A DNA stretch of 64,000 nt. Origin: Georgenia subflava. Lineage in GTDB: Bacteria > Actinomycetota > Actinomycetes > Actinomycetales > Actinomycetaceae. Below the pieces are notes generated by a model, which saw nothing but the letters and a program-made list of their open reading frames with translations, was not told the DNA's origin and ran no database searches. Where the stretch lies: positions 620,001-684,000 of the forward strand of contig NZ_VUKD01000001.1 in the NCBI RefSeq assembly GCF_009193155.1. The letters are read 5' to 3'. Shown one piece after another: positions 1 to 64,000 of this stretch; positions within the stretch are counted from its first letter, which is position 1, and each line of letters starts with the position of its first letter. Position numbers and translations under genes: made by a program.

Positions 1-374
1 CGGCGGGCGCGGTCGTCGTCCGGCGCGCAGCGACGGCAGGACCCGAACGCGAGGCGCAGCGACGCGTCCGGGCGGATCGTGCGGATCACGCTCGGCGGGA
101 ACCGGCTCTCCGGCTCGGGCCAGACGGACCGGTCGTCGAGGAGGACCTCGTACGGGTGCTCCGAGGCGGGTTCCAGCCCGGTGAGTGCGACCAGCGCGTA
201 GTGGTGGCCGTGGACTGCCCAGGTGCGCTCGCGCTCGCTCCGGCCGCCGGCACGGAGGACGACGTCGCACGGCCGGTCGGTCTCGACCCAGACCGTGGCG
301 CTGGTCGCGTCGACGTGCCGCAGCAGCGGTCCGAGCAGCAGCCGCGGCGCCTCCGTTCCGCGCACGGGGTCCAT
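1..374 (-). CDS. PhoD-like metallophosphatase, N-terminal part (cut by window edge)
   Basis: The frame is open from an ATG at 374 leftward to the window edge, giving the first 124 residues or so. It starts MDPVRGTEAPRLLLGPLLRHV, contains a fibronectin-like N-terminal stretch (TVWVETDRPCDVVL) and reaches LRLAFGSCRR, which matches the FGSCR motif at the start of the alkaline phosphatase D metallophosphatase domain. Proteins of this family are phosphodiesterases or alkaline phosphatases, often exported, but no signal peptide is visible here, so this is probably a cytoplasmic PhoD-like hydrolase. The catalytic domain lies outside the window, so the exact substrate cannot be judged. Confidence 0.75.
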   Translation of the reverse strand, partial: MDPVRGTEAPRLLLGPLLRHVDATSATVWVETDRPCDVVLRAGGRSERERTWAVHGHHYALVALTGLEPASEHPYEVLLDDRSVWPEPESRFPPSVIRTIRPDASLRLAFGSCRRCAPDDDRAR

Positions 375-493
375 ACGAGGCGACGATAGTCGTGACGGCC
401 CGCGTTCGCCGGGCTCCGTCGGGGCGGCGCCGGGGCGACGCCGGGGCGCGCCGGACGGCACCCGGAGGCGGCCGGTCACGCTCGTCGACGACA

Positions 494-868
494 ATGTCGG
501 ACATGACCGACCAGGCGCCGCGCCATCACCCGATCCACTACGTCGAGCTGACCGTGAGCGACATGGAGAGCGCCAAGGCGTTCTACGCCGCTGCCTTCGG
601 ATGGGTCTTCACCGACTACGGGCCGGAGTACACCGGGATCCAGGGACCGGCGGGCAGCGATGAGGCGGGTGGGCTGCGCCTCGGGACCGACATCCGGCCG
701 GGCGGACCGCTCGTGCTGCTGTTCTCCGAGGATCTCGATGCCACAGTGACCGCCGTCGAGCAGGCGGGCGGTCTGGTCATCCAGGGCCCGTACGAGTTCC
801 CCGGTGGACGCCGGTTCCACTTCCAGGACCCGAGCGGCAACGAGCTCGGCGTCTGGGCGAAGGCCTAG
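494..868 (+). CDS. VOC (glyoxalase/bleomycin resistance) family protein
   Basis: A 124-residue protein with the single-domain vicinal oxygen chelate layout: HYVELTVSDMESAKAFYAAAFGW near the N-terminus and FQDPSGNELGVW at the C-terminus, the usual first and last strands of the fold. The first metal-ligand position is H (HPIHYVELTV) and the last is E (GNELGVW), as in many metal-binding members. Substrate unknown; such proteins range from glyoxalases to antibiotic-binding proteins. ATG at 494 and at 503 are both possible and neither has a strong ribosome binding site. It is divergent from the PhoD-like gene and stands alone. Confidence 0.8.
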   Translation: MSDMTDQAPRHHPIHYVELTVSDMESAKAFYAAAFGWVFTDYGPEYTGIQGPAGSDEAGGLRLGTDIRPGGPLVLLFSEDLDATVTAVEQAGGLVIQGPYEFPGGRRFHFQDPSGNELGVWAKA

Positions 869-911
869 AGAATGCCGCGTGGGCAGGCCTCTCCTCTGGC
901 ATGATCCGGCC

Positions 912-1508
912 ATGTCACTCGCCACCGGCCCGGCGCCGGCTCTCGACGGGCCCGCGCGTCGTTCGGACCGGCGGCCGGTGATCCTCGCCGCGCTGGTGCT
1001 CGCCCTCGCTCTGGTCGCCGCCGTCGTCCTCCTGCCCCCACGGGTCGGGCCGGGCCAGCTGACGCAGCACGGCGACGCGCTGACCCTGACGGCTCTGGAC
1101 ACCAGGCAGGCCTACCAGGTGACCGGACCCGATCCCGGTGACGCCGTGGCGCTCTACACCTTCGTCAACGACGGACGGCTGCCCGTCACCGTCCGCGCGG
1201 CCGAGCCGGGCGACGCCGTCGGTGACGACGCGCTCACCGTCGAGCTCATGTCGTACGAGCGAGAGCGCGGCGTGCTCGGTGACGCGACGCCCAGCGTCCG
1301 GGTGGCCGGCGGCGAGGGCTTCGCTGTCCGAATCACCCAGGACTGGCCCGCGTGCCTGCACCTCGAAGCCGGGAGCGGGATCACGCGCGAGCTTGTCGAC
1401 CTCGCGGTCACCCGGCTCGGCCTGACCCGCACCGTCACCGTCCCGCTGGACCCGGTCCTGCACCTCGTGACCATGCAGGACCGGACCCCCTCGGAGTCCT
1501 GCGGGTAG
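912..1508 (+). CDS. membrane-anchored protein of unknown function
   Basis: A 198-residue protein starting at ATG 912 (MSLATGPAPALDGPARR). After about 22 basic and proline-rich residues there is one hydrophobic segment (VILAALVLALALVAAVVLL), then an exported-looking domain of about 150 residues with two cysteines (WPACLHLE and SESCG at the very end) that could form a disulphide. It is probably a type II membrane protein or uncleaved lipoprotein-like exported protein. I recognise no family. It ends facing asd, with a hairpin between the two genes. Confidence 0.65.
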   Translation: MSLATGPAPALDGPARRSDRRPVILAALVLALALVAAVVLLPPRVGPGQLTQHGDALTLTALDTRQAYQVTGPDPGDAVALYTFVNDGRLPVTVRAAEPGDAVGDDALTVELMSYERERGVLGDATPSVRVAGGEGFAVRITQDWPACLHLEAGSGITRELVDLAVTRLGLTRTVTVPLDPVLHLVTMQDRTPSESCG

Positions 1509-1513
1509 ATCCG

Positions 1514-1541
1514 GGGCCGTGGTCGGCCGGCTCCGCGGCCC
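1514..1541. terminator. hairpin between convergent genes
   Basis: GGGCCGTGG at 1514-1522 pairs with CCGCGGCCC at 1533-1541 (one G-T wobble) with a 10-nt loop. It lies between the stop of the membrane-anchored gene and the stop of asd, which converge, so it probably serves as a bidirectional intrinsic terminator. There is no T tract, as is common in high-G+C actinobacteria. Confidence 0.55.
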
Positions 1542-1576
1542 TCCCCCGCGCAGCCGCGCAGCCGCGCAGCCCGACC

Positions 1577-3915
<2,339 letters not shown>

Positions 3916-4095
3916 TGATTCAGCTCCGGGTGGATCGGGGATCAGCGGGCAGGCGCGCTCCGCCGACGGGACTGATCGGGACAGTCTAGGTGCGTCTCAC
4001 GCTCCGGTCAGATCCTGATCCGCATGACGGACGGGGCGTGACGTGACTCACTTGGTCCCCCGCACGGGGATGGCCGCAACCGGTGCATCTGGCAC

Positions 4096-4140
4096 AACGG
4101 TGAGAGAACGATGCGCCTGGCACACCGATTCCTCACCGTT
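4096..4140. repeat. 39-bp palindromic repeat family, degenerate copy 1
   Basis: Outer arms AACGGTGAG (4096-4104) and CTCACCGTT (4132-4140) are perfect inverted repeats; the inner part is degenerate. The core resembles the better copies at 20919, 30164 and 33414, all of which start GGTGAGG and end CCTCACC with a loop of about 7 nt. It lies just downstream of the stop of the TSUP gene, between that gene and lysC. Confidence 0.6.
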
Positions 4141-4176
4141 ACGGGTGGGCCGGGTCTCGGTAGTCCCAGGGCGTGG

Positions 4177-4968
4177 TCAGCTCCAGTACTGCTGGAACGT
4201 CTGCCAGCCGAGGCGGAGCACGAGCGCACCCACGACGACGACGAAGATCACGCGCACGAAGCCGCTGCCCCTGGCCACGGCCATGCGGGCGCCGATGTAG
4301 GCGCCCACGAGGTTGGCGGCGCCGACCGCGAGCCCGAGCGACCAGACGACGGCGCCGTGGGGCACGAAGAAGAGGAGCGCCCCGGCATTGGTCGCGAAGT
4401 TGACGATCTTCGCGATGGCCGTTGCGGGGAGGAACGCGTACCCGAGCACCCCGACGAGGGCGATCACGAGGAAGCTGCCGGTGCCGGGTCCGAGCATGCC
4501 GTCGTACGCGCCGATCACGAGGCCGAGCCCGAGCGCGGTCCAGACGTGCCGGTTCCCCTCCCACCGCAGCGCCGTGGTCCTGCCCACGGACGGCCGGGCG
4601 AGGGTCCAGGCGGCGACGGCGATGCAGACGACCAGGATGATCGGCGTGAAGAGCTCGGCCGGGATCTGGCTGGCGACCGCGGCGCCGCCGATCGCCGCGG
4701 CGAAGGCGGCGAGGGCCATCGGGCCGGCGGTGCGCATGTCCGGCCCGACCCGGCGGTAGTACGTCAGCGAGCTCACCGAGGTGCCCATGATGGAGCCGAC
4801 CTTGTTCGTCGCCAGCGCCTGCACCGGGCTGATGCCAGGGACCAGGAGCAGGGCGGGCAGCTGGATGAGCCCGCCGCCCCCCACGACGGCGTCCACCCAC
4901 CCGGCGGTCAGCCCGGCGAGGACCAGCAGCAGGATGGTGAGGGCGTCGATCTCCAGCACGCCGGTCAC
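4177..4968 (-). CDS. TSUP (TauE/SafE) family anion exporter
   Basis: A 263-residue integral membrane protein with about eight hydrophobic segments and the duplicated glycine-rich motif of the family ([19 protein letters not shown] near the N-terminus; [17 protein letters not shown] in the second half). TSUP members move sulfite, sulfoacetate or other organosulfur anions; substrate unknown here. I chose the GTG at 4968 because it overlaps the recR stop as GTGA (4965-4968), implying coupling to recR; longer upstream frames only run antisense-like through recR. The link to recR looks like chance operon membership. Confidence 0.85.
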
Positions 4969-5564
4969 GAGTCGATGAGGCGGCGGCCCTCGAAGGCCCT
5001 GCCGAGGGTCACCTCGTCGGCGTACTCGAGGTCGCCGCCCACCGGCAGGCCGGAGGCGAGGCGGGAGACGGGGACGCCCATCCCGCGGAGCATGCGGGCG
5101 AGGTAGGTGGCGGTGGCCTCGCCCTCGATGTTGGGGTCCGTGGCGATGATGACCTCCTGGACCTCGCCGTCGGCGAGCCGGGTCATGAGCTCGCGGATCC
5201 GCAGGTCGTCCGGGCCGACTCCGTCGATCGGGTTGATGGCGCCGCCGAGCACGTGGTACTTGCCGCGGAACTCGCGGGTGCGCTCGATGGCGACGACGTC
5301 CTTGGCCTCCTCCACGACGCACAGCACAGTGGGGTTGCGGCGTGGGTCGGTGCAGATCCGGCACTGCGCCTCCTCGGACACGTTGCCGCAGATCTCGCAG
5401 AACCGGACCTTCGCCTTGACCTCCGTGAGCGCGTGGGCGAGGCGTGCGACGTCCTCCGTGTCGGCCGAGAGCACGTGGAAGGCGATGCGCTGCGCGCTCT
5501 TGGGTCCCACGCCGGGGAGTCGGCCGAGCTCGTCGATCAGGTCCTGGACCGCGCCTTCATACAC
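4965..5564 (-). CDS. recR: recombination mediator protein RecR
   Basis: A 199-residue protein of standard length. RecR acts with RecO (and RecF) to load RecA on single-stranded DNA in gap repair. It has the helix-hairpin-helix start ([24 protein letters not shown]), the four-cysteine zinc finger ([16 protein letters not shown]) and a TOPRIM domain ([12 protein letters not shown]). It follows dnaX after 10 nt and overlaps the TSUP gene. The ybaB/ebfC gene that often sits between dnaX and recR is absent. Confidence 0.96.
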
Positions 5565-5574
5565 ACCTGCCAGC

Positions 5575-8337
5575 CTACGGCGCGGCGGGACCGCCCGGCG
5601 CCACCGACAGCTCCTCGATCACCGTGCCGCCGAGCACCTTGGCGACCAGCGGCGCGCCGACCATCCCGGAGCCCTCGGCGTCGGGGTCGTCGAGGGAGGC
5701 GACGTCGTCGGCGGGGGACACGGTCGGGCGACGGGTGGCCTCGGGCGACGCGGACCGGTCGTTCCATCGGCCGCGTGAGCCCGCCTCCCCCGGGGTGGCG
5801 GCGGAGGCCTGGGTTGCGGCAGAGGCCTGCGTCGCCGCAGAGGCCTGGGTTGCGGCAGAGGCCTGGCTAGCAGTGGACAATTGGGTCGCGGCTGAGCCCT
5901 GCGTGGCTCCCCCCGACGCCGTTGCGGCGGACGGCTGGGCACCGGCTGACGCGTGCAGGTCCGCGGGCGGTCCCGGGTCGTCGTCGACCGGCTCGGGCGG
6001 CAGCGGGTAGTCGTCCTCCTCGGACGGCACCTCCGCCGTGCGACGGGTCGATCGCGCCGCCTCGGGGGCGGACCCGGCGGTACGCGGCGTGGCGGTGAGG
6101 ACCGCAGTCGGTCCGGCGAAGCCGTTCGTGGCCGCGCCGGGACCCGACGAGGCCGACGGTGCGGGCGGCTGCGCCGCCGACGGGCGAGCCGTCGTCGGCG
6201 CTGTTTGGCCCGAGGTGGCCGGGCTCGCCCAGCTGGAGCGGGCGTCGAGGACGGCGCTGGACGGCGTCGGGGCGGTCACGACGGGCCGGTCGCCACCGCT
6301 CGGCCCCCCGCCGCCACCACCGGGGCGGCCGGAGCCGTCCTCGACGACCCCCACGACGCGCAGCTGGACACCGAGTGTCTCGGACAGCGCACGCTGGACG
6401 TGCTCAGCGTGCGGTCCGTTGCGGAACGCCGTCGCGAGCCCTGCGGTGGAGAAGATCAGGTGGAGCGCACCGTTGGCGACCTCGCCGGCCTGGGCGTTCT
6501 GGGAGACGAGCGCCCAGGTGGAGCGCTTGAGGCGGGAGAGGGTGGCGATCACCTCCGGCCAGCGGCGGCGGATCATCTCGGCGTCGGCGCCGCTCTCCGG
6601 TGCGGCGGCCGGACGCGCGGGCTGACCGTCGTCGACCTGGGCGGGGCCCCGGGGTGCACCAGCGGGCTCGCGCGGGCCGGACGGTGCCGTCGGGTCGGAC
6701 GGTACCGGCGGGCCGGCCGGTGCGGCGGACGTTGCCGGCGGCTCGTCTGCCCCGATCGGGGGCGCCGTCGACGCAGCAGGCTCAGAAGCCGGCGTCTGGC
6801 CCGGCTCGGTGGGCGCCGGAGCCGAGGCGGGCCCACCGGACGTGCCGGGTGTCTCGCCGGCCCGAGGGCCGGTGGCCGAGGTCGGGGCTGCCGTGGCAGG
6901 CACTGGCGCGGCAGATGCGGGGCCGGCCGGTGCCGGAGCGGCAGCGGCCGAAGCGGCAGGTGCTGGGGCAGCGGACGCCGCGGCAGCAGACGCGGGGCCG
7001 TCGGGCGCCGGAACGGTCGGTGCCGGTGTGCCCGACCCGCTCGGTGCGCCGCCCCCGGACCCTGCCGCCGGGGCAGCGCCCGGGGCCGGCGCGGCCGGTG
7101 CTCCGGCTGGTACGGGCGGCGCCGACGAGGACTGGCGCGACGCGGCTGAGCGTGCCGGGGGCAGCGCCGTGCCGCCGTCGACCACGCTGCGCTCGAGGCG
7201 GTCCAGCCGGGCGCCGTAGCCGGCGTCCCCCTCGTCCGCCCCCGGCAGCAGGATCCGCGCGCAGAGCAGCTCGAGCTGCAACCGCGGCGAGGTGGCCCCG
7301 CTCATCTCCGTGAGGGCGTCGTTGACCAGGTCGGCGGCGCGAGAGATCTGCGCGGCGCCGAGGTGCTGGGCCTGGGCACGCATGCGCTCGAGCTGGTCGC
7401 TCGGCACGCCGCGCAGGGCGGCAGCGGCGTGCTCGCCGGCCATCGCGATGACCACCAGGTCGCGGAGCCGCTGGAGCAGGTCCTCCACGAAGCGGCGCGG
7501 GTCGTGGCCCGACTCGATGACACGGTCGACGACCCGGAAGAGGCTCGCGCCGTCGCGCGCAGCCATGGCATCGACGACATCGTCCAGCAGCGCGGCGTCG
7601 GTGTACCCGAGCAGGGCCACGGCGCGGTCGTAGTCGAGTCCGCCGTCCTGGGCGCCGGCGATGAGCTGGTCGAGCACGGAGAGGGTGTCGCGGACCGACC
7701 CGCCGCCGGCGCGCACGACCATCGGCAGCACTCCCCCGCCGACCTGCACGCCCTCGGCGGCGCACAGCTGCTCGAGGTAGGTCAGCAGCTGCTCGGGCGG
7801 CACGAGGCGGAACGGGTAGTGGTGCGTGCGCGAGCGGATCGTGCCGATGACCTTGTCCGGCTCGGTGGTCGCGAAGACGAACTTCACGTGGTCGGGCGGC
7901 TCCTCGACCAGCTTCAGCAGGGCGTTGAAGCCCTGCGGGCTGACCATGTGGGCCTCGTCGATGATGAAGATCTTGAAGCGGTCGCGCGCGGGGGCGAAGC
8001 TGGCGCGCTCACGCAGCTCCCGGGCGTCGTCCACGCCGCCGTGGGAGGCCGCGTCCATCTCGACGACGTCGAGGGAGCCGGCGCCACCGCGCGCCAGCTC
8101 GACGCACGAGTCGCATGTCCCGCACGGGGTGTCGGTGGGGCCCTGCGCACAGTTGAGGCAGCGCGCGAAGATGCGTGCCGACGTCGTCTTCCCGCAGCCG
8201 CGCGGCCCGGAGAACAGGTAGGCGTGGGTGACCCGGTCCGCCCGGAGCGCAGCCATCAGCGGCTCGGTCACGTGCTCCTGGCCGATGACCTCCTGGAAGG
8301 TCTCGGGCCGGTAGCGGCGGTACAGGGCGGTGCTCAC
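5575..8337 (-). CDS. dnaX: DNA polymerase III subunit gamma/tau
   Basis: A 920-residue clamp-loader ATPase. The start is the GTG at 8337 (protein [20 protein letters not shown]), the canonical DnaX beginning. Walker A is [12 protein letters not shown], followed by the zinc-binding cysteines ([19 protein letters not shown]) and the Walker B region IIDEAHM. After the AAA+ and collar domains (to about residue 370) the protein carries an unusually long Ala/Pro/Ser-rich region, interrupted by a conserved tau-like block ([20 protein letters not shown]) and by tandem ATQASA units near 5800-5870. No slippery sequence for a programmed frameshift was seen. It heads a dnaX-recR-TSUP operon. Confidence 0.96.
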
Positions 8338-8407
8338 GGGGACGACCTTATCCGCGCATACCCACACCTGGCACACGTCCCGGTCAGCGCGGTGGACAGG
8401 GACGAGA

Positions 8408-8499
8408 AGGACCCCCCGTGCACCCGCCAGAGCTCACCTACCCTTGCTGCCTTCCGGCCCTGGGGGAGTTCGGCAAGATGACGCCGCACGAGGGGTCGG
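8408..8499 (-). ncRNA. ffs: signal recognition particle RNA (4.5S, small bacterial type)
   Basis: On the minus strand the sequence contains CCCAGGGCCGGAAGGCAGCA followed by AGGGTAGGTGAGCTC, the conserved SRP domain IV tip (GGAAGGCAGCA with the GGAA-type tetraloop region). The flanking CCCCTCGTGC (near 8488-8497) pairs with GCACGGGGGG near 8411-8420, closing a hairpin of about 90 nt. This RNA forms the SRP with Ffh for membrane protein targeting. Ends are approximate. It lies about 70 nt upstream of dnaX on the same strand, the usual actinobacterial arrangement. Confidence 0.9.
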
Positions 8500-8607
8500 C
8501 GGCGAGTCTAGCCGACCGTCCGCGCGCGAGTCACACGCGCCCCACGGCGACCCGAGCGCGCTCCACGGCGACCAGACCGGTAGGAGCAGGATGCCGGGCG
8601 CAACGGC

Positions 8608-8701
8608 ACGCGGACGCGCTCCCCGCAAGGCACGCGGAGTGCGCACCGTGAGGGACGCGGACGCGCTCCCCGCGAGGGACGCGGTCGTGCGCACGGTGAG
8701 G
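8608..8701. repeat. 47-bp tandem duplication in the ffs to tRNA-Ser spacer
   Basis: Two adjacent copies of about 47 bp, each starting ACGCGGACGCGCTCCCCGC and ending near GTGCGCACxGTGAGG. They fill much of the spacer (8500-8797) between the SRP RNA and tRNA-Ser. No coding frame is supported there. Confidence 0.7.
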
Positions 8702-8797
8702 AACGGCACGTCACCGGGACCGCCTGCGTGGTCGAGAGCGTGCAGAGCTTCAGGTACTCTCGACACCTGAAAGTCCGCCGCGAGGCGTCTTTCTCCA

Positions 8798-8882
8798 GGA
8801 GGATTCGCCTAGTGGCCTATGGCGCACGCTTGGAAAGCGTGTTGGGTTAACGCCCTCGGGGGTTCGAATCCCCCATCCTCCG
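8798..8882 (+). tRNA. tRNA-Ser (anticodon GGA)
   Basis: An 85-nt class II tRNA. The acceptor stem GGAGGAT (8798-8804) pairs with ATCCTCC (8875-8881), discriminator G at 8882. The anticodon stem-loop GCTTGGAAAGC reads GGA, a long variable arm follows (TGTTGGGTTAACGCCCTC), and the T loop is GGTTCGAATCC. CCA is not encoded. It reads UCU/UCC serine codons. Confidence 0.95.
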
Positions 8883-8903
8883 CTGCCGGCGCACAGCCGG
8901 CCC

Positions 8904-8937
8904 GACGCCCCGAGGACCATCACGGTCGCGGGGCGTT
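8904..8937 (+). terminator. hairpin downstream of tRNA-Ser(GGA)
   Basis: ACGCCCCG at 8905-8912 pairs with CGGGGCGT at 8929-8936, with a loop of 16 nt, starting 22 nt after the tRNA. It is followed by TCGTCGTCC rather than a T run. Probable terminator of the tRNA transcript. Confidence 0.6.
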
Positions 8938-8978
8938 CGTCGTCCTCACGGCCCGCCCGCGCACGGTCGTCCACACGT

Positions 8979-9020
8979 CGTGACCAAAACGTGACATTCC
9001 GCACGGACTCGCGGTAGCGT
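8979..9020 (+). promoter_or_regulatory. promoter of the riboswitch-controlled NlpC/P60 gene with an 11-bp direct repeat
   Basis: GTGACA (8991-8996) and TAGCGT (9015-9020) are spaced 18 bp, a fair actinobacterial housekeeping promoter. Overlapping the -35 is CGTGAC repeated twice with an 11-bp period (8979-8984 and 8990-8995). One-turn direct repeats are typical of OmpR-family regulators; the cell-wall regulator MtrA is an attractive candidate because it controls hydrolases of this kind, but this is inference. Confidence 0.45.
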
Positions 9021-9050
9021 CACCCTCGCTCCACGATCCCTCCTCGTGGA

Positions 9051-9224
9051 GCCTCCGGGCGGAATGCCGAGCCCTGCCGTCGTCCGGGGCCCTCGAACAC
9101 CTGCGGCAGGGGCGGAGGACCCACGTGTACGGGCCCGGGAGACCGGGTCCTCGGGGTGAAGTGCGGCCAAGGACGGTCGCGCCGGGCGTTCTCCCGTCCG
9201 AACCCGACAGCTGACTCCGCAGGC
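9051..9224 (+). promoter_or_regulatory. cyclic di-AMP riboswitch (ydaO/yuaA leader)
   Basis: The leader before the NlpC/P60 gene contains CTCGGGGTGAAGTGCGG (about 9150-9167) and CCGAACCCGACAGCTGACTC (9198-9217) followed by CGCAGGC, the most conserved blocks of the ydaO motif. GCCTCCG at 9051 can pair with the terminal CGCAGGC region to close P1. In actinobacteria this riboswitch class controls NlpC/P60 and Rpf cell-wall enzymes, and high c-di-AMP lowers expression. The match to motif and to gene context is strong; the exact ends are approximate. Confidence 0.87.
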
Positions 9225-9243
9225 AGCCAGGAGAGGTACGCCT

Positions 9244-10065
9244 GTGCCGACCAAGATCTCCGGAGCGCGTCATCGCGCCGCCCGCCGACCCGCCGCCCAG
9301 CTGTTCTCGCTCGTGCCCGGTCCCGCCACCCGGCGCGGCCTGCTGACCGTCGCCTCCTCCAGTCTCGTGCTGACCATGGCGGCGACCACCGCCACCGCCG
9401 CCCCGACGGCCACCATGCGTCCGCGCGCCGACGTCACAACGATCAGCGCGGACGCCGTGTCCGCGATGGTGACCGGCGTGCGCGTGAGCATCCCGACCGA
9501 CATCACGTGGTCGGTCGACGCGATCGCCACCGCCGAGGCCACGCCTCCCCCGCCGCCACCGCCGCCGCCGGTACCCGAGCCGGTGGTCGAGGCCGTGCGC
9601 GAGGCGCCTGCCGCGTCGCGCTCCGCCGAGCGGGCCGAGCTGGCGCCGGCACCCGCCGCCGAACCGGCACCCGCCGCGGAACCAGCCCCGGCCGCCGCAC
9701 CTGCCCCGCCACCCCCACCGGCACCGGCGGCCTCCGCGTCGGCGATCGTGAACATCGCGCGCCAGTACATCGGCACCCCGTACGCGTACGGCGGCGCCAC
9801 CCCTGCCGGGTTCGACTGCTCGGGCTTCACCCAGTACGTCTTCGCCCAGGTCGGGATCTCCCTGCCGCGCTCCTCCTCGGCGCAGCGGAACGCGGGCACC
9901 GTGGTCTCGGCAGCCGAGGCCCGTCCGGGCGACCTGGTCTGGGGACCTGGGCACGTCGGCATCTACACCGGCGGCGGCAACCACATCGCCGCACGCAACC
10001 CCGGCACCCCGCTGCACGAGTCGCCGATCTACCTGGCGAACCCGGTGTTCATCCGCGTGGGCTGA
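9244..10065 (+). CDS. exported NlpC/P60 cell-wall endopeptidase
   Basis: A 273-residue secreted peptidoglycan hydrolase starting at GTG 9244 behind AGGAGAGG. Residues 1-52 form a long signal peptide (arginine-rich n-region, LLTVASSSLVLTMAATTATA). A linker of about 110 residues is rich in Pro/Ala with tandem PAPAAE units and a polyproline run. The C-terminal 110 residues are an NlpC/P60 domain: ASAIVNIARQYIGTPYAYGG, catalytic Cys in FDCSGFTQYVF, catalytic His in GHVGIYTG, and a third polar residue in NHIAAR. It cleaves peptide cross-links or stems. Control is by the c-di-AMP riboswitch just upstream. Confidence 0.92.
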   Translation: MPTKISGARHRAARRPAAQLFSLVPGPATRRGLLTVASSSLVLTMAATTATAAPTATMRPRADVTTISADAVSAMVTGVRVSIPTDITWSVDAIATAEATPPPPPPPPPVPEPVVEAVREAPAASRSAERAELAPAPAAEPAPAAEPAPAAAPAPPPPPAPAASASAIVNIARQYIGTPYAYGGATPAGFDCSGFTQYVFAQVGISLPRSSSAQRNAGTVVSAAEARPGDLVWGPGHVGIYTGGGNHIAARNPGTPLHESPIYLANPVFIRVG

Positions 10066-10175
10066 CAGACCCCTCTCGACGGCGCTCGGCCGGGTTCCGC
10101 GCACCACGCGGGTCCCGGGCCGGCCCGGCGAGGGGCCGTGCACCACGTGGCACGCGCCCCTAGGATCGACGGGTG

Positions 10176-10496
10176 ATGTTCAAGGCCGTGGGCGACGGGC
10201 GCCCGTATCCGGACCACGGACTGAGCACACCTCGCGACTGGGCGCCGATCCCGCCGCGGCAGGTGCGCCTCGACCAGCTCGTGACGACCAAGAGCCAGCT
10301 CGACCTGCGCTCGCTGCTGTCCTCGGACTCGACGTTCTACGGTGACCTGTTCGCCCACGTCGTCTCGTGGCGCGGCGAGCTCTACCTCGAGGACGGCCTG
10401 CACCGGGCCCTGCGCGCGGCGCTGCAGCAGCGTCTCGTCCTGCACGCGCGGATCCTCGAGCTCGACGACGCGGGCGTCCCCGTCCCGCCGGCCTGA
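10176..10496 (+). CDS. small ParB-like fold protein of unknown function
   Basis: A 106-residue protein (MFKAVGDGRPYPDHGLST). The stretch RQVRLDQLVTTKSQLDLRSLL followed by ELYLEDGLHRALRAALQ resembles the ParB/sulfiredoxin-like fold, where DGLHR replaces the DGHHR motif. Close relatives are widespread in actinobacteria and are often labelled hypothetical or VapB-like antitoxin; no toxin partner is visible here. GTG at 10173 is an alternative start. It sits 19 nt upstream of the LytR_C gene on the same strand, suggesting one transcript. Confidence 0.7.
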   Translation: MFKAVGDGRPYPDHGLSTPRDWAPIPPRQVRLDQLVTTKSQLDLRSLLSSDSTFYGDLFAHVVSWRGELYLEDGLHRALRAALQQRLVLHARILELDDAGVPVPPA

Positions 10497-10515
10497 CTCG
10501 GCTACCGTGCCTCCT

Positions 10516-11157
10516 GTGACAGCCCCCTCCACGAACGACGTCGAGCAGCGCCGCGCAGCCAGGCGACGTCGGCTGCAGCAGCGCCAGACCGTCATCTTCG
10601 GTGGGCTCATCACGGTCCTGCTGGTGATCGGTCTCGTCGCGGCGGCGATGTGGAGCGGCCTGCTCCCGGCGCCGTTCACGCGCGAGTTCAGCAGCGAGGA
10701 ACCAACCGAGCAGCAGATCCAGCAGCCCTGCCTCCCCGAGGGGGCGGTCCCGCTGGAGCTCGCCTCCATCACGGCGAACGTCTACAACGGCACCGACCGG
10801 TCGGGTCTCGCGGCCGCGACGGGCAGTGCGTTGGGCCAGGTCGGGGTGCTGGTCAACCAGCAGGCGAACTGGCCAGGCGGCTCCTACCCCGGCGTCGTGC
10901 AGATCGTGGCAGGCCCGATCGGCGTCACAGCCGCCTACTCCCTCGCGCGCCTCTTCCCGGGGTCGGTCGTCACCCTCGAGTCAACGCGTGCCGACGAGAG
11001 CGTCGACGTCGTCCTGGGTGGCGGCTACGAGGCCATGCTGGCCGCCGACGAGATCGCCGCTCTTGACCCCGCAGCCCCGTTGACCGCACCGGAGGACTGC
11101 ACCCCCGTGACCCAGCCCACGGCCGGGGAGCCGACCGAGGCGCCGGCCCAGGGCTGA
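10516..11157 (+). CDS. LytR C-terminal domain protein, single-pass membrane
   Basis: A 213-residue protein with GTG start at 10516. The cytoplasmic N-terminus is basic (RRAARRRRLQQRQ), followed by one transmembrane segment (VIFGGLITVLLVIGLVAAAM, about residues 31-50). The extracellular part holds a LytR_C domain: ASITANVYNGTDRSGLAAATG to SVDVVLGGGYEAM. This domain accompanies LytR-CpsA-Psr cell-wall enzymes, but the catalytic LCP domain is absent here, as in many stand-alone actinobacterial proteins. A role in the cell envelope is inferred. Confidence 0.85.
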   Translation: MTAPSTNDVEQRRAARRRRLQQRQTVIFGGLITVLLVIGLVAAAMWSGLLPAPFTREFSSEEPTEQQIQQPCLPEGAVPLELASITANVYNGTDRSGLAAATGSALGQVGVLVNQQANWPGGSYPGVVQIVAGPIGVTAAYSLARLFPGSVVTLESTRADESVDVVLGGGYEAMLAADEIAALDPAAPLTAPEDCTPVTQPTAGEPTEAPAQG

Positions 11158-11185
11158 CGGATCACGGCCCCCGGCCGGCGCGCAC

Positions 11186-11323
11186 GGCCATGGCCGGCGC
11201 GCCGCCCCGAGGCCGACGCCGCTGTCAGCGCTGGGGCTCACCTCGGTTCAGCTCGGCCATGGCCGGCGCGCCGCCCCGAGGCTGACGCCGCCGTCAGTGC
11301 TGCGGCTCACCTCGGTTCAGCTC
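11186..11323. repeat. 69-bp tandem duplication that copies the 3' end of the uracil permease gene
   Basis: Two adjacent 69-bp copies at 11186-11254 and 11255-11323, each beginning GGCCATGGCCGGCGCGCC. The second copy contains the last codons and stop of the permease gene (stop at 11294-11296); the first copy repeats this end beyond the stop with a few substitutions. The copies thus sit downstream of the gene on the minus strand and extend into its coding sequence. Confidence 0.85.
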
Positions 11324-12628
11324 GGTCCCCGCCGGTGCCGAGGCGGGGCTCGCCGCCTCCTGGCTCGTGCCGCGGGCCCGGGCGATCTGACGCATCACGT
11401 GATAGATGATGATCGCCGCCGCCGAGCCGAGCGCGATGCCCTCGAACCGGGTCTCCCCGATCACCCAGGTGTAGTTGGCGATGCCGATGACGATCGCGAT
11501 GGCCGCGGTGTTGAGGTTCACCGGGTCGGAGAAGTCGACGCGGTTCTGCACCCAGATGCGCACGCCGAGCGTGCCGATCATTCCGTAGAGCACCGTCGCT
11601 GCCCCGCCGAGCACCCCGGTCGGGATGGTGGCGATGACCTCGCCGAACTTCGGCGACATGCTCAGCGCGAACGCGACGACGGCGGCCACCAGGTAGGCGG
11701 CGGTGGAGTAGACGCGGGTCGCGGCCATCACGCCGATGTTCTCGGCGTAGGTGGTGGTGCCAGAACCGCCGCCGGCGCCGGCGAGCACGGTCGAGAGGCC
11801 GTCGGCGAAGAGTGCGCGGCCCGTGACGTCGTCGAGGTTCTGCCCGGTCATCGCCGAGACGGACTTCACGTGCCCGACGTTCTCGGCGACCAGGACGAGC
11901 ACAACCGGCAGGAAGAGCCCGAGCAGGGCGGGCTCGAACGTCGGCGTGGTGAACTCCGGCAGCCCGAACCACGCGGCCTCGCCGATCTTGCTCGTGTCGA
12001 CCTCGTCGCGGATCCAGGCGGTGGCATAGCCGACCAGGACGCCGAGCAGGATCGAGAGCCGGCCGAGGATGCCTCGGAACAGCACGGTGATGAGCACGAT
12101 CGCGGCGATCGTCACCAGCGCCGTGAACGGGGCCGCCTGGACGTTCGTCCACGCGGTCGGGGCGAGGTTCAGTCCGATGAGGGCCACGATCGCGCCGGTG
12201 ACGATCGGTGGCATGACGATGTCGATCCAGCGTGCGCCGGCGAAGTGCACCACCAGACCCACGATCGCGAGCAGCGCACCGACGGCGACCACGCCGCCGA
12301 GCGCCGAGGACATCCCGTCCGAGGCCGTCGCCGCGGTGATCGGCGCGATGAGCGCGAAGCTCGAACCGAGGTAGCTGGGCACCCGGCCGGCGGTAATGAT
12401 GAGGAAGAGCACCGTGCCGATGGCGGAGAAGAACAGGGTGGTTGCCGGCGGGAACCCGGTGAGCAGCGGCACGAGGAACGTGGCTCCGAACATGGCCACC
12501 ACGTGCTGGGCGCCGATGCCGATCGTGGCCGGCCAGCTCAGCCGCTCGTCCGGGGCGACGACGGCGCCGGGGGCGAGGCCACGACCGTCACCGTGCACCG
12601 TCCATCTGCCGAAACCCTTGCCTGCCAT
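11294..12628 (-). CDS. uraA: uracil-xanthine permease (NCS2 family)
   Basis: A 444-residue nucleobase:cation symporter with about 14 membrane segments. The start ATG at 12628 (MAGKGFGRWTVHGDG) follows GGGAGGTGCC; a longer frame upstream is less likely. Diagnostic NCS2 stretches are IGIGAQHVVAMFGATFLVPLLTGF, the LVAENVGHVKSVSAMTGQ segment with the conserved substrate-binding Glu, and GGSGTTTYAENIGVMAATRV. It imports uracil or another nucleobase; upp elsewhere in the window would salvage uracil. The C-terminus is altered by a tandem duplication. Confidence 0.93.
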   Translation of the reverse strand: MAGKGFGRWTVHGDGRGLAPGAVVAPDERLSWPATIGIGAQHVVAMFGATFLVPLLTGFPPATTLFFSAIGTVLFLIITAGRVPSYLGSSFALIAPITAATASDGMSSALGGVVAVGALLAIVGLVVHFAGARWIDIVMPPIVTGAIVALIGLNLAPTAWTNVQAAPFTALVTIAAIVLITVLFRGILGRLSILLGVLVGYATAWIRDEVDTSKIGEAAWFGLPEFTTPTFEPALLGLFLPVVLVLVAENVGHVKSVSAMTGQNLDDVTGRALFADGLSTVLAGAGGGSGTTTYAENIGVMAATRVYSTAAYLVAAVVAFALSMSPKFGEVIATIPTGVLGGAATVLYGMIGTLGVRIWVQNRVDFSDPVNLNTAAIAIVIGIANYTWVIGETRFEGIALGSAAAIIIYHVMRQIARARGTSQEAASPASAPAGTELNRGEPQH

Positions 12629-12756
12629 GGCACCTCCCGCTGATCGTCGCTCCAGGCGCCCACCCGGGCGGCTCGGGACCACACGCTAGCGGTCCATGGG
12701 GGCGCCTTGGCACGGGGTCCGCGGCGACACGGTCGTGCGGCGGCCAGGCTCCGACG

Positions 12757-12873
12757 CCGTCCGCCGTCCGCCGTCAGCCGTCCGCCGTCAGCCGTCAGCC
12801 GTCAGCCGTCAGCCGTCAGCCCATCAGCCGTCAGCCGTCAGCCGTCAGCCCATCAGCCGTCAGCCGTCGGCCG
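12757..12873. repeat. heptamer microsatellite (GTCAGCC)n
   Basis: About 117 bp built from the heptamer GTCAGCC/CAGCCGT, repeated roughly 14 times with two interrupted units (CAGCCCAT) and degenerate units at the left end (GTCCGCC). It lies immediately past the stop of the nucleoside transporter and 130 bp upstream of the permease start. Confidence 0.9.
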
Positions 12874-12879
12874 TGACCG

Positions 12880-14331
12880 TCAACCGATCAGGACGCCAGC
12901 GATTGCGGCGCTCATGAGGTTACCGAGCGTGCCGGCGAGCACGGCCCGCATCCCGAGCCGGGCGATGTCGGACCGGCGGTCCGGGGCGATGCCGCCGAGC
13001 CCGCCGAGCAGGATCGCCAGCGAACCGAGGTTGGCGAACCCGGTCAGCGCGAAGGTGATCACGGCCTGCGCCTTGTCCGAGAAGTCCCCCGCCTGGGGTG
13101 CGAAGTCGGCGAAGGCCACGAACTCGTTGAGGATCACCTTCTGGCCCAGGAAGCTCCCCGCGTCGACGGCCTCCGCCCACGGCACGCCGACGATGAACAT
13201 CACGGGGGCGAAGACGTAGCCGAGGATCTGCTCGATCGTGACGTCCAGCCCGAAGATCCCGCCGACGGCTCCCAGGATGAGGTTGCCGAGGGCGATCAAC
13301 GAGATGAACGCCAGCAGCATCGCGCCCACGTTCAGCGCCAGCTGCAACCCGTCCGAGGCGCCCTGGGCCGCCGCGTCGATGACGTTGGTCGGGCCGTCGT
13401 CGTCCTCGTCCTCGTCAGTCTCGACGGCGGAGCCGGGGCCGCCGCGCCGGGCGAGCTCGGCCGTGGCCGCAGACGAGGCCCCACGCCGGCCACCGTTCAG
13501 CAGCCAGGCGCGCACCCCCGGCCGGGTCAGCTCCGGCTGCTCGGCGCTCGCAGCACCGGGTGCCACCGCCACCGCGGCCGGGTTCTCTCTCGCGGCGGCC
13601 GGGTTCTGCGCCACGGCGGCCGGGTTCTGCGCCTCGGCGGCCGGGTTCTCCGTCGCGGCGGCCGGACTCTCCTCCAAGCTCCCTGCGGGGACCAGGATCT
13701 TCGCCATGAGCAGGGCCGCCGGCGCGGCCATGAAGCTCGCCGCGATGAGGTAGTCGAGCTCCGCGCCGAGCAGGGCGTACCCGACCAGCACGGAGCCGGC
13801 GACGGTGGTCAGGCCTCCTGCCATCACCGCGAACAGCTCCGAGCGGCTCATGCCGGCGATGTAGGGCCGAATCACCAGGGGCGCCTCGGTCTGGCCGACG
13901 AAGATGTTCGCGGCGGCGTTCATCGACTCGGACTCGGTGGTGCCGAGAAGCTTGGCCAGGCCGCCACCGATGATCTTCACGACCCACTGCAGGACCCCGA
14001 GGTGGTAGAGCACCGCGGTCAGCGCGGCGAAGAACACGATCACCGGCAGCACCTGGAAGGCGAAGACCGACCCCTCCTCGGGCAGGATCGGGCCGAAGAG
14101 GAAGTCGATGCCGGCACGGGAGGTGTTGATCACTTCCTGCACGCCCTTGCTGACGGTCTCGAGCACGGCGCGTCCGGCAGGGATATAGAGCACGAGCACC
14201 GCGAAGACGACCTGGATCGCGAGCGCCAGCCCTACGGTGCGGAGCCTGATCTTGCGCCGGTCGACCGAGAACAGCACCGCCACTGCCAGGACGAACACCA
14301 TGCCGCCCAGTCCCCAGAGCACGTGCAGCAC
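12880..14331 (-). CDS. nupC: concentrative nucleoside transporter (NupC/CNT family)
   Basis: A 483-residue proton- or sodium-coupled nucleoside importer. I chose the GTG at 14331 (VLHVLWGLGGMVFVLAVAVLF), which follows AGGAGGATCTC; an upstream ATG at 14385 lacks such a site. Conserved CNT stretches include IFVGQTEAPLVIRPYI, SELFAVMAGGLTTVAGSVL and FALTGFANLGSLAILLGGLGGIAPDR. Between the two halves is an unusual Ala/Pro loop with tandem NPAAxAQ-type units (about residues 230-270), not found in the E. coli protein. Confidence 0.92.
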   Translation of the reverse strand: MLHVLWGLGGMVFVLAVAVLFSVDRRKIRLRTVGLALAIQVVFAVLVLYIPAGRAVLETVSKGVQEVINTSRAGIDFLFGPILPEEGSVFAFQVLPVIVFFAALTAVLYHLGVLQWVVKIIGGGLAKLLGTTESESMNAAANIFVGQTEAPLVIRPYIAGMSRSELFAVMAGGLTTVAGSVLVGYALLGAELDYLIAASFMAAPAALLMAKILVPAGSLEESPAAATENPAAEAQNPAAVAQNPAAARENPAAVAVAPGAASAEQPELTRPGVRAWLLNGGRRGASSAATAELARRGGPGSAVETDEDEDDDGPTNVIDAAAQGASDGLQLALNVGAMLLAFISLIALGNLILGAVGGIFGLDVTIEQILGYVFAPVMFIVGVPWAEAVDAGSFLGQKVILNEFVAFADFAPQAGDFSDKAQAVITFALTGFANLGSLAILLGGLGGIAPDRRSDIARLGMRAVLAGTLGNLMSAAIAGVLIG

Positions 14332-14482
14332 GAGATCCTCCTCGATCTGACATTCCGGTCCCGGGCGCACGGTGCGGGCGTGCACCCGCGTCCCACCGTG
14401 TCAGAGCGCGCGCACCCGCGCGCGCGGAGCACGGCCTGCGACGACGACGGCGACGCGGCGGCGGCCAAATAGGATCGACCCC

Positions 14483-15214
14483 GTGAAGCCCTTCCTGCTC
14501 CTGGCCACGCGGCCCGAGGACGCCGCCGCGGACAGCGAGTACGAGGCGTTCCTGCGCTACGGCGGTCTGGCCGAGCACGAGCTCGTCCGGATCCGGCTCG
14601 ACTCCGTGAACCTGCCCCCGGTGGACCTCGACGACTATTCCGGCATCATCGTCGGCGGAAGCCCCTACACCGGGTCGATCCCCACCGAGCACAAGTCGGA
14701 CACCCAGCGCCGGGTGGAGGCCGAGCTCGCGGGCCTGCTCGACGCCGTCGTCGCCGCCGACTTCCCGTTCCTGGGCGCCTGCTACGGCATCGGCACGCTC
14801 GCCCGGCACCAGGGTGCCGCGATCGACGGCACCCACGCCGAGCCGATCAGCGCCCCGACCATCGAGCTCACCGAGGAGGGGGTCGCCGACCCGCTGCTGG
14901 CAGGCCTGCCGCGGTTCTTCCGTGCCTTCGTCGGCCACAAGGAGGCCGTCAGCCACCTGCCGGAGCACGCCGTCCTGCTCGCGCGTTCCGAGCTCTGCCC
15001 CGTGCAGATGTTCCGTGTCGGCGCGAACCTCTACGGCACGCAGTTCCACCCCGAGCTGGACGTTCCGGGGATCATCGAGCGCATCCGGATCTACCGCGAC
15101 GCCGGCTACTACGACCCGGCGGAGCAGGAGCAGATCGAGTCCGAGGTCGCCGACGCCGGAGTCGTGGTCCCGCCGCTGCTGATCCGCAACTTCGTCAGCC
15201 GCTACGCCCGATGA
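14483..15214 (+). CDS. class I glutamine amidotransferase (GMP synthase-like)
   Basis: A 243-residue free-standing GATase with GTG start. The nucleophile is Cys100 in FLGACYGIGTLARHQG, and the His-Glu pair is in TQFHPELD. The IIVGGSPYTGS loop is the oxyanion region. Such proteins release ammonia from glutamine or act as gamma-glutamyl hydrolases; the acceptor is unknown. The stop overlaps the start of the following sirtuin gene as ATGA (15211-15214), so the two are co-translated and may act on linked substrates. Confidence 0.88.
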   Translation: MKPFLLLATRPEDAAADSEYEAFLRYGGLAEHELVRIRLDSVNLPPVDLDDYSGIIVGGSPYTGSIPTEHKSDTQRRVEAELAGLLDAVVAADFPFLGACYGIGTLARHQGAAIDGTHAEPISAPTIELTEEGVADPLLAGLPRFFRAFVGHKEAVSHLPEHAVLLARSELCPVQMFRVGANLYGTQFHPELDVPGIIERIRIYRDAGYYDPAEQEQIESEVADAGVVVPPLLIRNFVSRYAR

Positions 15215-16080
15215 CCACGTCGACCCGCCCGCCACTGGGTGCCGACGAGCTCGCCCGTGCGGTGGCCGAGGTCGCCGACCTCCTGCGCGGGCGACGCACC
15301 GTCGCGCTCACCGGAGCCGGCCTCTCCACCGAGGCGGGCCTGCCGGACTACCGCGGCTCGGGCGTGCCGGAGCGCGAACCGATCAGCTACCAGCAGTTCG
15401 TGGGGGCCGAGCACTGGCGCCGCTACTGCTGGGCCCGCAACCAGGCGGGCTGGTCCCTGCTCGAGCGGCTGGCGCCGACGGCGGGGCACCGTGCACTCGC
15501 CGAGCTGGAGGCCGGCGGGCTCGTCGGCGGGGTGATCACCCAGAACGTCGACCGGCTCCACACCCGGGCCGGCTCGCGCCGCGTGCACGAGCTGCACGGC
15601 GCCTACGACCGGGTGGTCTGCCTCGACTGCGGCGACCGCAGCTCCCGCGCCGAGCTGGACGCACGGCTCCGGTCCCTCAACCCGGGGCTGGTTGCCGTCG
15701 CCTCGCTCGCGGAGGTCGAGGTGCTGCCGGCCGCCGACGAGTCGCGGGCCATCGTGTGCACCTTCGAGACGGCGCCGTGCGACCGGTGCGGCGGCACGCT
15801 CAAGCCCGACGTCGTCTTCTTCGGCGAGCTCCTGCCGGCCGACGAGATGGAACGCTCCTTCGCCCTCGTCGAGGAGAGTGACGTCTTGCTCGTCGCCGGG
15901 ACGTCGCTCGCGGTGCAGACCGGGATGTGGATGGTCCAGGAGGCGCTCGACCTCGGCCGTGACGTCGTCGTCGTCAACCACGGCCCCACCGCGGCGGACC
16001 GGCACGCGACCGTCCGGGTGACCGGCGGCACCGGCGAGGTGCTCGGCGGCGTGGCCGAGCGGCTCGCGCAGGGCGCCTGA
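15211..16080 (+). CDS. Sir2-family NAD-dependent deacylase
   Basis: A 289-residue sirtuin. NAD-binding motif GAGLSTEAGLPDYRG, active-site TQNVDRLH, catalytic His in HELHGAYD, and a four-cysteine zinc site (CLDCG and CDRCGG) are all present, followed by TLKPDVVFFGE. It removes acyl groups from lysines using NAD. It is coupled to the GATase gene upstream. A second, paralogous sirtuin lies at 29136. Confidence 0.93.
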   Translation: MTTSTRPPLGADELARAVAEVADLLRGRRTVALTGAGLSTEAGLPDYRGSGVPEREPISYQQFVGAEHWRRYCWARNQAGWSLLERLAPTAGHRALAELEAGGLVGGVITQNVDRLHTRAGSRRVHELHGAYDRVVCLDCGDRSSRAELDARLRSLNPGLVAVASLAEVEVLPAADESRAIVCTFETAPCDRCGGTLKPDVVFFGELLPADEMERSFALVEESDVLLVAGTSLAVQTGMWMVQEALDLGRDVVVVNHGPTAADRHATVRVTGGTGEVLGGVAERLAQGA

Positions 16081-16107
16081 CTGCCCACGCGGGTCGCCGC
16101 CGGACCA

Positions 16108-16168
16108 CCGACGGCTCCCGCCGCACACCGTCGGCCTCTCGAGCTCGTCGAGGCGCGAGGACGAGAGG
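16108..16168. terminator. two hairpins between convergent genes
   Basis: CCGACGG (16108-16114) pairs with CCGTCGG (16128-16134), and CCTCTCG (16135-16141) pairs with CGAGAGG (16162-16168). They lie between the stops of the sirtuin and the DMT transporter genes and probably end both transcripts. Confidence 0.6.
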
Positions 16169-16169
16169 T

Positions 16170-17069
16170 TCAGGCGATCTTCTCCAGAGTGGCGCCGGCA
16201 GGGACACGGGTGAGGCGAACGGGTACCTGCTGGGCGCACGTCACGGCGACCAGCGCCAGTGCGAGGCCGCTCGCCTGGACGGCCGTGAGGGACTCGTCGA
16301 GGACCGCCCAGCCGAGGACGGTGGCGACCAGCGGGGACACCAGCGGCAGGAACGCGACCGCTCCGACGGGCAGCCGGCCGACGCCACGGAACCACAGGAC
16401 GTAGGCGACCAGGGCACCGACCAGGCCGAGCCACAGATAGCCACCGACGGCGGCGGCGTCGAGCTCGGGCGGAGGGCCCTCGAGCCAGAGCGCGACGGGC
16501 AGGATCACGAGTCCGCCCGCGGTGAGCTGCCAGCCGGCGTAGGCGACCGGCCCGGCGGGGCGGCCCCAGCGCTTGCTCAGCACGGTACCGAGCGCCATGG
16601 ACGTCGTCCCCACGACGCCGGCCAGCACCCCGACGGGGTTGAGCGCCACGGCGGGGCCCAGCACGGCGAGTGCCACGCCGACGACGGCGAGAACGCCCCA
16701 GCCGAGTCGCCACCAGGTCGGTCGTTCCCCCAGCAGCGGTAGCGCGAGCGCCGCGATGATCAGCGGGCTCGTCGCCCCGAGGACCGCCGCGATCCCACCG
16801 GGCAGCAGGTAGGCGGCCACGAACAGCAGCGGGAAGAAGGCGCCGATGTTCAGGGTTCCGAGCACGAGGCTCCGCCACCACCACGCGCCGCGCGGGAGCG
16901 AGCGGCTCAGCGCCAGCGCGATCAGGCCGGCCGGTAGAGCACGGAGCACGCCGGACCACAGCGGGTGCCCGTCCGGCAGGAACAGCGTGGTGGTCGCATA
17001 CGTCGTGCCCCAGACGACCGGCGCGAGCACCGTCGAGATCGTGAGCGCTCGTGCGGTCGAGGATGGCAT
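16170..17069 (-). CDS. EamA/DMT-family exporter
   Basis: A 299-residue membrane protein with ten predicted segments arranged as two EamA halves (first half begins STVLAPVVWGTTYATTTLFL; second half begins VGVLAGVVGTTSMALGTVLS). Members export amino acids or other metabolites. It is divergent from a MarR regulator, and palindromic sites fill the 101-bp gap, so that regulator probably controls this exporter. Confidence 0.88.
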   Translation of the reverse strand: MPSSTARALTISTVLAPVVWGTTYATTTLFLPDGHPLWSGVLRALPAGLIALALSRSLPRGAWWWRSLVLGTLNIGAFFPLLFVAAYLLPGGIAAVLGATSPLIIAALALPLLGERPTWWRLGWGVLAVVGVALAVLGPAVALNPVGVLAGVVGTTSMALGTVLSKRWGRPAGPVAYAGWQLTAGGLVILPVALWLEGPPPELDAAAVGGYLWLGLVGALVAYVLWFRGVGRLPVGAVAFLPLVSPLVATVLGWAVLDESLTAVQASGLALALVAVTCAQQVPVRLTRVPAGATLEKIA

Positions 17070-17084
17070 CTACATCTCGATTGT

Positions 17085-17150
17085 TTGATGTCGAAGGGTT
17101 CTATCTCGAACAGAGTAGGGTGTTGCTAGGTTCTTCGTCAAACAGTTTGA
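17085..17150. promoter_or_regulatory. probable MarR operator region
   Basis: The gap between the divergent exporter and marR genes is AT-richer than its surroundings. It contains the perfect inverted repeat TCAAACAGTTTGA (17138-17150) and a related upstream stretch ATTGTTTGATGTCGAA (17078-17093). Spaced about 60 bp apart, these are good candidates for MarR dimer binding on both promoters. Confidence 0.5.
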
Positions 17151-17170
17151 GATCGAAGGGACGCAACCTC

Positions 17171-17677
17171 GTGGCCGACCGAGTGAGCGACTATCTGGAG
17201 CAGTGGCGGCGGGAGCGGCCGGACCTCGACGCCGCGCCGATGGGGATCGTCGGGCGCATCGCGCGAGCGCAGGAGCTCATCGCCCGGTCGACCCGGGCGT
17301 ACTTCGCCGCGCACGACCTGCAGTCGGGCGAGTTCGACGTCCTTGCCACGCTGCGGCGCGCGGGCAAACCGTTCACCCTGACGCCCGGCTCGCTGGCGAG
17401 GTCGACGATGGTGACGAACGCCGCCATGACGAACCGCCTGGCCCGGCTCGAGGACAAGGGGCTCCTCGCCCGCCGGACCGACACCGAGAATCGGCGCAGC
17501 GTCCTGGTCACGCTGACCCCCGAGGGGCTCGCACTGGTCGACGAGGTCGTCGTCGGACACCTGGAGAACGAACGCGCGTTGCTCGCCCCACTCCGCCCGA
17601 GCGAGCAGCGCCAGCTCGCCGGCCTGCTCGAGCGCTTCCTCGAGGGGTCCGGCGACTCGTCCGAGACCCGTTCGTAG
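17171..17677 (+). CDS. MarR-family transcriptional regulator
   Basis: A 168-residue winged-helix regulator with GTG start at 17171 (VADRVSDYLEQWRRERPDLD). The DNA-binding part is FTLTPGSLARSTMVTNAAMTNRLARLEDKGLLARRTD with the wing ENRRSVLVTLTPEG. It probably represses itself and the divergent EamA exporter, responding to an unknown small molecule. A GNAT gene follows after 9 nt in the same operon. Confidence 0.9.
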   Translation: MADRVSDYLEQWRRERPDLDAAPMGIVGRIARAQELIARSTRAYFAAHDLQSGEFDVLATLRRAGKPFTLTPGSLARSTMVTNAAMTNRLARLEDKGLLARRTDTENRRSVLVTLTPEGLALVDEVVVGHLENERALLAPLRPSEQRQLAGLLERFLEGSGDSSETRS

Positions 17678-17686
17678 GGTGAGGTC

Positions 17687-18184
17687 ATGAGCAGCCCGGA
17701 ACCGACCTCGGTCCGTCGCCCCGGGGCAGGCGACGCCGACGCGATCGCCGCCGTGCAGAACCAGGGCTGGCGCGAGACGTATGCGCAGCTGCTCCCGGAG
17801 AGCTTCTACGACGACGCCGCGCTCGAGCGACGCAAGGGCATGTGGCGCCGGCTCGTCGGGCGAGCCGACGACACGACCCGGCTGATGGTCGCCGAGCGGG
17901 ACGGGACGGTCATCGGCTTCGCGTTCGCGGGCCCGAGCCCCGATGCCGAGCCCGCGCGAGAGCTGCACCTGTTCAGCATCTACGTGCTCGCCGACCACCA
18001 CGGCACCGGCGCCGGGCAGGCCCTCCTCGACGCGGTGCTCGGCGACGAGGCCGCCCAGCTGTGGGTAGCCCGGGATAACCCGCGCGCGCGAGCCTTCTAC
18101 CGGCGCAACGGCTTCCACCCGGACGGCACCGAGCAGGTCGACAGCGACCTGAACGATCTGGTCGAGGTACGAATGGTGCGCTGA
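17687..18184 (+). CDS. GNAT-family N-acetyltransferase
   Basis: A 165-residue acetyl-CoA-dependent transferase. The acetyl-CoA binding loop is LADHHGTGAGQALLDAVL, and the C-terminal half shows the usual NPRARAFYRRNGFHPDG. It is preceded by AGGGTGAGG and follows marR by 9 nt, so it is likely part of the MarR regulon, perhaps detoxifying the same compound the exporter removes. Substrate unknown. Confidence 0.88.
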   Translation: MSSPEPTSVRRPGAGDADAIAAVQNQGWRETYAQLLPESFYDDAALERRKGMWRRLVGRADDTTRLMVAERDGTVIGFAFAGPSPDAEPARELHLFSIYVLADHHGTGAGQALLDAVLGDEAAQLWVARDNPRARAFYRRNGFHPDGTEQVDSDLNDLVEVRMVR

Positions 18185-18296
18185 GTGCCTGCGCGGGCGG
18201 CCCGGCGTGGCGTGCGCGACCTTGCCGTCACGGCCGGGCTGCGGACGCCCGGCCCGCGCGGCGGCTCCGGCTTTGTCTCGCATCATGGATGAGGCC

Positions 18297-18311
18297 GTCC
18301 ATCAAATGGAC
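18297..18311. promoter_or_regulatory. 15-bp operator-like palindrome before the BASS transporter
   Basis: GTCCAT and ATGGAC flank CAA, a perfect 6-bp inverted repeat, 23 bp upstream of the transporter start and just upstream of a TACAGT -10-like hexamer (18321-18326). The geometry suits an IclR- or TetR-type dimer. No regulator gene is adjacent. Confidence 0.4.
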
Positions 18312-18334
18312 AAGGTGAGCTACAGTGCCGCCCC

Positions 18335-19327
18335 ATGAGCACTCCTCAGGCCACCTCGACCCTCTCCGCGGAGGACCGCAGCGCACGCGTCGCGGTCACC
18401 CTCTTCCCGGTGCTGATCCTCGCCGGAGCGGCGATCGCGTTCTTCTTCCCGGACACGTTCAGCCCGCTGGGCAGCGCGATCAACACGCTGCTCGGGATCA
18501 TCATGTTCGGGATGGGCCTGACCCTCACCCTGCCCGACTTCAAGCTCGTGGTCACCCGGCCGCTGCCCGTGCTCCTCGGCGTGATCGCCCAGTACTCGAT
18601 CATGCCGCTGCTCGGCCTGGGCGTCTCCTGGGTGCTGCAGCTGCCGCCGGAGCTGGCGGCCGGCGTCATCCTGGTGGGCTGCGCGCCCGGCGGGACGTCG
18701 TCGAACGTGGTGACGTACCTCGCCAAGGGCGACACCGCCCTGTCGGTGACCATGACCTCGGTCTCCACCCTGCTCGCACCGCTGTTCACGCCGGTCCTCA
18801 CGCTGTGGCTGGCCGGTCAGTACATGCCGGTCGACGGCGTCGGCATGGCCAAGTCGATCGTGCAGATCGTCCTGCTCCCCGTCGCGCTCGGCCTGATCGT
18901 CCGGCTGGCGCTGCCGAGGTTCGTCAACAAGGCCCTGCCCGGGCTGCCGTGGCTCTCGGTCGTCGCGATCACCCTGGTGGTCGTGGCCGTCGTCGCGGGC
19001 AGCGCGGAAAAGATCGTCGAGGCCGGGCTGCTCGTGCTGGCGGCGGTCGTGCTGCACAACTGCCTCGGCTACGCGATCGGCTACGGCTTCGCAGCGGTCA
19101 CCAGGCAGCCGGAGCGCGTCCGCCGCACCGTGGCCGTCGAGGTCGGCATGCAGAACTCCGGTCTCGCCGCCGGCCTGGCGGCGGTGCACTTCAGCCCGCT
19201 GGCTGCTCTGCCGGGCGCCGTGTTCTCGGTGTGGCACAACATCTCGGGTGCCATCCTCGCCGCGATCCTGCGCCGTCGTCCGCTGGCCGCCGAGCCGACG
19301 CGCGAGCCGGCCGGCATCGCGTCCTGA
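18335..19327 (+). CDS. bile acid:sodium symporter (BASS) family transporter
   Basis: A 330-residue membrane protein with nine to ten hydrophobic segments. BASS hallmarks: NTLLGIIMFGMGLTLTLPDF, LVGCAPGGTSSNVVTYLAKGD (sodium site) and VAVEVGMQNSGLAAGLA. Bacterial members carry pantoate, keto acids or similar monocarboxylates rather than bile acids; the substrate is unknown. It ends in two hairpins. Confidence 0.9.
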   Translation: MSTPQATSTLSAEDRSARVAVTLFPVLILAGAAIAFFFPDTFSPLGSAINTLLGIIMFGMGLTLTLPDFKLVVTRPLPVLLGVIAQYSIMPLLGLGVSWVLQLPPELAAGVILVGCAPGGTSSNVVTYLAKGDTALSVTMTSVSTLLAPLFTPVLTLWLAGQYMPVDGVGMAKSIVQIVLLPVALGLIVRLALPRFVNKALPGLPWLSVVAITLVVVAVVAGSAEKIVEAGLLVLAAVVLHNCLGYAIGYGFAAVTRQPERVRRTVAVEVGMQNSGLAAGLAAVHFSPLAALPGAVFSVWHNISGAILAAILRRRPLAAEPTREPAGIAS

Positions 19328-19333
19328 GCGGAC

Positions 19334-19391
19334 GGGCACAGCGCCGTGCCCACCCTCGGACGGCCCGGCACCGACACCTCGGTGCCGGGCC
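19334..19391 (+). terminator. strong terminator of the BASS gene
   Basis: GGCCCGGCACCGA (19362-19374) pairs perfectly with TCGGTGCCGGGCC (19379-19391) across a 4-nt loop; a smaller hairpin GGGCAC/GTGCCC (19334-19351) precedes it. The stem begins 35 nt after the BASS stop and 84 nt before the next start. Confidence 0.75.
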
Positions 19392-19474
19392 ACCGCCGTC
19401 CCTCGTCTCGTCGTCGTGAGGCGGGGACGGCCCATCGCCGAGCCGCCCGCGCCGCTGTGTGCCACAGTTTCGGG

Positions 19475-20872
19475 GTGACTGACGCTCCTGGACTCGGCGT
19501 GCGCCGGACGGTCTCGACCACGCTGCCGACCGCGCACGGCACCTTCGCCATGCACGGGTACGACGGCGCGGGCGGCCTCGGCCACGTCGCCCTGGTGATG
19601 GGAGACGTCGCCGACGACGGCCTGGACGGCGTCGCCCCGCTGGTGCGGGTGCACTCGGAGTGCCTGACCGGGGACGCCTTCGGCTCGCGCCGCTGCGACT
19701 GCGGCGAGCAGCTCGACGCCGCCCTGGCCACGGTCGCCGCCGAGGGCCGCGGCATGGTGGTCTACGTGCGCGGGCACGAGGGCCGCGGGATCGGCCTGCT
19801 CGCCAAGCTCCGCGCGTACGCCCTCCAGGACGCCGGCCTGGACACGGTGGACGCCAACCTCGAGCTCGGCTACCCCGCGGACGCCCGCGAGTACGACGAG
19901 GTCGCGGACATCCTGCACGATCTCGGCGCCACCCGGATCCGGCTGCTCTCGTCCAACCCGGAGAAGGCCGAACGACTGGACGCGCTGGGCATCGACGTCG
20001 TCGCCCGGCAGACGCTGCCGGTGGCCGACCGGCCCGAGAACTCCTTCTACCTGAGCACCAAGCGCCGGCGCATGCGGCACGACAGCCTCGGGCCCGCGCC
20101 GGACGTGTGGTCCGAGCTGGTCGCCGGCAGGGTGCCGGTGCACGCCGTGGCCGGCCCGGACTCCGTGGTGCTGGACCGGTACGCCCCGCTCGTCGCCGCC
20201 GGGACCGAGCTGACCGTCGCGCAGCTCGGGCAGAGCCTGGACGGGTTCATCGCCGCCCGGACCGGCGACGCCGAGTTCGTCACCGGCGAGCAGGACCGTG
20301 AGCACCTGCACCGGCTGCGGGCGCTGGTCGACGCGGTGGTGGTCGGTGCCGCCACGGTGGTCGCCGACGACCCCCGCCTCACCACCCGGGCGGTGGCCGG
20401 CCCGTCACCGGCGCGCGTCGTGCTCGACCCCCGCGCCCGCGTCCCTGCCGGCGCGCGCGTCCTGACCGCCGACGACGCCCCCACCCTGTGGTGCGTGGCC
20501 CCGGGCGCCGGCGTGCCGGCCGAGATGCCGGGGCACGTCGAGGTGGTTCGGCTGCCCGTCACGGAGGCGGGGTTCGACCCGGCCGCGGTGCTGGAGCTGC
20601 TGCGGTCCCGGGGGCTGGGCCGCGTGCTCGTCGAGGGCGGCGGCCGGCTCGTCTCGGCCTTCCTCACCGCGGGGCTGCTGGACCGCCTGTTCCTCACGAC
20701 GGCGCCGCTGCTCATCGGCGACGGCGTCCCCGGGATCCGGTTCGACGGCTCCGACCGGCTGGCGGACGCGCTCAGCGCCCCGGTGCGCCGGTTCGTCCTG
20801 GGCGAGGACGTCTGCACGGAGTTCGACCTGGCGGCCATGCGCACCCCTACGGTGTCGACCGACCAGTCCTGA
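19475..20872 (+). CDS. GTP cyclohydrolase II fused to a RibD C-terminal (pyrimidine reductase) domain
   Basis: A 465-residue fusion with GTG start. Residues about 20-205 are GTP cyclohydrolase II: zinc cysteines in [19 protein letters not shown], the [23 protein letters not shown] active-site block retaining the Tyr that sets release of the 2,5-diamino product, and [13 protein letters not shown]. Residues about 240-460 are a RibD_C/DHFR-like reductase: [36 protein letters not shown] and [14 protein letters not shown]. The usual RibB and RibD deaminase partners are missing from the protein, so it may convert GTP to a ring-opened, reduced diaminopyrimidine for something other than bulk riboflavin. 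It faces the PTPS-like/glycosyltransferase operon. Confidence 0.9.
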
Positions 20873-20918
20873 GACCGGCACCGTCAGCCGAGCGTGTGCA
20901 GCCGACGGATCCCGGATC

Positions 20919-20957
20919 GGTGAGGAATCGGTGCGATAGATGCATCGAACCCTCACC
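20919..20957. repeat. 39-bp palindromic repeat family, copy 2
   Basis: GGTGAGGAATCGGTGC (20919-20934), a short loop, then GCATCGAACCCTCACC (20942-20957): imperfect 16-bp arms. It lies between the convergent RibA-fusion and glycosyltransferase genes and overlaps the last two codons of the latter. Confidence 0.8.
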
Positions 20958-22164
20958 GTTGTCCGGAGATCGCCCCGAGCACCGCCGCCGCCGTGGCGTC
21001 CCAGCCGGGGAGCCGGCGACGGCGGTCGACGGCGGTGCGGCGCCAGGCGTGCCGCAGCTCGGGATCGGTCAGCCAGGTACGCAGCACCTCCGCGAGCGTC
21101 TCCGGATCGCCCGGTGCCACCGCGCAGCCCGGCAGCGAGCCCTCGAACGGCAACCAGCCGTGGGAAGAGCTCTCCGCCGGCAGCCAACCGCGGGGAGAGT
21201 TCTCCCCCGGCAGCCAGCCGCGGGGAGAGCTCTCGAACGGCATCTTTCGACCAGGCGGGGAGGCTGCCGGCGCTGACGCAACGCTGTCGTCCCTGCCGAG
21301 CTCGGCCGACGAGCCCATGCCGAGGGCCTCCACCGCTCCGGTACCGGCAGGCACGACGGCGGGCACTCCGTGCGCCAGCGCCTCCAGCACCACCAGACCG
21401 AAGGTCTCCGTACGGGAGGGGAGCACGAGCAGGTCGGCGTCGGCCCACTGGGTCGCCAGCGCGGCGCCCTCGAGCGTCCCGGGCAGCAGCACCCGGTCGC
21501 CGAGACCGAGCGTGGCGACCACCGCACGAACGCGCGCGGCGTAGTCGGGAGCCACCTCCGGCGAGCCCACCAGGCTCGCCGACCAGTCCAGGTCCGCCAC
21601 GCGGGCCAGCGCGCGGACGAGCGTCAGCGGGTCCTTGGTCGCGGTGAGGTTCGCGACGGCGAGGATGCGCGGCGGCGTCGAGCCGCCGGACAGCGGTGCC
21701 GGCGATGCACCCGGCCGGGCGACGTGCACGTGCGTCAGCCCGTGACGGACGCTCAGGTCCGCGGCCGCGCCCCGGCTGGTGGCAACCACCGCGGTCGCCG
21801 CCCGTAGGGCACGCCCCTCGGCCTCCTCGCGACGGGCGCGCTCGACGGTTCCCAGCCCCGTCTCGTCGGCCACCGCCATGTGGACGAGCACGCAGACCCG
21901 GTGGCCCGCCGCGACCGCGGCGCCCACGGGCCCCGGCGCCCCGCTCGCCACGACGCCGTCCACGAGGCTCAGCGGCTGCGCGGCGAGCACGTGCCCGAGC
22001 TCGCGGAGGTCCTGCTCCCCGGGCGTGGGCCAGGAGCCCGGCAGCGCCCGGACGGTGACGTCGGTACCCGCCCGGCGCAGCGCCGCGACGAGCTCGCGGT
22101 CGTAGGTGTTGCCCCCGCTCGGACCCGTGCGGTCCCAGGTCACGAAGTCCAGCCGCTCGAGCAT
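20953..22164 (-). CDS. GT4-type glycosyltransferase with an internal repeat insertion
   Basis: A 403-residue GT-B transferase. N-terminal domain LDFVTWDRTGPSGGNTYDRE; C-terminal nucleotide-sugar domain with ADADLLVLPSRTETFGLVVLEALAHGVPAVV and GCAVAPGDPETLAEVL. About 60 residues that should be a short loop between these last two blocks are replaced by a Ser/Pro/Gly-rich insertion with three 10-residue units of the form SPRGWLPGEN. The ATG at 22164 was chosen for the AGGG ahead of it; GTG at 22173 is possible. It follows the PTPS-like gene by 22 nt, in the order dehydrogenase, PTPS-like, transferase. Acceptor unknown. Confidence 0.85.
   Translation of the reverse strand: MLERLDFVTWDRTGPSGGNTYDRELVAALRRAGTDVTVRALPGSWPTPGEQDLRELGHVLAAQPLSLVDGVVASGAPGPVGAAVAAGHRVCVLVHMAVADETGLGTVERARREEAEGRALRAATAVVATSRGAAADLSVRHGLTHVHVARPGASPAPLSGGSTPPRILAVANLTATKDPLTLVRALARVADLDWSASLVGSPEVAPDYAARVRAVVATLGLGDRVLLPGTLEGAALATQWADADLLVLPSRTETFGLVVLEALAHGVPAVVPAGTGAVEALGMGSSAELGRDDSVASAPAASPPGRKMPFESSPRGWLPGENSPRGWLPAESSSHGWLPFEGSLPGCAVAPGDPETLAEVLRTWLTDPELRHAWRRTAVDRRRRLPGWDATAAAVLGAISGQR
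21148..21237. repeat. 30-bp in-frame minisatellite inside the glycosyltransferase
   Basis: Three adjacent 30-bp units at 21148-21177, 21178-21207 and 21208-21237, each close to CGGCAGCCAGCCGCGGGGAG followed by AGCTCTCCCC. The units contain the inverted repeat GGGGAGA/TCTCCCC. On the minus strand they keep the reading frame and encode ten residues each. Confidence 0.9.
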
Positions 22165-22186
22165 CACGGCCACCCTGCCGCGGGGC

Positions 22187-22564
22187 TCACAGCTCGCGGC
22201 TGTACGTCGCCCACGCGTCGGGATGCTCGCGCAGGGTGACCTCCAGGCCCGCGTACGTCCCGACCACCAGCCGGGCGGCGACGCGCTCGGCCACGAGCCG
22301 GGCGAGCGCCTCGGTGGTGGTGAGGGTGCCCGCGAGATCGGGGTGCTCGTCGAGGTTGGAGTAGTCCAGGTCCGCGATGGCGTCCTTGAGCAGGCCGGTC
22401 GCCTCGCCGATGTCCATCACGATCGCCTCGGGACCGAGCTCCGCGCGCCGGATCGTCAGCTCCACCACGAAGGTCGCGCCGTGCAGGCCCTGCGCGGGAC
22501 CGAACGCCGGGTGGGGCAGGGAATGGGCGATCATCATGTGGTCGCGCACGGTGAGGGCGAACAT
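22187..22564 (-). CDS. 6-pyruvoyltetrahydropterin synthase-like protein with altered active site
   Basis: A 125-residue protein of PTPS/QueD length beginning MFALTVRDHMMIAHSL. The first zinc histidine is kept (MIAHSL) and LHGATF corresponds to the LHGH zinc pair, but its second His is Ala. The catalytic Cys that precedes LHGH in QueD is absent (GPAQGLHG), and the LDHHYLN catalytic His region reads LDYSNLDEH. So it probably does not catalyse the QueD or PTPS reaction as known. The intact frame, TTTEALA helix and tight coupling (TGATG with the dehydrogenase stop) argue for a working protein with another function on a pteridine-like or pyrimidine substrate. Confidence 0.82.
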   Translation of the reverse strand: MFALTVRDHMMIAHSLPHPAFGPAQGLHGATFVVELTIRRAELGPEAIVMDIGEATGLLKDAIADLDYSNLDEHPDLAGTLTTTEALARLVAERVAARLVVGTYAGLEVTLREHPDAWATYSREL

Positions 22565-23535
22565 CAGGCTCCTTCGGGGTAGACGATTACGTGGCACATC
22601 GCTCCGTCACCGGCGTAGAGCCGCTCCATGGTGGCCGGGAGATCGGCGAAGTCGGAGCGGCCGGTGAGGAAGGTGTCGAAGACCGGGTCGGCGAGCTGCC
22701 GCATCGCCAGGGCGAGGCGGTCCGCCGTCGTGCGGCGTGCCCGCCTGGACGCGGCGACGGCGCCCACCTGGCTGGCGCGCAGGCTCAGGCGGCGAGCGTG
22801 GAACGTCCCGCCGAGCGGCACGCGCGGCGCGGCGGTGCCGTACCAGCTCATCTCGACGAGCTCGCCCTCGTCGCCGAGCAGCTCGAGACCGCGGGCCAGG
22901 CCGGCCTCGGAGGCGGAGCAGTGGATCACCAGGTCGCAGTCGCCGGCGGCGTCCTCGGGGCGGACCCACTCGACGCCGAGCGCCCGGGCCAGCTCGGCAC
23001 GCGCGGGGTCGACGTCCACGAGCTGGAGCCGGTCGAGCGGGAAGGAGCGCAGCAGCGCCGTCACCGACGCGCCGATCATCCCGGCCCCGACGACGGCGAC
23101 CCGGTCGCCGAGCCGCGGGGCCGCGTCCCACAGCGCGTTGACGGCGGTCTCCACGGCCCCGGCGAGCACTGCCCGGTCGGTCGGGACGTCGTCGGGCACG
23201 GGCGTCAGCGCGGTCGCCGGCACCACGTAGCGGTCCTGGTGCGGGTGGAGGCAGAACACCCGCCGCCCGACCAGCTCGGCCGGCCCCTCCTCGACGACGC
23301 CGACCGAGAGGTAGCCGTACTTCACCGGCCCGGGCAGGTCGCCGTCCTGGAACGGTGCGCGCATGGTCTCGGCCACCTCGGCCGGCACGCGACCGGCGTG
23401 CACCAGCATCTCGGTCCCGCGGCTCACGCCGGAGCGCAGCGTGCGCACGAGGGCCTCGTCGGCGGCGGGCTCGCGCGCCGGCTCCGTGCGCAGCTCCCCG
23501 CGACGCGGCGCAGTCGTCCAGTACGCGGTCCACAT
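22564..23535 (-). CDS. MDR-family dehydrogenase lacking zinc motifs
   Basis: A 323-residue medium-chain dehydrogenase/reductase. It has the SGVSRGTEMLVHAGRVP block seen in a BchC-like subgroup, PVKYGYLSVGVVEEG, and a Rossmann motif VAVVGAGMIGASVTALL with an acidic LVDVD end that favours NAD. The classic GHE catalytic-zinc motif and structural four-cysteine lobe are not visible. It is first in the operon with the PTPS-like and glycosyltransferase genes, and its stop overlaps the next start. Confidence 0.85.
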   Translation of the reverse strand: MWTAYWTTAPRRGELRTEPAREPAADEALVRTLRSGVSRGTEMLVHAGRVPAEVAETMRAPFQDGDLPGPVKYGYLSVGVVEEGPAELVGRRVFCLHPHQDRYVVPATALTPVPDDVPTDRAVLAGAVETAVNALWDAAPRLGDRVAVVGAGMIGASVTALLRSFPLDRLQLVDVDPARAELARALGVEWVRPEDAAGDCDLVIHCSASEAGLARGLELLGDEGELVEMSWYGTAAPRVPLGGTFHARRLSLRASQVGAVAASRRARRTTADRLALAMRQLADPVFDTFLTGRSDFADLPATMERLYAGDGAMCHVIVYPEGA

Positions 23536-23545
23536 GGGCTCGATT

Positions 23546-23679
23546 GTGTCGTGCCCGGCCGACGGCGCACCCGGAGCGTGCGGCCGGCCCGGTGGCCGGG
23601 ATCACCGCGGCCGTGTCGTGCCCGGCCGACGGCGCACCCGGAGCGTGCGACTGCCTCGGTGGCCGGGATCACCGGGGCA
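23546..23679. repeat. 67-bp tandem duplication in a divergent promoter region
   Basis: Two copies (23546-23612 and 23613-23679) with a third partial start at 23680. Each begins GTGTCGTGCCCGGCCGACGG and includes GGTGGCCGGGATCACCG, itself an inverted repeat. They lie between the divergent dehydrogenase operon and the HAD gene. Confidence 0.85.
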
Positions 23680-23758
23680 GTGTCCCGCCCGGGCGACGCG
23701 CGGCGCTGCCGCACGGATACGGTGGTGGTATCCCGTCTGGTGAAGGAAGCAGCCCCGT

Positions 23759-24586
23759 ATGAACGTGCCCGAGGAGCTCCTCGACGTCCGTGCCGTCGCG
23801 TTCGACGTGGACGGCACGCTCGCTGGGACGGACCACCGCGTCACGGTGCGCACGCTCCGGGCCCTGGCCGACCTGCGGGCCGCCGGCGTCGAGCCGATCG
23901 TCATCACCGGGCGGATCCTCAGCGAGGCCCTGGCGATCTTCGCCGGCGCCGGGATCGACGGCCACGCGGTCGCGTCCAACGGCGCGGTCGCCGTCGACAC
24001 CCGCAAGACCGTGCCGCTGCACACGGCCACCCTGCCGGAGGTGGAGGCGCGCGCCGTCGTCGGCTTCTGCGACGGCCGCCCGATCGAACCGAGCCTGTTC
24101 ACCGCGGACGCGATGGTGGTGCCCGAGGGCAGCCTCGTCTACGACCTCCTCCGCGAGGTCAACCCCGACTCGACGACGCTCGCGGTCCCCCGCGACGCGC
24201 TGCCGTACACCTCGACGATGAAGGCGGCGATCATCGGGGAACCCGCGACCCTGGATGCCCTCGACGGCGAGATCCGGGCGGCGTTCCCGCGGATGACCCG
24301 GTCGATGGACACGGTCTTCGACCTCAGCCCGAGCGACGCCGACAAGTGGGTGGCGCTGCAGGTGGTGCTCGCGGACGTCGGGCTGGACCCCGCCGAGGTG
24401 GCCGGGGTCGGCGACGGCGAGAACGACCTGGTGTGGCTCTCGCAGGTCGGCTTCCCGGTCGCCATGGGCAACGCCCGCTCCGCCGTGCGCGACCTGGCCC
24501 GCCTGCACATCGGGCACCACGGCGAGGAGGCGGTGGCCGAGCTGGTCGAGGCGCTGCTCGCGGCGCGGACCGCCCGCCCCGCCTGA
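23759..24586 (+). CDS. Cof-type HAD-IIB phosphatase
   Basis: A 275-residue HAD hydrolase. Motif I is FDVDGTLAGTD, motif II VITGR, and motif IV GVGDGENDLVWL; the large C2 cap lies between. Relatives in this subfamily dephosphorylate sugar phosphates, and some (B. subtilis YcsE/YitU, E. coli YbjI type) remove phosphate from the ribitylamino-pyrimidine riboflavin intermediate. Its position next to a RibA-RibD_C locus makes a similar role plausible here, but that is inference. AAGGAAG precedes the start. Confidence 0.9.
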   Translation: MNVPEELLDVRAVAFDVDGTLAGTDHRVTVRTLRALADLRAAGVEPIVITGRILSEALAIFAGAGIDGHAVASNGAVAVDTRKTVPLHTATLPEVEARAVVGFCDGRPIEPSLFTADAMVVPEGSLVYDLLREVNPDSTTLAVPRDALPYTSTMKAAIIGEPATLDALDGEIRAAFPRMTRSMDTVFDLSPSDADKWVALQVVLADVGLDPAEVAGVGDGENDLVWLSQVGFPVAMGNARSAVRDLARLHIGHHGEEAVAELVEALLAARTARPA

Positions 24587-24692
24587 CCCGAGACCTTGCC
24601 GTTGTGCCGGTCGTCCGCCAAGATCTGCGCACCCGCAACGGCGCGGGCGACGCGGCGCGGGGGGCTCCGACGCGCAGGACGAGAGGATCGCC

Positions 24693-25400
24693 ATGGTCGA
24701 CGTCGTACGCTCCGCAGCTCCCGTCGGGTCCCGGCTGGTGCTGGCCGGAGCAGTGCTCTATCTCCTCGAGTGGGTGGCGATCCTCACCGCCGACTCGGGC
24801 GTCCTGCCGGCCCCGCCGGACTCAGCCCCGGAGGAGACCCTGGCGCTCTACGCCGGGGAGGCGGGCGCACTCGGGTTCATGGCCGGGTGGTTCAGTCTCG
24901 TCCTGATAGGGCGTGTGCTGGTGGTGATCGGCATCCGCTCGGTGCTGCGGGCGAGCGGACACGCCCACCCGTTGATGGACCTCGCTGTCGCGGCGATGCT
25001 GCTCGGCGTCGTCCTGGAGGTCACCGCCTACGGCCTCGCCGCTGCCGCCGCGGTGGCCGCCGACGGCGGCGCGGCCGTTGCCGTCGTCGCCCTGGACGCC
25101 GGGTCGAGCGTCGTGAACACGCTGCTCTACGGGCCGACCGGAATGGCCCTCGTCATCACGGTGTGGGCGATGTGGCGAACGCGCGACTTCCCGGTGGCCC
25201 TGCACGTGCTCGGCCTCCTGGCCGGGCTCTCGGCGGTGGCCGCGGCCCTGGCGTCGGCGCCCTCGATGCGCGAGCTGCAGGACACTCTCTCGTTCGGCGC
25301 GTTCCTCATGTGGATATGGATGCTGTGGACAGGCGTGCTGCTGTGGCGGCGGCGCTCACGCCATGCCTCCGGTGCGGCCGTCGGGGCGCGGCTCGCGTGA
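24693..25400 (+). CDS. six-pass membrane protein of unknown function (DUF4386-like)
   Basis: A 235-residue protein with six hydrophobic segments (first LVLAGAVLYLLEWVAILT, last AFLMWIWMLWTGVLLW) and a short basic tail. Length and topology resemble DUF4386-type proteins, which have no settled function. It starts at ATG 24693 after GAGAGGAT. The 3' end including the stop is tandemly duplicated. Confidence 0.65.
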   Translation: MVDVVRSAAPVGSRLVLAGAVLYLLEWVAILTADSGVLPAPPDSAPEETLALYAGEAGALGFMAGWFSLVLIGRVLVVIGIRSVLRASGHAHPLMDLAVAAMLLGVVLEVTAYGLAAAAAVAADGGAAVAVVALDAGSSVVNTLLYGPTGMALVITVWAMWRTRDFPVALHVLGLLAGLSAVAAALASAPSMRELQDTLSFGAFLMWIWMLWTGVLLWRRRSRHASGAAVGARLA

Positions 25401-25440
25401 CGAGCGCCGTCGATGGGTGCCTCGCGTGACGAGCGCCGCG
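25392..25440. repeat. 29-bp tandem duplication spanning a stop codon
   Basis: CTCGCGTGACGAGCGCCG occurs at 25392 and again at 25421, a 29-bp period. The first copy contains the TGA stop of the membrane protein gene (25398-25400). Confidence 0.7.
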
Positions 25441-25500
25441 GAAGGGCCGCGGAAGGCTTGCCCGGGGAGCGCGACCAGGCGCGACCGGCGGGCGACATGA

Positions 25501-25547
25501 CGAGAGGCCCGGCAACCGCTGGTCTCCAACGGTTCCCGGGCCTCTCG
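25501..25547 (-). terminator. terminator downstream of tRNA-Ser(CGA)
   Basis: CGAGAGGCCCGG (25501-25512) pairs with CCGGGCCTCTCG (25536-25547); an inner AACCG/CGGTT extends the stem. On the minus strand it begins 6 nt after the tRNA 3' end. No T tract follows. Confidence 0.85.
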
Positions 25548-25552
25548 GCCGG

Positions 25553-25638
25553 CGGTAGCGGTGGGATTTGAACCCACGGAGGCTGTTAACCTCACACGCT
25601 TTCGAGGCGTGCTCCTTAGGCCGCTCGGACACGCTACC
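25553..25638 (-). tRNA. tRNA-Ser (anticodon CGA)
   Basis: An 86-nt class II tRNA. Read on the minus strand the acceptor GGTAGCG (25638-25632) pairs with CGCTACC (25560-25554). The anticodon loop CCTCGAAAG reads CGA for UCG serine codons, a long variable arm follows, and the T loop is GGTTCAAATCC. Confidence 0.95.
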
Positions 25639-25771
25639 TCGCCGGGTGATGCTACCTGCCGGGCGTCCGGCGTCCCAAACCGGCCGGCAGTGCGACTCCT
25701 CACGCCCGCCCTTCCGTCCCCGCTACCTCGGGGGTAGCGTCGCGAGCACAGTCCCTGCTCGAGGAGGAGCT

Positions 25772-26350
25772 ATGGCCACCACCATCCCGGGTTACGACTA
25801 CGACGCCGCCGCGCCGTCGCCGGTGTCCGCAGAGGAGCTGCAGCAGCTCCGGGAGAACGTCCTCTTCGGGCCGGACGACGAGGTCGCCCTGAAGCAGGCG
25901 GGAGACGTGCTCTCCGACCAGGTCGAGGACGTCCTGGACGTCTGGTACGACTTCGTCGGCAGCCACCGCCATCTGCTCCACCCGTTCACGGGTGCCGACG
26001 GCGAGCCCCACGACGACTACCTCGCGCGGGTGCGCACCCGCTTCGGCCAGTGGATCCGCGACACCTGCGAGCGCCCGTACGACGCGAGGTGGCTGGCCTA
26101 CCAAGAGGAGATCGCCCTGCGGCACACGCCGGCGCGGAAGAACCGGACCGACGCCGTGGAGTCCACCTCCTACGTGCCGCTGCGGCACGTCATCACGCTG
26201 ATCTACCCGATCACCGCCACGATCCGGCCGTTCCTGGAGAAGTCGGGGCTGCCGGCCGAGACGGTCGAGGCGATGCACGAGGCCTGGCGGAAGTCGGTGA
26301 TCCTGCAGGTCGCCCTGTGGTCGCGGCCGTACGCGGCGCAGCTGTGGTGA
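25772..26350 (+). CDS. protoglobin-domain protein
   Basis: A 192-residue single-domain haem protein of the protoglobin (globin-coupled sensor-related) family, with start ATG 25772 behind GAGGAGGAG. Family stretches: DQVEDVLDVWYDFVGSH, WQAYQEEI-like WLAYQEEIALRHTPARKNRTD with a candidate proximal His, and SYVPLRHVITLIYPIT. Protoglobins bind O2, CO and NO; the role here may be gas binding near nitrate respiration, though the nar genes lie 30 kb away. The adenine deaminase-like gene follows after 25 nt. Confidence 0.88.
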   Translation: MATTIPGYDYDAAAPSPVSAEELQQLRENVLFGPDDEVALKQAGDVLSDQVEDVLDVWYDFVGSHRHLLHPFTGADGEPHDDYLARVRTRFGQWIRDTCERPYDARWLAYQEEIALRHTPARKNRTDAVESTSYVPLRHVITLIYPITATIRPFLEKSGLPAETVEAMHEAWRKSVILQVALWSRPYAAQLW

Positions 26351-26375
26351 GCGCGCGCCCTGGCAGGATGGCCGG

Positions 26376-27398
26376 ATGACGACGACGCCTCCCACGCCCG
26401 AGTTCATCGCCGGCCTGCCCAAGGCCGAGCTGCACCTGCACCTCGAGGGCACGCTCGAGCCCGAGCTCAAGCTCCAGCTGGCCGCGCGCAACGGGATCGA
26501 GCTCGACCAGAAGAGCGTCGAGGAGGTCCGGGCGACCTACGAGTTCGACTCCCTCGCTAGCTTCCTCGCCGTGTACTACCCGGCGATGAACGTCCTGCAG
26601 ACCGAGCGGGACTTCTACGACCTCGCCCACGCCTACCTCCAGCGCGCCGCCGCGGAGGGAGTCCGCCATGCCGAGATGTTCTTCGACCCGCAGGCCCACA
26701 CGAGCCGCGGCGTGCCATTCGAGGCAGTCGTCACCGGCTACCACCGCGCCACCGTCGACGCCAGGGACTCGCTCGGGATCTCCTCCGCACTGATCCTGTG
26801 CTTCCTGCGGGACCACTCCGCCGAGAGCGCCGCCGAGACCCTGGAGGCCTCGGTCCCCTTCCGCGACCTCATCGTCGGTGTCGGGCTCGACTCCGACGAG
26901 CGCGACAACCCGCCGTCGAAGTTCGCCGAGTCGTTCGCCCGGGCCCGCGAGCTCGGCTACCGGCTCACGATGCACTGCGACATCGACCAGGTCGGCAGCA
27001 TCGAGAACATCCGTCAGGTCCTCGAGGACATCGGCGTCGACCGCATCGACCACGGCACCAACGTCGTCGAGGACCCCCGCCTGGTCGACGCCGTCCGCGA
27101 GCGAGGTCTGGGCCTGACCTGCTGCCCGGTCTCGAACAGCTTCGTCACCGACGACATGAAGGCCACCGAGATCGTCGACCTGCTGCGCCAGGGAGTGAAG
27201 GTGACGGTCAACTCCGACGACCCGGCGTACTTCGGCGCCTACGTCGCGGGCAACTACGAGGCGCTCGCGGCGAAGGCCGGCCTCTCGCGCGACGACGTCG
27301 TGCAGCTCGCCCGCAACTCCTTCGAGGCGTCGTGGCTCGACGACGCCGACAAGGCTCGGTACCTCGCCGAGATCGACGAGTACGTCGCCCGGGCCTGA
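26376..27398 (+). CDS. adenine deaminase (adenosine deaminase superfamily, Add-like)
   Basis: A 340-residue zinc deaminase. Metal and catalytic residues are in KAELHLHLEGTLEPEL, in the MHCDIDQVGS region and in VTVNSDDPAYFG. The GTLEPEL start plus the SLASFLAVYYPAMNVLQTERDFYDL and FFDPQAHTSRGVPFEAVV blocks match the bacterial/fungal adenine deaminase branch rather than E. coli Add. It would turn adenine into hypoxanthine in purine salvage. It is often annotated simply as adenosine deaminase. Confidence 0.87.
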   Translation: MTTTPPTPEFIAGLPKAELHLHLEGTLEPELKLQLAARNGIELDQKSVEEVRATYEFDSLASFLAVYYPAMNVLQTERDFYDLAHAYLQRAAAEGVRHAEMFFDPQAHTSRGVPFEAVVTGYHRATVDARDSLGISSALILCFLRDHSAESAAETLEASVPFRDLIVGVGLDSDERDNPPSKFAESFARARELGYRLTMHCDIDQVGSIENIRQVLEDIGVDRIDHGTNVVEDPRLVDAVRERGLGLTCCPVSNSFVTDDMKATEIVDLLRQGVKVTVNSDDPAYFGAYVAGNYEALAAKAGLSRDDVVQLARNSFEASWLDDADKARYLAEIDEYVARA

Positions 27399-27425
27399 GG
27401 ATCCCGCCGCGGGCGCGGCCGCCGG

Positions 27426-28580
27426 TCAGCGACCCAGGACGTGCTCCGCCGGCTCGACGCCGCCGGCGAACCGGGCGAGCGAGAACGTCGCCACGTCGTC
27501 GTCCACCGCGCGGCCCTCGGCGAGGTCGGCCAGCACGTCGCCCATCAGCGCAGAGAACTTGAACCCCTCGCCGGAGTCCCCGCACGCCAGGACCACCCCG
27601 CCGGGCAGCCGGTCGATGACGAACCGCCCGTCCGGTGACAGCGTCCAGGAGCAGACCTGCGCGCCGAGCGGGCTGGGTTCCAGGGCCGTCAGGTCGCGGC
27701 GGACCCGGGCGAGGACGCGGTCGGTGAGAGCGGGGTCGGGCGTGCGGTCCTCGTCGCCGGGCTCCAGGTCGCGCACGGCGTGGTCCATGCCGATCTTGTA
27801 GCCCTGCCCGGGCGTCGGCATGGCGTACATGGCGGGCTCGTCCTGCCCGTCCCGCCCGGGCCGCGGCCCGTCGAAGAGGCACGCGAGGTGATCGGTCGAG
27901 CCCGGGTCGGTGGGGTCGCCCACGTGATCCACCTGCTCCAGCCGAGGCCGCAGCGGTAGCTCGACGCCGACGGAGCGCAGCAGCGGCCCGGCGCCCGGTC
28001 CCGGGGCGAGGACGACGGCGTCCCCGCGCAGCACCCGTCCGTCCGCGCACACCACCTGCGGCCCGGCGGCGGTCGTGCGCACCTCGCTCGCGACGGGCCC
28101 CACGAGGACCTCGGCGCCGGCGCCGGTGAGCAGGCCGGCCTGGGCACGCAGGGCTTCCTCCGCCAGCACCGGGCCGGCGTCGGGCTGCCAGACCGCGGCG
28201 CGCCCGTCGGGCCGCAGCCCCGGGAAGTACCGGCCGACGTCGTCGGGCTCGACGACCTCGTACGGCACCCCCTCGGCGTCGAACGCCGCCGTCACCGCCG
28301 GCAGCGAGACGTCGTCGCGCCAGAGCAGGCCCCGGCGCAGGAAGACCTCCGTGCCGCTGCGTGCGGCCAGCCGCTCCATCGCCTCGACGCCGCGGCGCGC
28401 CAGGCGGACCCGCACGGCGTCGGGGTGGGTCAGCCGCCACAGCCGGGTCTGTCCGGACGAGGAGGACAGCGGGCTCGCGAGCCCGTAGCGGTCCACGAGG
28501 ACGACGTCGTGCCCGCGGCGGGCGAGCTCGGCCGCCGCCGGAAGTCCCCAGGCACCGGCTCCGATCACGATGCAACGCAT
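27426..28580 (-). CDS. FAD-dependent amine oxidase, monomeric sarcosine oxidase/MTOX-like
   Basis: A 384-residue DAO-family flavoprotein. Rossmann motif VIGAGAWGLPAAAELARRGHDVVLVD at the N-terminus; SSGQTRLWRL follows as in MSOX. The covalent-flavin cysteine of the family appears in QVCSWTLSPDGRFVID, and GDSGEGFKFSALMGDVLADL closes the FAD site. Likely oxidises an N-methyl amino acid to release formaldehyde and H2O2; substrate unknown. A small gene ends 28 nt upstream on the same strand. Confidence 0.88.
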   Translation of the reverse strand: MRCIVIGAGAWGLPAAAELARRGHDVVLVDRYGLASPLSSSSGQTRLWRLTHPDAVRVRLARRGVEAMERLAARSGTEVFLRRGLLWRDDVSLPAVTAAFDAEGVPYEVVEPDDVGRYFPGLRPDGRAAVWQPDAGPVLAEEALRAQAGLLTGAGAEVLVGPVASEVRTTAAGPQVVCADGRVLRGDAVVLAPGPGAGPLLRSVGVELPLRPRLEQVDHVGDPTDPGSTDHLACLFDGPRPGRDGQDEPAMYAMPTPGQGYKIGMDHAVRDLEPGDEDRTPDPALTDRVLARVRRDLTALEPSPLGAQVCSWTLSPDGRFVIDRLPGGVVLACGDSGEGFKFSALMGDVLADLAEGRAVDDDVATFSLARFAGGVEPAEHVLGR

Positions 28581-28608
28581 ACCGGCGATGCTAAGGCCGG
28601 GCGGCCGG

Positions 28609-29061
28609 TCAGTCGGTGAGCGTCAGCTCCGCCCAGGTCCGCAGCAGCGGCCGCAGGTCGTCGTCGTCGAGCCGTACCTGCTCGGCCTCGACGAGGTCGG
28701 GGTTGCGCTCGTCGAAGGTCTCGTCGCTGACGATCCGGTGCAGGAGCTCGCGCACCTCGTTCTCCGGGGCGAGGTAGACCTCGGACTCCCGCTGCGCCGC
28801 CGCGTCGACCCGGACGAACGCCCACCACCCGTCGGGGAACACGGTCGGACCGGGCCGGGCGAAGTACCACGACACGGTCCAGCCGGGCCCGTCGGTCACC
28901 GAGACGCGGATGCGCCGGTGCCGGCCGGAGCGGCTCAGGGCCTCGACGACGTCCTCGTCGTCGGCGTCCCAGGTCACGTCCGCGCCGGCCAGGTAGGACG
29001 TGACGACGTCGCGCCCGCGAACGTAGAGGTCCTCCGGTGCAGCGATCCGCTCCGCGTCCAT
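28609..29061 (-). CDS. conserved acidic protein of unknown function
   Basis: A 150-residue soluble protein (MDAERIAAPEDLYVRGRDVV), rich in Asp and Glu, with no membrane segment or known motif. Hydrophobic core strands such as GWTVSWYFARPGPTVFPDGWWAFVRV suggest a compact fold. It is upstream of the FAD oxidase on the same strand and divergent from a sirtuin. I do not recognise the family. Confidence 0.6.
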   Translation of the reverse strand: MDAERIAAPEDLYVRGRDVVTSYLAGADVTWDADDEDVVEALSRSGRHRRIRVSVTDGPGWTVSWYFARPGPTVFPDGWWAFVRVDAAAQRESEVYLAPENEVRELLHRIVSDETFDERNPDLVEAEQVRLDDDDLRPLLRTWAELTLTD

Positions 29062-29135
29062 GACCAGACGGTAGGACCACCTGGCGCCGGCCGCCTCACG
29101 GCACGCCGGAGGCTGCGCCGTCGTAGCCTGGCCGC

Positions 29136-30134
29136 ATGAGCAGCGCCGACGATCCGCCGGACCGGCCGGGGCACGGGCATGGGCACGGCCACCACACCGT
29201 CGCCGAGCTGTTCCCGCGTACGCACGCGGACGCGCCGCCGCGGTTCGTCATCAAGCCCGCACCCGTCCCGCCGCCGACGACGGACCACCCGCCCGACCCC
29301 GAGGACGTCGACGCCGCACTGGCACCGGTCGTCGCCTCGCTGGCCGGGCGCCGGCTGGCGGTCCTGACCGGGGCGGGACTGTCCACGGACTCCGGCATCC
29401 CCGACTACCGCTCCCCCGGCGCGCCGCCGCGGCACCCGATGACCCACCAGCAGTTCGTCTCCTCGGCAGCGTTCCGTCGCCACTACTGGGCACGCAACCA
29501 CCTGGGCTGGCGCCACCTGCACGCCGCGCGCCCGAACGCCGGCCACGTCGCGCTGGCCGCCATGGAGGACGCCGACCTGCTCACGGGCCTGATCACGCAG
29601 AACATCGACCTGCTCCATCTGCGGGCAGGGTCGCGTACGGTCGTCCACCTCCACGGTCGCTACGACACGGTGGTGTGCCTGAGCTGCGGGAAGACCGTCT
29701 CCCGCGAGGAGCACGACGCCGTCCTGGTGGCGCTCAACCCGCACTTCGGGCGGTTCGAGGGCGTGGCCGACCTCGAGGTCGCCCCGGACGCCGACGTCGT
29801 GCTGGAGTCGACCGCCGACTTCGAGGTGGCGGACTGCTCGCGCTGCGGCGGCATCCTCAAGCCGGACGTCGTCTTCTTCGGCGACAACACCCCGCGCCAC
29901 CGCGTGGAGGCGGCGTACGCCCTGGTCGACGACGCCGACGCCCTGCTGGTGGCGGGCTCGTCGCTCGCGGTGATGAGCGGTCTGCGGTTCGTGCGCCGGG
30001 CGGCCAAGGCGGGCAAGCCGGTGGCGATCATCAACAGGGGCGCGACCCGCGGCGACGACCTCGCGACGGTGCGCCTCCACGCCGGCACCACCACCGCCCT
30101 GCCGCTGCTCGCCGCCGCTCTGACCGCCCCATAG
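29136..30134 (+). CDS. Sir2-family NAD-dependent deacylase with His-rich N-terminal extension
   Basis: A 332-residue sirtuin. The first 65 residues are an extension with GHGHGHGHH and a proline-rich stretch, not present in the paralog at 15211. The catalytic core has GAGLSTDSGIPDYRS, TQNIDLLH, VHLHGRYD (catalytic His), zinc cysteines CLSCG and CSRCGG, and LKPDVVFFGDN. The polyhistidine stretch could bind a metal or act as an interaction tag; no data decide this. Confidence 0.92.
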   Translation: MSSADDPPDRPGHGHGHGHHTVAELFPRTHADAPPRFVIKPAPVPPPTTDHPPDPEDVDAALAPVVASLAGRRLAVLTGAGLSTDSGIPDYRSPGAPPRHPMTHQQFVSSAAFRRHYWARNHLGWRHLHAARPNAGHVALAAMEDADLLTGLITQNIDLLHLRAGSRTVVHLHGRYDTVVCLSCGKTVSREEHDAVLVALNPHFGRFEGVADLEVAPDADVVLESTADFEVADCSRCGGILKPDVVFFGDNTPRHRVEAAYALVDDADALLVAGSSLAVMSGLRFVRRAAKAGKPVAIINRGATRGDDLATVRLHAGTTTALPLLAAALTAP

Positions 30135-30163
30135 CCGCCGCCCTCGGTTCCGCGGCCGACGTC

Positions 30164-30202
30164 GGTGAGGATTCGGTGCCGCATCTGCACCGAATCCTCA
30201 CC
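30164..30202. repeat. 39-bp palindromic repeat family, copy 3 (perfect)
   Basis: GGTGAGGATTCGGTGC (30164-30179), 7-nt loop, GCACCGAATCCTCACC (30187-30202): 16-bp perfect arms. It lies between the convergent sirtuin and P450 genes. Confidence 0.9.
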
Positions 30203-30236
30203 ACTACACGTGCCGGGCCGCGGAGGTCATGGAGCG

Positions 30237-30295
30237 GGCGCCTCCGGTCCCTGACTGGAGGCGCCAGCCGTCTCCGGCCCCTGACCGGAGGCGCC
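30237..30295. terminator. hairpins between the sirtuin and P450 genes
   Basis: GGCGCCTCC (30237-30245) pairs with GGAGGCGCC (30257-30265); a second similar unit with CTCCGG/CCGGAG follows at about 30272-30290. They flank the P450 stop and probably terminate it. Confidence 0.65.
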
Positions 30296-30300
30296 GTCCG

Positions 30301-31455
30301 TCAGCGGATACGGAGCGGCAGCACGGTGTAGCCGCTGCCGGGGTAGGCCGCGCGCGCCGGGACCGCACCCTCGGCGGGCTCGATCGCCGTCGTCGCCGCG
30401 AACAGCTCCTCGAGGATCACCCGCAGCTCAAGGCGGGCCAACGGTGCGCCCGGGCAGTAGTGGATGCCGGTGCCGTACAGGAGGTTGTCGGCCGGGTCGC
30501 GGTCGAGGCGGAACTCGTCCGGGTCGCCGAAGACGGACTCGTCGCGGTTGGCCGAGGCCCACAGCACCATGACCTTCTCCCCCGCCGGGATCTCCCGGTC
30601 GCCGATGGTCACCGGCTTCGTCGTGCGACGGCGGTTCGCGATCAGCGGCGCGTGGATGCGCAGGATCTCGTCGGTGGCGTGCTCGAGCACGGCCGGGTTC
30701 TCCCGCAGCTGCTGCTGGACCTCGGGGTGGGTGGCCAGGTACTCGGCGATGATCCCGACGCTGGCGGCGATGGTGCCGAGCTCGCCCACCGTCCAGTTGC
30801 GGACGATGGAGACGATCTCCTCGTCGGTGAGCGGGCGGCCGTCGACCGTCTCGGTCAGCAGCTCGGTGGTCGCGTCCTGCGGGGCGTCCGCGCCGGCGGC
30901 CCGACGGACGTCGAGCTGGTCGCGGATGTAGCCGTCGAACTCCAGGGCGACGGCGGACATGGCGGCCCGGTCCAGCGCGAGCGTCGCGCGGTGGTTCTTC
31001 TTCGTCCACTCGCGCAGCGGCTCGCGCAGGCTCTCCGGCCACCCCATGAAGGCGCACTGGACGTGGTTCGCGAAGGGCTCGGCGAGCTCGGCCATGAACT
31101 CGGCCTCGCCGGTGCGGGGCAGCTGCGCCACCAGTGCCGCGGCGATCGCCCGGCAGGCCGGCTCGAACGCGGCCATCTTCTCCGGTGTGTAGTAGCGGTC
31201 GACGATCTGGCGGAACACGGTATGGGTGGGCGGGTCCATGCCGTTGGGCACGGACAGGTGCGCGGAGACCTCGTTGGAGTACGTCTCGTGGTCCTGCAGG
31301 ATCGCCAAGGTGTCCGCGTGCCCGAACACCGTCCAGTTGCCGTAGGCGCTGTGCGCGACCGGGCACTTCCCGCGCATCTCGTCGTACGCGGCGATCTGGT
31401 CGCCCTGCACCTCGCCGGAGCGCGGGTCCCAGTCGATGCGTTCGTCCACGGTCAT
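30301..31455 (-). CDS. cytochrome P450 with unusual I-helix
   Basis: A 384-residue soluble bacterial P450. The ExxR motif is in DEILRIH, and the haem-binding motif is YGTGIHYCPG with Tyr in place of the usual Phe. The I-helix, normally AGxDT or AGxET for O2 activation, reads VGELGTIAA, lacking the acid-alcohol pair at its usual place. PERF-like region is DEFRLDRDPADN. No ferredoxin or reductase gene is adjacent. Substrate unknown. Confidence 0.9.
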   Translation of the reverse strand: MTVDERIDWDPRSGEVQGDQIAAYDEMRGKCPVAHSAYGNWTVFGHADTLAILQDHETYSNEVSAHLSVPNGMDPPTHTVFRQIVDRYYTPEKMAAFEPACRAIAAALVAQLPRTGEAEFMAELAEPFANHVQCAFMGWPESLREPLREWTKKNHRATLALDRAAMSAVALEFDGYIRDQLDVRRAAGADAPQDATTELLTETVDGRPLTDEEIVSIVRNWTVGELGTIAASVGIIAEYLATHPEVQQQLRENPAVLEHATDEILRIHAPLIANRRRTTKPVTIGDREIPAGEKVMVLWASANRDESVFGDPDEFRLDRDPADNLLYGTGIHYCPGAPLARLELRVILEELFAATTAIEPAEGAVPARAAYPGSGYTVLPLRIR

Positions 31456-31580
31456 GGCTCCCCCTGACGGGCGTCACCGCCCCCGTTCGTTCGCTGACTC
31501 CTCGACCATAGCCCCGCCGTCGGGGGCCACCGGCCGCGTCCGAGGTGATGTCCGCCGCGCCGCAAACCGCCCGGACCCCC

Positions 31581-31847
31581 TCATTCCGCGACGAACCCGG
31601 ACAGCCCCTCGGGCTCCTCGTCGTGCACCTCCACGCGGGTGACCTCCGCGTGCCGCGGGCCCTGGTGCAGCCAGGCGATCAGCGCGTCGACGGCGACGTC
31701 GTCGCCCTCGACGACCGCCTCGACCGTGCCGTCGTCGAGGTTGCGGACGCGTCCGCCCACGCCGAGGCGGCCGGCCTGCACCTCGCAGGCATAACGGAAG
31801 CCCACGCCCTGCACCCGGCCGTGGACCACCACGCGACGGCGGATCAT
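31581..31847 (-). CDS. acyP: acylphosphatase
   Basis: An 88-residue protein of usual size that hydrolyses carboxyl-phosphate bonds. The catalytic Arg is in HGRVQGVGFRYACEV and the catalytic Asn in VRNLDDGTVEA. ATG at 31847 chosen; a GTG two codons earlier is possible. It follows tadA by 26 nt on the same strand. Confidence 0.95.
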   Translation of the reverse strand: MIRRRVVVHGRVQGVGFRYACEVQAGRLGVGGRVRNLDDGTVEAVVEGDDVAVDALIAWLHQGPRHAEVTRVEVHDEEPEGLSGFVAE

Positions 31848-31873
31848 GGTCACAGTGTGCCGCCGGGCCCCGG

Positions 31874-32362
31874 TCAGCGCAGGTCGGTGAAGAAGTCGCG
31901 CAGCAGCGCCGCGCACTCGGCCTCGCGCACCCCGGCGAGCACCTCGACCCGGTGGTTGAGCCGGGCGTCGCGGACCACGTCGCGCACCGACCCGGTCGCG
32001 CCGGCCTTGGGGTCCCACGCGCCGAGCACCACCCGGTCGACCCGGGCGAGGACGGCCGCCCCAGCGCACATGGTGCACGGCTCCAGGGTCACCACGAGCG
32101 TGCAGCCGGACAGCCGCCAGCTGCCCAGCGCCGCCGACGCCTCCCGCAGGGCGAGGATCTCGGCGTGCGCGGTGGGGTCGCCGTCGGCCTCGCGGCGGTT
32201 GCGACCCCGCCCGAGCACCTCGCCGGCCGGGCCCAGGACGACGGCGCCGATCGGCACGTCGCCGTCGCCGACCGCCTCGCGGGCGAGGTCCAGCGCCACG
32301 CCCATGGCGCCGGCGAGCGCGGCGTCGGAGGGCGGTGCGGGCGCCCCGCTGGCGGCGGTCAT
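31874..32362 (-). CDS. tadA: tRNA adenosine(34) deaminase
   Basis: A 162-residue cytidine-deaminase-fold enzyme making inosine at the wobble position of tRNA-Arg(ACG). Zinc site: His-Ala-Glu in DPTAHAEILAL and PCTMCAGA; the substrate region RRREADGDPT and WDPKAGATGS agree with TadA. The start at ATG 32362 avoids a longer frame that reads the upstream tandem repeats. Confidence 0.93.
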   Translation of the reverse strand: MTAASGAPAPPSDAALAGAMGVALDLAREAVGDGDVPIGAVVLGPAGEVLGRGRNRREADGDPTAHAEILALREASAALGSWRLSGCTLVVTLEPCTMCAGAAVLARVDRVVLGAWDPKAGATGSVRDVVRDARLNHRVEVLAGVREAECAALLRDFFTDLR

Positions 32363-32389
32363 GCCCCCATGATGTCGCAGGCGTGCGAC

Positions 32390-32575
32390 CTGGCCGCCAC
32401 CCGGCCGCACAGGTCGGGAGTCCGCCGGGCACGGGTTGCCCGCCCGGCCGCACCGGCCGGGAGCCCACCCGGCGCGGGTTGCCCGCCCGGCCGCACTGGT
32501 CAGGAGTCCGCCGGGCACGGGTTGCCCGCCCCGCCGCACTGGTCGGGAGTACGCCGGGCGCGGCGTGCGCCCGGT
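32390..32575. repeat. 43-bp tandem repeat array between tadA and upp
   Basis: About 4.5 head-to-tail units of exactly 43 bp, with register points at 32430, 32473, 32516 and 32559. Each unit contains GGGCACGGGTTGCCCGCCC and CCGCACTGGTCGGGAG with small changes. It fills the divergent promoter region of tadA (minus) and upp (plus). Confidence 0.9.
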
Positions 32576-32660
32576 CGCGTACGGGTCCCCACGGCGGCAG
32601 CGAACGGGTGCCGCAGGGCAGCCTCGCTGACGCGCGGACCAGGGACGGTAGTTTGGGCGC

Positions 32661-33299
32661 ATGCGCCTGCACGTCGCGGACCACCCGCTGATCGCCCACA
32701 AGCTCACCGTCCTGCGCGACGAGCGCACGGAGTCCCCCACCTTCCGGCTCCTGGTCGACGAGCTCGTCACCCTGCTGGCCTACGAGGCGACCCGCGACGT
32801 CCGGGTCGAGCAGGTGGAGGTCACCACCCCGGTCGCGGAGACCGTCGGCACGCACCTGGCGTCCCCGCGGCCGCTCGTGGTGCCGATCCTGCGGGCCGGC
32901 CTGGGCATGCTCGAGGGGATGACCCGGCTGCTGCCCACCGCCGAGGTCGGCTTCCTCGGGATGCAGCGCGACGAGCAGACCCTCGAGGCGATCACTTACG
33001 CCAACCGGCTGCCCGACGACCTCTCCGGCCGGCAGTGCTACGTGCTCGACCCGATGCTGGCCACGGGCCACACCCTCATCGCGGCGATCAACTTCCTGCT
33101 GGAGAAGGGCGCGCGCGACGTCACCGCCATCTGCCTGCTCGCCGCCCCCGAGGGGCTGCGCACCCTCGACGAGGCCATCGGGGACCGCGGCGACGTGACG
33201 ATCGTGACCGCGGCCGTGGACGAGCGGCTCAACGAGCACTCCTACATCGTCCCCGGGCTGGGCGACGCCGGGGACCGCCTCTACGGCGTCGTCGACTGA
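32661..33299 (+). CDS. upp: uracil phosphoribosyltransferase
   Basis: A 212-residue salvage enzyme making UMP from uracil and PRPP. Typical features: [15 protein letters not shown], the PRPP loop [11 protein letters not shown], and the uracil-binding [12 protein letters not shown] end. It would use uracil imported by the permease at 11294. Confidence 0.97.
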
Positions 33300-33413
33300 C
33301 CAGCGCCGGGCACGACCCCGGCGCCTCCCCGCGCGCCACCGCGGCCGCCTGCCGCTCCCCGTCCGCGGTGGTACCGGCGAAGCCCGGGCGCCGCGGCGGC
33401 CCGGGCACGCTGC

Positions 33414-33452
33414 GGTGAGGATTCGGTGCGGAATCCGCACCGAAACCTCACC
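33414..33452. repeat. 39-bp palindromic repeat family, copy 4
   Basis: GGTGAGGATTCGGTGC (33414-33429), 7-nt loop, GCACCGAAACCTCACC (33437-33452): one mismatch in 16-bp arms. It lies between the convergent upp and metZ-type genes. Confidence 0.9.
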
Positions 33453-33490
33453 ATCATCCAGTCCGGGAGCGCGGACGGGGCGGCACCGCG

Positions 33491-34813
33491 CTACGGCGCG
33501 ACCGACTGCCGCGCCCGGGCGTGCGTGGCGCGGAACACCTGCAGCGCGCCGTCGAGGTCCTCGCGCAGGTCCTCGACGTCCTCGAGCCCGACGGACAGCC
33601 GCACGGTGGTCGGCGCGATGCCGAGGGCGTCGCGCGTGGCCGGGGCGACCCGCCGGTGCGTCGTCGTCGCCGGGTGCGTGACCATCGACTTGGCGTCCCC
33701 GAGGTTGTTGGAGATGTCGATGACCCGCAGGGCGTCGAGGAAGGCGAACGTGCGGTCCACGTCCGCGCGCGCGGCGACGTCGGCGCTCGAGGAGGCTGCG
33801 CCGTCGAGCGTGAACGTGACGATCGTGCCGCCGCCGGACATCTGCGCCCTGGCCAGGTCGTGCTGGGGGTGCGAGGCGAGGAACGGGTAGCGCACCGACG
33901 CCACCCCGGGCCGGTCCTCGAGCCAGGCGGCCAGCTCGAGCGCCGCCGCGTTCTGGGCGCGGACGCGCAGCGGCATCGTCTCCAGCCCCTTGGCGAGCAC
34001 CCAGGCGTTGAACGGCGCCAGGGTGGGTCCGGTGGTGCGCATCAACGACTGCAGCGGCCCGCGCACGTACTCGCGGGTGCCGAGCACGGCCCCGCCCATC
34101 ACGCGGCCCTGGCCGTCGATGTGCTTGGTCGCCGAGTAGACGACGACGTCGGCCCCGAGCTCGAGGGGCTTCTGCAGCACCGGGGTGGCGAAGACGTTGT
34201 CGAGGATGACGACGGCGCCAGCGGCGTGGGCGAGCCGGGCGATCGCGGGCACGTCCAGGACGTCCTGCATGGGGTTCGACGGCGACTCGAGGAAGACGAC
34301 GTCGGCGGGCGTCGCCAGCGCGGCGGCCCACTGGTCGAGGTCGGTGCCCGTGACGTAGTCGGTGCGCACGCCCCAGCGGGCCAGCACGTCGTCGAGGACC
34401 ACCAGGGTGGACCCGAAGAGCTCGCGGGCGGACACGATGCGCGAGCCGGAGCGCACCAGCGCGGCGATCGCGGTGAAGACGGCGGACATGCCGGTCGCGG
34501 TGGCGTAGCAGTCCTCGGCCCCCTCGATCAGGGCGAGGCGCTCCTCGAAGGTCGTGACGGTCGGGTTGGTGTAGCGCGAGTAGGTGTAGCGCTCGATGTC
34601 CTCGGCGAAGGCGGCCTCGGCCTCTGCGGCGTGGTCGTAGACGAATCCCTGCGTCAGGTACAGGGCCTCCGAGGTCTCCTGGAAGGCGCTGCGGTACTGC
34701 CCGCCGCGCACCGCGAGCGTGGCGGCGCGCAGGCCGGCAGGGTCGGTCGCCGGTCGCGGGAGGTCCGGCGGACAGTACGGTAGGTCGGTCGGACAGCCAG
34801 GCAGCTCGGACAT
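33491..34813 (-). CDS. metZ: O-succinylhomoserine sulfhydrylase-type PLP enzyme
   Basis: A 440-residue Cys/Met-metabolism PLP enzyme. The PLP lysine is in YSATKHIDGQGRVMGG, a sequence typical of MetZ; YTYSRYTNPTVTTFEERLALIEGAE and PLQSLMRTTGPTLAPFNAWVL fit too. It makes homocysteine from activated homoserine and sulfide. The start at 34813 has GGAGGAG ahead; an ATG at 34828 lies inside the riboswitch stem. Expression should fall when S-adenosylmethionine is plentiful. O-acetylhomoserine as substrate cannot be excluded. Confidence 0.92.
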   Translation of the reverse strand: MSELPGCPTDLPYCPPDLPRPATDPAGLRAATLAVRGGQYRSAFQETSEALYLTQGFVYDHAAEAEAAFAEDIERYTYSRYTNPTVTTFEERLALIEGAEDCYATATGMSAVFTAIAALVRSGSRIVSARELFGSTLVVLDDVLARWGVRTDYVTGTDLDQWAAALATPADVVFLESPSNPMQDVLDVPAIARLAHAAGAVVILDNVFATPVLQKPLELGADVVVYSATKHIDGQGRVMGGAVLGTREYVRGPLQSLMRTTGPTLAPFNAWVLAKGLETMPLRVRAQNAAALELAAWLEDRPGVASVRYPFLASHPQHDLARAQMSGGGTIVTFTLDGAASSSADVAARADVDRTFAFLDALRVIDISNNLGDAKSMVTHPATTTHRRVAPATRDALGIAPTTVRLSVGLEDVEDLREDLDGALQVFRATHARARQSVAP

Positions 34814-34824
34814 GGTGCGCTCCT

Positions 34825-34901
34825 CCATCGGTCCTGGCGGTAGCACCCGTACCGGGTTGCTGCGGCGTCGCCGGGCCAGGTCCCTCGGCCGCTCTGGATG
34901 G
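34825..34901 (-). promoter_or_regulatory. S-adenosylmethionine riboswitch (SAM-I/S-box type)
   Basis: Read on the minus strand the leader has ATCCAGAGCGGCCGAGGGAC, CTGGCCC, then CAGCAACC and GGGTGCTACCGCC, the ordered core of the S-box aptamer. CCATC (34901-34897) and GATGG (34829-34825) can close P1, and the 3' strand of P1 abuts the GGAGGAG ribosome binding site of metZ. This suggests control of translation start, not only transcription. Class SAM-IV is a less likely alternative. Confidence 0.85.
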
Positions 34902-35050
34902 TTCGCCCGATCGTGGTCCGTCACCCCGCCCCCGGTCCAGGCTTCCCCGGATCCTGAGACCCGGGCCGAGGCATCGTCCGCGGAGTGGGACGACGGCACG
35001 GAGCCGCCCCGGCTCCGGCCAGGGTGACCGGGCGCCGGTAGGGTCGGCCC

Positions 35051-35500
35051 ATGGCCGTGGTGGACGTGCGCGTCGAGGCGCTGATCGGCCGACCGGTCGA
35101 CGAGGTGGCCGGCTTTGCCGGGGACCCCAGCCATGCACCGGAGTGGTACGCCAACATCAGCAGCGTCCGGTGGCGCACCGAGCCGCCGGTCCGGGTCGGC
35201 TCCCGGATGGACTTCGTGGCCCACTTCCTCGGTCGGCGGCTGGCCTACACGTACGAGGTGGTCGAGCTGGTCGCGGGGCAGCGACTCGTGATGCGCACCG
35301 CCCAGGGCCCGTTCCCCATGGAGACGACCTACACCTGGACGCCGGCGGGCGACGGCACGCGGATGAGCCTGCGCAACACCGGCCGGCCGGCAGGGTTCGC
35401 CAGGCTCGCGGCACCGGTCGTCGAGGCCGCGATGCGCCGCGCCACCACCAAGGACCTCGCCCGGCTCAAGGCGCTGCTGGAGCGAGGCACGCGGCGTTAG
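35051..35500 (+). CDS. SRPBCC (START-like) family protein
   Basis: A 149-residue single-domain protein of the polyketide cyclase/START-like fold: DVRVEALIGRPVDEVAGFAGDPSHAPEWY at the start, LAYTYEVVELVAGQRLVMRT in the middle and a C-terminal long helix (MRRATTKDLARLKALLE). Such domains bind hydrophobic ligands. Function unknown; not clearly linked to neighbours. Confidence 0.82.
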   Translation: MAVVDVRVEALIGRPVDEVAGFAGDPSHAPEWYANISSVRWRTEPPVRVGSRMDFVAHFLGRRLAYTYEVVELVAGQRLVMRTAQGPFPMETTYTWTPAGDGTRMSLRNTGRPAGFARLAAPVVEAAMRRATTKDLARLKALLERGTRR

Positions 35501-35520
35501 GTGCGTGCCCGCCCCGACGC

Positions 35521-35636
35521 CGTCGGTCGGGGCGGTCGCCGAGGTCGCCCGTCCCGACGAGGTGCGGGCCCACCGGCACGTCGGTCGGGGCGGTCGCCGA
35601 GTCGCCCCGCCCGGACGAGGCGCACGGCCCGCCGGC
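35521..35636. repeat. 58-bp tandem duplication
   Basis: CGTCGGTCGGGGCGGTCGCC occurs at 35521 and at 35579 and the following about 38 bp are also similar. It fills the gap between convergent SRPBCC and prepilin peptidase genes. Confidence 0.75.
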
Positions 35637-35652
35637 GGTCGCGGTTGCCGGA

Positions 35653-36297
35653 CTACCCACCGACGAGTGCGGCGCCCCATACTGCCCCGACACCGGTACC
35701 GGCGACCATCCACGGACCGAACGGGAAGGCGCTGTGGCGGTTCGCCGCCCCGGTGACGAGCAGCAGGAGGGCGAGAACACCGCCGAGGGCGAATGCGGCG
35801 AGCGTGCCGAGCACGACCTCGCTCCAGCCGAGCCAGCCGAGGAATCCCCCGAGCAGCCCGGAGAGCTTGACGTCTCCCAGCCCGATGCCGGAGGGGGAGA
35901 TCAGTGCGAGCACGAAGTACGCGAAGGTCACGATCCCCGCCGCTGCCGCCGCGCGTCCCAGGCGCGAGAAGTCGCCCTCGACGGCGGACGCGATCGTGAG
36001 GGCACCGAGGAAGAGCACGTAGGTCGGGCCGATGATGCGGTCCGGCAACCGGTAGACCGCGAGGTCGATGGCCACGAGGAGGGCGCACGCCACCGCGAGG
36101 AGCGCGAAGGCCACCAGCTCCGCCCAGGAGCTCGCGAGGGTCGCGACGCCGGCCCCGGCGAGCACGGCGACCAGCACGGGGGTCCTGCGGCTCACCCAGG
36201 CGGAGTCGGTGGCCGCCAGGCGGCGGGCCCACGGCGTCAGTGCGGCGCCGGCGACGCCGGTCCCGACGGCGGTCAGCAGGACGATCGGCCACGGCAT
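35653..36297 (-). CDS. prepilin peptidase (A24 family, CpaA/TadV-type)
   Basis: A 214-residue membrane aspartyl protease with about seven hydrophobic segments. The two catalytic aspartates are in AIDLAVYRLPDRI and GIGLGDVKLSG. It cleaves the Flp prepilin and TadE/F pseudopilins after glycine. The N-terminal methyltransferase domain of classic PilD is absent, as in TadV. It is the last gene of the leftward tad locus, 67 nt after tadC. Confidence 0.92.
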   Translation of the reverse strand: MPWPIVLLTAVGTGVAGAALTPWARRLAATDSAWVSRRTPVLVAVLAGAGVATLASSWAELVAFALLAVACALLVAIDLAVYRLPDRIIGPTYVLFLGALTIASAVEGDFSRLGRAAAAAGIVTFAYFVLALISPSGIGLGDVKLSGLLGGFLGWLGWSEVVLGTLAAFALGGVLALLLLVTGAANRHSAFPFGPWMVAGTGVGAVWGAALVGG

Positions 36298-36364
36298 GCG
36301 TCCGGTGCTCCCTCCACGTACATCTCGGTCGTTCGTCGCAGCCCGCGGGCGGGCCCGGGACGGG

Positions 36365-37252
36365 TCAGCTGAACGCGGCGACGATATCCATCACCGCTGG
36401 TCCGAGCAGCACGACGAACAGGACCGGGAGGATGCACAGCAGGAGCGGGAAGATCACCTTCACGGGGATCTGCATGGCCTTCTCCTCGGCGCGCTGACGC
36501 CGCTTGATCCTCATCTCGGCGGCCTGGGTACGCAGCACGTCCGCGATCGCGATGCCGTAGGTGTCGGCCTGGACCACCGCCCGGATGAAGCGGCGCAGGT
36601 CCGCCACGTCGGTGCGCCTGGCCAGGGAGTCGTAGGCCTGGCGGCGGGACTGCCCCATCTGGATGTCCTGCACGGTCCGGACGAGCTCCGCGGCGAGCGG
36701 ACCGGTGCCGTTCCTGCCCGCGCGCGCCACGGCTGCGTCGAAACCCAGCCCGGCCTCGACGGCGATCGTCATCTGGTCCAGGGTGTCGGCCAGCTCCAGC
36801 GCGATCGTCTCGCTGCGCTCCTGGCCCCGGCTGTGCAGCAGCAGCTCGGGCAGGAAGTAGGCCACCACCGCCACGACGGCGACCAGCAGGAACGACAGGG
36901 CGGTCGGTTCGGCGCCGAGGTAGAGCAGGCCGAGCGCTCCAGCGAGGACGGCCAGCAGGAGCTTGGCCACGACCACGCGCTCCGACGACCAGTGCTCGGG
37001 CCGCCCGGCCCGGGAGAGCAGCCGCTCGATGCGAGCCAGCGACGACCTCGGCGTGAGACGCCGCGCCGTGGCCGCCAGCGCCCGGGCGGCCGCCGAGCTG
37101 CCGTCGTCGGCCGGCTCCGCCGGTTCCAGCCCGCGCCGGAGGTTGCTCACCACCTGCTGGCGCGCCCGGTCCGGCCGGGCGACGACGGACCAGACGAGCA
37201 GCGGCAGCGAGACGCTGACGGCCGCGACGGCGACCAGGACAAGGGGCGGCAC
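36365..37252 (-). CDS. tadC: TadC-like Flp pilus inner-membrane platform protein
   Basis: A 295-residue T2SSF-domain protein: LADTLDQMTIAVEAGLGFDAAVARAG is the conserved cytoplasmic helix pair, and the C-terminal segment VIFPLLLCILPVLFVVLLGPAVMD is membrane-embedded. With TadB it forms the platform for pilus assembly. It follows tadB by 27 nt. Confidence 0.92.
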   Translation of the reverse strand: MPPLVLVAVAAVSVSLPLLVWSVVARPDRARQQVVSNLRRGLEPAEPADDGSSAAARALAATARRLTPRSSLARIERLLSRAGRPEHWSSERVVVAKLLLAVLAGALGLLYLGAEPTALSFLLVAVVAVVAYFLPELLLHSRGQERSETIALELADTLDQMTIAVEAGLGFDAAVARAGRNGTGPLAAELVRTVQDIQMGQSRRQAYDSLARRTDVADLRRFIRAVVQADTYGIAIADVLRTQAAEMRIKRRQRAEEKAMQIPVKVIFPLLLCILPVLFVVLLGPAVMDIVAAFS

Positions 37253-37279
37253 AGGATTCCTTTCTGGGGACGGCAGAGC

Positions 37280-38230
37280 TCAGAACTTGAAGCTGACGAC
37301 CTTGCGGAGCCACACGCCGCCGACCGCGAGCATCACCAGGGAGATGCCGATGAGTGCGTAGCCGAGGACGCTCTCGGTGAAGGCGGCGAGGTACGCGGGG
37401 TTCGCCACGGCGAGGAAGGCGGTGATCCCGAACGGCAGCGCCATGAGGATGAGGGCCGAGAGCCTGCCCTCCGCGCTTAGCGCGCTGACCTGTCGGCGCA
37501 GCCGGCCGCGTTCACGGATGGTGTGCCCCACGCCGTCGAGCACCTCGGCCAGGTTCCCGCCCACCTCACGGTTGATCGCGATCGCCTGGGTGACCCAGTC
37601 GAAGTCCTCGCTCGCCATGCGCTGCGACACCTCCTCGAGGGCGCGCGCCAGCGGGCGACCCACCCGCGTCTCGTTGACGATCCGGGCGAACTCGACCGAC
37701 GTCGGCTCCTCTGCCTCGCGCGCCACGGAGTCCAGCGCCTGCAGGAGGCTGTGCCCGGCCCGCAGGTTGCTCGCCATGAGCTGCAGCGAGTCGTCGAGCT
37801 GGTCGGCGAAGGCCTGCTGCCGACGTGCGGCCAGGCGACCGAGGTAGACCTTGGCGACCAGGGGGGCGGCCACCGCGAGGACGACGGCGAGCGCGGGCCC
37901 GCCCAGCAGCAGGCCGGTCGCGGCGGCGCCGAGCGCACCGGCGATGACCAGCAGGGTGAAGTCCTGCACCCGCATGGCGACGCCGGCCCGCTCGAGCGCC
38001 TCGGCGGACACCGGCCCGCCACGCCGACGAAGGACACGGTCGATGGCGCGCGTGGCGGCGCCCGTCGCCCTGGTGAGCAGGCTCGGCGGCTGCTTCGTGC
38101 GCGGACGCCGTCGCTCCGGTGGCACCTGGACCGGCCGTGGGCTCAGAGCGAGGTACGCCCCGATCGCGACCGCCAGGATGACGAGGCCGACGCCGAGAAG
38201 GGCCGACCCCGAGGCGGGCAGGGTGGTCAT
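37280..38230 (-). CDS. tadB: TadB-like Flp pilus inner-membrane platform protein
   Basis: A 316-residue T2SSF-domain protein with DQLDDSLQLMASNLRAGHSLLQALDSVAREA, ending LIGISLVMLAVGGVWLRKVVSFKF. Start overlaps the cpaF stop by 4 nt (ATGA). It works with TadC and the CpaF ATPase to assemble Flp pili. Confidence 0.93.
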   Translation of the reverse strand: MTTLPASGSALLGVGLVILAVAIGAYLALSPRPVQVPPERRRPRTKQPPSLLTRATGAATRAIDRVLRRRGGPVSAEALERAGVAMRVQDFTLLVIAGALGAAATGLLLGGPALAVVLAVAAPLVAKVYLGRLAARRQQAFADQLDDSLQLMASNLRAGHSLLQALDSVAREAEEPTSVEFARIVNETRVGRPLARALEEVSQRMASEDFDWVTQAIAINREVGGNLAEVLDGVGHTIRERGRLRRQVSALSAEGRLSALILMALPFGITAFLAVANPAYLAAFTESVLGYALIGISLVMLAVGGVWLRKVVSFKF

Positions 38231-39942
38231 CGGGCGTCCCTCGCCGTGGCGGCGGTCGCGAAGACCTGCGGGGACACGGTGATGCCCAGCTCGTCGAAGC
38301 GGTCCGTGAATCGCGGCCGGACGCCTGTCGCCACCGGCCTGCCGAGGAAGCGCCCGTCGGCGCCGACACCGGCGGAGTAGTCGAAGAGGAAGGCGTCCTG
38401 CAGGGTCACGGTCTGGCCCTCCATCCCCTGGACCTCGGTGACGGCGGTCACCCGGCGCGTACCGTCCCGCAGGCGGGTCAGCTGGACGATGACGTCGACG
38501 GCCGAGGCGATCTGCTCGCGGATGGCACGCAGCGGCAGGTCCATGCCGGCCATGAGCACGAGGGTCTCCAGGCGGGCGATGGCGTCCCGCGGCGAGTTCG
38601 CGTGCACCGTTGACAGGGAACCGTCGTGGCCGGTGTTCATCGCCTGGAGCATGTCCAGGGTCTCCCCGCCGCGGACCTCGCCCACGACGATGCGGTCAGG
38701 ACGCATGCGCAGCGAGTTGCGCACGAGGTCGCGGATGCTGATCTCGCCCTTGCCCTCGATGTTCGGCGGCCGGCTCTCCAGGCGGACGACATGGTCCTGC
38801 TGCAGCTGGAGCTCGACGGCGTCCTCGATCGTGACGATGCGCTCCCCCTCCGGGATGAAGGAGGACAGCACGTTGAGCAGGGTCGTCTTGCCCGTGCCCG
38901 TACCGCCGGAGACGATGACGTTCAGTCGCGCCTCGACGCACGCGCGGAGCAGCTCGGCCATCTCGGGGGTGAGGGTGCCGAACCCGATGAGGTCGTTGAC
39001 CTTGAACGGGTCCTTGGAGAACTTGCGGATCGTCAGGGACGAGCCGTTGAAGGCGAGCGGCGGGACGACGGCGTTGACCCGGGAGCCGTCCGCCAGGCGT
39101 GCGTCGACGAGGGGGGAGGACTCGTCGATGCGCCGTCCTACCCGCGAGACGATGCGTTCGATGACGCGGCGCAGGTGGTCCTCGGAGGAGAAGCGGGTCT
39201 CGGAACGCCTGAGCCTGCCGTTCTGCTCGACGTAGACCATGTCCGGCCCGTTGACCATGATCTCGGTGACCGTGGGGTCGGCGAGCAGGCCCTCGAGCGG
39301 TCCGTGGCCCAGCACGTCGTCCTGGACGTTGCTGATCAGCCGCTTCCGCTGCTCGCCGGTGAGCGGAACCTTCGTCTCTTCGACCACGTGGTTCAGCTCG
39401 CCGCGGACAAGGGCGTGGAGCTGCTCCTCGTCCAGCGAGGGGTCGTTCAGGCGCGCACCGATCCGCTCGAACAGGGCGGCCGCGGCGTGCTCCTTGAGCT
39501 TGGTCAGCGCATCGCTGCCGGGCACCGGCGCAGCAGGGCCGGCAGGCCGTGGGGCCTCGACGGCGGACGTGCGCGCGGACAGGGACCGGTGCTGCGGAGG
39601 CTGGGTGGCGGAACCGACGGGCACCGTGGCGGGCGGGCCGGCCGGCACGTGGCCCGCCGGGGACAGGTCGGGTATGGGTGCACCGGCCACCGGCGTGCGG
39701 TCCGCGGGCACGTCGGCCACCCGCGTGCCGTCCGCGGGCACGCCGGCCGCACGCGTGCCGTCCACCGGTGTGTGGTCCACAGCTGGGTGGTCCGCGCGCG
39801 CGCCGGCCACCGGGGCACCGCCCACTGGTGCGGCCGCGATCGCACCGCCCTCCGGGGTGCCGGTCGATGGTGTCGCGCCCGTCGGTACGGTGCCGGCCAC
39901 GGCCGGCGCCTTGGCCGCGGTGAGTCGTTCGGACAGCTTCAT
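38227..39942 (-). CDS. cpaF: CpaF/TadA pilus-assembly ATPase with long repetitive N-terminal extension
   Basis: A 571-residue type II/IV secretion ATPase. The conserved CpaF part starts near residue 145 (DALTKLKEHAAAALFERIG) and includes the Walker A motif VSGGTGTGKTTLLNVLSSF, IVTIEDAVELQL, and HANSPRDAIARLE. The first roughly 140 residues are low-complexity with PADGTRVA/PVAGAP units. This region is unusual for the family and probably disordered. Overlaps with cpaE (39939-39942) and tadB (38227-38230) indicate tight coupling. Confidence 0.94.
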   Translation of the reverse strand: MKLSERLTAAKAPAVAGTVPTGATPSTGTPEGGAIAAAPVGGAPVAGARADHPAVDHTPVDGTRAAGVPADGTRVADVPADRTPVAGAPIPDLSPAGHVPAGPPATVPVGSATQPPQHRSLSARTSAVEAPRPAGPAAPVPGSDALTKLKEHAAAALFERIGARLNDPSLDEEQLHALVRGELNHVVEETKVPLTGEQRKRLISNVQDDVLGHGPLEGLLADPTVTEIMVNGPDMVYVEQNGRLRRSETRFSSEDHLRRVIERIVSRVGRRIDESSPLVDARLADGSRVNAVVPPLAFNGSSLTIRKFSKDPFKVNDLIGFGTLTPEMAELLRACVEARLNVIVSGGTGTGKTTLLNVLSSFIPEGERIVTIEDAVELQLQQDHVVRLESRPPNIEGKGEISIRDLVRNSLRMRPDRIVVGEVRGGETLDMLQAMNTGHDGSLSTVHANSPRDAIARLETLVLMAGMDLPLRAIREQIASAVDVIVQLTRLRDGTRRVTAVTEVQGMEGQTVTLQDAFLFDYSAGVGADGRFLGRPVATGVRPRFTDRFDELGITVSPQVFATAATARDAR

Positions 39943-41207
39943 CGCCTGCCTCCGCGGTGACGCGCCTTCCGCCGGCCGGACGCCGCTGCGCCCTGCCCGG
40001 CGACCTCCCGCGCACCGGTCGTCGACACGGCGGCCGGCACGGTCGTCCGCACGGCAGCCGCCTCGGGCGTGGTGTAGCGGCGGACGAGGGTGCGCAGGTG
40101 CTTGGTCACGGGGTCCCGGACCTCGCTCTGGAGCAGCGGCACGCCGGCGTTGACAGAGGCGAGAGCCGCCCGGGAACGCGGCAGCACCAGGTCCACGCCG
40201 GTGCCGAGGGTGGCCTCGACGTCGGCGACGGACAGTCCCCCGCGACGGTCGGCGAAGTTCAGCGCCACGTACCGGGCGTCGGGGAACATCCCCAGGGCGT
40301 CGAGGGTGTCCAGCTCCTTGCGCATGCCTCGTACGCCGGGCACGTCCATGCTGGTCACCAGCACGAGGTCGCTGGTCTCGTCCATCGCGGCAAGGGTGTG
40401 CTCCGAGAGTCCCGGCGCGGTGTCCACCACGACGTGGCGGAACTCCGAGGCGAGCATCGCGAGCAGTCTGCCGACGTCCTCGGCGGTCACGGCGTCGGCA
40501 GCGGCGGGCGAGTCGGAGCCGCAGAGCACGTACAGCCCGGTCTCGTGAACGGTGAGGAATGTCTTGAGCACCATGGTGTCGCGGCTCGCCGGGCCGTGGA
40601 CGGCGTCGGCGAGGGAGTACTCGGCACGCAGGTTCAGCGCCGACGCGACGTCGCCGAACTGGATGTCCAGGTCGACCAGCACGGTCGAGTCCGGCTCCGC
40701 CCGGGCCAGGCCGACGGCGAGATTCGTCGCCACGGTGGTCTTGCCGACCCCGCCCTTGGGCGAGACGACGCTGATCACGCGACCGCGCGCGGCGGCAGCG
40801 TCGTCGTCGTGGCGCCCCGTCGCAGCGGCGGCTCGAGCCCGCGAGGCCCGGGCCGCGCGGTCCAGCACGGACCGGATGTCCGCGACGTCGGCACCAGGCT
40901 CGAGGATGTCGTGCACCCCGGAGCGCAGGGCAGCCAGACCGATCTCCGCCGGCCGGTCGCTGACGAGGACCACGGCGGTCCCCGGGTAGCCCGCCTCGAC
41001 CCGTGCGGCGAGGGCGAGCGCCTCGTCGGCACCCGGGCCGGCGTCGAGCACGAGGACCTCGGGGGCGGCGGCGTCCGGCGGGCCGAACAGGTGCGCCGGC
41101 TCGGTGCGCAGCGCACCGGTCGTCAGGGCGAGGACAGCCTCGCCGCTGGCGTGCTGGACACGCTGGCGGAGGTCGGCGGACTCGGTGGCCAGGGCGATAC
41201 GGCTCAT
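39939..41207 (-). CDS. cpaE: CpaE-like pilus assembly/localisation ATPase
   Basis: A 422-residue protein with a receiver-like N-terminal domain (about residues 1-125) and a ParA/MinD-type domain whose deviant Walker A motif is SVVSPKGGVGKTTVATNLAVG. In relatives CpaE positions pilus machinery at the pole. Its start overlaps cpaB stop by 4 nt, and its stop overlaps the cpaF start. Confidence 0.92.
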   Translation of the reverse strand: MSRIALATESADLRQRVQHASGEAVLALTTGALRTEPAHLFGPPDAAAPEVLVLDAGPGADEALALAARVEAGYPGTAVVLVSDRPAEIGLAALRSGVHDILEPGADVADIRSVLDRAARASRARAAAATGRHDDDAAAARGRVISVVSPKGGVGKTTVATNLAVGLARAEPDSTVLVDLDIQFGDVASALNLRAEYSLADAVHGPASRDTMVLKTFLTVHETGLYVLCGSDSPAAADAVTAEDVGRLLAMLASEFRHVVVDTAPGLSEHTLAAMDETSDLVLVTSMDVPGVRGMRKELDTLDALGMFPDARYVALNFADRRGGLSVADVEATLGTGVDLVLPRSRAALASVNAGVPLLQSEVRDPVTKHLRTLVRRYTTPEAAAVRTTVPAAVSTTGAREVAGQGAAASGRRKARHRGGRR

Positions 41208-41923
41208 TCGTACACGCTCGTCTCGTTCACGGCGCGGGTGCCGTCCTCGGGGGCGTCGCCCGGCTCGGCGGAGAGCCAGATCCCGCCGTGCTCGGCGGCC
41301 CAGACGATGCGCTCGGCGTCCGGGGCCGCGACGGCGAGCGTAACCATCACGCTGCCCTGCGGGACCGGTGCCGGCACCGCTTCGGCGCCCTCCGCGGTCG
41401 GCGTGGGCGGGGTGATCCCACCCTGGACGCGGGTCACGAGGACCTTGTGCAGGGCGAGGTGGGTCTCGCCGGACCGGGTGATGAACACACCGACGGTGTC
41501 GCCGGCGGCGAGGCTGCTGCCGAGCACCCGCTGGGACTCCAGCAGGACCGAGACCTCGTGCATGCCCGCCGGGACCTCCACGCGTGCGGGGTCGACGAGG
41601 GAGGCCGGGTCGGCGAAACGGCTGCCGAGCAGCTGTTCGCCGGGCAGCAGGTCCGTGGTGGCGACCAGTCCGTCGATCTCCGTGAGGCTCGCGACGGCCC
41701 CGCTGGCGACCATGCTGCGCGGCACGTCCGCGACGGTGACGAGCTCGGCGAGCTCCGCCGCCGGCGTTCCCGCGGCGACCGGCTCGACCACCTCGAGGAC
41801 GGGGGTGGTCTCCATCCCGGCCATGGCGCGCTGGTCGGCACCGGCGACGTAGCCCACGAGCAGCACGGCGCCGACGACGGCGAGCAGGACCGCGGCGAGG
41901 GCGGCGACGATACGACGTGTCAA
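41204..41923 (-). CDS. cpaB: CpaB/RcpC-type Flp pilus assembly protein
   Basis: A 239-residue protein with an N-terminal hydrophobic anchor (IVAALAAVLLAVVGAVLLVGYVAG) and a SAF-type domain (VATTDLLPGEQLLGSRFADP; VEVPAGMHEVSVLLESQ). It lies in the periplasm-equivalent space. Overlaps cpaE as ATGA (41204-41207); follows tadG by 13 nt. Confidence 0.88.
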   Translation of the reverse strand: MTRRIVAALAAVLLAVVGAVLLVGYVAGADQRAMAGMETTPVLEVVEPVAAGTPAAELAELVTVADVPRSMVASGAVASLTEIDGLVATTDLLPGEQLLGSRFADPASLVDPARVEVPAGMHEVSVLLESQRVLGSSLAAGDTVGVFITRSGETHLALHKVLVTRVQGGITPPTPTAEGAEAVPAPVPQGSVMVTLAVAAPDAERIVWAAEHGGIWLSAEPGDAPEDGTRAVNETSVYE

Positions 41924-41936
41924 GGCTCGGCTCTCC

Positions 41937-42884
41937 TCAGCTGGTCAGGGAGACCACGGCGGCACCGAGCTGCGGTGCTGACGTGCCGTGGTCGAAGTCG
42001 GCGGACAAGTCGACGAACTCGGTGAAGTAGCCCTGCACGCAGCGGACGTTCCCCTTGCAGGTGCCGCTCGCGCTCCAGGAGTACTGCCCGACGAAGTGGT
42101 AGCCGGTGACGACGAACGCTGCGTAGCCGTACAGCCGGTACCAGGCGCTGGAGCCGGTGCCGCCGCTCGAGTCGAAGATCGGCAGCAGGACGGTGTCGCC
42201 CTGGACGGCCGTGAAGTCGGCAGTCGAGCAGCCGCTGGGCACGTTCTCGCCGGTGTCGGACCACAGCACCTGTCCGATCGCGCTGGTGGTCTGGCAGGAG
42301 CCCGCGTTGACGGTGAGCCACCCGAACCCGCCGGGCACGAGGTTGTTCGAGGGACCCGTGCAGCTGGTGCCCGAGCTCTTGGTGAAGTAGATGGTGCGCT
42401 CGGTGGTGCTCGAGGGCAGCCCGCCACCGGTCTGCGCCTGGAACTCGCACCAGGAGAACGCGAGCGGCAGGACGGCCGTGCCGCCGGTGGGTGCGCCCCA
42501 GCTGGCGGTGGCCTGAGTCGTGATGGTGCTCTCGTCGATGCCGAGCACCGGGGCGAACCAGTGCTCGCGGACCCCGGAGGTCTGCACCGTGACGCTGCCT
42601 GAGGACGGGCTGGGTGCCGGACCGACGATCGAGGCAGTGGCCTCGCCGTCGTCGATGTTCGCCTCCGCCAGACTCTGGGCGGTCGTCGCGGCGGGACCGC
42701 AGTCGTTGCGCGCGCAGTCCTGCGCGACGGCCAGTGCCGCGGCGTCCGCGCCGGTCTGGAGCTGCTGCTTCTCGGCCCACATGGCCGCGACGTCTACGGT
42801 GATGGCGCCGAACGCGAGCATCGGCACCAGGAGCAGGGCGACGACGACGTTGACGGCCCCGCGCTCGTCCTTCAGCCGTTGCAT
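41937..42884 (-). CDS. TadG-like pilus-associated exported protein
   Basis: A 315-residue protein with an N-terminal type III-like pseudopilin helix (DERGAVNVVVALLLVPMLAFGAITVDVAA) and QLQTGADAAALAVAQD, the Tad-G/Flp-assembly N-terminal signature. The rest is an extracellular domain rich in Ser/Thr/Gly with eight or more cysteines. It overlaps tadE by 13 nt (42872-42884). Confidence 0.85.
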   Translation of the reverse strand: MQRLKDERGAVNVVVALLLVPMLAFGAITVDVAAMWAEKQQLQTGADAAALAVAQDCARNDCGPAATTAQSLAEANIDDGEATASIVGPAPSPSSGSVTVQTSGVREHWFAPVLGIDESTITTQATASWGAPTGGTAVLPLAFSWCEFQAQTGGGLPSSTTERTIYFTKSSGTSCTGPSNNLVPGGFGWLTVNAGSCQTTSAIGQVLWSDTGENVPSGCSTADFTAVQGDTVLLPIFDSSGGTGSSAWYRLYGYAAFVVTGYHFVGQYSWSASGTCKGNVRCVQGYFTEFVDLSADFDHGTSAPQLGAAVVSLTS

Positions 42885-43261
42885 CGCATGGTCCCCTTGC
42901 CGGTCAGGGTGAGGTCGGCGCCGAAGGCGCCGGTGATGAAGTCCATCGGGTAGGTCACGGTGACGGTCGCCTGTGCCACCGGGCTGGTGGCGCTGACCGC
43001 ACAGCTGCTCGGTGACACCTCGATCTGGGTGTCGGTCAGGTCGAGCCCGGGCGCGGCCGCCCTGGCGGTGGCGCGGGCCGCTGCGGCATCGTCCTGCAGG
43101 GCCATCACCCGCACGCCCTCCCGGGCCGCGCCGGACAGCGTGGTCTGCAGGTGGTAGGCCCGCCCGAACTCGGCGATCCCGAGCACGAGCAGGATCAGCA
43201 GGGGCACGACGAGGGCGAACTCGACGGCCGCAGCGCCGCGCTCGTCCTGATGCTTGCTCAT
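42872..43261 (-). CDS. tadE: TadE-like minor pseudopilin
   Basis: A 129-residue TadE-family protein with the processing-site region DERGAAAVEFALVVPLLILLVLG (cleavage expected after the Gly, with the +5 Glu). The C-terminal two-cysteine part follows (PSSCAV; TMRCNG). The ATG at 43261 is preceded by GTG, also possible. It follows the flp gene by about 97 nt with a strong hairpin between. Confidence 0.9.
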   Translation of the reverse strand: MSKHQDERGAAAVEFALVVPLLILLVLGIAEFGRAYHLQTTLSGAAREGVRVMALQDDAAAARATARAAAPGLDLTDTQIEVSPSSCAVSATSPVAQATVTVTYPMDFITGAFGADLTLTGKGTMRCNG

Positions 43262-43301
43262 CACTTGCCCCTCCAGCGGATTCGGTCTTCCGGTGCCGGT
43301 C

Positions 43302-43337
43302 CCGGCGCAGCGGTCGCTGTCACGACCGCCGCGCCGG
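43302..43337 (-). terminator. strong hairpin between flp and tadE (partial terminator or processing site)
   Basis: CCGGCGCAGCGGTCG (43302-43316) and CGACCGCCGCGCCGG (43323-43337) form a 15-bp stem with one mismatch and a 6-nt loop, 22 nt after the flp stop. The position suggests partial termination or RNA stabilisation so that pilin exceeds assembly proteins. Confidence 0.7.
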
Positions 43338-43358
43338 TGACCGCGCCGGCATCGAGGC

Positions 43359-43592
43359 TCAGCCCGCGGTCGAGCCCTCGGTCGGGGAGACCTCGCTCAG
43401 CTCGGTCTGGACGTTCTCGAACAGGCCGCTGAGCTCGTCGCCCAGCAGGCTGACGGCGCCGATGATGACGACGGCGATGAGGCCGACCATCAGGCCGTAC
43501 TCGACGGCGGTGGCGCCACGGTCCTTGCGGCCCTCGAAGCGGTCGCCCACCACGGTGAGCAGGGTGGTCATGAATGCAGCTGCACGGTTCAT
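43359..43592 (-). CDS. flp: Flp-type major pilin precursor
   Basis: A 77-residue prepilin starting at ATG 43592 (MNRAAAFMTTLL) behind AAGGAAG. The processing region is KDRGATAVEYGLMVGLIAVV, with cleavage expected after Gly and the hallmark Glu-Tyr at +5/+6; the hydrophobic helix continues VIIGAVSLLG. The mature part would be about 50 residues. It is the first gene of the tad locus. Confidence 0.93.
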   Translation of the reverse strand: MNRAAAFMTTLLTVVGDRFEGRKDRGATAVEYGLMVGLIAVVIIGAVSLLGDELSGLFENVQTELSEVSPTEGSTAG

Positions 43593-44012
43593 GGTGTCTT
43601 CCTTGAGTTGACGTTCCGGCCTCGGACCGGACCTGTGTGATCTCCACCGGGTCGGTCGATCCGGTGTCGATGTCGAGTGTGGGGGTACTTTGCGAATCAC
43701 GCAACCTTTGTGTTGGAGCACACTTGCGTAGTTGTCCAACTTGCCTTTGCTGAACCGTTCAGAACCGTGTCGCGAGTTACCCACCTTCGCGTCCAGAATT
43801 CGTCAGAAGGCCCGGATTCGCATGCCGACGCGGAAGCCGACGACCTCGTCCTGCGGTCCAGGCCCGGTTGCCCGACTCCCCGGAGACCGACGGCGACGCT
43901 CGACTCGCGCCACCAACTCGCCGACCGCGACCGGGTGACAACCCGCGCGACGTCGGTCATTTACCTCATGAGCAAGTTCGCCGGGTCTGCACGATCGGAT
44001 ATATTGGGTTCC
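43593..44012. promoter_or_regulatory. AT-richer divergent promoter region of flp and tetR
   Basis: A 420-bp gene-free spacer. Contains the 15-bp palindrome TTGCG-AATCA-CGCAA (43690-43704) and CTGAACCGTTCAG (near 43752). A leaderless promoter for the TetR gene is suggested by TTCGCC (43977-43982), 17 bp, TATATT (44000-44005), with the ATG 7 nt further on. No convincing small gene is seen. Confidence 0.5.
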
Positions 44013-44642
44013 ATGAGCGCACCTGAGCCCGGTCTGCGGGAGCTGAAGAAGCAGATGACCCGCGAGAACATCGCGGGTGCCGCTCTTCAGCTCACCCTGG
44101 AGAAGGGCCTGGACAGCGTCACGGTCGACGAGATCGCCCAGCTCGCCTTCGTCTCCCCGCGCACCGTCTCGAACTACTTCTCCTCCAAGGACGAGGCAGT
44201 GGTGGCCGCAGGCACACCCGACTGGCTCGAGGTCGTCGACACGTTCGGCGCCCGCGGGGAGGGCGAACGCCCGTTGACCACTCTGTGCGAGCTGTTCTCC
44301 GAGTTCGTGGGGACCCGCACCCCGGAGCAGCTCCGCGTCGCCCTGCAGATCGTGGACCTCGTCGACCGCTACCCCTCGTTGCGGCCCCACCAGACGGCCG
44401 CGTACGACACGCTGGAGGAAGCGCTCCGCGCGCGCGTGGCCGACCTGACCGGGACAGACGTCGAGAACGACGTGTATCCCTGGCTGGTCGCGGCGGCAGC
44501 CGTGTCGGCCGTCCGGTCGTCCGTACGGATCTGGGGCCGTGCGGGCGCGAAGCCCGATCAGCTGCCCGAGCTCCTCCAGACGGCGTTCAACCAGTTCAGC
44601 GACGGCCTGCCTTCCCCGCGACCGGCCGGTTCCGCGGACTGA
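44013..44642 (+). CDS. TetR-family transcriptional regulator
   Basis: A 209-residue regulator. The HTH is REKIAGAAL-like ENIAGAALQLTLEKGLDSVTVDEIAQLAFVSPRTVSNYFSSKDEAV. The C-terminal ligand domain is typical helical. ATG 44013 fits a leaderless start; an upstream ATG at 43968 is possible. It is divergent from the tad locus and upstream of an alpha/beta hydrolase, either of which it may control. Confidence 0.88.
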   Translation: MSAPEPGLRELKKQMTRENIAGAALQLTLEKGLDSVTVDEIAQLAFVSPRTVSNYFSSKDEAVVAAGTPDWLEVVDTFGARGEGERPLTTLCELFSEFVGTRTPEQLRVALQIVDLVDRYPSLRPHQTAAYDTLEEALRARVADLTGTDVENDVYPWLVAAAAVSAVRSSVRIWGRAGAKPDQLPELLQTAFNQFSDGLPSPRPAGSAD

Positions 44643-44723
44643 CACGGCGAGCGGCCCGGCGCACGGTCCGGACCGTGAGTCGGTGAGGGCGCCACCAGCG
44701 GAGCCTCCTGACATGATCGGGGC

Positions 44724-45770
44724 ATGAGCTCGTCCGACGCCGAGGACCTGTCCGCTGCCGAGACGGAGCCAGGGGGCCGCCATGCCGCCCCGCTGCCCGA
44801 CGTCGTCGAGGATCTCCTGGGTCCGCCGTGGGTGGCGCGGACGATCGGCCTCGGCCGGCGCACCGACGGCGGCGAGGAACCCGGTGCACCCGACGTCGCC
44901 ACCCTCGTGCACCAGGAGGGCGCCGGCTCCGCGCCGCGGGCGGTCCTGTACCTCTCCGGTTTCACCGACTACTTCCACCAGGCTGAGCACGCCCAGGCGT
45001 GGATCGACTCCGGGTACGACTTCTACGCGCTGGACGTGCGCCGCACGGGTCGCTCGACCAACGGCCACCCCCGCCCGAACGACGTGCGGGACCTGCGGGT
45101 GCACGACGAGGAGATCGGCGCCGCGCTGGAGCTCGTCCGCGGCGACGGACACCGGCCGGTGGTGCTGCTGGGGCACTCCACCGGCGGCCTGCAGGCGGTG
45201 CTGTGGGCATCGGACCACCCTGGGAGCGTGGACGCCGTCGTGCTCAACTCGCCGTGGCTGGACCTCAACGCCGGCTGGGTCCAGCGGGTGCCGGTCACGG
45301 CGGCGGTCGACCGGCTGGGAGCCTGGCTGCCCAGCCTGCGGATCGGGGCCCTGGAGCAGGCCTACGGCCGCTACCTGCATGTGGACACCGGCGGCGACTG
45401 GGACTTCGACCTCACCCTCAAGCCGCACGAGGGCTTTCCGGCGCGCGCCGGGTTCATCCGGTCCGTGCGCCGGGCGCAGGCAGAGATCGGCCGCGGGCTG
45501 GACGTCTCCGTACCGGTGCTGCTGTGCTGCTCGACCCGGACCGGGGACAGCAAGGATCCCGGACCGGCCGACCTGTCCACCTCCGACGTCGTGCTCGACG
45601 TGGCGCAGATGATCTCGCGGGCGCCGATGATCGGCGAGGACGTGACGATCCTGCAGGTGCCCGGCGGCATCCACGACCTCGCCCTCGGCCCGGAGCCGGG
45701 CCGGGAGTACTACACGCGCAGCGCCATCGAGTGGGCGAGCTCGAAGCTGCCAGCACCCGTGCCCGACTGA
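44724..45770 (+). CDS. alpha/beta-hydrolase
   Basis: A 348-residue hydrolase. The nucleophile elbow is LLGHSTGGLQAV (Ser), the acid is probably in the PVLLCCSTRTGD strand region, and the catalytic His is in VPGGIHDLALG. The oxyanion strand LYLSGFTDYFHQ precedes. Likely an esterase or lysophospholipase-like enzyme; substrate unknown. Its stop lies 11 bp from the convergent DHA2 gene. Confidence 0.85.
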   Translation: MSSSDAEDLSAAETEPGGRHAAPLPDVVEDLLGPPWVARTIGLGRRTDGGEEPGAPDVATLVHQEGAGSAPRAVLYLSGFTDYFHQAEHAQAWIDSGYDFYALDVRRTGRSTNGHPRPNDVRDLRVHDEEIGAALELVRGDGHRPVVLLGHSTGGLQAVLWASDHPGSVDAVVLNSPWLDLNAGWVQRVPVTAAVDRLGAWLPSLRIGALEQAYGRYLHVDTGGDWDFDLTLKPHEGFPARAGFIRSVRRAQAEIGRGLDVSVPVLLCCSTRTGDSKDPGPADLSTSDVVLDVAQMISRAPMIGEDVTILQVPGGIHDLALGPEPGREYYTRSAIEWASSKLPAPVPD

Positions 45771-45781
45771 AGGCGCACGTC

Positions 45782-47587
45782 CTACCGGCGCTCGGCCGGA
45801 ATCTCCGGCTCGTCGGTTGCCCCGGCCTCGACGTCGGACGAGTCGACGTCGGACGGCTCAGCGTCAGGCGGCTCAGCGTCAGACGGCTCGGCATCGGACG
45901 GCTCGGCATCGGACGGCTCTTCGAGGAGATCGACGGTGTCGGCCGCCGGCTGGCCGGCGAGTGCCGCCGTCGTGCCGGGGTCCTCCCCCTCGAGCACCTC
46001 GCGGACCTCCGTGGGGGCGTCCCAGGTGCTGCGCAGCTCGGTGCCGCGCATGAAGCAGACGGCGACAAGGCCGATGATGGAGACCGCCGCGGCGATCCCG
46101 AAGAGCATGCCGATGCCGTCGCCGTACGCGTCGGTGATGACCCGGGCGGCCGCGTCCGGCAGGGTGCTGAGGTCCAGGGACGACGTCGACGCGTCCAGCG
46201 CCGCGGCGTCGACCCCCTGCTCGGCGTAACCGGCCCGGGCGAGGTCGGTGACCCGTAGCGCGTAGATGGCGCCCAGCACCTGGATGCCCATCGCACCGCC
46301 GAGCGTCCGGAAGAACGTCACGGTGGAGGTCGCGGCGCCGACGTCGCTGACCGGGACGGTGTTCTGCACAGCCAGCACGAGGTTCTGCATGGACGCACCG
46401 AGGCCGACGCCGGCGATGAGCAGGTACAGGCCGATGAGCCCCAGGTTCGTGGTCGCCCCGACGGTGGCCATCAGGGTCATGCCGAGCGCGAGCAGGGCGG
46501 AGCCGCCCACGACGTACGGCTTCCACCGGCCACTGGCGGTCACGAGCCTTCCGGCGACGGTGGAGGAGACGAGCAGGCCGACCATCAGCGGCAGGCCGAG
46601 CCAGCCGGCGACCGTCGGGGAGTACCCACGGCCGATCTGGAAGTACTGGCCGAGGAAGACGTTGGCACCGAACATGACGGTGCCGACCGCCAGGCTGGCG
46701 ATGATGGCCAGCACGGTGGTGCGCTCGGTGAGGATCTTCATCGGGACGACCGGCTCGTCTGCCCGCAGCTCGACGAGGACGAACAGGGCGACCACGAGAA
46801 CCGCACCACCGACCATCGCGGCGGTCTGCCACGACGCCCATGCGAAGGCGTGGTCGGCGAAGGAGACCCACACCAGCACCAGCGTGGCGGCGACGGAGAT
46901 CAGGGCCGCGCCCAGCCAGTCGATCTTCGCGCCCGGCCGACCCTCGCCCGGGACCTTGAGGTTGCGCCAGATGACTCCCATCGCGAGCAGCATGAAGGGG
47001 ATGGCGCTCCAGTAGCACCAGCGCCAGCCGAGCCACGGGATGTCGACGATGATGCCGCCGATGAGCGGTCCGGACACAGTAGCGACGGCCATGACGGCGC
47101 CCATGTACCCGTTGTAACGGCCGCGCTGCCGGGGCGGGATGATCGTGGCGATGATGATCTGCACCAGGACCTGGAGCGCCCCCATGCCCAGTCCCTGGAT
47201 GATCCGGACGCCGATGAGCATGCCCGCCGAGGTGGCTGCGCCGGACAAGAGCGAGCCGAGCGTGAAGAGCCCCATGGCGGCCAGGAGCAGCTTCTTCTTG
47301 TCGGTGAGGTCGGCGAGCTTGCCGGCGATCGGGGTCACCGCCGTCGAGGCGAGGATCGCCGAGGTGATGATCCAGGTGTACTGCTGCTGCGTGCCCCCGA
47401 TCTCGGCGACGATCACCGGCAGCGCGTTGCCGACCACGGTGTTGGACAGCATCGCGACGAACAGGGTGATCAGCAGCCCGGTGAGAACCTTGAGGATCTG
47501 CTGGTGCTCGGCATGCGCAGCCGCCGCCTGTGCCGGGCTCATGCCGGCGTAGATCTTCTTGGCGGTGAGGTCCTTCTTCTTGCTCAC
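45782..47587 (-). CDS. DHA2-family MFS multidrug exporter
   Basis: A 601-residue exporter with 14 hydrophobic segments. Start is GTG 47587 (VSKKKDLTAKKIYAGM). DHA2 signs: FVAMLSNTVVGNALPVI, GKLADLTDKKKLLLAAMG, GVRIIQGLGMGALQ. The C-terminal tail is acidic with tandem SDAEP units. The start overlaps the MarR stop as GTGA (47584-47587), so it is probably self-regulated with that repressor. Confidence 0.92.
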   Translation of the reverse strand: MSKKKDLTAKKIYAGMSPAQAAAAHAEHQQILKVLTGLLITLFVAMLSNTVVGNALPVIVAEIGGTQQQYTWIITSAILASTAVTPIAGKLADLTDKKKLLLAAMGLFTLGSLLSGAATSAGMLIGVRIIQGLGMGALQVLVQIIIATIIPPRQRGRYNGYMGAVMAVATVSGPLIGGIIVDIPWLGWRWCYWSAIPFMLLAMGVIWRNLKVPGEGRPGAKIDWLGAALISVAATLVLVWVSFADHAFAWASWQTAAMVGGAVLVVALFVLVELRADEPVVPMKILTERTTVLAIIASLAVGTVMFGANVFLGQYFQIGRGYSPTVAGWLGLPLMVGLLVSSTVAGRLVTASGRWKPYVVGGSALLALGMTLMATVGATTNLGLIGLYLLIAGVGLGASMQNLVLAVQNTVPVSDVGAATSTVTFFRTLGGAMGIQVLGAIYALRVTDLARAGYAEQGVDAAALDASTSSLDLSTLPDAAARVITDAYGDGIGMLFGIAAAVSIIGLVAVCFMRGTELRSTWDAPTEVREVLEGEDPGTTAALAGQPAADTVDLLEEPSDAEPSDAEPSDAEPPDAEPSDVDSSDVEAGATDEPEIPAERR

Positions 47588-48084
47588 GCAGGGTCCTTGG
47601 CTGGTTCGGTGTGCGGAAGTGCGGAGAGACGGGCATAGGCGTCCGTGGACGCCTGGGTGAGGGCGGCGAGGTCGTCGGCGAGCCGGGAGATGCGCTCGAC
47701 CGGCCACTGCGCCATGGACTCGGCGACGGCGCGCACGTGCAGGTCACGCACTCGGCGCACCCGCTCCCGGCCGGCGTCGGTCAGAGAGACCAGGGCGGCC
47801 CGCCCGTCCTCAGGGTCGGGGCGCCGGGCGATGAGCCCGAGGCGCTCGAGCCCGGCCGCCTGCCGGCTGACCACCGAGGGGTCGACGAGCTGCGCCTCGG
47901 CGAGGCTCGCGACACGGCACTCCCCGCTCCGGCTCAGGGTCAGCAGGAGCTGCACCTGCGTGGGCTGGAGGTCGAAGCGACGGGCCACGAGCTCGGACGA
48001 CCCGCGGCTACGGCGCCCGAGCGCGGCGAGCTCGTCCAGGACGCGCACGGACGCGACGCGTCGGGATTCGGACGTTCCGGACAT
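47584..48084 (-). CDS. MarR-family regulator of the DHA2 exporter
   Basis: A 166-residue winged-helix regulator (MSGTSESRRVASVRVLDELA). The HTH is VASLAEAQLVDPSVVSRQAAGLERLGLIARRPDPEDGRAALVSLTDAG. A direct partner in the operon, translated ahead of the exporter with a GTGA overlap. A TGCA-based palindrome just upstream is a likely operator. Confidence 0.9.
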   Translation of the reverse strand: MSGTSESRRVASVRVLDELAALGRRSRGSSELVARRFDLQPTQVQLLLTLSRSGECRVASLAEAQLVDPSVVSRQAAGLERLGLIARRPDPEDGRAALVSLTDAGRERVRRVRDLHVRAVAESMAQWPVERISRLADDLAALTQASTDAYARLSALPHTEPAKDPA

Positions 48085-48105
48085 GGCTACCACCATACAT
48101 CTACA

Positions 48106-48116
48106 TGCACCATGCA
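48106..48116. promoter_or_regulatory. candidate MarR operator
   Basis: TGCACCATGCA (48106-48116), with a second TTTGCACC copy at 48121, lies 22-45 bp upstream of the MarR start in an AT-rich stretch. The TGCA arms form an imperfect palindrome. Confidence 0.4.
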
Positions 48117-48275
48117 ACTAATTTGCACCAGGTGCTTCTCGTCACGTCACCTGCCGCCTCTCGGTGCCGGGCGGCGCCGGCCGGCTCAACCACGGCCCCA
48201 CGGACCGGTTAGTCCGGCCTGCCGCTCGGTGGGTGGTGGCGCCCCTGTTTCTCCCGCGGCTCGACCGCCGCCCCT

Positions 48276-48872
48276 TCAGCCCAGGAGCAGCATGACGGCC
48301 AGCGCGATCATCACGACGCCGATGACGACGTCGAGAACCCGCCAGGTGCCGGGCCGCCTCATCACCGGGGAGACGGCGCGGGCACCGAACCCGAGGGTCG
48401 TGAACCAGAGGACGCTGCCGCAGACGGCGCCGGCGGCGAACAGCCAGCGTCCGTCGCCGTACTGGTTCGCGACGGAGCCGAGCATGAGGACCGTGTCGAG
48501 GTACACGTGCGGGTTGAGGTAGGTGAGCGCGAGCGTGGTGGCGACCACCGTGCGGCGCCCCGAGCCGCCGCTCTCCAGCGGGTCGAGAGCTTGCGGCCGA
48601 CGCGCCTTCCACAGCGACCGGGCACCGTAGGCGGCAAGGTACGCGGCGCCGATCCACCGGAGCGCCGTCAGCACCGCCGGGCTCTCCTGAACGAGCACCC
48701 CCACGCCGCTCACACCGATCAGGATGAGCAGGGCGTCCGACACGGCGCAGATGGCGACGACGAGGCCGACGTGGGTACGAGTCAGGCCCTGCCTGAGGAC
48801 GTAGGCGTTCTGGGCGCCGATGGCCACGATGAGGGCGAGGCCGGTCAGCAGGCCGGACACAGCTGCGGTCAC
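48276..48872 (-). CDS. LysE/ArgO-family amino acid exporter
   Basis: A 198-residue six-pass protein with IVAIGAQNAYVLRQGLTRTHVG near the N-terminus and TLALTYLNPHVYLDTVLMLG, both typical of LysE/ArgO exporters of lysine and arginine. The usual divergent lysG regulator is not seen upstream. Chain length is normal. Confidence 0.9.
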   Translation of the reverse strand: MTAAVSGLLTGLALIVAIGAQNAYVLRQGLTRTHVGLVVAICAVSDALLILIGVSGVGVLVQESPAVLTALRWIGAAYLAAYGARSLWKARRPQALDPLESGGSGRRTVVATTLALTYLNPHVYLDTVLMLGSVANQYGDGRWLFAAGAVCGSVLWFTTLGFGARAVSPVMRRPGTWRVLDVVIGVVMIALAVMLLLG

Positions 48873-48947
48873 GGACCGAACTTAGCGGGGTGCAGCGCCC
48901 GGGCCGGACACCCAGCCCCCGGGCCGGACGCTCAGCACCCGAGCCGC

Positions 48948-49364
48948 CTACTCCGTCGCACCCGTGGGTTGCCAGGCGGCCCGCTCCTGGGTGGACATCA
49001 GGACGCAGAACTCGTTGCCCTCCGGGTCGGCGAAGACCACCCAGCCCGATCCGGGACCGTACTGCCCGCGGCGGTCCGCCAGCTCACGGGCACCGGACCG
49101 ACGTATGCGTTCCACCTCTTCGTCACGGGTGCCGTCTCGTGGCCGGAGGTCGAGGTGGACGCGGTTCTTGACGACCTTGCCCTCGGGCACCTCGATGAAC
49201 AGCAGCCGGTGGTCGGTGTCCGGGTCGCGGATCATGCACTCCTCGTCGCCCGGCCGGTTCGGGTCGTCGTCGAGATCGACGTAGCCGAGGAGGTTCTTCC
49301 ACCATGTGCTCAGCTCGTACGCGTCGCTGCAGTCGAAGGTGGTGTGCGAGACGAAGGAGGTCAT
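48948..49364 (-). CDS. VOC-family protein
   Basis: A 138-residue glyoxalase-like protein: FVSHTTFDCSDAYELSTWWKNLLG at the start and VVFADPEGNEFCVLM at the end. Similar actinobacterial proteins are of unknown function. Isolated gene. Confidence 0.8.
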   Translation of the reverse strand: MTSFVSHTTFDCSDAYELSTWWKNLLGYVDLDDDPNRPGDEECMIRDPDTDHRLLFIEVPEGKVVKNRVHLDLRPRDGTRDEEVERIRRSGARELADRRGQYGPGSGWVVFADPEGNEFCVLMSTQERAAWQPTGATE

Positions 49365-49575
49365 GCGTCGTCACCCTTCTCCCTTCGGACGGGCGTGTCA
49401 CGGGTATTCCGCGCGGTGTCGCCGTCGCGTCTGCCACGTCGTCAGGCCGGACGACCGACGACGGCACAGACACCCCCCTGCTCTGTCCGTGCCGCCGCGG
49501 TCCGTCCGTCCCCCGACCGCGCGCCGATGCCACCGCTGGCCGGGCCGGAGGTCCCGACCACCCGCTGGTGGGCGC

Positions 49576-49857
49576 TCAGTGGTTGCGCAGCGCCTTGATC
49601 AGCTCGTCCTTCTTCATGTCGGAGCGACCCTCGATGCCGATCTCCTTGGCGCGGTCCTGGAGCTCGTCGACGGTCCAGTCCTCGTAGGCCTGAGACTCCC
49701 CGCCCCGCTCCCCCACCTTCTCGCGAGAGTCTCGCGCCGAGGCGTTGGCGATACGGGCCGCCTTCTCCTTCGAGGCACCGTCCTCGCGGACCGCCTCGTA
49801 GACGTCCTTGTCCTTCACGCTGGGGCCCGGGTCGCCCTTGTCTGAGTTCTTCGGCAC
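49576..49857 (-). CDS. small protein with Rho N-terminal/SAP-like domain
   Basis: A 93-residue protein starting at GTG 49857 (VPKNSDKGDPGPSVKDKDVYEAV) behind GAGGAGTGCGAC. The first 55 residues are charged (KEKAARIANASARDSREKVG), and residues about 60-93 are a Rho_N/SAP-like helical motif (WTVDELQDRAKEIGIEGRSDMKKDELIKAL). It may bind DNA or RNA. Related small proteins are common in stress-related plasmid and chromosome regions of actinobacteria. Confidence 0.75.
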   Translation of the reverse strand: MPKNSDKGDPGPSVKDKDVYEAVREDGASKEKAARIANASARDSREKVGERGGESQAYEDWTVDELQDRAKEIGIEGRSDMKKDELIKALRNH

Positions 49858-49945
49858 GTCGCACTCCTCTCGGTCCCGTCCAGTCTGGAGCGCCTCGGGA
49901 CGGCCCGCATCTCGGGACGGGCGTCCCGAGACGAGAGACGGCGGG

Positions 49946-50464
49946 TCAGCCTCGCACGTCGTGGAGGTGGTGCAGCACGTCGTGCAGGAGGTACTGGCTG
50001 AGCGTGCGCACGGTGAAGTGGGAACCGTTCGAGCGCAGCCCGGGCCGCTCCCACTCGTGCGGGGGCACCGCGGCGAACTCCTGCGCCACGCGGCGGCCGG
50101 CATCCGCCAGCTTCTGCGAGACCGCGGCCGGGTCCTGCTCGCCGTAGCGTCCGGCCGCCGCCGCTGCGTCCTGGTCCCAGTCCGGGAACGTCGGCTCGTC
50201 CTGCTCGAGCATGAGCGCCAGGCGACCGCCCATGACCGCGAAGACGTCGGTGACGTGCGCGCCGTACTCCAGCGGAGACCAGGTCGACTCGTCGGGCCGC
50301 TCGGTCACGTCCGGTCGGGCCAGCACCGCCTGCCAGCGACCGACCGCGTCCTGCAGCGTCTCGGCGACGCTCGCCGGCGTCTGTGCGGCCACCTCGGCGC
50401 CGCACTCGTCGCAGCGGCGCTGGAGCACCCATGTCCAGTCCTTGGTGTCCGGCTCGATCGCCAT
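49946..50464 (-). CDS. DinB-family (four-helix) protein
   Basis: A 172-residue protein: WVLQRRCDECGAEVAAQTPASVAETLQDAVGRW, HVTDVFAVMGGRL and SQYLLHDVLHHLHDVRG fit DinB/maleylpyruvate isomerase-like proteins, where the His residues bind a metal. Thiol-dependent transferase or unknown. Start ATG 50464. Same strand as the next gene, gap 34 nt. Confidence 0.8.
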   Translation of the reverse strand: MAIEPDTKDWTWVLQRRCDECGAEVAAQTPASVAETLQDAVGRWQAVLARPDVTERPDESTWSPLEYGAHVTDVFAVMGGRLALMLEQDEPTFPDWDQDAAAAAGRYGEQDPAAVSQKLADAGRRVAQEFAAVPPHEWERPGLRSNGSHFTVRTLSQYLLHDVLHHLHDVRG

Positions 50465-50498
50465 GACGGCTCCTCCCGATGGTCCCGTTCGGACCACA

Positions 50499-51257
50499 CT
50501 AGGTGTTGATCTTGTCCCCGTCGGAGGCCAGCGAGTCGCCGGTCGAGACCTGCCAGCTCTCCAGCCGCGGGTCCGCCAGGATCGCCGAAACGAGCTCGGC
50601 ACTCCCGCCGACGACGGTGGAGTCGAAGTCGATCTCGGTGGCCACGCACCAGGAGGTGTCCTGCGGCCAGAACAGGTTCGGGCTCTGAGGGATGAACCAG
50701 TCACTCGCCGGCCAGTCGCCCATCAGTGCGGCCGCGCGCAGCGGGGCGCGGTAGACGAGGTACTCGCGCTGCGGGATCTGCAACGAGGCGTGCGCGCGCG
50801 GTCCGGACCGGTCGAACTCGGCGAACCCGTGGGCGGTGAAACCGTAGGGAACGAGCTGCTGGAGCTGGCCGTAGCCGTCCCACAGCGCGGAGAAGCACGT
50901 CTTTGTCGCAGGGGTGAAGGGCTCGAGGACGTCGAGCAGGGCGTGCAGGCAGTGCTGGGGCAGGTTGCCGATGTCAGGCGCCCATGCGGCCTCGGGCGCC
51001 GGGACAGCCGCGACGGCTGGCGCCGCGATCGCCTCCCACTGGGCGAGTGCGTGCATCCGGCGTCCGTTCCGGCGGACGATCTCGGCCCAGGTCACCCACT
51101 CGCCGCCGCGTGCGGGGCTCGGGTGGAGGATGCGTACGTAGGCATCGAAGCCCCTGGGGACCACCGAGCCGACCCAGCCGCCGAACGGTCCGAGGCGGGG
51201 CGCGATCCAGTTCTCGAAGTCCCCGTCGGCCGCCCGCACGAGCTCGATGTCTTCCAC
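50499..51257 (-). CDS. conserved actinobacterial protein of unknown function
   Basis: A 252-residue soluble protein (MEDIELVRAADGDFENWIAPRLG). No membrane segment or known catalytic motif; GFDAYVRILHP, FSALWDGYGQLQQLVPYGF and EYLVYRAPLRAA are the recognisable blocks. It is found widely in actinobacteria without an assigned function. Confidence 0.6.
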   Translation of the reverse strand: MEDIELVRAADGDFENWIAPRLGPFGGWVGSVVPRGFDAYVRILHPSPARGGEWVTWAEIVRRNGRRMHALAQWEAIAAPAVAAVPAPEAAWAPDIGNLPQHCLHALLDVLEPFTPATKTCFSALWDGYGQLQQLVPYGFTAHGFAEFDRSGPRAHASLQIPQREYLVYRAPLRAAALMGDWPASDWFIPQSPNLFWPQDTSWCVATEIDFDSTVVGGSAELVSAILADPRLESWQVSTGDSLASDGDKINT

Positions 51258-51352
51258 ACCCCCATGGTGGCGCAGCCCTCCCCGTCGCGCCGCGGCCCGC
51301 GGCGCAGCCTGCGCCCGCCGCGCCCGTCGGCAGACCTGCCTACAGTGAACCC

Positions 51353-52726
51353 ATGCGCCTGCTGCCCCTCGTCGACCCGGGTCCGCCGCTGACCCGCGAG
51401 CAGGTGCAGCGCTACTCCCGCCACCTCCTGCTCTGCCAGCTCGGCGACGTCGGCCAGCGCCGGCTGCTCGCCGCCCGCGTGCTCGTCATGGGCGCCGGCG
51501 GGCTCGGCTCCCCCGCCCTGCAGTACCTCGCCGCGGCGGGCGTCGGCCGCATCGGGATCGTCGACGACGACGTCGTGGACGCCTCGAACCTCCAGCGCCA
51601 GGTCATCCACTCCCTCGCCGACGTCGGCCGCCCGAAGGTCGACTCCGCCGCCGAGCAGATCGCGGGCCTCAACCCCGACGTCGAGGTGATCCGGCACCAC
51701 CTGCGCCTGGATGCCGCGAACGCCCACGAGATCCTCGCCGGCTACGACCTCGTCCTCGACGGCACCGACAACTTCCCCACCCGGTACCTCGTCAACGACG
51801 TCTGCGCCGAGCTGGGCATCCCGCTGGTCTGGGCATCGATCCTGCGCTTCGACGCCCAGGTGGCCGTCTTCTGGTCCCGCCCGCGCCCGGCAGCCATCGG
51901 GCCCGACGGCGCAGCAAGCGGTCCCGCGCCCGTCGCCGGTCGCACCGGAGGTGCGCCGCCGTCCCCCGACGGCGCAGCGAGCGGGGACACGACGTCGCCC
52001 GACGACGGTGCCGCCCGCCCGGCCGGCGTCACCCTGCGTGACCTCTTCCCCACGCCGCCGCCGGAGGGCACGACCCCGTCCTGCGGGCAGGCCGGGGTCC
52101 TCGGGGCGATGTGCGGGCAGGTCGGCTCGATCATGGCCGCCGAGGCGGTCAAGCTCATCACGGGCACCGGCGAGCCGCTGCTCGGCCGGGTGCTCGTCCT
52201 CGACGTCCTCGCGGCCCGGTGGAGCGAGCTGCCCGTGCGGCCCCGCGCCGGCGCCCACGCACCGGCGAGCCTCGTCGAGCTCGGCTACGACCCGGCCGGC
52301 AGCCCGCCGGGCAGCCCGGCGGCAGCTCTGTGCGCCGTACCGGGGTCCACGCCCCCCGCCGCGACCGCGCTGCCGGTGATCACCGTCCGCACGCTCGCCC
52401 AGCGCCTCGCCGCCCGCGAGCGCGGCAGCGACGACTTCGTCCTGCTGGACGTGCGCGAGGTCCCCGAGCGCAGCATCGTCACGATCCCCGGCGCCGTGTC
52501 CATCCCCCTCGCCGAGGTCCTGGCAGACCCGGAGTCCGCGGTGCACCGGCTCGACCTCGCCCATCCCGGCGGGGTCGCGCGCGAGCTGGTCGTGCACTGC
52601 CGCAGCGGGCAGCGCTCGGCACAGGCGGTCCGCGCGCTCACCGACGCCGGGGCCCGAGCCGTCAACGTCGAGGGCGGCGTGCTGGCGTGGGTGGCCGACA
52701 TCGACCCCACCCTGCCCACCTACTGA
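51353..52726 (+). CDS. moeZ: adenylyltransferase/sulfurtransferase MoeZ (ThiF-rhodanese fusion)
   Basis: A 457-residue two-domain protein. N-terminal E1-like adenylation domain: VMGAGGLGSPALQYLAAAGVGRIGIVDDDVVD and DGTDNFPTRYLVND. A low-complexity insertion of about 60 residues (with PDGAASG repeated) interrupts it, then PSCGQAGVLGAMCGQVGS. C-terminal rhodanese domain has the sulfur-carrying Cys in VVHCRSGQRSAQAV. It charges MoaD-type sulfur carriers for molybdopterin. The gene heads the Moco genes. Confidence 0.9.
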   Translation: MRLLPLVDPGPPLTREQVQRYSRHLLLCQLGDVGQRRLLAARVLVMGAGGLGSPALQYLAAAGVGRIGIVDDDVVDASNLQRQVIHSLADVGRPKVDSAAEQIAGLNPDVEVIRHHLRLDAANAHEILAGYDLVLDGTDNFPTRYLVNDVCAELGIPLVWASILRFDAQVAVFWSRPRPAAIGPDGAASGPAPVAGRTGGAPPSPDGAASGDTTSPDDGAARPAGVTLRDLFPTPPPEGTTPSCGQAGVLGAMCGQVGSIMAAEAVKLITGTGEPLLGRVLVLDVLAARWSELPVRPRAGAHAPASLVELGYDPAGSPPGSPAAALCAVPGSTPPAATALPVITVRTLAQRLAARERGSDDFVLLDVREVPERSIVTIPGAVSIPLAEVLADPESAVHRLDLAHPGGVARELVVHCRSGQRSAQAVRALTDAGARAVNVEGGVLAWVADIDPTLPTY

Positions 52727-52751
52727 GCGAACCGACGACCGAGAGGGCCAC

Positions 52752-54035
52752 ATGATCACCGTCGAGGAGCACCGGGCTGCCGTGCTGGCCGCCGTCGCCC
52801 CGCTCGAGCCGCGGCAGGTCCCGCTCACCGAGGCGCTGGACTGCGTGCTCGCCGAGGACGTGGTCGCCACGCTCGCCGTGCCACCCTTCGACAACTCCGC
52901 CATGGACGGCTACGCGGTGCGCACCGAGGACGTGGCGACGGCGGCCGGGACGACGCCGGTGCGGCTGCACGTGGTCGCGGACCTGCCCGCCGGCTCGGGC
53001 GAGCGTCCCGAGGTCCTGCCCGGCACGGCGGTACGCATCATGACCGGCGCCCCGATGCCGCCCGGGGCGGACACGATCGTCCCGGTCGAGCAGACCGACC
53101 AGCACGTGGGCCCGGGGGCGGGCAGCGCGCTGCCCGAGGTGGTCGAGATCCGCGCGTCCGCGGCGGTGGGCGCACACCTGCGCCGGGCAGGCGAGGACGT
53201 CTCCGTCGGCGCGCCGGTCCTCCCGGCCGGCGTCGAGCTCGGCGCCCGCGAGCTGTCCACCGCCGCCTCGACCGGGCACGGCACGCTGCCGGTGCGTCCG
53301 CGGGTGCGGCTCGGGGTGCTGTCCACCGGCTCCGAGCTCGTCGCCCCTGGCACGGCGCTGGAGCACGGCCAGATCCCCGACTCGAACTCGACCCTGGTGG
53401 CCGGCCTGGCCGCCACCTCCGGGGCACGGCCCGTGCCGCTGGGCTCCGTGGTGGACGACGCCGGGGCGCTGCGGGCGCGGCTGCGCGACAGCCTGCCCGA
53501 CGTCGACGCGATCGTCACCACCGGCGGCGTCAGCGCCGGCGCCTACGACGTCGTCAAGGAGGTCCTCGCCCCGCTCGGCGAGGTCACCTTCTCCGCCGTC
53601 GCCATGCAGCCGGGCAAGCCGCAGGGCTTCGGCGTGCTGCGCGACGGCGGCCGCGCGGTGCCGATCTTCTGCCTGCCGGGCAACCCGGTGAGCGTCTTCG
53701 TCAGCTACCTGGCCTTCGTCGAGCCGGCGCTGCGGGTCATGTCCGGCCAGGGCACCACCGACGAGCCCGAGACCCTGCGCCCGCCGCTGCTCGAGGCCGT
53801 GGTGGAGGTCGGCTGGACGTGCCCGCCAGGGCGTCGTCAGTACATGCCCGTGGTGCTCGAGGAGAGCGAGGACGACGCCGGCACCAGGGTGCTGCTCGCC
53901 CATCCGGCCGCGGCGGGCGGCTCGGGCTCGCACCTGGTGGCCTCCCTTGCCCGGGCCCACGCGCTCGCGATCGTCGAGGCCGACGTCGAGTCCGTGGCGG
54001 TGGGGGACGTCGTGACCGTCATGATGGTGCCGTGA
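52752..54035 (+). CDS. moeA: molybdopterin molybdotransferase
   Basis: A 427-residue protein (also Glp/gephyrin E-like) that inserts molybdate into molybdopterin. Motifs: PFDNSAMDGYAVR, TGAPMPPGADTIVPVEQ, TGGVSAGAYDVVKEVL, GKPQGFG and CLPGNPVSVFVSY. It follows moeZ by 25 nt and overlaps moaC by GTGA. Confidence 0.95.
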   Translation: MITVEEHRAAVLAAVAPLEPRQVPLTEALDCVLAEDVVATLAVPPFDNSAMDGYAVRTEDVATAAGTTPVRLHVVADLPAGSGERPEVLPGTAVRIMTGAPMPPGADTIVPVEQTDQHVGPGAGSALPEVVEIRASAAVGAHLRRAGEDVSVGAPVLPAGVELGARELSTAASTGHGTLPVRPRVRLGVLSTGSELVAPGTALEHGQIPDSNSTLVAGLAATSGARPVPLGSVVDDAGALRARLRDSLPDVDAIVTTGGVSAGAYDVVKEVLAPLGEVTFSAVAMQPGKPQGFGVLRDGGRAVPIFCLPGNPVSVFVSYLAFVEPALRVMSGQGTTDEPETLRPPLLEAVVEVGWTCPPGRRQYMPVVLEESEDDAGTRVLLAHPAAAGGSGSHLVASLARAHALAIVEADVESVAVGDVVTVMMVP

Positions 54036-54514
54036 ACGAGATCCGCCTGACCCACCTCGACGACGCCGGGCACGCCCGGATGGTCGACGTCACCGCCAAG
54101 CAGCCGACGGTTCGCGAGGCGGTGGCCACCGGCGAGGTCCGCTGCTCCGCCACGGTGATGGACGCGCTGCGCGAGGGCACGGTCCCCAAGGGCGACGTGC
54201 TCGCCGTCGCGCGCGTCGCCGGGATCGCCGCGGCGAAGAAGACGCCCGAGCTGCTCCCCCTGGCGCACACCATCGGCGTGCACGGCGCGAGCGTCGACCT
54301 TGAGCTCGCCGAGGACCGCGTGGTCATCACCGCCACGGTGCGCACGGCCGACCGCACCGGTGTGGAGATGGAGGCGCTGACCGCCGTGTCCGTCGCCGCG
54401 CTGGCGGTGGTGGACATGGTCAAGGGCGTGGACCGCTCGGCCGAGATCACCGGCGTCAAGGTCGTCGCCAAGTCCGGCGGCCGCTCCGGCGACTGGCGCC
54501 GGCCGAGCGACTGA
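54032..54514 (+). CDS. moaC: cyclic pyranopterin monophosphate synthase
   Basis: A 160-residue protein starting at GTG 54032 overlapping the moeA stop. MoaC signatures: MVDVTAKQPTVREAVATG, KKTPELLPLAHTIG, and MVKGVDR with the catalytic Asp/Lys pair. It produces cyclic pyranopterin phosphate with MoaA. Its stop overlaps the mobA start (TGATG). Confidence 0.94.
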   Translation: MNEIRLTHLDDAGHARMVDVTAKQPTVREAVATGEVRCSATVMDALREGTVPKGDVLAVARVAGIAAAKKTPELLPLAHTIGVHGASVDLELAEDRVVITATVRTADRTGVEMEALTAVSVAALAVVDMVKGVDRSAEITGVKVVAKSGGRSGDWRRPSD

Positions 54515-55173
54515 TGACCTCGGGGCCCGCCCCGGCCGGACCCGCGGCCGGACCTGCCTTCGACGCGGTGGTCCTCGCGGGCGGGACGGGACGACGCCTC
54601 GGCGGTGCCGCGAAGCCGGAGGTCACCCTGCACGGACGGCGCCTGCTCGACCACGCGCTCGGTGCGACGGCGGGCGCCGGCCGGGTCGTCGTCGTCGCGC
54701 CGCCTGCGGTCGATGTGCCGGCCGGGGTGGTCCGGGCCCTGGAGGACCCGCCCCACGGCGGACCCGTGGCCGGTGTCGCGGCGGGGCTCGCCGCGCTCGG
54801 CCCCGCCCCCGCGCCCGTCGTCCTCGTCCTCGCGTGCGACGTGCCCGGCGCGGGCGCCGCGGTGCCACGCCTCCTCGCGGCGGCCGCGGGCACCGGGGAC
54901 GACGGCGCGGCGCGCCCGGACGGCGCGTGCCTGGTCGACGACGCCCGTCGGGAGCAGTGGCTCGTCGCGGTCTACCGCACCGACCGCCTGCGGGCGGCGC
55001 TGGCCGGCGAGGACGTTCGCGGCATGCCGGTACGGGCGGTCGCTCGCCGGCTCACCCTCGTCGCGGTGCCCGCACGGCCCGGAGAGGCGGCCGACGTCGA
55101 CACCTGGGAGCAGCTGCGCGACCTCGAGGGGGCGGGCGGCGCCGGGCACGACAAGGCCCCGCCACTTCCGTGA
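54514..55173 (+). CDS. mobA: molybdenum cofactor guanylyltransferase (MobA-like)
   Basis: A 219-residue nucleotidyltransferase. The GTP-binding motif is VLAGGTGRRLGGAAKP, and the metal-binding Asp is in ACDVPGAGA. It would attach GMP to Moco to form the MGD cofactor, which NarG needs. A MoCo cytidylyltransferase is less likely given the narGH operon nearby. Confidence 0.85.
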   Translation: MTSGPAPAGPAAGPAFDAVVLAGGTGRRLGGAAKPEVTLHGRRLLDHALGATAGAGRVVVVAPPAVDVPAGVVRALEDPPHGGPVAGVAAGLAALGPAPAPVVLVLACDVPGAGAAVPRLLAAAAGTGDDGAARPDGACLVDDARREQWLVAVYRTDRLRAALAGEDVRGMPVRAVARRLTLVAVPARPGEAADVDTWEQLRDLEGAGGAGHDKAPPLP

Positions 55174-55184
55174 CGGGGCGTTCG
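55156..55184 (+). terminator. hairpin over the mobA stop
   Basis: GCCCCG (55156-55161) pairs with CGGGGC (55174-55179) across the stop codon. Short stem; weak evidence for a terminator. Confidence 0.4.
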
Positions 55185-55206
55185 GCGTCTGCCGACGGGG
55201 CAGGCG

Positions 55207-55290
55207 TCAGATGACGAAGGTGACCGGGTCGCGGTCGGCCAGCTCGTACTGCGCGATGACGTCGGCGATCCAGGAGATGTAGCTTCGCAT
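55207..55290 (-). CDS. 27-residue micro-ORF with good ribosome binding site
   Basis: ATG at 55290 to TGA at 55207 encodes 27 residues, beginning MRSYISWIADV and ending DRDPVTFVI. GGAG lies 6-9 nt upstream of the start (TGGAGTGCCA then ATG). The peptide is amphipathic with two Tyr, one Trp and a hydrophobic C-terminus. It is between the convergent mobA and TSUP genes with its own spacer, in no other gene. Family unknown; too short for confident assignment. Confidence 0.45.
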   Translation of the reverse strand: MRSYISWIADVIAQYELADRDPVTFVI

Positions 55291-55413
55291 TGGCACTCCA
55301 GCGTTGTTCGGGATGTGTCTCCGAGCACGCCCTTGGGCACGTGAGCGGACCGATGGCCCGCCCACCCACCCTATCTCGTTGAATGCTCAACGACCTAACG
55401 GCGCCCCGGGTCA

Positions 55414-56367
55414 TCACCCGGCGAGCAGGTCCGGCAGGGCTTGGACCGCCGTGGCGACGGCGACGACGGCCAGGAGGACACCGAAGGCGAGCGAGAGCCG
55501 GTCGGCCGACGCACGCCGGGAGAACCGCGCACCGAGCAGCCCGCCGACCATGGACGCCAGGGCGAAGGCGACGACGAGCGGCCAGTCGACCGCGGCGAGC
55601 TCGGACGCACGACCGGCGAGCCCGGTGACCGAGTTCAGCACGATGACCAGCAGTGAGGTGCCGACGGCCTCGCGCATGCCGACCCTCAGCACCAGGACCA
55701 GCGCCGGCACGACGGCGAAGCCGCCGCCCACACCGAAGAACCCGGTGAGCAGACCCGTGAGCGAGGCGGCGAGGAGCACGACGACGGCGCGGCGGATGCC
55801 GCGTGCGGCTCCCCGTGCGGCCGGCGTCGAACCGGTCCCGGCCGGTCCCGCCGCGTCGACCCCAGCGGCGGTCTCCGTCACCTCGTCCGGCGGCGCGTCG
55901 ATCGCTCTCGGGTCGCTTTCGTCCGTCTCGGCCGCCTCGTCCGTCTCGGCCGCCTCGTCCGCGTCGGCCGCCTCGGCCGTCTCACCGCCGCCCCGGCGGA
56001 TCCGGGCAGCCAGCCAGGAGCGGCGCAGCATGAGGACCGCGACGACCACCAGCAGCCCCGCGAAGGCAGCCATCAGGACCCCGGGCGCCACCGCGACCGA
56101 CAGCCGCGCACCGAGATACGCCCAGACCGCTCCGAGCACCCCGAAGGCAAGCCCCTCACGCCCGCGCACATGGTGCCGGAGCGCGTGCGGCACGAGCGCC
56201 GCCAGCGAGGTCGCGCCCACGATGACCAACGAGGCGGTCGCCGCCGCGTGGGGGTCGAGGCCGAGGAGGTAGACGAGGATCGGGACGGTGAGGATGCCGC
56301 CCCCACCGCCGAGGGCGCCGACGACCGCACCGACCGCCAGCCCGATGAGCGCAGCCAGCAGGGTCAC
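55414..56367 (-). CDS. TSUP-family permease with acidic loop
   Basis: A 317-residue protein starting at GTG 56367 (VTLLAALIGLAVGAVVGALGGGGG). Two TSUP halves, each with the GxGGG motif (GALGGGGGILTVPILVYLLG and GFFGVGGGFAVVPALV), are joined by an acidic repetitive loop of about 55 residues (ADEAAETDEAAETDE). It overlaps the mog gene by GTGA. Possibly a sulfite, sulfate or molybdate-related anion transporter given the Moco context; that is speculation. Confidence 0.82.
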   Translation of the reverse strand: MTLLAALIGLAVGAVVGALGGGGGILTVPILVYLLGLDPHAAATASLVIVGATSLAALVPHALRHHVRGREGLAFGVLGAVWAYLGARLSVAVAPGVLMAAFAGLLVVVAVLMLRRSWLAARIRRGGGETAEAADADEAAETDEAAETDESDPRAIDAPPDEVTETAAGVDAAGPAGTGSTPAARGAARGIRRAVVVLLAASLTGLLTGFFGVGGGFAVVPALVLVLRVGMREAVGTSLLVIVLNSVTGLAGRASELAAVDWPLVVAFALASMVGGLLGARFSRRASADRLSLAFGVLLAVVAVATAVQALPDLLAG

Positions 56368-56921
56368 GCGCGGACCACGCGGTGGTCGCCGCCACGCAGC
56401 TGGTCGACCACGTGCTGCACGAGCGGGCCGACGACCGCGACGGCGTCGCGCACCCCACCGGGCGAGCCCGGGACGTTGACGACGAGCGCCTCGCCGTCGC
56501 GTCCGGACGCGATCCCCGCGAGCCCCCGGGAGAGCACGGCTGCCGGTACGGCGGCGGCCCCACGGGCGCGAATCGCCTCGGCGATGCCGGGGAGCTCGCG
56601 GCTCAGGACCGGACGGGTCCCCTCGGGGGTCCGGTCCCGGGGCGAGATCCCGGTGCCGCCGGTCGTCACCACCACGCGTGCGCCGCGGCCGAGCGCCGTC
56701 CGCAGGGCGCTCTCCACGTGGCCGGCACCGTCGGGGACGACCACGACGTCGGCCACCACGCCGACCTCGGCGAGAAGCTCGGCGGCGAGGGGGCCGGAAC
56801 GGTCCTCCGCCTCTCCGCGCGCACACCGGTCCGAGACCGTCACGACGACGCCGCGGATCACCGCCGCGCCCGAGGGCCGATGGGCAGGCCGCTCCGGCCG
56901 GGGCGTGTGGTGATGAGGCAC
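56364..56921 (-). CDS. mog: MogA/MoaB-family molybdopterin adenylyltransferase
   Basis: A 185-residue protein, GTG start 56921 (VPHHHTPRPERPAHRPSG), with an extended N-terminus; GTG within AAVIRGVV is an alternative start. Core: VVTVSDRCARGEAEDRSG, VVVTTGGTGISPRDRTPEG, and AAVLSRGLAGIASGRDGEALVVNVPGSPGG. It adenylylates molybdopterin before molybdate insertion by MoeA. It is divergent from narK across a 500-bp regulatory gap. Confidence 0.9.
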   Translation of the reverse strand: MPHHHTPRPERPAHRPSGAAVIRGVVVTVSDRCARGEAEDRSGPLAAELLAEVGVVADVVVVPDGAGHVESALRTALGRGARVVVTTGGTGISPRDRTPEGTRPVLSRELPGIAEAIRARGAAAVPAAVLSRGLAGIASGRDGEALVVNVPGSPGGVRDAVAVVGPLVQHVVDQLRGGDHRVVRA

Positions 56922-57424
56922 GACCCCACGGTACCGAGCGGTGGGCTGCCGGCTCCCGGGTGCCCGCGACGGGCGGCGAGGGAGCACGTCGCCCGCACCG
57001 GAAGAATCAGCACAAATACCCCCGGTAGTTCGACATCGAGATAAACTCCGGCTGAACGACGGACAACGCGCGGCGACACCGCAACAAAGCACCGGACGAC
57101 CCGCGGCACGGTCCCACTCGCCACCTCCGCCCACCCGCCCGGACGGCCGAAGAGTCCTCGGACCCTGGGACGAAAGTCCCGCTATCCTGCGGCTTCCACG
57201 ACCGGACGTCGTCTTGGTCACACCGGGTCGATCCGGACCAATACCGTGAAAATCACAGAGTCGCATCTTCTCGCGGACAATTTTACGAAAGCCTCTCGTC
57301 ACCTAATTCAAATACCGACGGGAATGGTCGGCGCGCGGTAGATCAAACCGCCGCCGACGTGCATAATCAGGCGCACGGCCGGCCACGTCGCCGGGCCGCA
57401 CAGCAGCACGAGCAGGGGAGCCAG
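56922..57424. promoter_or_regulatory. gene-free, AT-richer region upstream of narK and mog
   Basis: A 503-bp region without a supportable gene. G+C drops clearly (for example around 57000-57060 and 57240-57320). Features: inverted repeat GTGA-AAA-TCAC (57246-57256), a lone ATCAA half-site near 57343 of the FNR type, and several TANNNT hexamers. Likely holds the nitrate/oxygen-responsive control for nar expression and the mog promoter. No full FNR or NarL box is visible to me. Confidence 0.5.
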
Positions 57425-58639
57425 ATGTCCGCCGTCCCGTCCCGCAGCGAGGTACCGGTCACGGAGGCGACCAACCGCCCGAACCTGATGCTCGTGCTCG
57501 CGACGCTCGGCTTCATGCTGAACTTCTGGGCCTGGTCCCTCATCGGGCCGCTCGGCGACGTCTACCGTGCCGAGCTCGACCTCGACCCCATCGAGGTCTC
57601 CGTCGCCGTGGCGGTGCCCGTCATCGTCGGTTCCCTCGGCCGCATCCCGGTCGGAGCGCTGACCGACAGGTTCGGCGCCCGCGTGATGTTCCCCGTCGTC
57701 ACCCTGCTGACGATCATCCCCACGCTCTTCGTCGGCCTCCTCGCCAGCAGCTTCCCGCTGCTCATCGTCGGCGGGTTCTTCCTGGGCCTGGGCGGCACGA
57801 CCTTCGCGATCGGCGTGCCCTTCGTCAACCGGTGGTTCACCCCCGAACGGCGCGGCACCGCGCTCGGCATCTTCGGGATGGGCACCGCCGGCACCGCGGT
57901 GGCGGCCTTCACCACCGTGGCGATCGCCGACGCCTACGGTCGGTCCGCGCCGTTCATCCTGGTCTCCGTGCTGCTCGCCGCCTACGCGGTGCTCGCCTGG
58001 GCCCTGGTGCGGGACGCACCGGGCCGGGCCGCACCGACGGGCTCCTTCTTCGCCCGCACGTGGGCGACGGTGAAGCTCCCCGCGACCGGCCAGCTCGCCC
58101 TCATCTACGCGCTGGGCTTCGGCGGGTTCGTGGCGTTCAGCGTCTACCTGCCCACCTATCTCACCACCGCGTTCGACCTCAGCCGCGGGGACGCGTCGCT
58201 GCGCACCGCCGGGTTCGTGGTGCTCGCCGTCGTCGCCCGTCCGGTCGGTGGCTGGCTCTCCGACCGGTGGCACCCGGTGCCGGTGCTGACCGTGTGCTTC
58301 GTGGTCGCCGGCGCCATGGCGGCGCTGGCCTCCCTCGAGCTCGAGCTCCTGCCGGCCGGCACGGTGGCCTTCCTCGGTCTCGCCGCCACGCTCGGTGCCG
58401 CCTCCGGCGCCTGCTTCGCGCTCGTGTCGAAGGTCGCCCCGGCCGACAAGGTCGGCTCGGTCACCGGCATCGTCGGCGCCGCCGGCGGCCTCGGCGGCTT
58501 CTTCCCGCCGCTGGTCATGGGCGCCGTGTACAGCGCGACCGGCGAGTACACCCTCGGCCTGGTGCTGCTGGCCGTGTCAGCCTTCGCGATAGCCGCCTTC
58601 ACCTGGTGGCCGGTACGTCGCGCCTCGAGGACCGACTGA
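57425..58639 (+). CDS. narK: NarK-type nitrate/nitrite MFS transporter
   Basis: A 404-residue 12-segment transporter with AGGGGAG before the start. Family blocks: LATLGFMLNFWAWSLIGPLGDVY, GALTDRFGARVMFPVVTLL, and GGFFLGLGGTTFAIGVPFVNRWFTPERRG, the nitrate signature region. It brings nitrate in and exports nitrite. narG starts 47 nt downstream. Confidence 0.94.
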   Translation: MSAVPSRSEVPVTEATNRPNLMLVLATLGFMLNFWAWSLIGPLGDVYRAELDLDPIEVSVAVAVPVIVGSLGRIPVGALTDRFGARVMFPVVTLLTIIPTLFVGLLASSFPLLIVGGFFLGLGGTTFAIGVPFVNRWFTPERRGTALGIFGMGTAGTAVAAFTTVAIADAYGRSAPFILVSVLLAAYAVLAWALVRDAPGRAAPTGSFFARTWATVKLPATGQLALIYALGFGGFVAFSVYLPTYLTTAFDLSRGDASLRTAGFVVLAVVARPVGGWLSDRWHPVPVLTVCFVVAGAMAALASLELELLPAGTVAFLGLAATLGAASGACFALVSKVAPADKVGSVTGIVGAAGGLGGFFPPLVMGAVYSATGEYTLGLVLLAVSAFAIAAFTWWPVRRASRTD

Positions 58640-58686
58640 GACGCGGCCCGGCCCGCGCCGCCCCTGACGGAAGGACGAGAGAAGAG

Positions 58687-61600
58687 ATGACGACGACGAA
58701 GCCCGAGGGATCAGTGACCGGCGGCGCCGGCGAGGAGGCCCTTCTCAAGCTCGGCACCTTCCTCCGGCGGGCGAAGGCCTCGCCGGACCTGCGCGCGGTC
58801 TTCCTCGAGGGGGGCCGCGAGGGCGACGCGTTCTACCGGGACCGCTGGTCCCACGACAAGGTCGTGCGCTCGACCCACGGCGTGAACTGCACGGGCTCGT
58901 GCTCCTGGAAGGTCTACGTCAAGGACGGCATCATCACCTGGGAGACGCAGCAGACCGACTACCCCTCGGTCGGCGCGGACATGCCCGAGTACGAGCCGCG
59001 CGGCTGCCCGCGCGGCGCGGCCTTCTCCTGGTACACCTACTCCCCCACCCGGGTGCGGTACCCCTACGTGCGGGCCACCCTGCTCAACCTCTACCGCGAG
59101 GCCAGGACGCGGTTCGCCGATCCCGTCGACGCCTGGGCCGACGTCGTCGAGGACCCCGCGCGCGCCAAGCAGTACAAGGCCGCCCGCGGCAAGGGCGGGC
59201 TCGTGCGCGCCACGTGGGACGAGGTCGAGGAGCTCGTCGCCGCCGCGCACGTCTACACCACCCGTCAGTACGGACCGGACCGGCTGGCCGGCTTCACCCC
59301 GATCCCGGCGATGTCCCAGGTCTCCTATGGCGCCGGCTCGCGCTTCTACTCGCTGATGGGCGGCCACATGCTGTCCTTCTACGACTGGTACGCCGACCTG
59401 CCGATGGCCTCGCCGCAGATCTGGGGAGACCAGACCGACGTGCCCGAGTCCGCCGACTGGTTCAACTCCGCCTACCTGATGATGTGGGGCTCGAACATCC
59501 CGGTCACCCGCACCCCGGACGCGCACTACATGACCGAGGCGCGCTACCGCGGGCAGAAGGTCGTCGCCGTCTCCCCCGACTACGCCGACAACACCAAGTT
59601 CGCGGACGAGTGGCTGGCAGTGCACCCGGGTACCGACGGCGCGCTCGCCCTGGCGATGGGGCACGTGATCCTCAGCGAGTTCCACGTCCGGGACCGCACC
59701 CCGCGCTTCATGGAGTACATGAAGCGGTTCACCGACTCCCCCTTCCTCGTCACCCTCGACGAGCGCGACGGCGCCTACGTCCCGGGCAAGTTCCTCACCG
59801 CCGCGGACCTCGCCGACGACGCCGACCACGGGCACCTGGCGAAGGCCGAGAACCCGGCGTTCCGCACCGTCCTGCTCGACGACGACGGCACGCCCGTCGT
59901 CCCGAACGGCACCCTCGGCGACCGCTTCGGCCCCGACGGCGCCGGCCGGTGGAACCTCGACCTCGGCACGACCGACCCCGTCCTGACCCTGGCGGACCTC
60001 GCCGACGCCGAGCCCGTCGCCGTCGACCTGCCCCGCTTCGACATCGCCCCGACGGCGGAGTCCGGCGAGGCCGGCGCGCACACCGGCGGCGCCGGTGCCG
60101 TCCGCCGCGGCGTCCCCGCCCGCCGGGTCGGCGGGCGGCTCGTCACCACGGTCTACGACCTGCTGCTCGCCCAGTACGGCGTCGCCCGCGACGGGCTGCC
60201 CGGCACCTGGCCGGCCGGCTACGACGACACCTCCACCCCCGGCACCCCGGCGTGGCAGGAGGAGCTGACCGGCGTGCCGGCCGCGGCCGCCGTGCGCATC
60301 GGGCGCGAGTTCGCCCAGAACGCGGTCGACTCGGACGGCCGGTCGATGATCATCATGGGCGCCGGCGTCAACCACTACTTCCACGCCGACACCATCTACC
60401 GCGCCATGATCGCGCTGACGACGATGACCGGTTGCCAGGGCGTCAACGGCGGCGGGTGGGCGCACTACGTGGGCCAGGAGAAGGTCCGGCCGATCACCGG
60501 CTTCCAGCAGTACGCCTTCGCCCTGGACTGGCAGCGCCCGGCCCGGCAGATGACGGCGACGTCGTTCTGGTACCTGGCAACCGACCAGTGGCGCTACGAC
60601 GGGCTGCCGGCCGACACCCTCGCCTCCCCGCTCGCCCGCGGCACCTTCTCCGGGCGCACGACGGCGGACACCCTGGTCGAGGCCGTCAAGCGCGGGTGGA
60701 CGCCGAGCTTCCCCACCTTCGACAAGAATCCGCTGCTCATCACGCAGGAGGCGGCGCAGGCCGGCAAGGAGGTCCCCCAGCACATCGTCGACGAGCTCGT
60801 CGCCGGGAACCTGCGCTACGCCGTCGAGGACCCCGACGCCCCCGAGAACTTCCCCCGGGTGCTCACCGTGTGGCGCTCGAACATCCTCGGCTCCTCCGCC
60901 AAGGGCAACGAGTACTTCCTCAAGCACCTGCTCGGCACCGAGGCGTCCGTCCGGGCGCCCGAGTCCGGGCCCGAGCGCCGCCCGCGGGACATGGTCTGGC
61001 GGGAGACGGCACCCGAGGGCAAGGTCGACCTGCTCACCACCATCGACTTCCGTATGACGTCGACGACCCTGTTCTCCGACGTCGTGCTGCCGGCCGCGAC
61101 CTGGTACGAGAAGTTCGACCTCTCCAGCACCGACATGCACCCGTTCGTGCACGCCTTCACGCCGGCGATCAACCCGCCGTGGGAGACGCGGACCGACTTC
61201 GCGATCTTCCAGCAGCTCGCGGCGAAGGTCGGCGAGCTCTCCGCCGGGCACCTGGGGGTCCACCGCGACGTGATCGCCGCACCGCTGGCGCACGACACCC
61301 CGGACGAGCTGGCCACCCCGCGGGGCGCCGTCGCCGCGATGGACGAGCTGCCACCCACGCCCGGCGTCACGATGCCGAAGCTCATCGTGATCGAGCGGGA
61401 CTACCCCAACATCTCCGCGAAGTTCAACGCCCTCGGGCCCCTGCCGGACTCCATCGGCATGATGACCAAGGGGGTGAAGTTCGACCCGACCGAGGAGGTG
61501 CAGGCGCTCGGCAAGAAGAACGGCCGGGCGACGTCGGGGATCGCGGCCGGGCGCCCCCTGCTGGACAAGGACACCAAGGCCTGCGAGATGATCCTGTCCT

Positions 61601-62457
61601 TCTCGGGCACGACCAACGGGCGCCTGGCCACCCAGGGCTTCGAGAACGTGGAGCAGCGCACCGGCACGAAGCTCGCGGACCTCTCCGCCGACCACGCCGG
61701 CACCCGGATCACGTTCGCCGACACGCAGCTGCGCCCGCAGGCCGTGGTGACCTCGCCGGAGTGGTCCGGCTCCGAGCACGGCGGACGGCGGTACTCGGCC
61801 TTCGTCATCAACGTCGAGCGCCTCAAGCCGTGGCACACCCTGACCGGCCGCCAGCACTTCTTCCTCGACCACGACTGGATGAGCGAGATCGGGGAGAACC
61901 TGCCGGTCTTCCGGCCGCCGCTGGACATGCACCGCCTGTTCGGCGACGCGATCCCGGGCGACACCTCACCCACCGGGGCCCCGGGCTCCGAGGGCCATGC
62001 CGAGGTGGCCGTGCGCTACCTCACGCCGCACTCGAAGTGGTCGATCCACTCCGAGTACCAGGACAACCTGTTCATGCTCTCGCTCTCCCGCGGCGGCCCG
62101 AACATCTGGATGTCCCCGAAGGACGCGGCGAAGATCGGCGTCAAGGACAACGAGTGGATCGAGGCGTACAACCGCAACGGCGTCGTCGTGGCCCGGTCGG
62201 TGGTCTCCCACCGCATGCCGGAGGGGACGGTGTACATGCACCACGCCACGGACCGCACGATCGACGTCCCGCTCGCCGAGACGTCCGGCAACCGCGGCGG
62301 CATCCACAACTCCCTGACCCGCGTGCTGCTCAAGCCCAGCCACCTCATCGGTGGCTACGCGCAGCTGTCCTACGCGTTCAACTACATCGGCCCGACCGGC
62401 AACCAGCGCGACGAGGTCACGGTCATCCGCCGCCGCAGCCAGGAGGTGCAGTACTGA
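58687..62457 (+). CDS. narG: respiratory nitrate reductase alpha subunit
   Basis: A 1256-residue Mo-bis-MGD enzyme of normal length. The FS0 cluster ligands are His and three Cys in STHGVNCTGSCSWKVYV plus the later CPRG. The Mo-ligand Asp lies in SFYDWYADLPMASPQIWG. It catalyses nitrate to nitrite on the cytoplasmic side, coupled to the quinol pool by NarI. The stop overlaps a small repeat ORF (ATGA). Confidence 0.97.
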   Translation: MTTTKPEGSVTGGAGEEALLKLGTFLRRAKASPDLRAVFLEGGREGDAFYRDRWSHDKVVRSTHGVNCTGSCSWKVYVKDGIITWETQQTDYPSVGADMPEYEPRGCPRGAAFSWYTYSPTRVRYPYVRATLLNLYREARTRFADPVDAWADVVEDPARAKQYKAARGKGGLVRATWDEVEELVAAAHVYTTRQYGPDRLAGFTPIPAMSQVSYGAGSRFYSLMGGHMLSFYDWYADLPMASPQIWGDQTDVPESADWFNSAYLMMWGSNIPVTRTPDAHYMTEARYRGQKVVAVSPDYADNTKFADEWLAVHPGTDGALALAMGHVILSEFHVRDRTPRFMEYMKRFTDSPFLVTLDERDGAYVPGKFLTAADLADDADHGHLAKAENPAFRTVLLDDDGTPVVPNGTLGDRFGPDGAGRWNLDLGTTDPVLTLADLADAEPVAVDLPRFDIAPTAESGEAGAHTGGAGAVRRGVPARRVGGRLVTTVYDLLLAQYGVARDGLPGTWPAGYDDTSTPGTPAWQEELTGVPAAAAVRIGREFAQNAVDSDGRSMIIMGAGVNHYFHADTIYRAMIALTTMTGCQGVNGGGWAHYVGQEKVRPITGFQQYAFALDWQRPARQMTATSFWYLATDQWRYDGLPADTLASPLARGTFSGRTTADTLVEAVKRGWTPSFPTFDKNPLLITQEAAQAGKEVPQHIVDELVAGNLRYAVEDPDAPENFPRVLTVWRSNILGSSAKGNEYFLKHLLGTEASVRAPESGPERRPRDMVWRETAPEGKVDLLTTIDFRMTSTTLFSDVVLPAATWYEKFDLSSTDMHPFVHAFTPAINPPWETRTDFAIFQQLAAKVGELSAGHLGVHRDVIAAPLAHDTPDELATPRGAVAAMDELPPTPGVTMPKLIVIERDYPNISAKFNALGPLPDSIGMMTKGVKFDPTEEVQALGKKNGRATSGIAAGRPLLDKDTKACEMILSFSGTTNGRLATQGFENVEQRTGTKLADLSADHAGTRITFADTQLRPQAVVTSPEWSGSEHGGRRYSAFVINVERLKPWHTLTGRQHFFLDHDWMSEIGENLPVFRPPLDMHRLFGDAIPGDTSPTGAPGSEGHAEVAVRYLTPHSKWSIHSEYQDNLFMLSLSRGGPNIWMSPKDAAKIGVKDNEWIEAYNRNGVVVARSVVSHRMPEGTVYMHHATDRTIDVPLAETSGNRGGIHNSLTRVLLKPSHLIGGYAQLSYAFNYIGPTGNQRDEVTVIRRRSQEVQY

Positions 62458-62565
62458 TGACGGAACGGCGAGCTCCGCAGCGAGGTACGAACGAGGGCGA
62501 GCGTGACCGTATGACGGAACGGCGAACTCCGCAGCGAGGTACGAGCGAAGGGGGAGCGTGACCCT
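62457..62565 (+). repeat. 54-bp tandem repeat between narG and narH containing a 34-codon ORF
   Basis: Two copies (62457-62510 and 62511-62565), each starting ATGACGGAACGGCGA and containing CTCCGCAGCGAGGTACGA. Both copies are in one frame, giving a short ORF from 62457 (overlapping the narG stop as ATGA) to a TGA at 62561, with MTERRxPQRGTxEG units. It may be only a repeat that keeps coupling between narG and narH, or a leader peptide. Similar repeats may be scattered in the genome. Confidence 0.8.
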
Positions 62566-64000
62566 ATGAAGGTCATGGCGCAGATGTCGATGGTGATGAA
62601 CATCGACAAGTGCATCGGGTGCCACACGTGCTCGGTCACGTGCAAGCAGGCGTGGACGAACCGCACGGGCATGGAGTACGTGTGGTTCAACAACGTCGAG
62701 ACCCGCCCCGGCCTCGGCTACCCCCGGCGCTACGAGGACCAGGAGGAGTGGCAGGGCGGCTGGGTCCGCAACAAGCGCGGCAAGCTCAAGCTGCGCGCGG
62801 GCGGACGCCTGAAGAAGCTCGCCACCATCTTCTCCAACCCGAAGATGCCGACCATCCAGGACTACTACGAGCCCTGGACCTACGAGTACGACATGCTCCT
62901 GTCCGCCCCGGCGGACTCCCGGCACACCCCGGTGGCCCGGCCCAAGTCCCTGCTCACCGGCGAGGACCACAAGATCGAGTGGTCGGCCAACTGGGACGAC
63001 AACCTGGGCGGCTCGCAGGAGATCGCCACCCAGGACCCGGTCCTGAAGCACATGAGCGACCACGTGGCCATGGAGTTCGAGAAGAGCTTCATGTTCTACC
63101 TGCCGCGCATCTGCGAGCACTGCCTCAACCCCTCGTGCGTGGCCTCCTGCCCGTCCGGCGCCATCTACAAGCGCGAGGAGGACGGCATCGTCCTCGTCGA
63201 CCAGGAGCAGTGCCGCGGCTGGCGCATGTGCATCACGGGCTGCCCGTACAAGAAGATGTACTTCAACCACAAGACCGGCAAGGCCGAGAAGTGCACGCTG
63301 TGCTACCCGCGCATCGAGGTCGGCCTGCCCACCGTGTGCTCGGAGACCTGCGTGGGCCGGCTGCGCTACATCGGCCTGGTCCTGTACGACGCCGACCGGG
63401 TCGGCGAGGCGGCCGCCGTCGAGAACGAGCACGACCTGCTGGCCGCCCAGCGCTCGGTGTTCCTGGACCCGCACGACCCCGAGGTCGTCGCCGCGGCCCG
63501 CCGGGACGGGATCGCCGAGGACTGGATCACCGCGGCGCAGTCGAGCCCCATCTGGAAGCTGATCTCCGACTACGAGATCGCCCTGCCGCTGCACCCGGAG
63601 TACCGGACCCTCCCGATGGTCTGGTACGTCCCGCCGCTGAGCCCCGTGGTCGACGTCGTCACCTCCTCGGGCAACGACGGCGAGGACGCCAAGACGCTGC
63701 TCACGGCCATCTCCACCATGCGGATCCCGCTCGAGTACCTCGCCGAGCTCTTCAGCGCCGGGGACACGGGGCCGGTGGAGAAGGTGCTGCGCCGCCTGGC
63801 CGCCATGCGCTCCTACATGCGCGACATCAACCTGGGCAACGCCCCGAAAGAGGAGACGGCCGCCGCGGTGGGCATGACCGGCGCCGAGATCGAGGCGATG
63901 TACCGGCTGCTCGCCATCGCCAAGTACGAGGACCGGTACGTCATCCCCACCGCCCACGCCGAGGCCGCCGCCAACTTGGAGGAGATGGCCTGCTCGCTCG
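62566..64000 (+). CDS. narH: respiratory nitrate reductase beta subunit (3' end beyond window)
   Basis: The visible 478 residues start MKVMAQMSMVMNIDKCIGCH and continue without stop to the edge. Four iron-sulfur motifs are seen: CIGCHTCSVTC, CEHCLNPSCVASC, CRGWRMCITGC (with Trp at the fourth position, the [3Fe-4S] site) and CTLC with CSETC. It carries electrons from NarI haem to NarG. About 30-40 C-terminal residues are missing; narJ and narI are expected just outside the window. Confidence 0.97.
   Translation, partial: MKVMAQMSMVMNIDKCIGCHTCSVTCKQAWTNRTGMEYVWFNNVETRPGLGYPRRYEDQEEWQGGWVRNKRGKLKLRAGGRLKKLATIFSNPKMPTIQDYYEPWTYEYDMLLSAPADSRHTPVARPKSLLTGEDHKIEWSANWDDNLGGSQEIATQDPVLKHMSDHVAMEFEKSFMFYLPRICEHCLNPSCVASCPSGAIYKREEDGIVLVDQEQCRGWRMCITGCPYKKMYFNHKTGKAEKCTLCYPRIEVGLPTVCSETCVGRLRYIGLVLYDADRVGEAAAVENEHDLLAAQRSVFLDPHDPEVVAAARRDGIAEDWITAAQSSPIWKLISDYEIALPLHPEYRTLPMVWYVPPLSPVVDVVTSSGNDGEDAKTLLTAISTMRIPLEYLAELFSAGDTGPVEKVLRRLAAMRSYMRDINLGNAPKEETAAAVGMTGAEIEAMYRLLAIAKYEDRYVIPTAHAEAAANLEEMACSL

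Follow-up and report, generated by a model that had tools for sequence, protein, structure and literature searches.

The 64-kb stretch of DNA analysed here (the window), from a Georgenia-like genome, carries five genes between positions 19475 and 24586, all of which lie where the initial annotation had placed them and have the folds claimed for them, according to Pfam and NCBIfam scores. A RibA-RibD_C fusion gene (19475-20872, forward strand; alternative start possible at 19499) converges with a three-gene operon on the reverse strand, with 80 bases between their ends. The operon encodes, in order, an MDR-superfamily dehydrogenase (22564-23535; weak PF00107 match of 21.7 bits), a 125-aa T-fold protein of PTPS-IV type (22187-22564; PF01242, 83 bits; longer start possible at 22597), whose gene overlaps that of the MDR protein by 1 base, and a GT4-type glycosyltransferase (GT; 20953-22173; PF00534, 77 bits). 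A Cof-type HAD phosphatase gene, a lineage-specific neighbour, lies at 23759-24586 on the forward strand (PF08282, 132 bits). Two repeats absent from the earlier description were also observed, namely a 30-bp tandem repeat within the GT gene (21137-21242), encoding a low-confidence insert (residues 299-336), and a 67-bp repeat between the MDR and HAD genes (23546-23698).

The fusion consists of a PF00925 domain (residues 11-178; 207 bits) and a PF01872 domain (residues 249-420; 135.1 bits, cut-off 24.1). Its GTP cyclohydrolase II (GCH II) half passes both TIGR00505 (214; cut-off 205.85) and PRK00393 (222.5; cut-off 148), and displays the three zinc cysteines (CCC) together with a Tyr at the switch position, equivalent to E. 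coli Tyr105, as in canonical enzymes. On the strength of the family cut-off and the active-site residues, the fusion is predicted to be a GTP cyclohydrolase II, and it is the only one found in the genome, as a profile search returned no other PF00925 match. The RibD_C half falls below the NCBIfam cut-offs for riboflavin reductases (TIGR00227, 124.2 against 150.15; TIGR00326, 110.8 against 156.35; TIGR01508, 107.1 against 186.45).

The nearest solved relative of the PTPS protein is SCO6650 (PDB 3d7j; E 9.5e-35). The initial description of this protein as an altered PTPS-like protein proved apt, since HGA replaces the HGH metal motif and the CxxxHGH-type motif is missing. The CxxxHGH, CxxxxxHGH and ExxHGH motifs (QueD and PTPS-I, II and III) occur in none of 80 aligned PTPS rows, and the window protein scores 40 against the QueD profile (cut-off 89.25); QueD, biopterin and folate roles were rejected on these grounds. 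By contrast with these motifs, FGPAQ is present in the window protein and in 75 of the 80 rows. In its passages on PTPS-IV, PMC5445326 (AGeNNT, 2017) gives FGPAQ as the PTPS-IV signature and describes a node of 561 sequences, with a neighbourhood including PF00925 and PF01872; the linkage of PTPS-IV, GCH II and RibD_C is therefore already in print. In the literature collection searched, no publication dealing with the cluster as a whole, or with its product, came up; two papers on Streptomyces coelicolor contain a single mention each, of SCO6655 and SCO6652.

The MDR protein remains below the PF00107 cut-off (21.7 against 31.8 bits) and gives weak BchC/HpnZ-like matches in NCBIfam. A 36-row alignment revealed SGxSRGTE and KYGYL where zinc-dependent enzymes have the zinc-ligand Cys and GHE stretches. 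By the cut-off and these ligand stretches, the protein does not classify as a zinc-dependent alcohol dehydrogenase; its predicted structure has the MDR fold (pLDDT 93.4). The AlphaFold model of the GT (pLDDT 88) has MshA and other GT4 enzymes as its nearest solved chains, and structure searches with both proteins returned family-level matches only. The HAD gene, which the initial annotation had included in the gene set, was rejected as a core member: among the best 80 of 398 confirmed PTPS loci, this type occurs in 4, all from Georgenia, while a different HAD family adjoins the fusion in 6 other loci. The window type was also found in G005, G007 and G015, and the protein scores 44 against NF045966, a YcsE-related riboflavin-pathway phosphatase family (cut-off 220).

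The distribution of the other genes was determined in the same 80 loci, 18 of which are shorter than 17 kb; as only the best 80 of 398 were kept, the set leans to close relatives. MDR is present in 80/80, GT in 78/80, RibD_C in 48/80 and GCH II in 40/80 of these loci, and 25/80 show MDR-PTPS-GT alone. Gene calling overlooked the PTPS gene of one locus (L040), and a reading frame fusing the GT to an extra domain in another (L045) was judged incidental. In line with the expectation that these genes are neighbours in related genomes, all nine genomes of the genus that were searched have a GCH II gene no more than 2.8 kb from the gene for PTPS. In a class-wide sample of 394 genomes, 57 carry PTPS-IV (6 of 63 genomes with PTPS matches, all below 50 bits, being left out), and 46 of the 57 have a GCH II gene at most 9,003 bases away, chance proximity being estimated at roughly 0.8% per genome. 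The remaining 11 have no GCH II nearby, which together with the 25 bare loci suggests that the operon may in some cases work without a GCH II of its own.

In a GCH II tree, which is partly unresolved, has flagged long branches and contains near-copies of some genomes twice, the cluster-linked enzymes fall into three supported groups, representing at least two clearly separate lineages. Tag F in this tree denotes an adjacent, not necessarily fused, RibD_C, and the label 'unlinked_other' is an artefact in 12 of its 16 rows, because these are short fusion-type loci in which the PTPS gene lies just past the locus end, 2.3-4.1 kb away. The second GCH II of the Arthrobacter-like genome G040 (L144), considered as an unlinked cluster member and placed in the Micromonospora-type clade, was not counted as support, since its frame continues into a segment resembling acyl-CoA dehydrogenase and the genes beside it, judged by eye, look like a P450 and a BioD-like gene.

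The streptomycete RibA/PTPS-like neighbourhood mentioned in the initial annotation is real. The Streptomyces loci contain the same MDR-PTPS-GT core plus GCH II, and in 4/4 of them Met/Leu occupies the switch position of the GCH II and a creatininase-family gene is present; the latter occurs in 0/43 Tyr-type cluster rows and is absent from the 64-kb window. No RibD_C was found within 19 kb in one Streptomyces locus (L159). The creatininase-family protein is homologous to ArfB but not its equivalog (NF033501, 34.4 against a cut-off of 180; E 1.9e-08), and matches MftE better (134.7 against a cut-off of 172).

Gene content, linkage, losses and residues form the basis of our main reading, to which we give a probability of roughly 0.6: the locus encodes a conserved actinobacterial pathway that starts at GTP cyclohydrolase II and does not lead to riboflavin. 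Counting against it are the 25 loci with MDR-PTPS-GT alone and the 11 genomes without a nearby GCH II, the lack of RibD_C in L159, the poorly resolved parts of the tree, the RibD_C scores below the riboflavin-reductase cut-offs and the reliance on assembly searches for missing riboflavin genes. An unlikely alternative is a glycolipid-like product, linked to the membrane or exported, whose GTP-derived head group would, in fuller clusters, undergo methylation, attachment to a lipid through a CDP-alcohol phosphatidyltransferase, and flipping. Among the best 80 of 398 loci, PF03706 flippase-like genes occur in 35, CDP-alcohol phosphatidyltransferase genes in 34, methyltransferase genes in 30 and sulfatase-like genes in 21, and a 785-aa relative in L080 starts with a CDP-alcohol domain. 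None of these four gene types adjoins the operon in the window, however. A homologue of the CDP-alcohol gene (C6) is located elsewhere in this genome (156 bits) but may be an ordinary paralogue, and a search run with no positive control, so that absence is not established, returned no PF03706-type homologue.

Less probable still is that the fusion is simply the riboflavin enzyme of the lineage, and the adjoining MDR-PTPS-GT operon an unrelated pathway. Besides its canonical Tyr and its position as the only GCH II found, two observations favour this explanation: (i) the rib operon, located elsewhere in the genome and preceded by an FMN riboswitch, has a RibB lacking the GCH II domain, and (ii) in many Micrococcaceae, MDR-PTPS-GT occurs without GCH II in the locus DNA examined. 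Against it, a complete RibD is already encoded in that rib operon, and 5 of the 9 genus genomes retain a RibBA, with its GCH II domain, plus the fusion (in 3/9, RibB lacking this domain is followed by RibH). The rib operons of both G000 and G008 carry FMN riboswitches, whereas none reached the gathering threshold in window positions 14-30 kb or at six other cluster loci, and riboswitch control of the cluster was thus rejected. GCH II of different lineages is, moreover, tied to the same operon (the 46 of 57 genomes above). Finally, three of 71 PTPS-IV genomes (G007, G015 and G089; assemblies 98, 98 and 94% complete, the last in 280 contigs) gave no match to lumazine synthase and yet keep a single GCH II, located 2.5, 2.4 and 4.1 kb, respectively, from the PTPS gene; RibB, searched within the genus only, gave no match in G007. 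Riboflavin as the sole role of the cluster GCH II therefore seems not to hold.

The third explanation, that the cluster takes part in making the deazaflavin cofactor F420, is highly improbable. F420 precursors also derive from the ribityl-pyrimidine branch, so that GCH II and a reductase would persist without riboflavin, but no F420 step is known to require such an MDR or GT4 enzyme. No F420 gene family appeared among those recurrent neighbour families that were scanned and named by Pfam, and a term search of the main text of a 2021 F420 review found no PTPS, pyruvoyl or cyclohydrolase, against a statement in PMC5041015, given there as unpublished work, that names PTPS-IV for F420 synthesis in archaea.

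Overall, a non-riboflavin GTP-derived pathway is well supported; in this genome it appears to share its GCH II with riboflavin synthesis. In agreement with the initial annotation, riboflavin synthase and lumazine synthase are missing from the gene set, and neither is encoded in the window; both are present elsewhere in the genome, where the rib operon was found, so the cluster does not hold its only riboflavin genes. Of the separate pathway that it had proposed, the conserved non-riboflavin gene set stands, while full separation from riboflavin is not supported here, since no second GCH II turned up besides the fusion. Given the rib operon without a cyclohydrolase domain, the same fusion should also supply riboflavin in this genome.

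In the pathway that we favour, the fusion would open GTP to 2,5-diamino-6-ribosylamino-4(3H)-pyrimidinone 5'-phosphate, and its RibD_C half would reduce the ribosyl to a ribityl group ahead of any deamination, an order suggested by the core cluster having no deaminase. A HAD protein may then remove the phosphate, the zinc-less PTPS-IV and MDR proteins could remodel the 2-amino-4-oxo pyrimidine, and the GT4 enzyme would attach a sugar; a glycosylated pyrimidine or pterin, as put forward in the initial annotation, is still a guess at the product. More tentatively, many Actinobacteria and Thermoleophilia may convert the GCH II product, without deamination, to a glycosylated ribityl-pyrimidine or ribityl-pterin, which several lineages would methylate and link to a lipid or export. 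The zinc-less T-fold enzyme would then perform new ring chemistry, and Streptomyces would arrive at the same intermediate via FAPy and a creatininase-family deformylase.

GCH II, usually read as a sign of riboflavin synthesis, apparently acts here in another pathway of wide distribution as well, for which alone some genomes seem to keep it, and its presence by itself does not justify calling riboflavin prototrophy. In the Georgenia relatives G007 and G015, the product could be sought free of riboflavin background. SCO6650, a solved structure without a function, and the odd GCH II SCO6655 gain a common, testable context.

The cluster shares with the bacterial riboflavin pathway (RibBA, RibD, RibE and RibH) the opening enzyme and a RibD_C-type reductase, but is devoid of deaminase, DHBP synthase, lumazine synthase and riboflavin synthase, and no FMN riboswitch was found there. 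With the queuosine and biopterin pathways (QueD, PTPS-II) it shares a T-fold protein and GTP-derived chemistry; these pathways use GCH I, whereas the window cluster uses GCH II and a PTPS-IV without the zinc and Cys motifs. In the S. coelicolor neighbourhood, the PTPS homologue SCO6650 reportedly lacks zinc, and SCO6655, the third GCH II paralogue, is said to stop at FAPy; in contrast to the Met/Leu enzymes of Streptomyces, the window GCH II has Tyr and is fused to RibD_C, with no creatininase-family partner. The Streptomyces loci resemble the archaeal FAPy route (ArfA/ArfB) in pairing a Met/Leu GCH II with a protein of ArfB's superfamily, a pairing missing from the window's cluster type. As for the published PTPS-IV neighbourhood, PMC5445326 labels PF00925 as FolE2/GTP cyclohydrolase I, while here it is GCH II, and its passages on PTPS-IV do not discuss the MDR, GT or creatininase-family genes, the loss of riboflavin genes or the product.

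All five genes named in the initial annotation proved to be real and to stand in the order it claimed. The RibA-RibD_C fusion (19475-20872, plus strand) converges on a tight minus-strand operon encoding an MDR dehydrogenase (22564-23535), a PTPS-like protein (22187-22564) and a GT4 transferase (20953-22173), from which a Cof-type HAD gene (23759-24586, plus strand) diverges. The MDR and PTPS genes overlap by 1 base and 13 bases separate PTPS from GT; in other loci, the median gaps are 3 bases (77 loci measured) and 2 bases (75 loci measured), respectively. Two tandem repeats are also present, one of 30-bp units within the GT gene (21137-21242), coding for a low-confidence insert of the GT model, and one of 67-bp units in the MDR-HAD gap (23546-23698). 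Immediately upstream of the fusion lies a PanS-like SBF-family transporter gene (18335-19327, plus strand; 303 bits against a cut-off of 400), also found in locus L033 and in genomes G005 and G015, and not found in loci L032, L034 and L035 or in genome G007. Two mutually similar Sir2-like reading frames, recognised by eye, occupy 15211-16080 and 29136-30134 (both plus strand).

The closest named relatives of the window PTPS gene belong to Georgenia (86-87% identity). In the 80 loci nearest to it (the best 80 of 398 confirmed, a set leaning to close relatives), tblastn detected MDR in 80, GT in 78, RibD_C in 48 and GCH II in 40, while only MDR-PTPS-GT was seen in 25, mostly from Arthrobacter, Pseudarthrobacter or Sinomonas. 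A second sample of 394 genomes, our own included, was drawn evenly from the class and is less biased to close relatives; the PTPS family exceeded 100 bits in 57 of them, 6 weaker genomes being dropped. The expected vicinity of PTPS and GCH II held in related genomes: the two lie within 9,003 bases in 46 of these 57 (none near in 11), where chance would give roughly 0.8% per genome, and within 2.8 kb in all nine genomes of the genus. One complete MDR-PTPS-GT cluster (L085) sits outside the Actinobacteria, on a metagenome-assembled contig labelled Rhodanobacter that is possibly mis-binned.

The idea of a pathway separate from riboflavin was examined against the rib genes of the genome. A rib operon does exist elsewhere, on contig C5, with ribD, ribE (198 aa), ribB (244 aa) and ribH (161 aa) in that order, preceded by an FMN riboswitch (L012, 6532-6666; 92 bits) that overlaps the called ribD start, so that the true start must lie later. 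However, its stand-alone RibB (L012 4044-4775, or C5 322043-322774, minus strand) is followed directly by RibH and lacks the cyclohydrolase domain present in the corresponding operon of the relative G008, and a genome-wide profile search gave a single PF00925 match, within the window. Since the rib operon is devoid of this domain, the cluster GCH II should also supply riboflavin synthesis. Among the nine genomes of the genus, five have RibB, GCH II and RibH, with a RibBA fusion at this place, and three (the source genome, G005 and G006) have RibB and RibH with no intervening GCH II, the domain having been lost from their rib operons; the ninth, G007, gave no RibB match.

Lumazine synthase (PF00885) was found in 68 of the 71 PTPS-IV genomes searched, and no match was obtained in G007 (98% complete, 1 contig), G015 (98%, 4 contigs) and G089 (94%, 280 contigs). 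Each of these three has exactly one GCH II match, and the PTPS gene lies 2.5, 2.4 and 4.1 kb away from it, respectively. In the retrieved loci, alignments run unbroken through the fusions of G007 and G015 and through the RibD_C and GCH II of G089, which are separate there. We infer that these organisms may be riboflavin auxotrophs, RibB having been sought within the genus only and the fragmented G089 being the weaker case, and that the cluster can outlive the riboflavin genes. Over the 14-30 kb part of the window, and over six further loci of the cluster (L033, L076, L084, L145, L155 and L159), no riboswitch scored at or above threshold. Overall, gene content and linkage give good support to a GTP-derived pathway distinct from riboflavin, albeit one that appears to share its GCH II with riboflavin synthesis in the source genome; its product and chemistry, as set out below, are inferred.

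The window PTPS-like protein has SCO6650 (3d7j) as nearest solved chain (E 9.5e-35; best QueD chain, 3e-5) and carries the FGPAQ signature, a mark of PTPS-IV according to PMC5445326. The protein is indeed altered, as had been proposed: HGH is replaced by HGA (75 of 80 rows) or HGV (5 rows), and none of the 80 rows bears a PTPS-I, II or III motif. Glu113 is invariant in a 31-row alignment. Its equivalent in PTPS grips the 2-amino-4-oxo edge of the ring; because that edge is lost after the RibD deaminase and the core cluster has no deaminase, we propose that the PTPS-IV substrate would be an un-deaminated pyrimidine with this edge intact. The MDR protein has SGxSRGTE and KYGYL in place of the ligands of zinc enzymes; searches with its model (pLDDT 93.4) gave MDR dehydrogenases at 14-20% identity, with polyol types among the leading hits, and for the GT model (pLDDT 88) MshA and further members of the GT4 family came closest. 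These predicted structures define families, not substrates.

In a GCH II tree of 84 rows, in which long branches were flagged, the cluster-linked enzymes form three supported groups: a RibA-RibD_C type (33 rows; 98/96), a Streptomyces group (4 rows; 100/100) and a Micromonospora/Geodermatophilus/Thermoleophilia group (23 rows; 100/99). The last stands clearly apart, and the first two branch from an unresolved fork amid the RibBA rows, which suggests that several GCH II lineages, at least two and probably three, came to accompany one operon. One Micromonospora-type member (L144 3819-5690, plus strand, genome G040), not linked to a PTPS gene, reads through into an acyl-CoA-dehydrogenase-like part and is flanked by RibD_C-like, P450-like and BioD-like frames (named by eye); it may mark another GTP-derived cluster.

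At the position of E. coli Tyr105, the window enzyme has Tyr, as do all other tree rows but the four of Streptomyces, which show Met, Met, Leu and Leu. With Met at this switch position, SCO6655 reportedly goes no further than FAPy, the formylated pyrimidine. Altered activities of Streptomyces GCH II enzymes are cited in PMC3509567. Within the fetched DNA, a creatininase-family gene (PF02633) accompanies all 4 Met/Leu loci as opposed to 0 of 43 Tyr-type cluster rows; coming from one genus, this association would hence reflect one or few events. The archaeal FAPy deformylase is ArfB, whose profile fits the Streptomyces protein only weakly at 34.4 bits (cut-off 180), and that of MftE scores higher at 134.7 (cut-off 172), both below cut-off. 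Streptomyces might divide the opening step between GCH II and the creatininase-family protein, and the wanted intermediate would then be the deformylated pyrimidine.

As for the remaining genes, the window HAD is not supported as a core pathway member, as it occurs in only 4 of the best 80 of 398 loci, limited to Georgenia and close kin. A different HAD family (Pfam checked for one member) adjoins the fusion in six other loci, and further fusion loci carry neither; a step of dephosphorylation is plausible. Fuller clusters also carry flippase-like (PF03706; 35 of the same 80 loci), CDP-alcohol phosphatidyltransferase (34), methyltransferase (30) and sulfatase-like (21) genes. The source genome has an unlinked CDP-alcohol phosphatidyltransferase homologue (C6 510815-511489; L142 7711-8493, plus strand; 156 bits, PF01066), and a search of it, run with no positive control, found no flippase-like gene. 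No RibD_C was found within 19 kb in Streptomyces locus L159.

The literature searched yielded no account of the complete cluster or of what it makes. AGeNNT places PF00925, there called FolE2, and PF01872 near 561 PTPS-IV sequences (PMC5445326), and a 2016 review assigns PTPS-IV to archaeal F420 synthesis as unpublished work (PMC5041015). The bare association of PTPS-IV with GCH II was already known; the novelty lies in the genetics brought together in this work.
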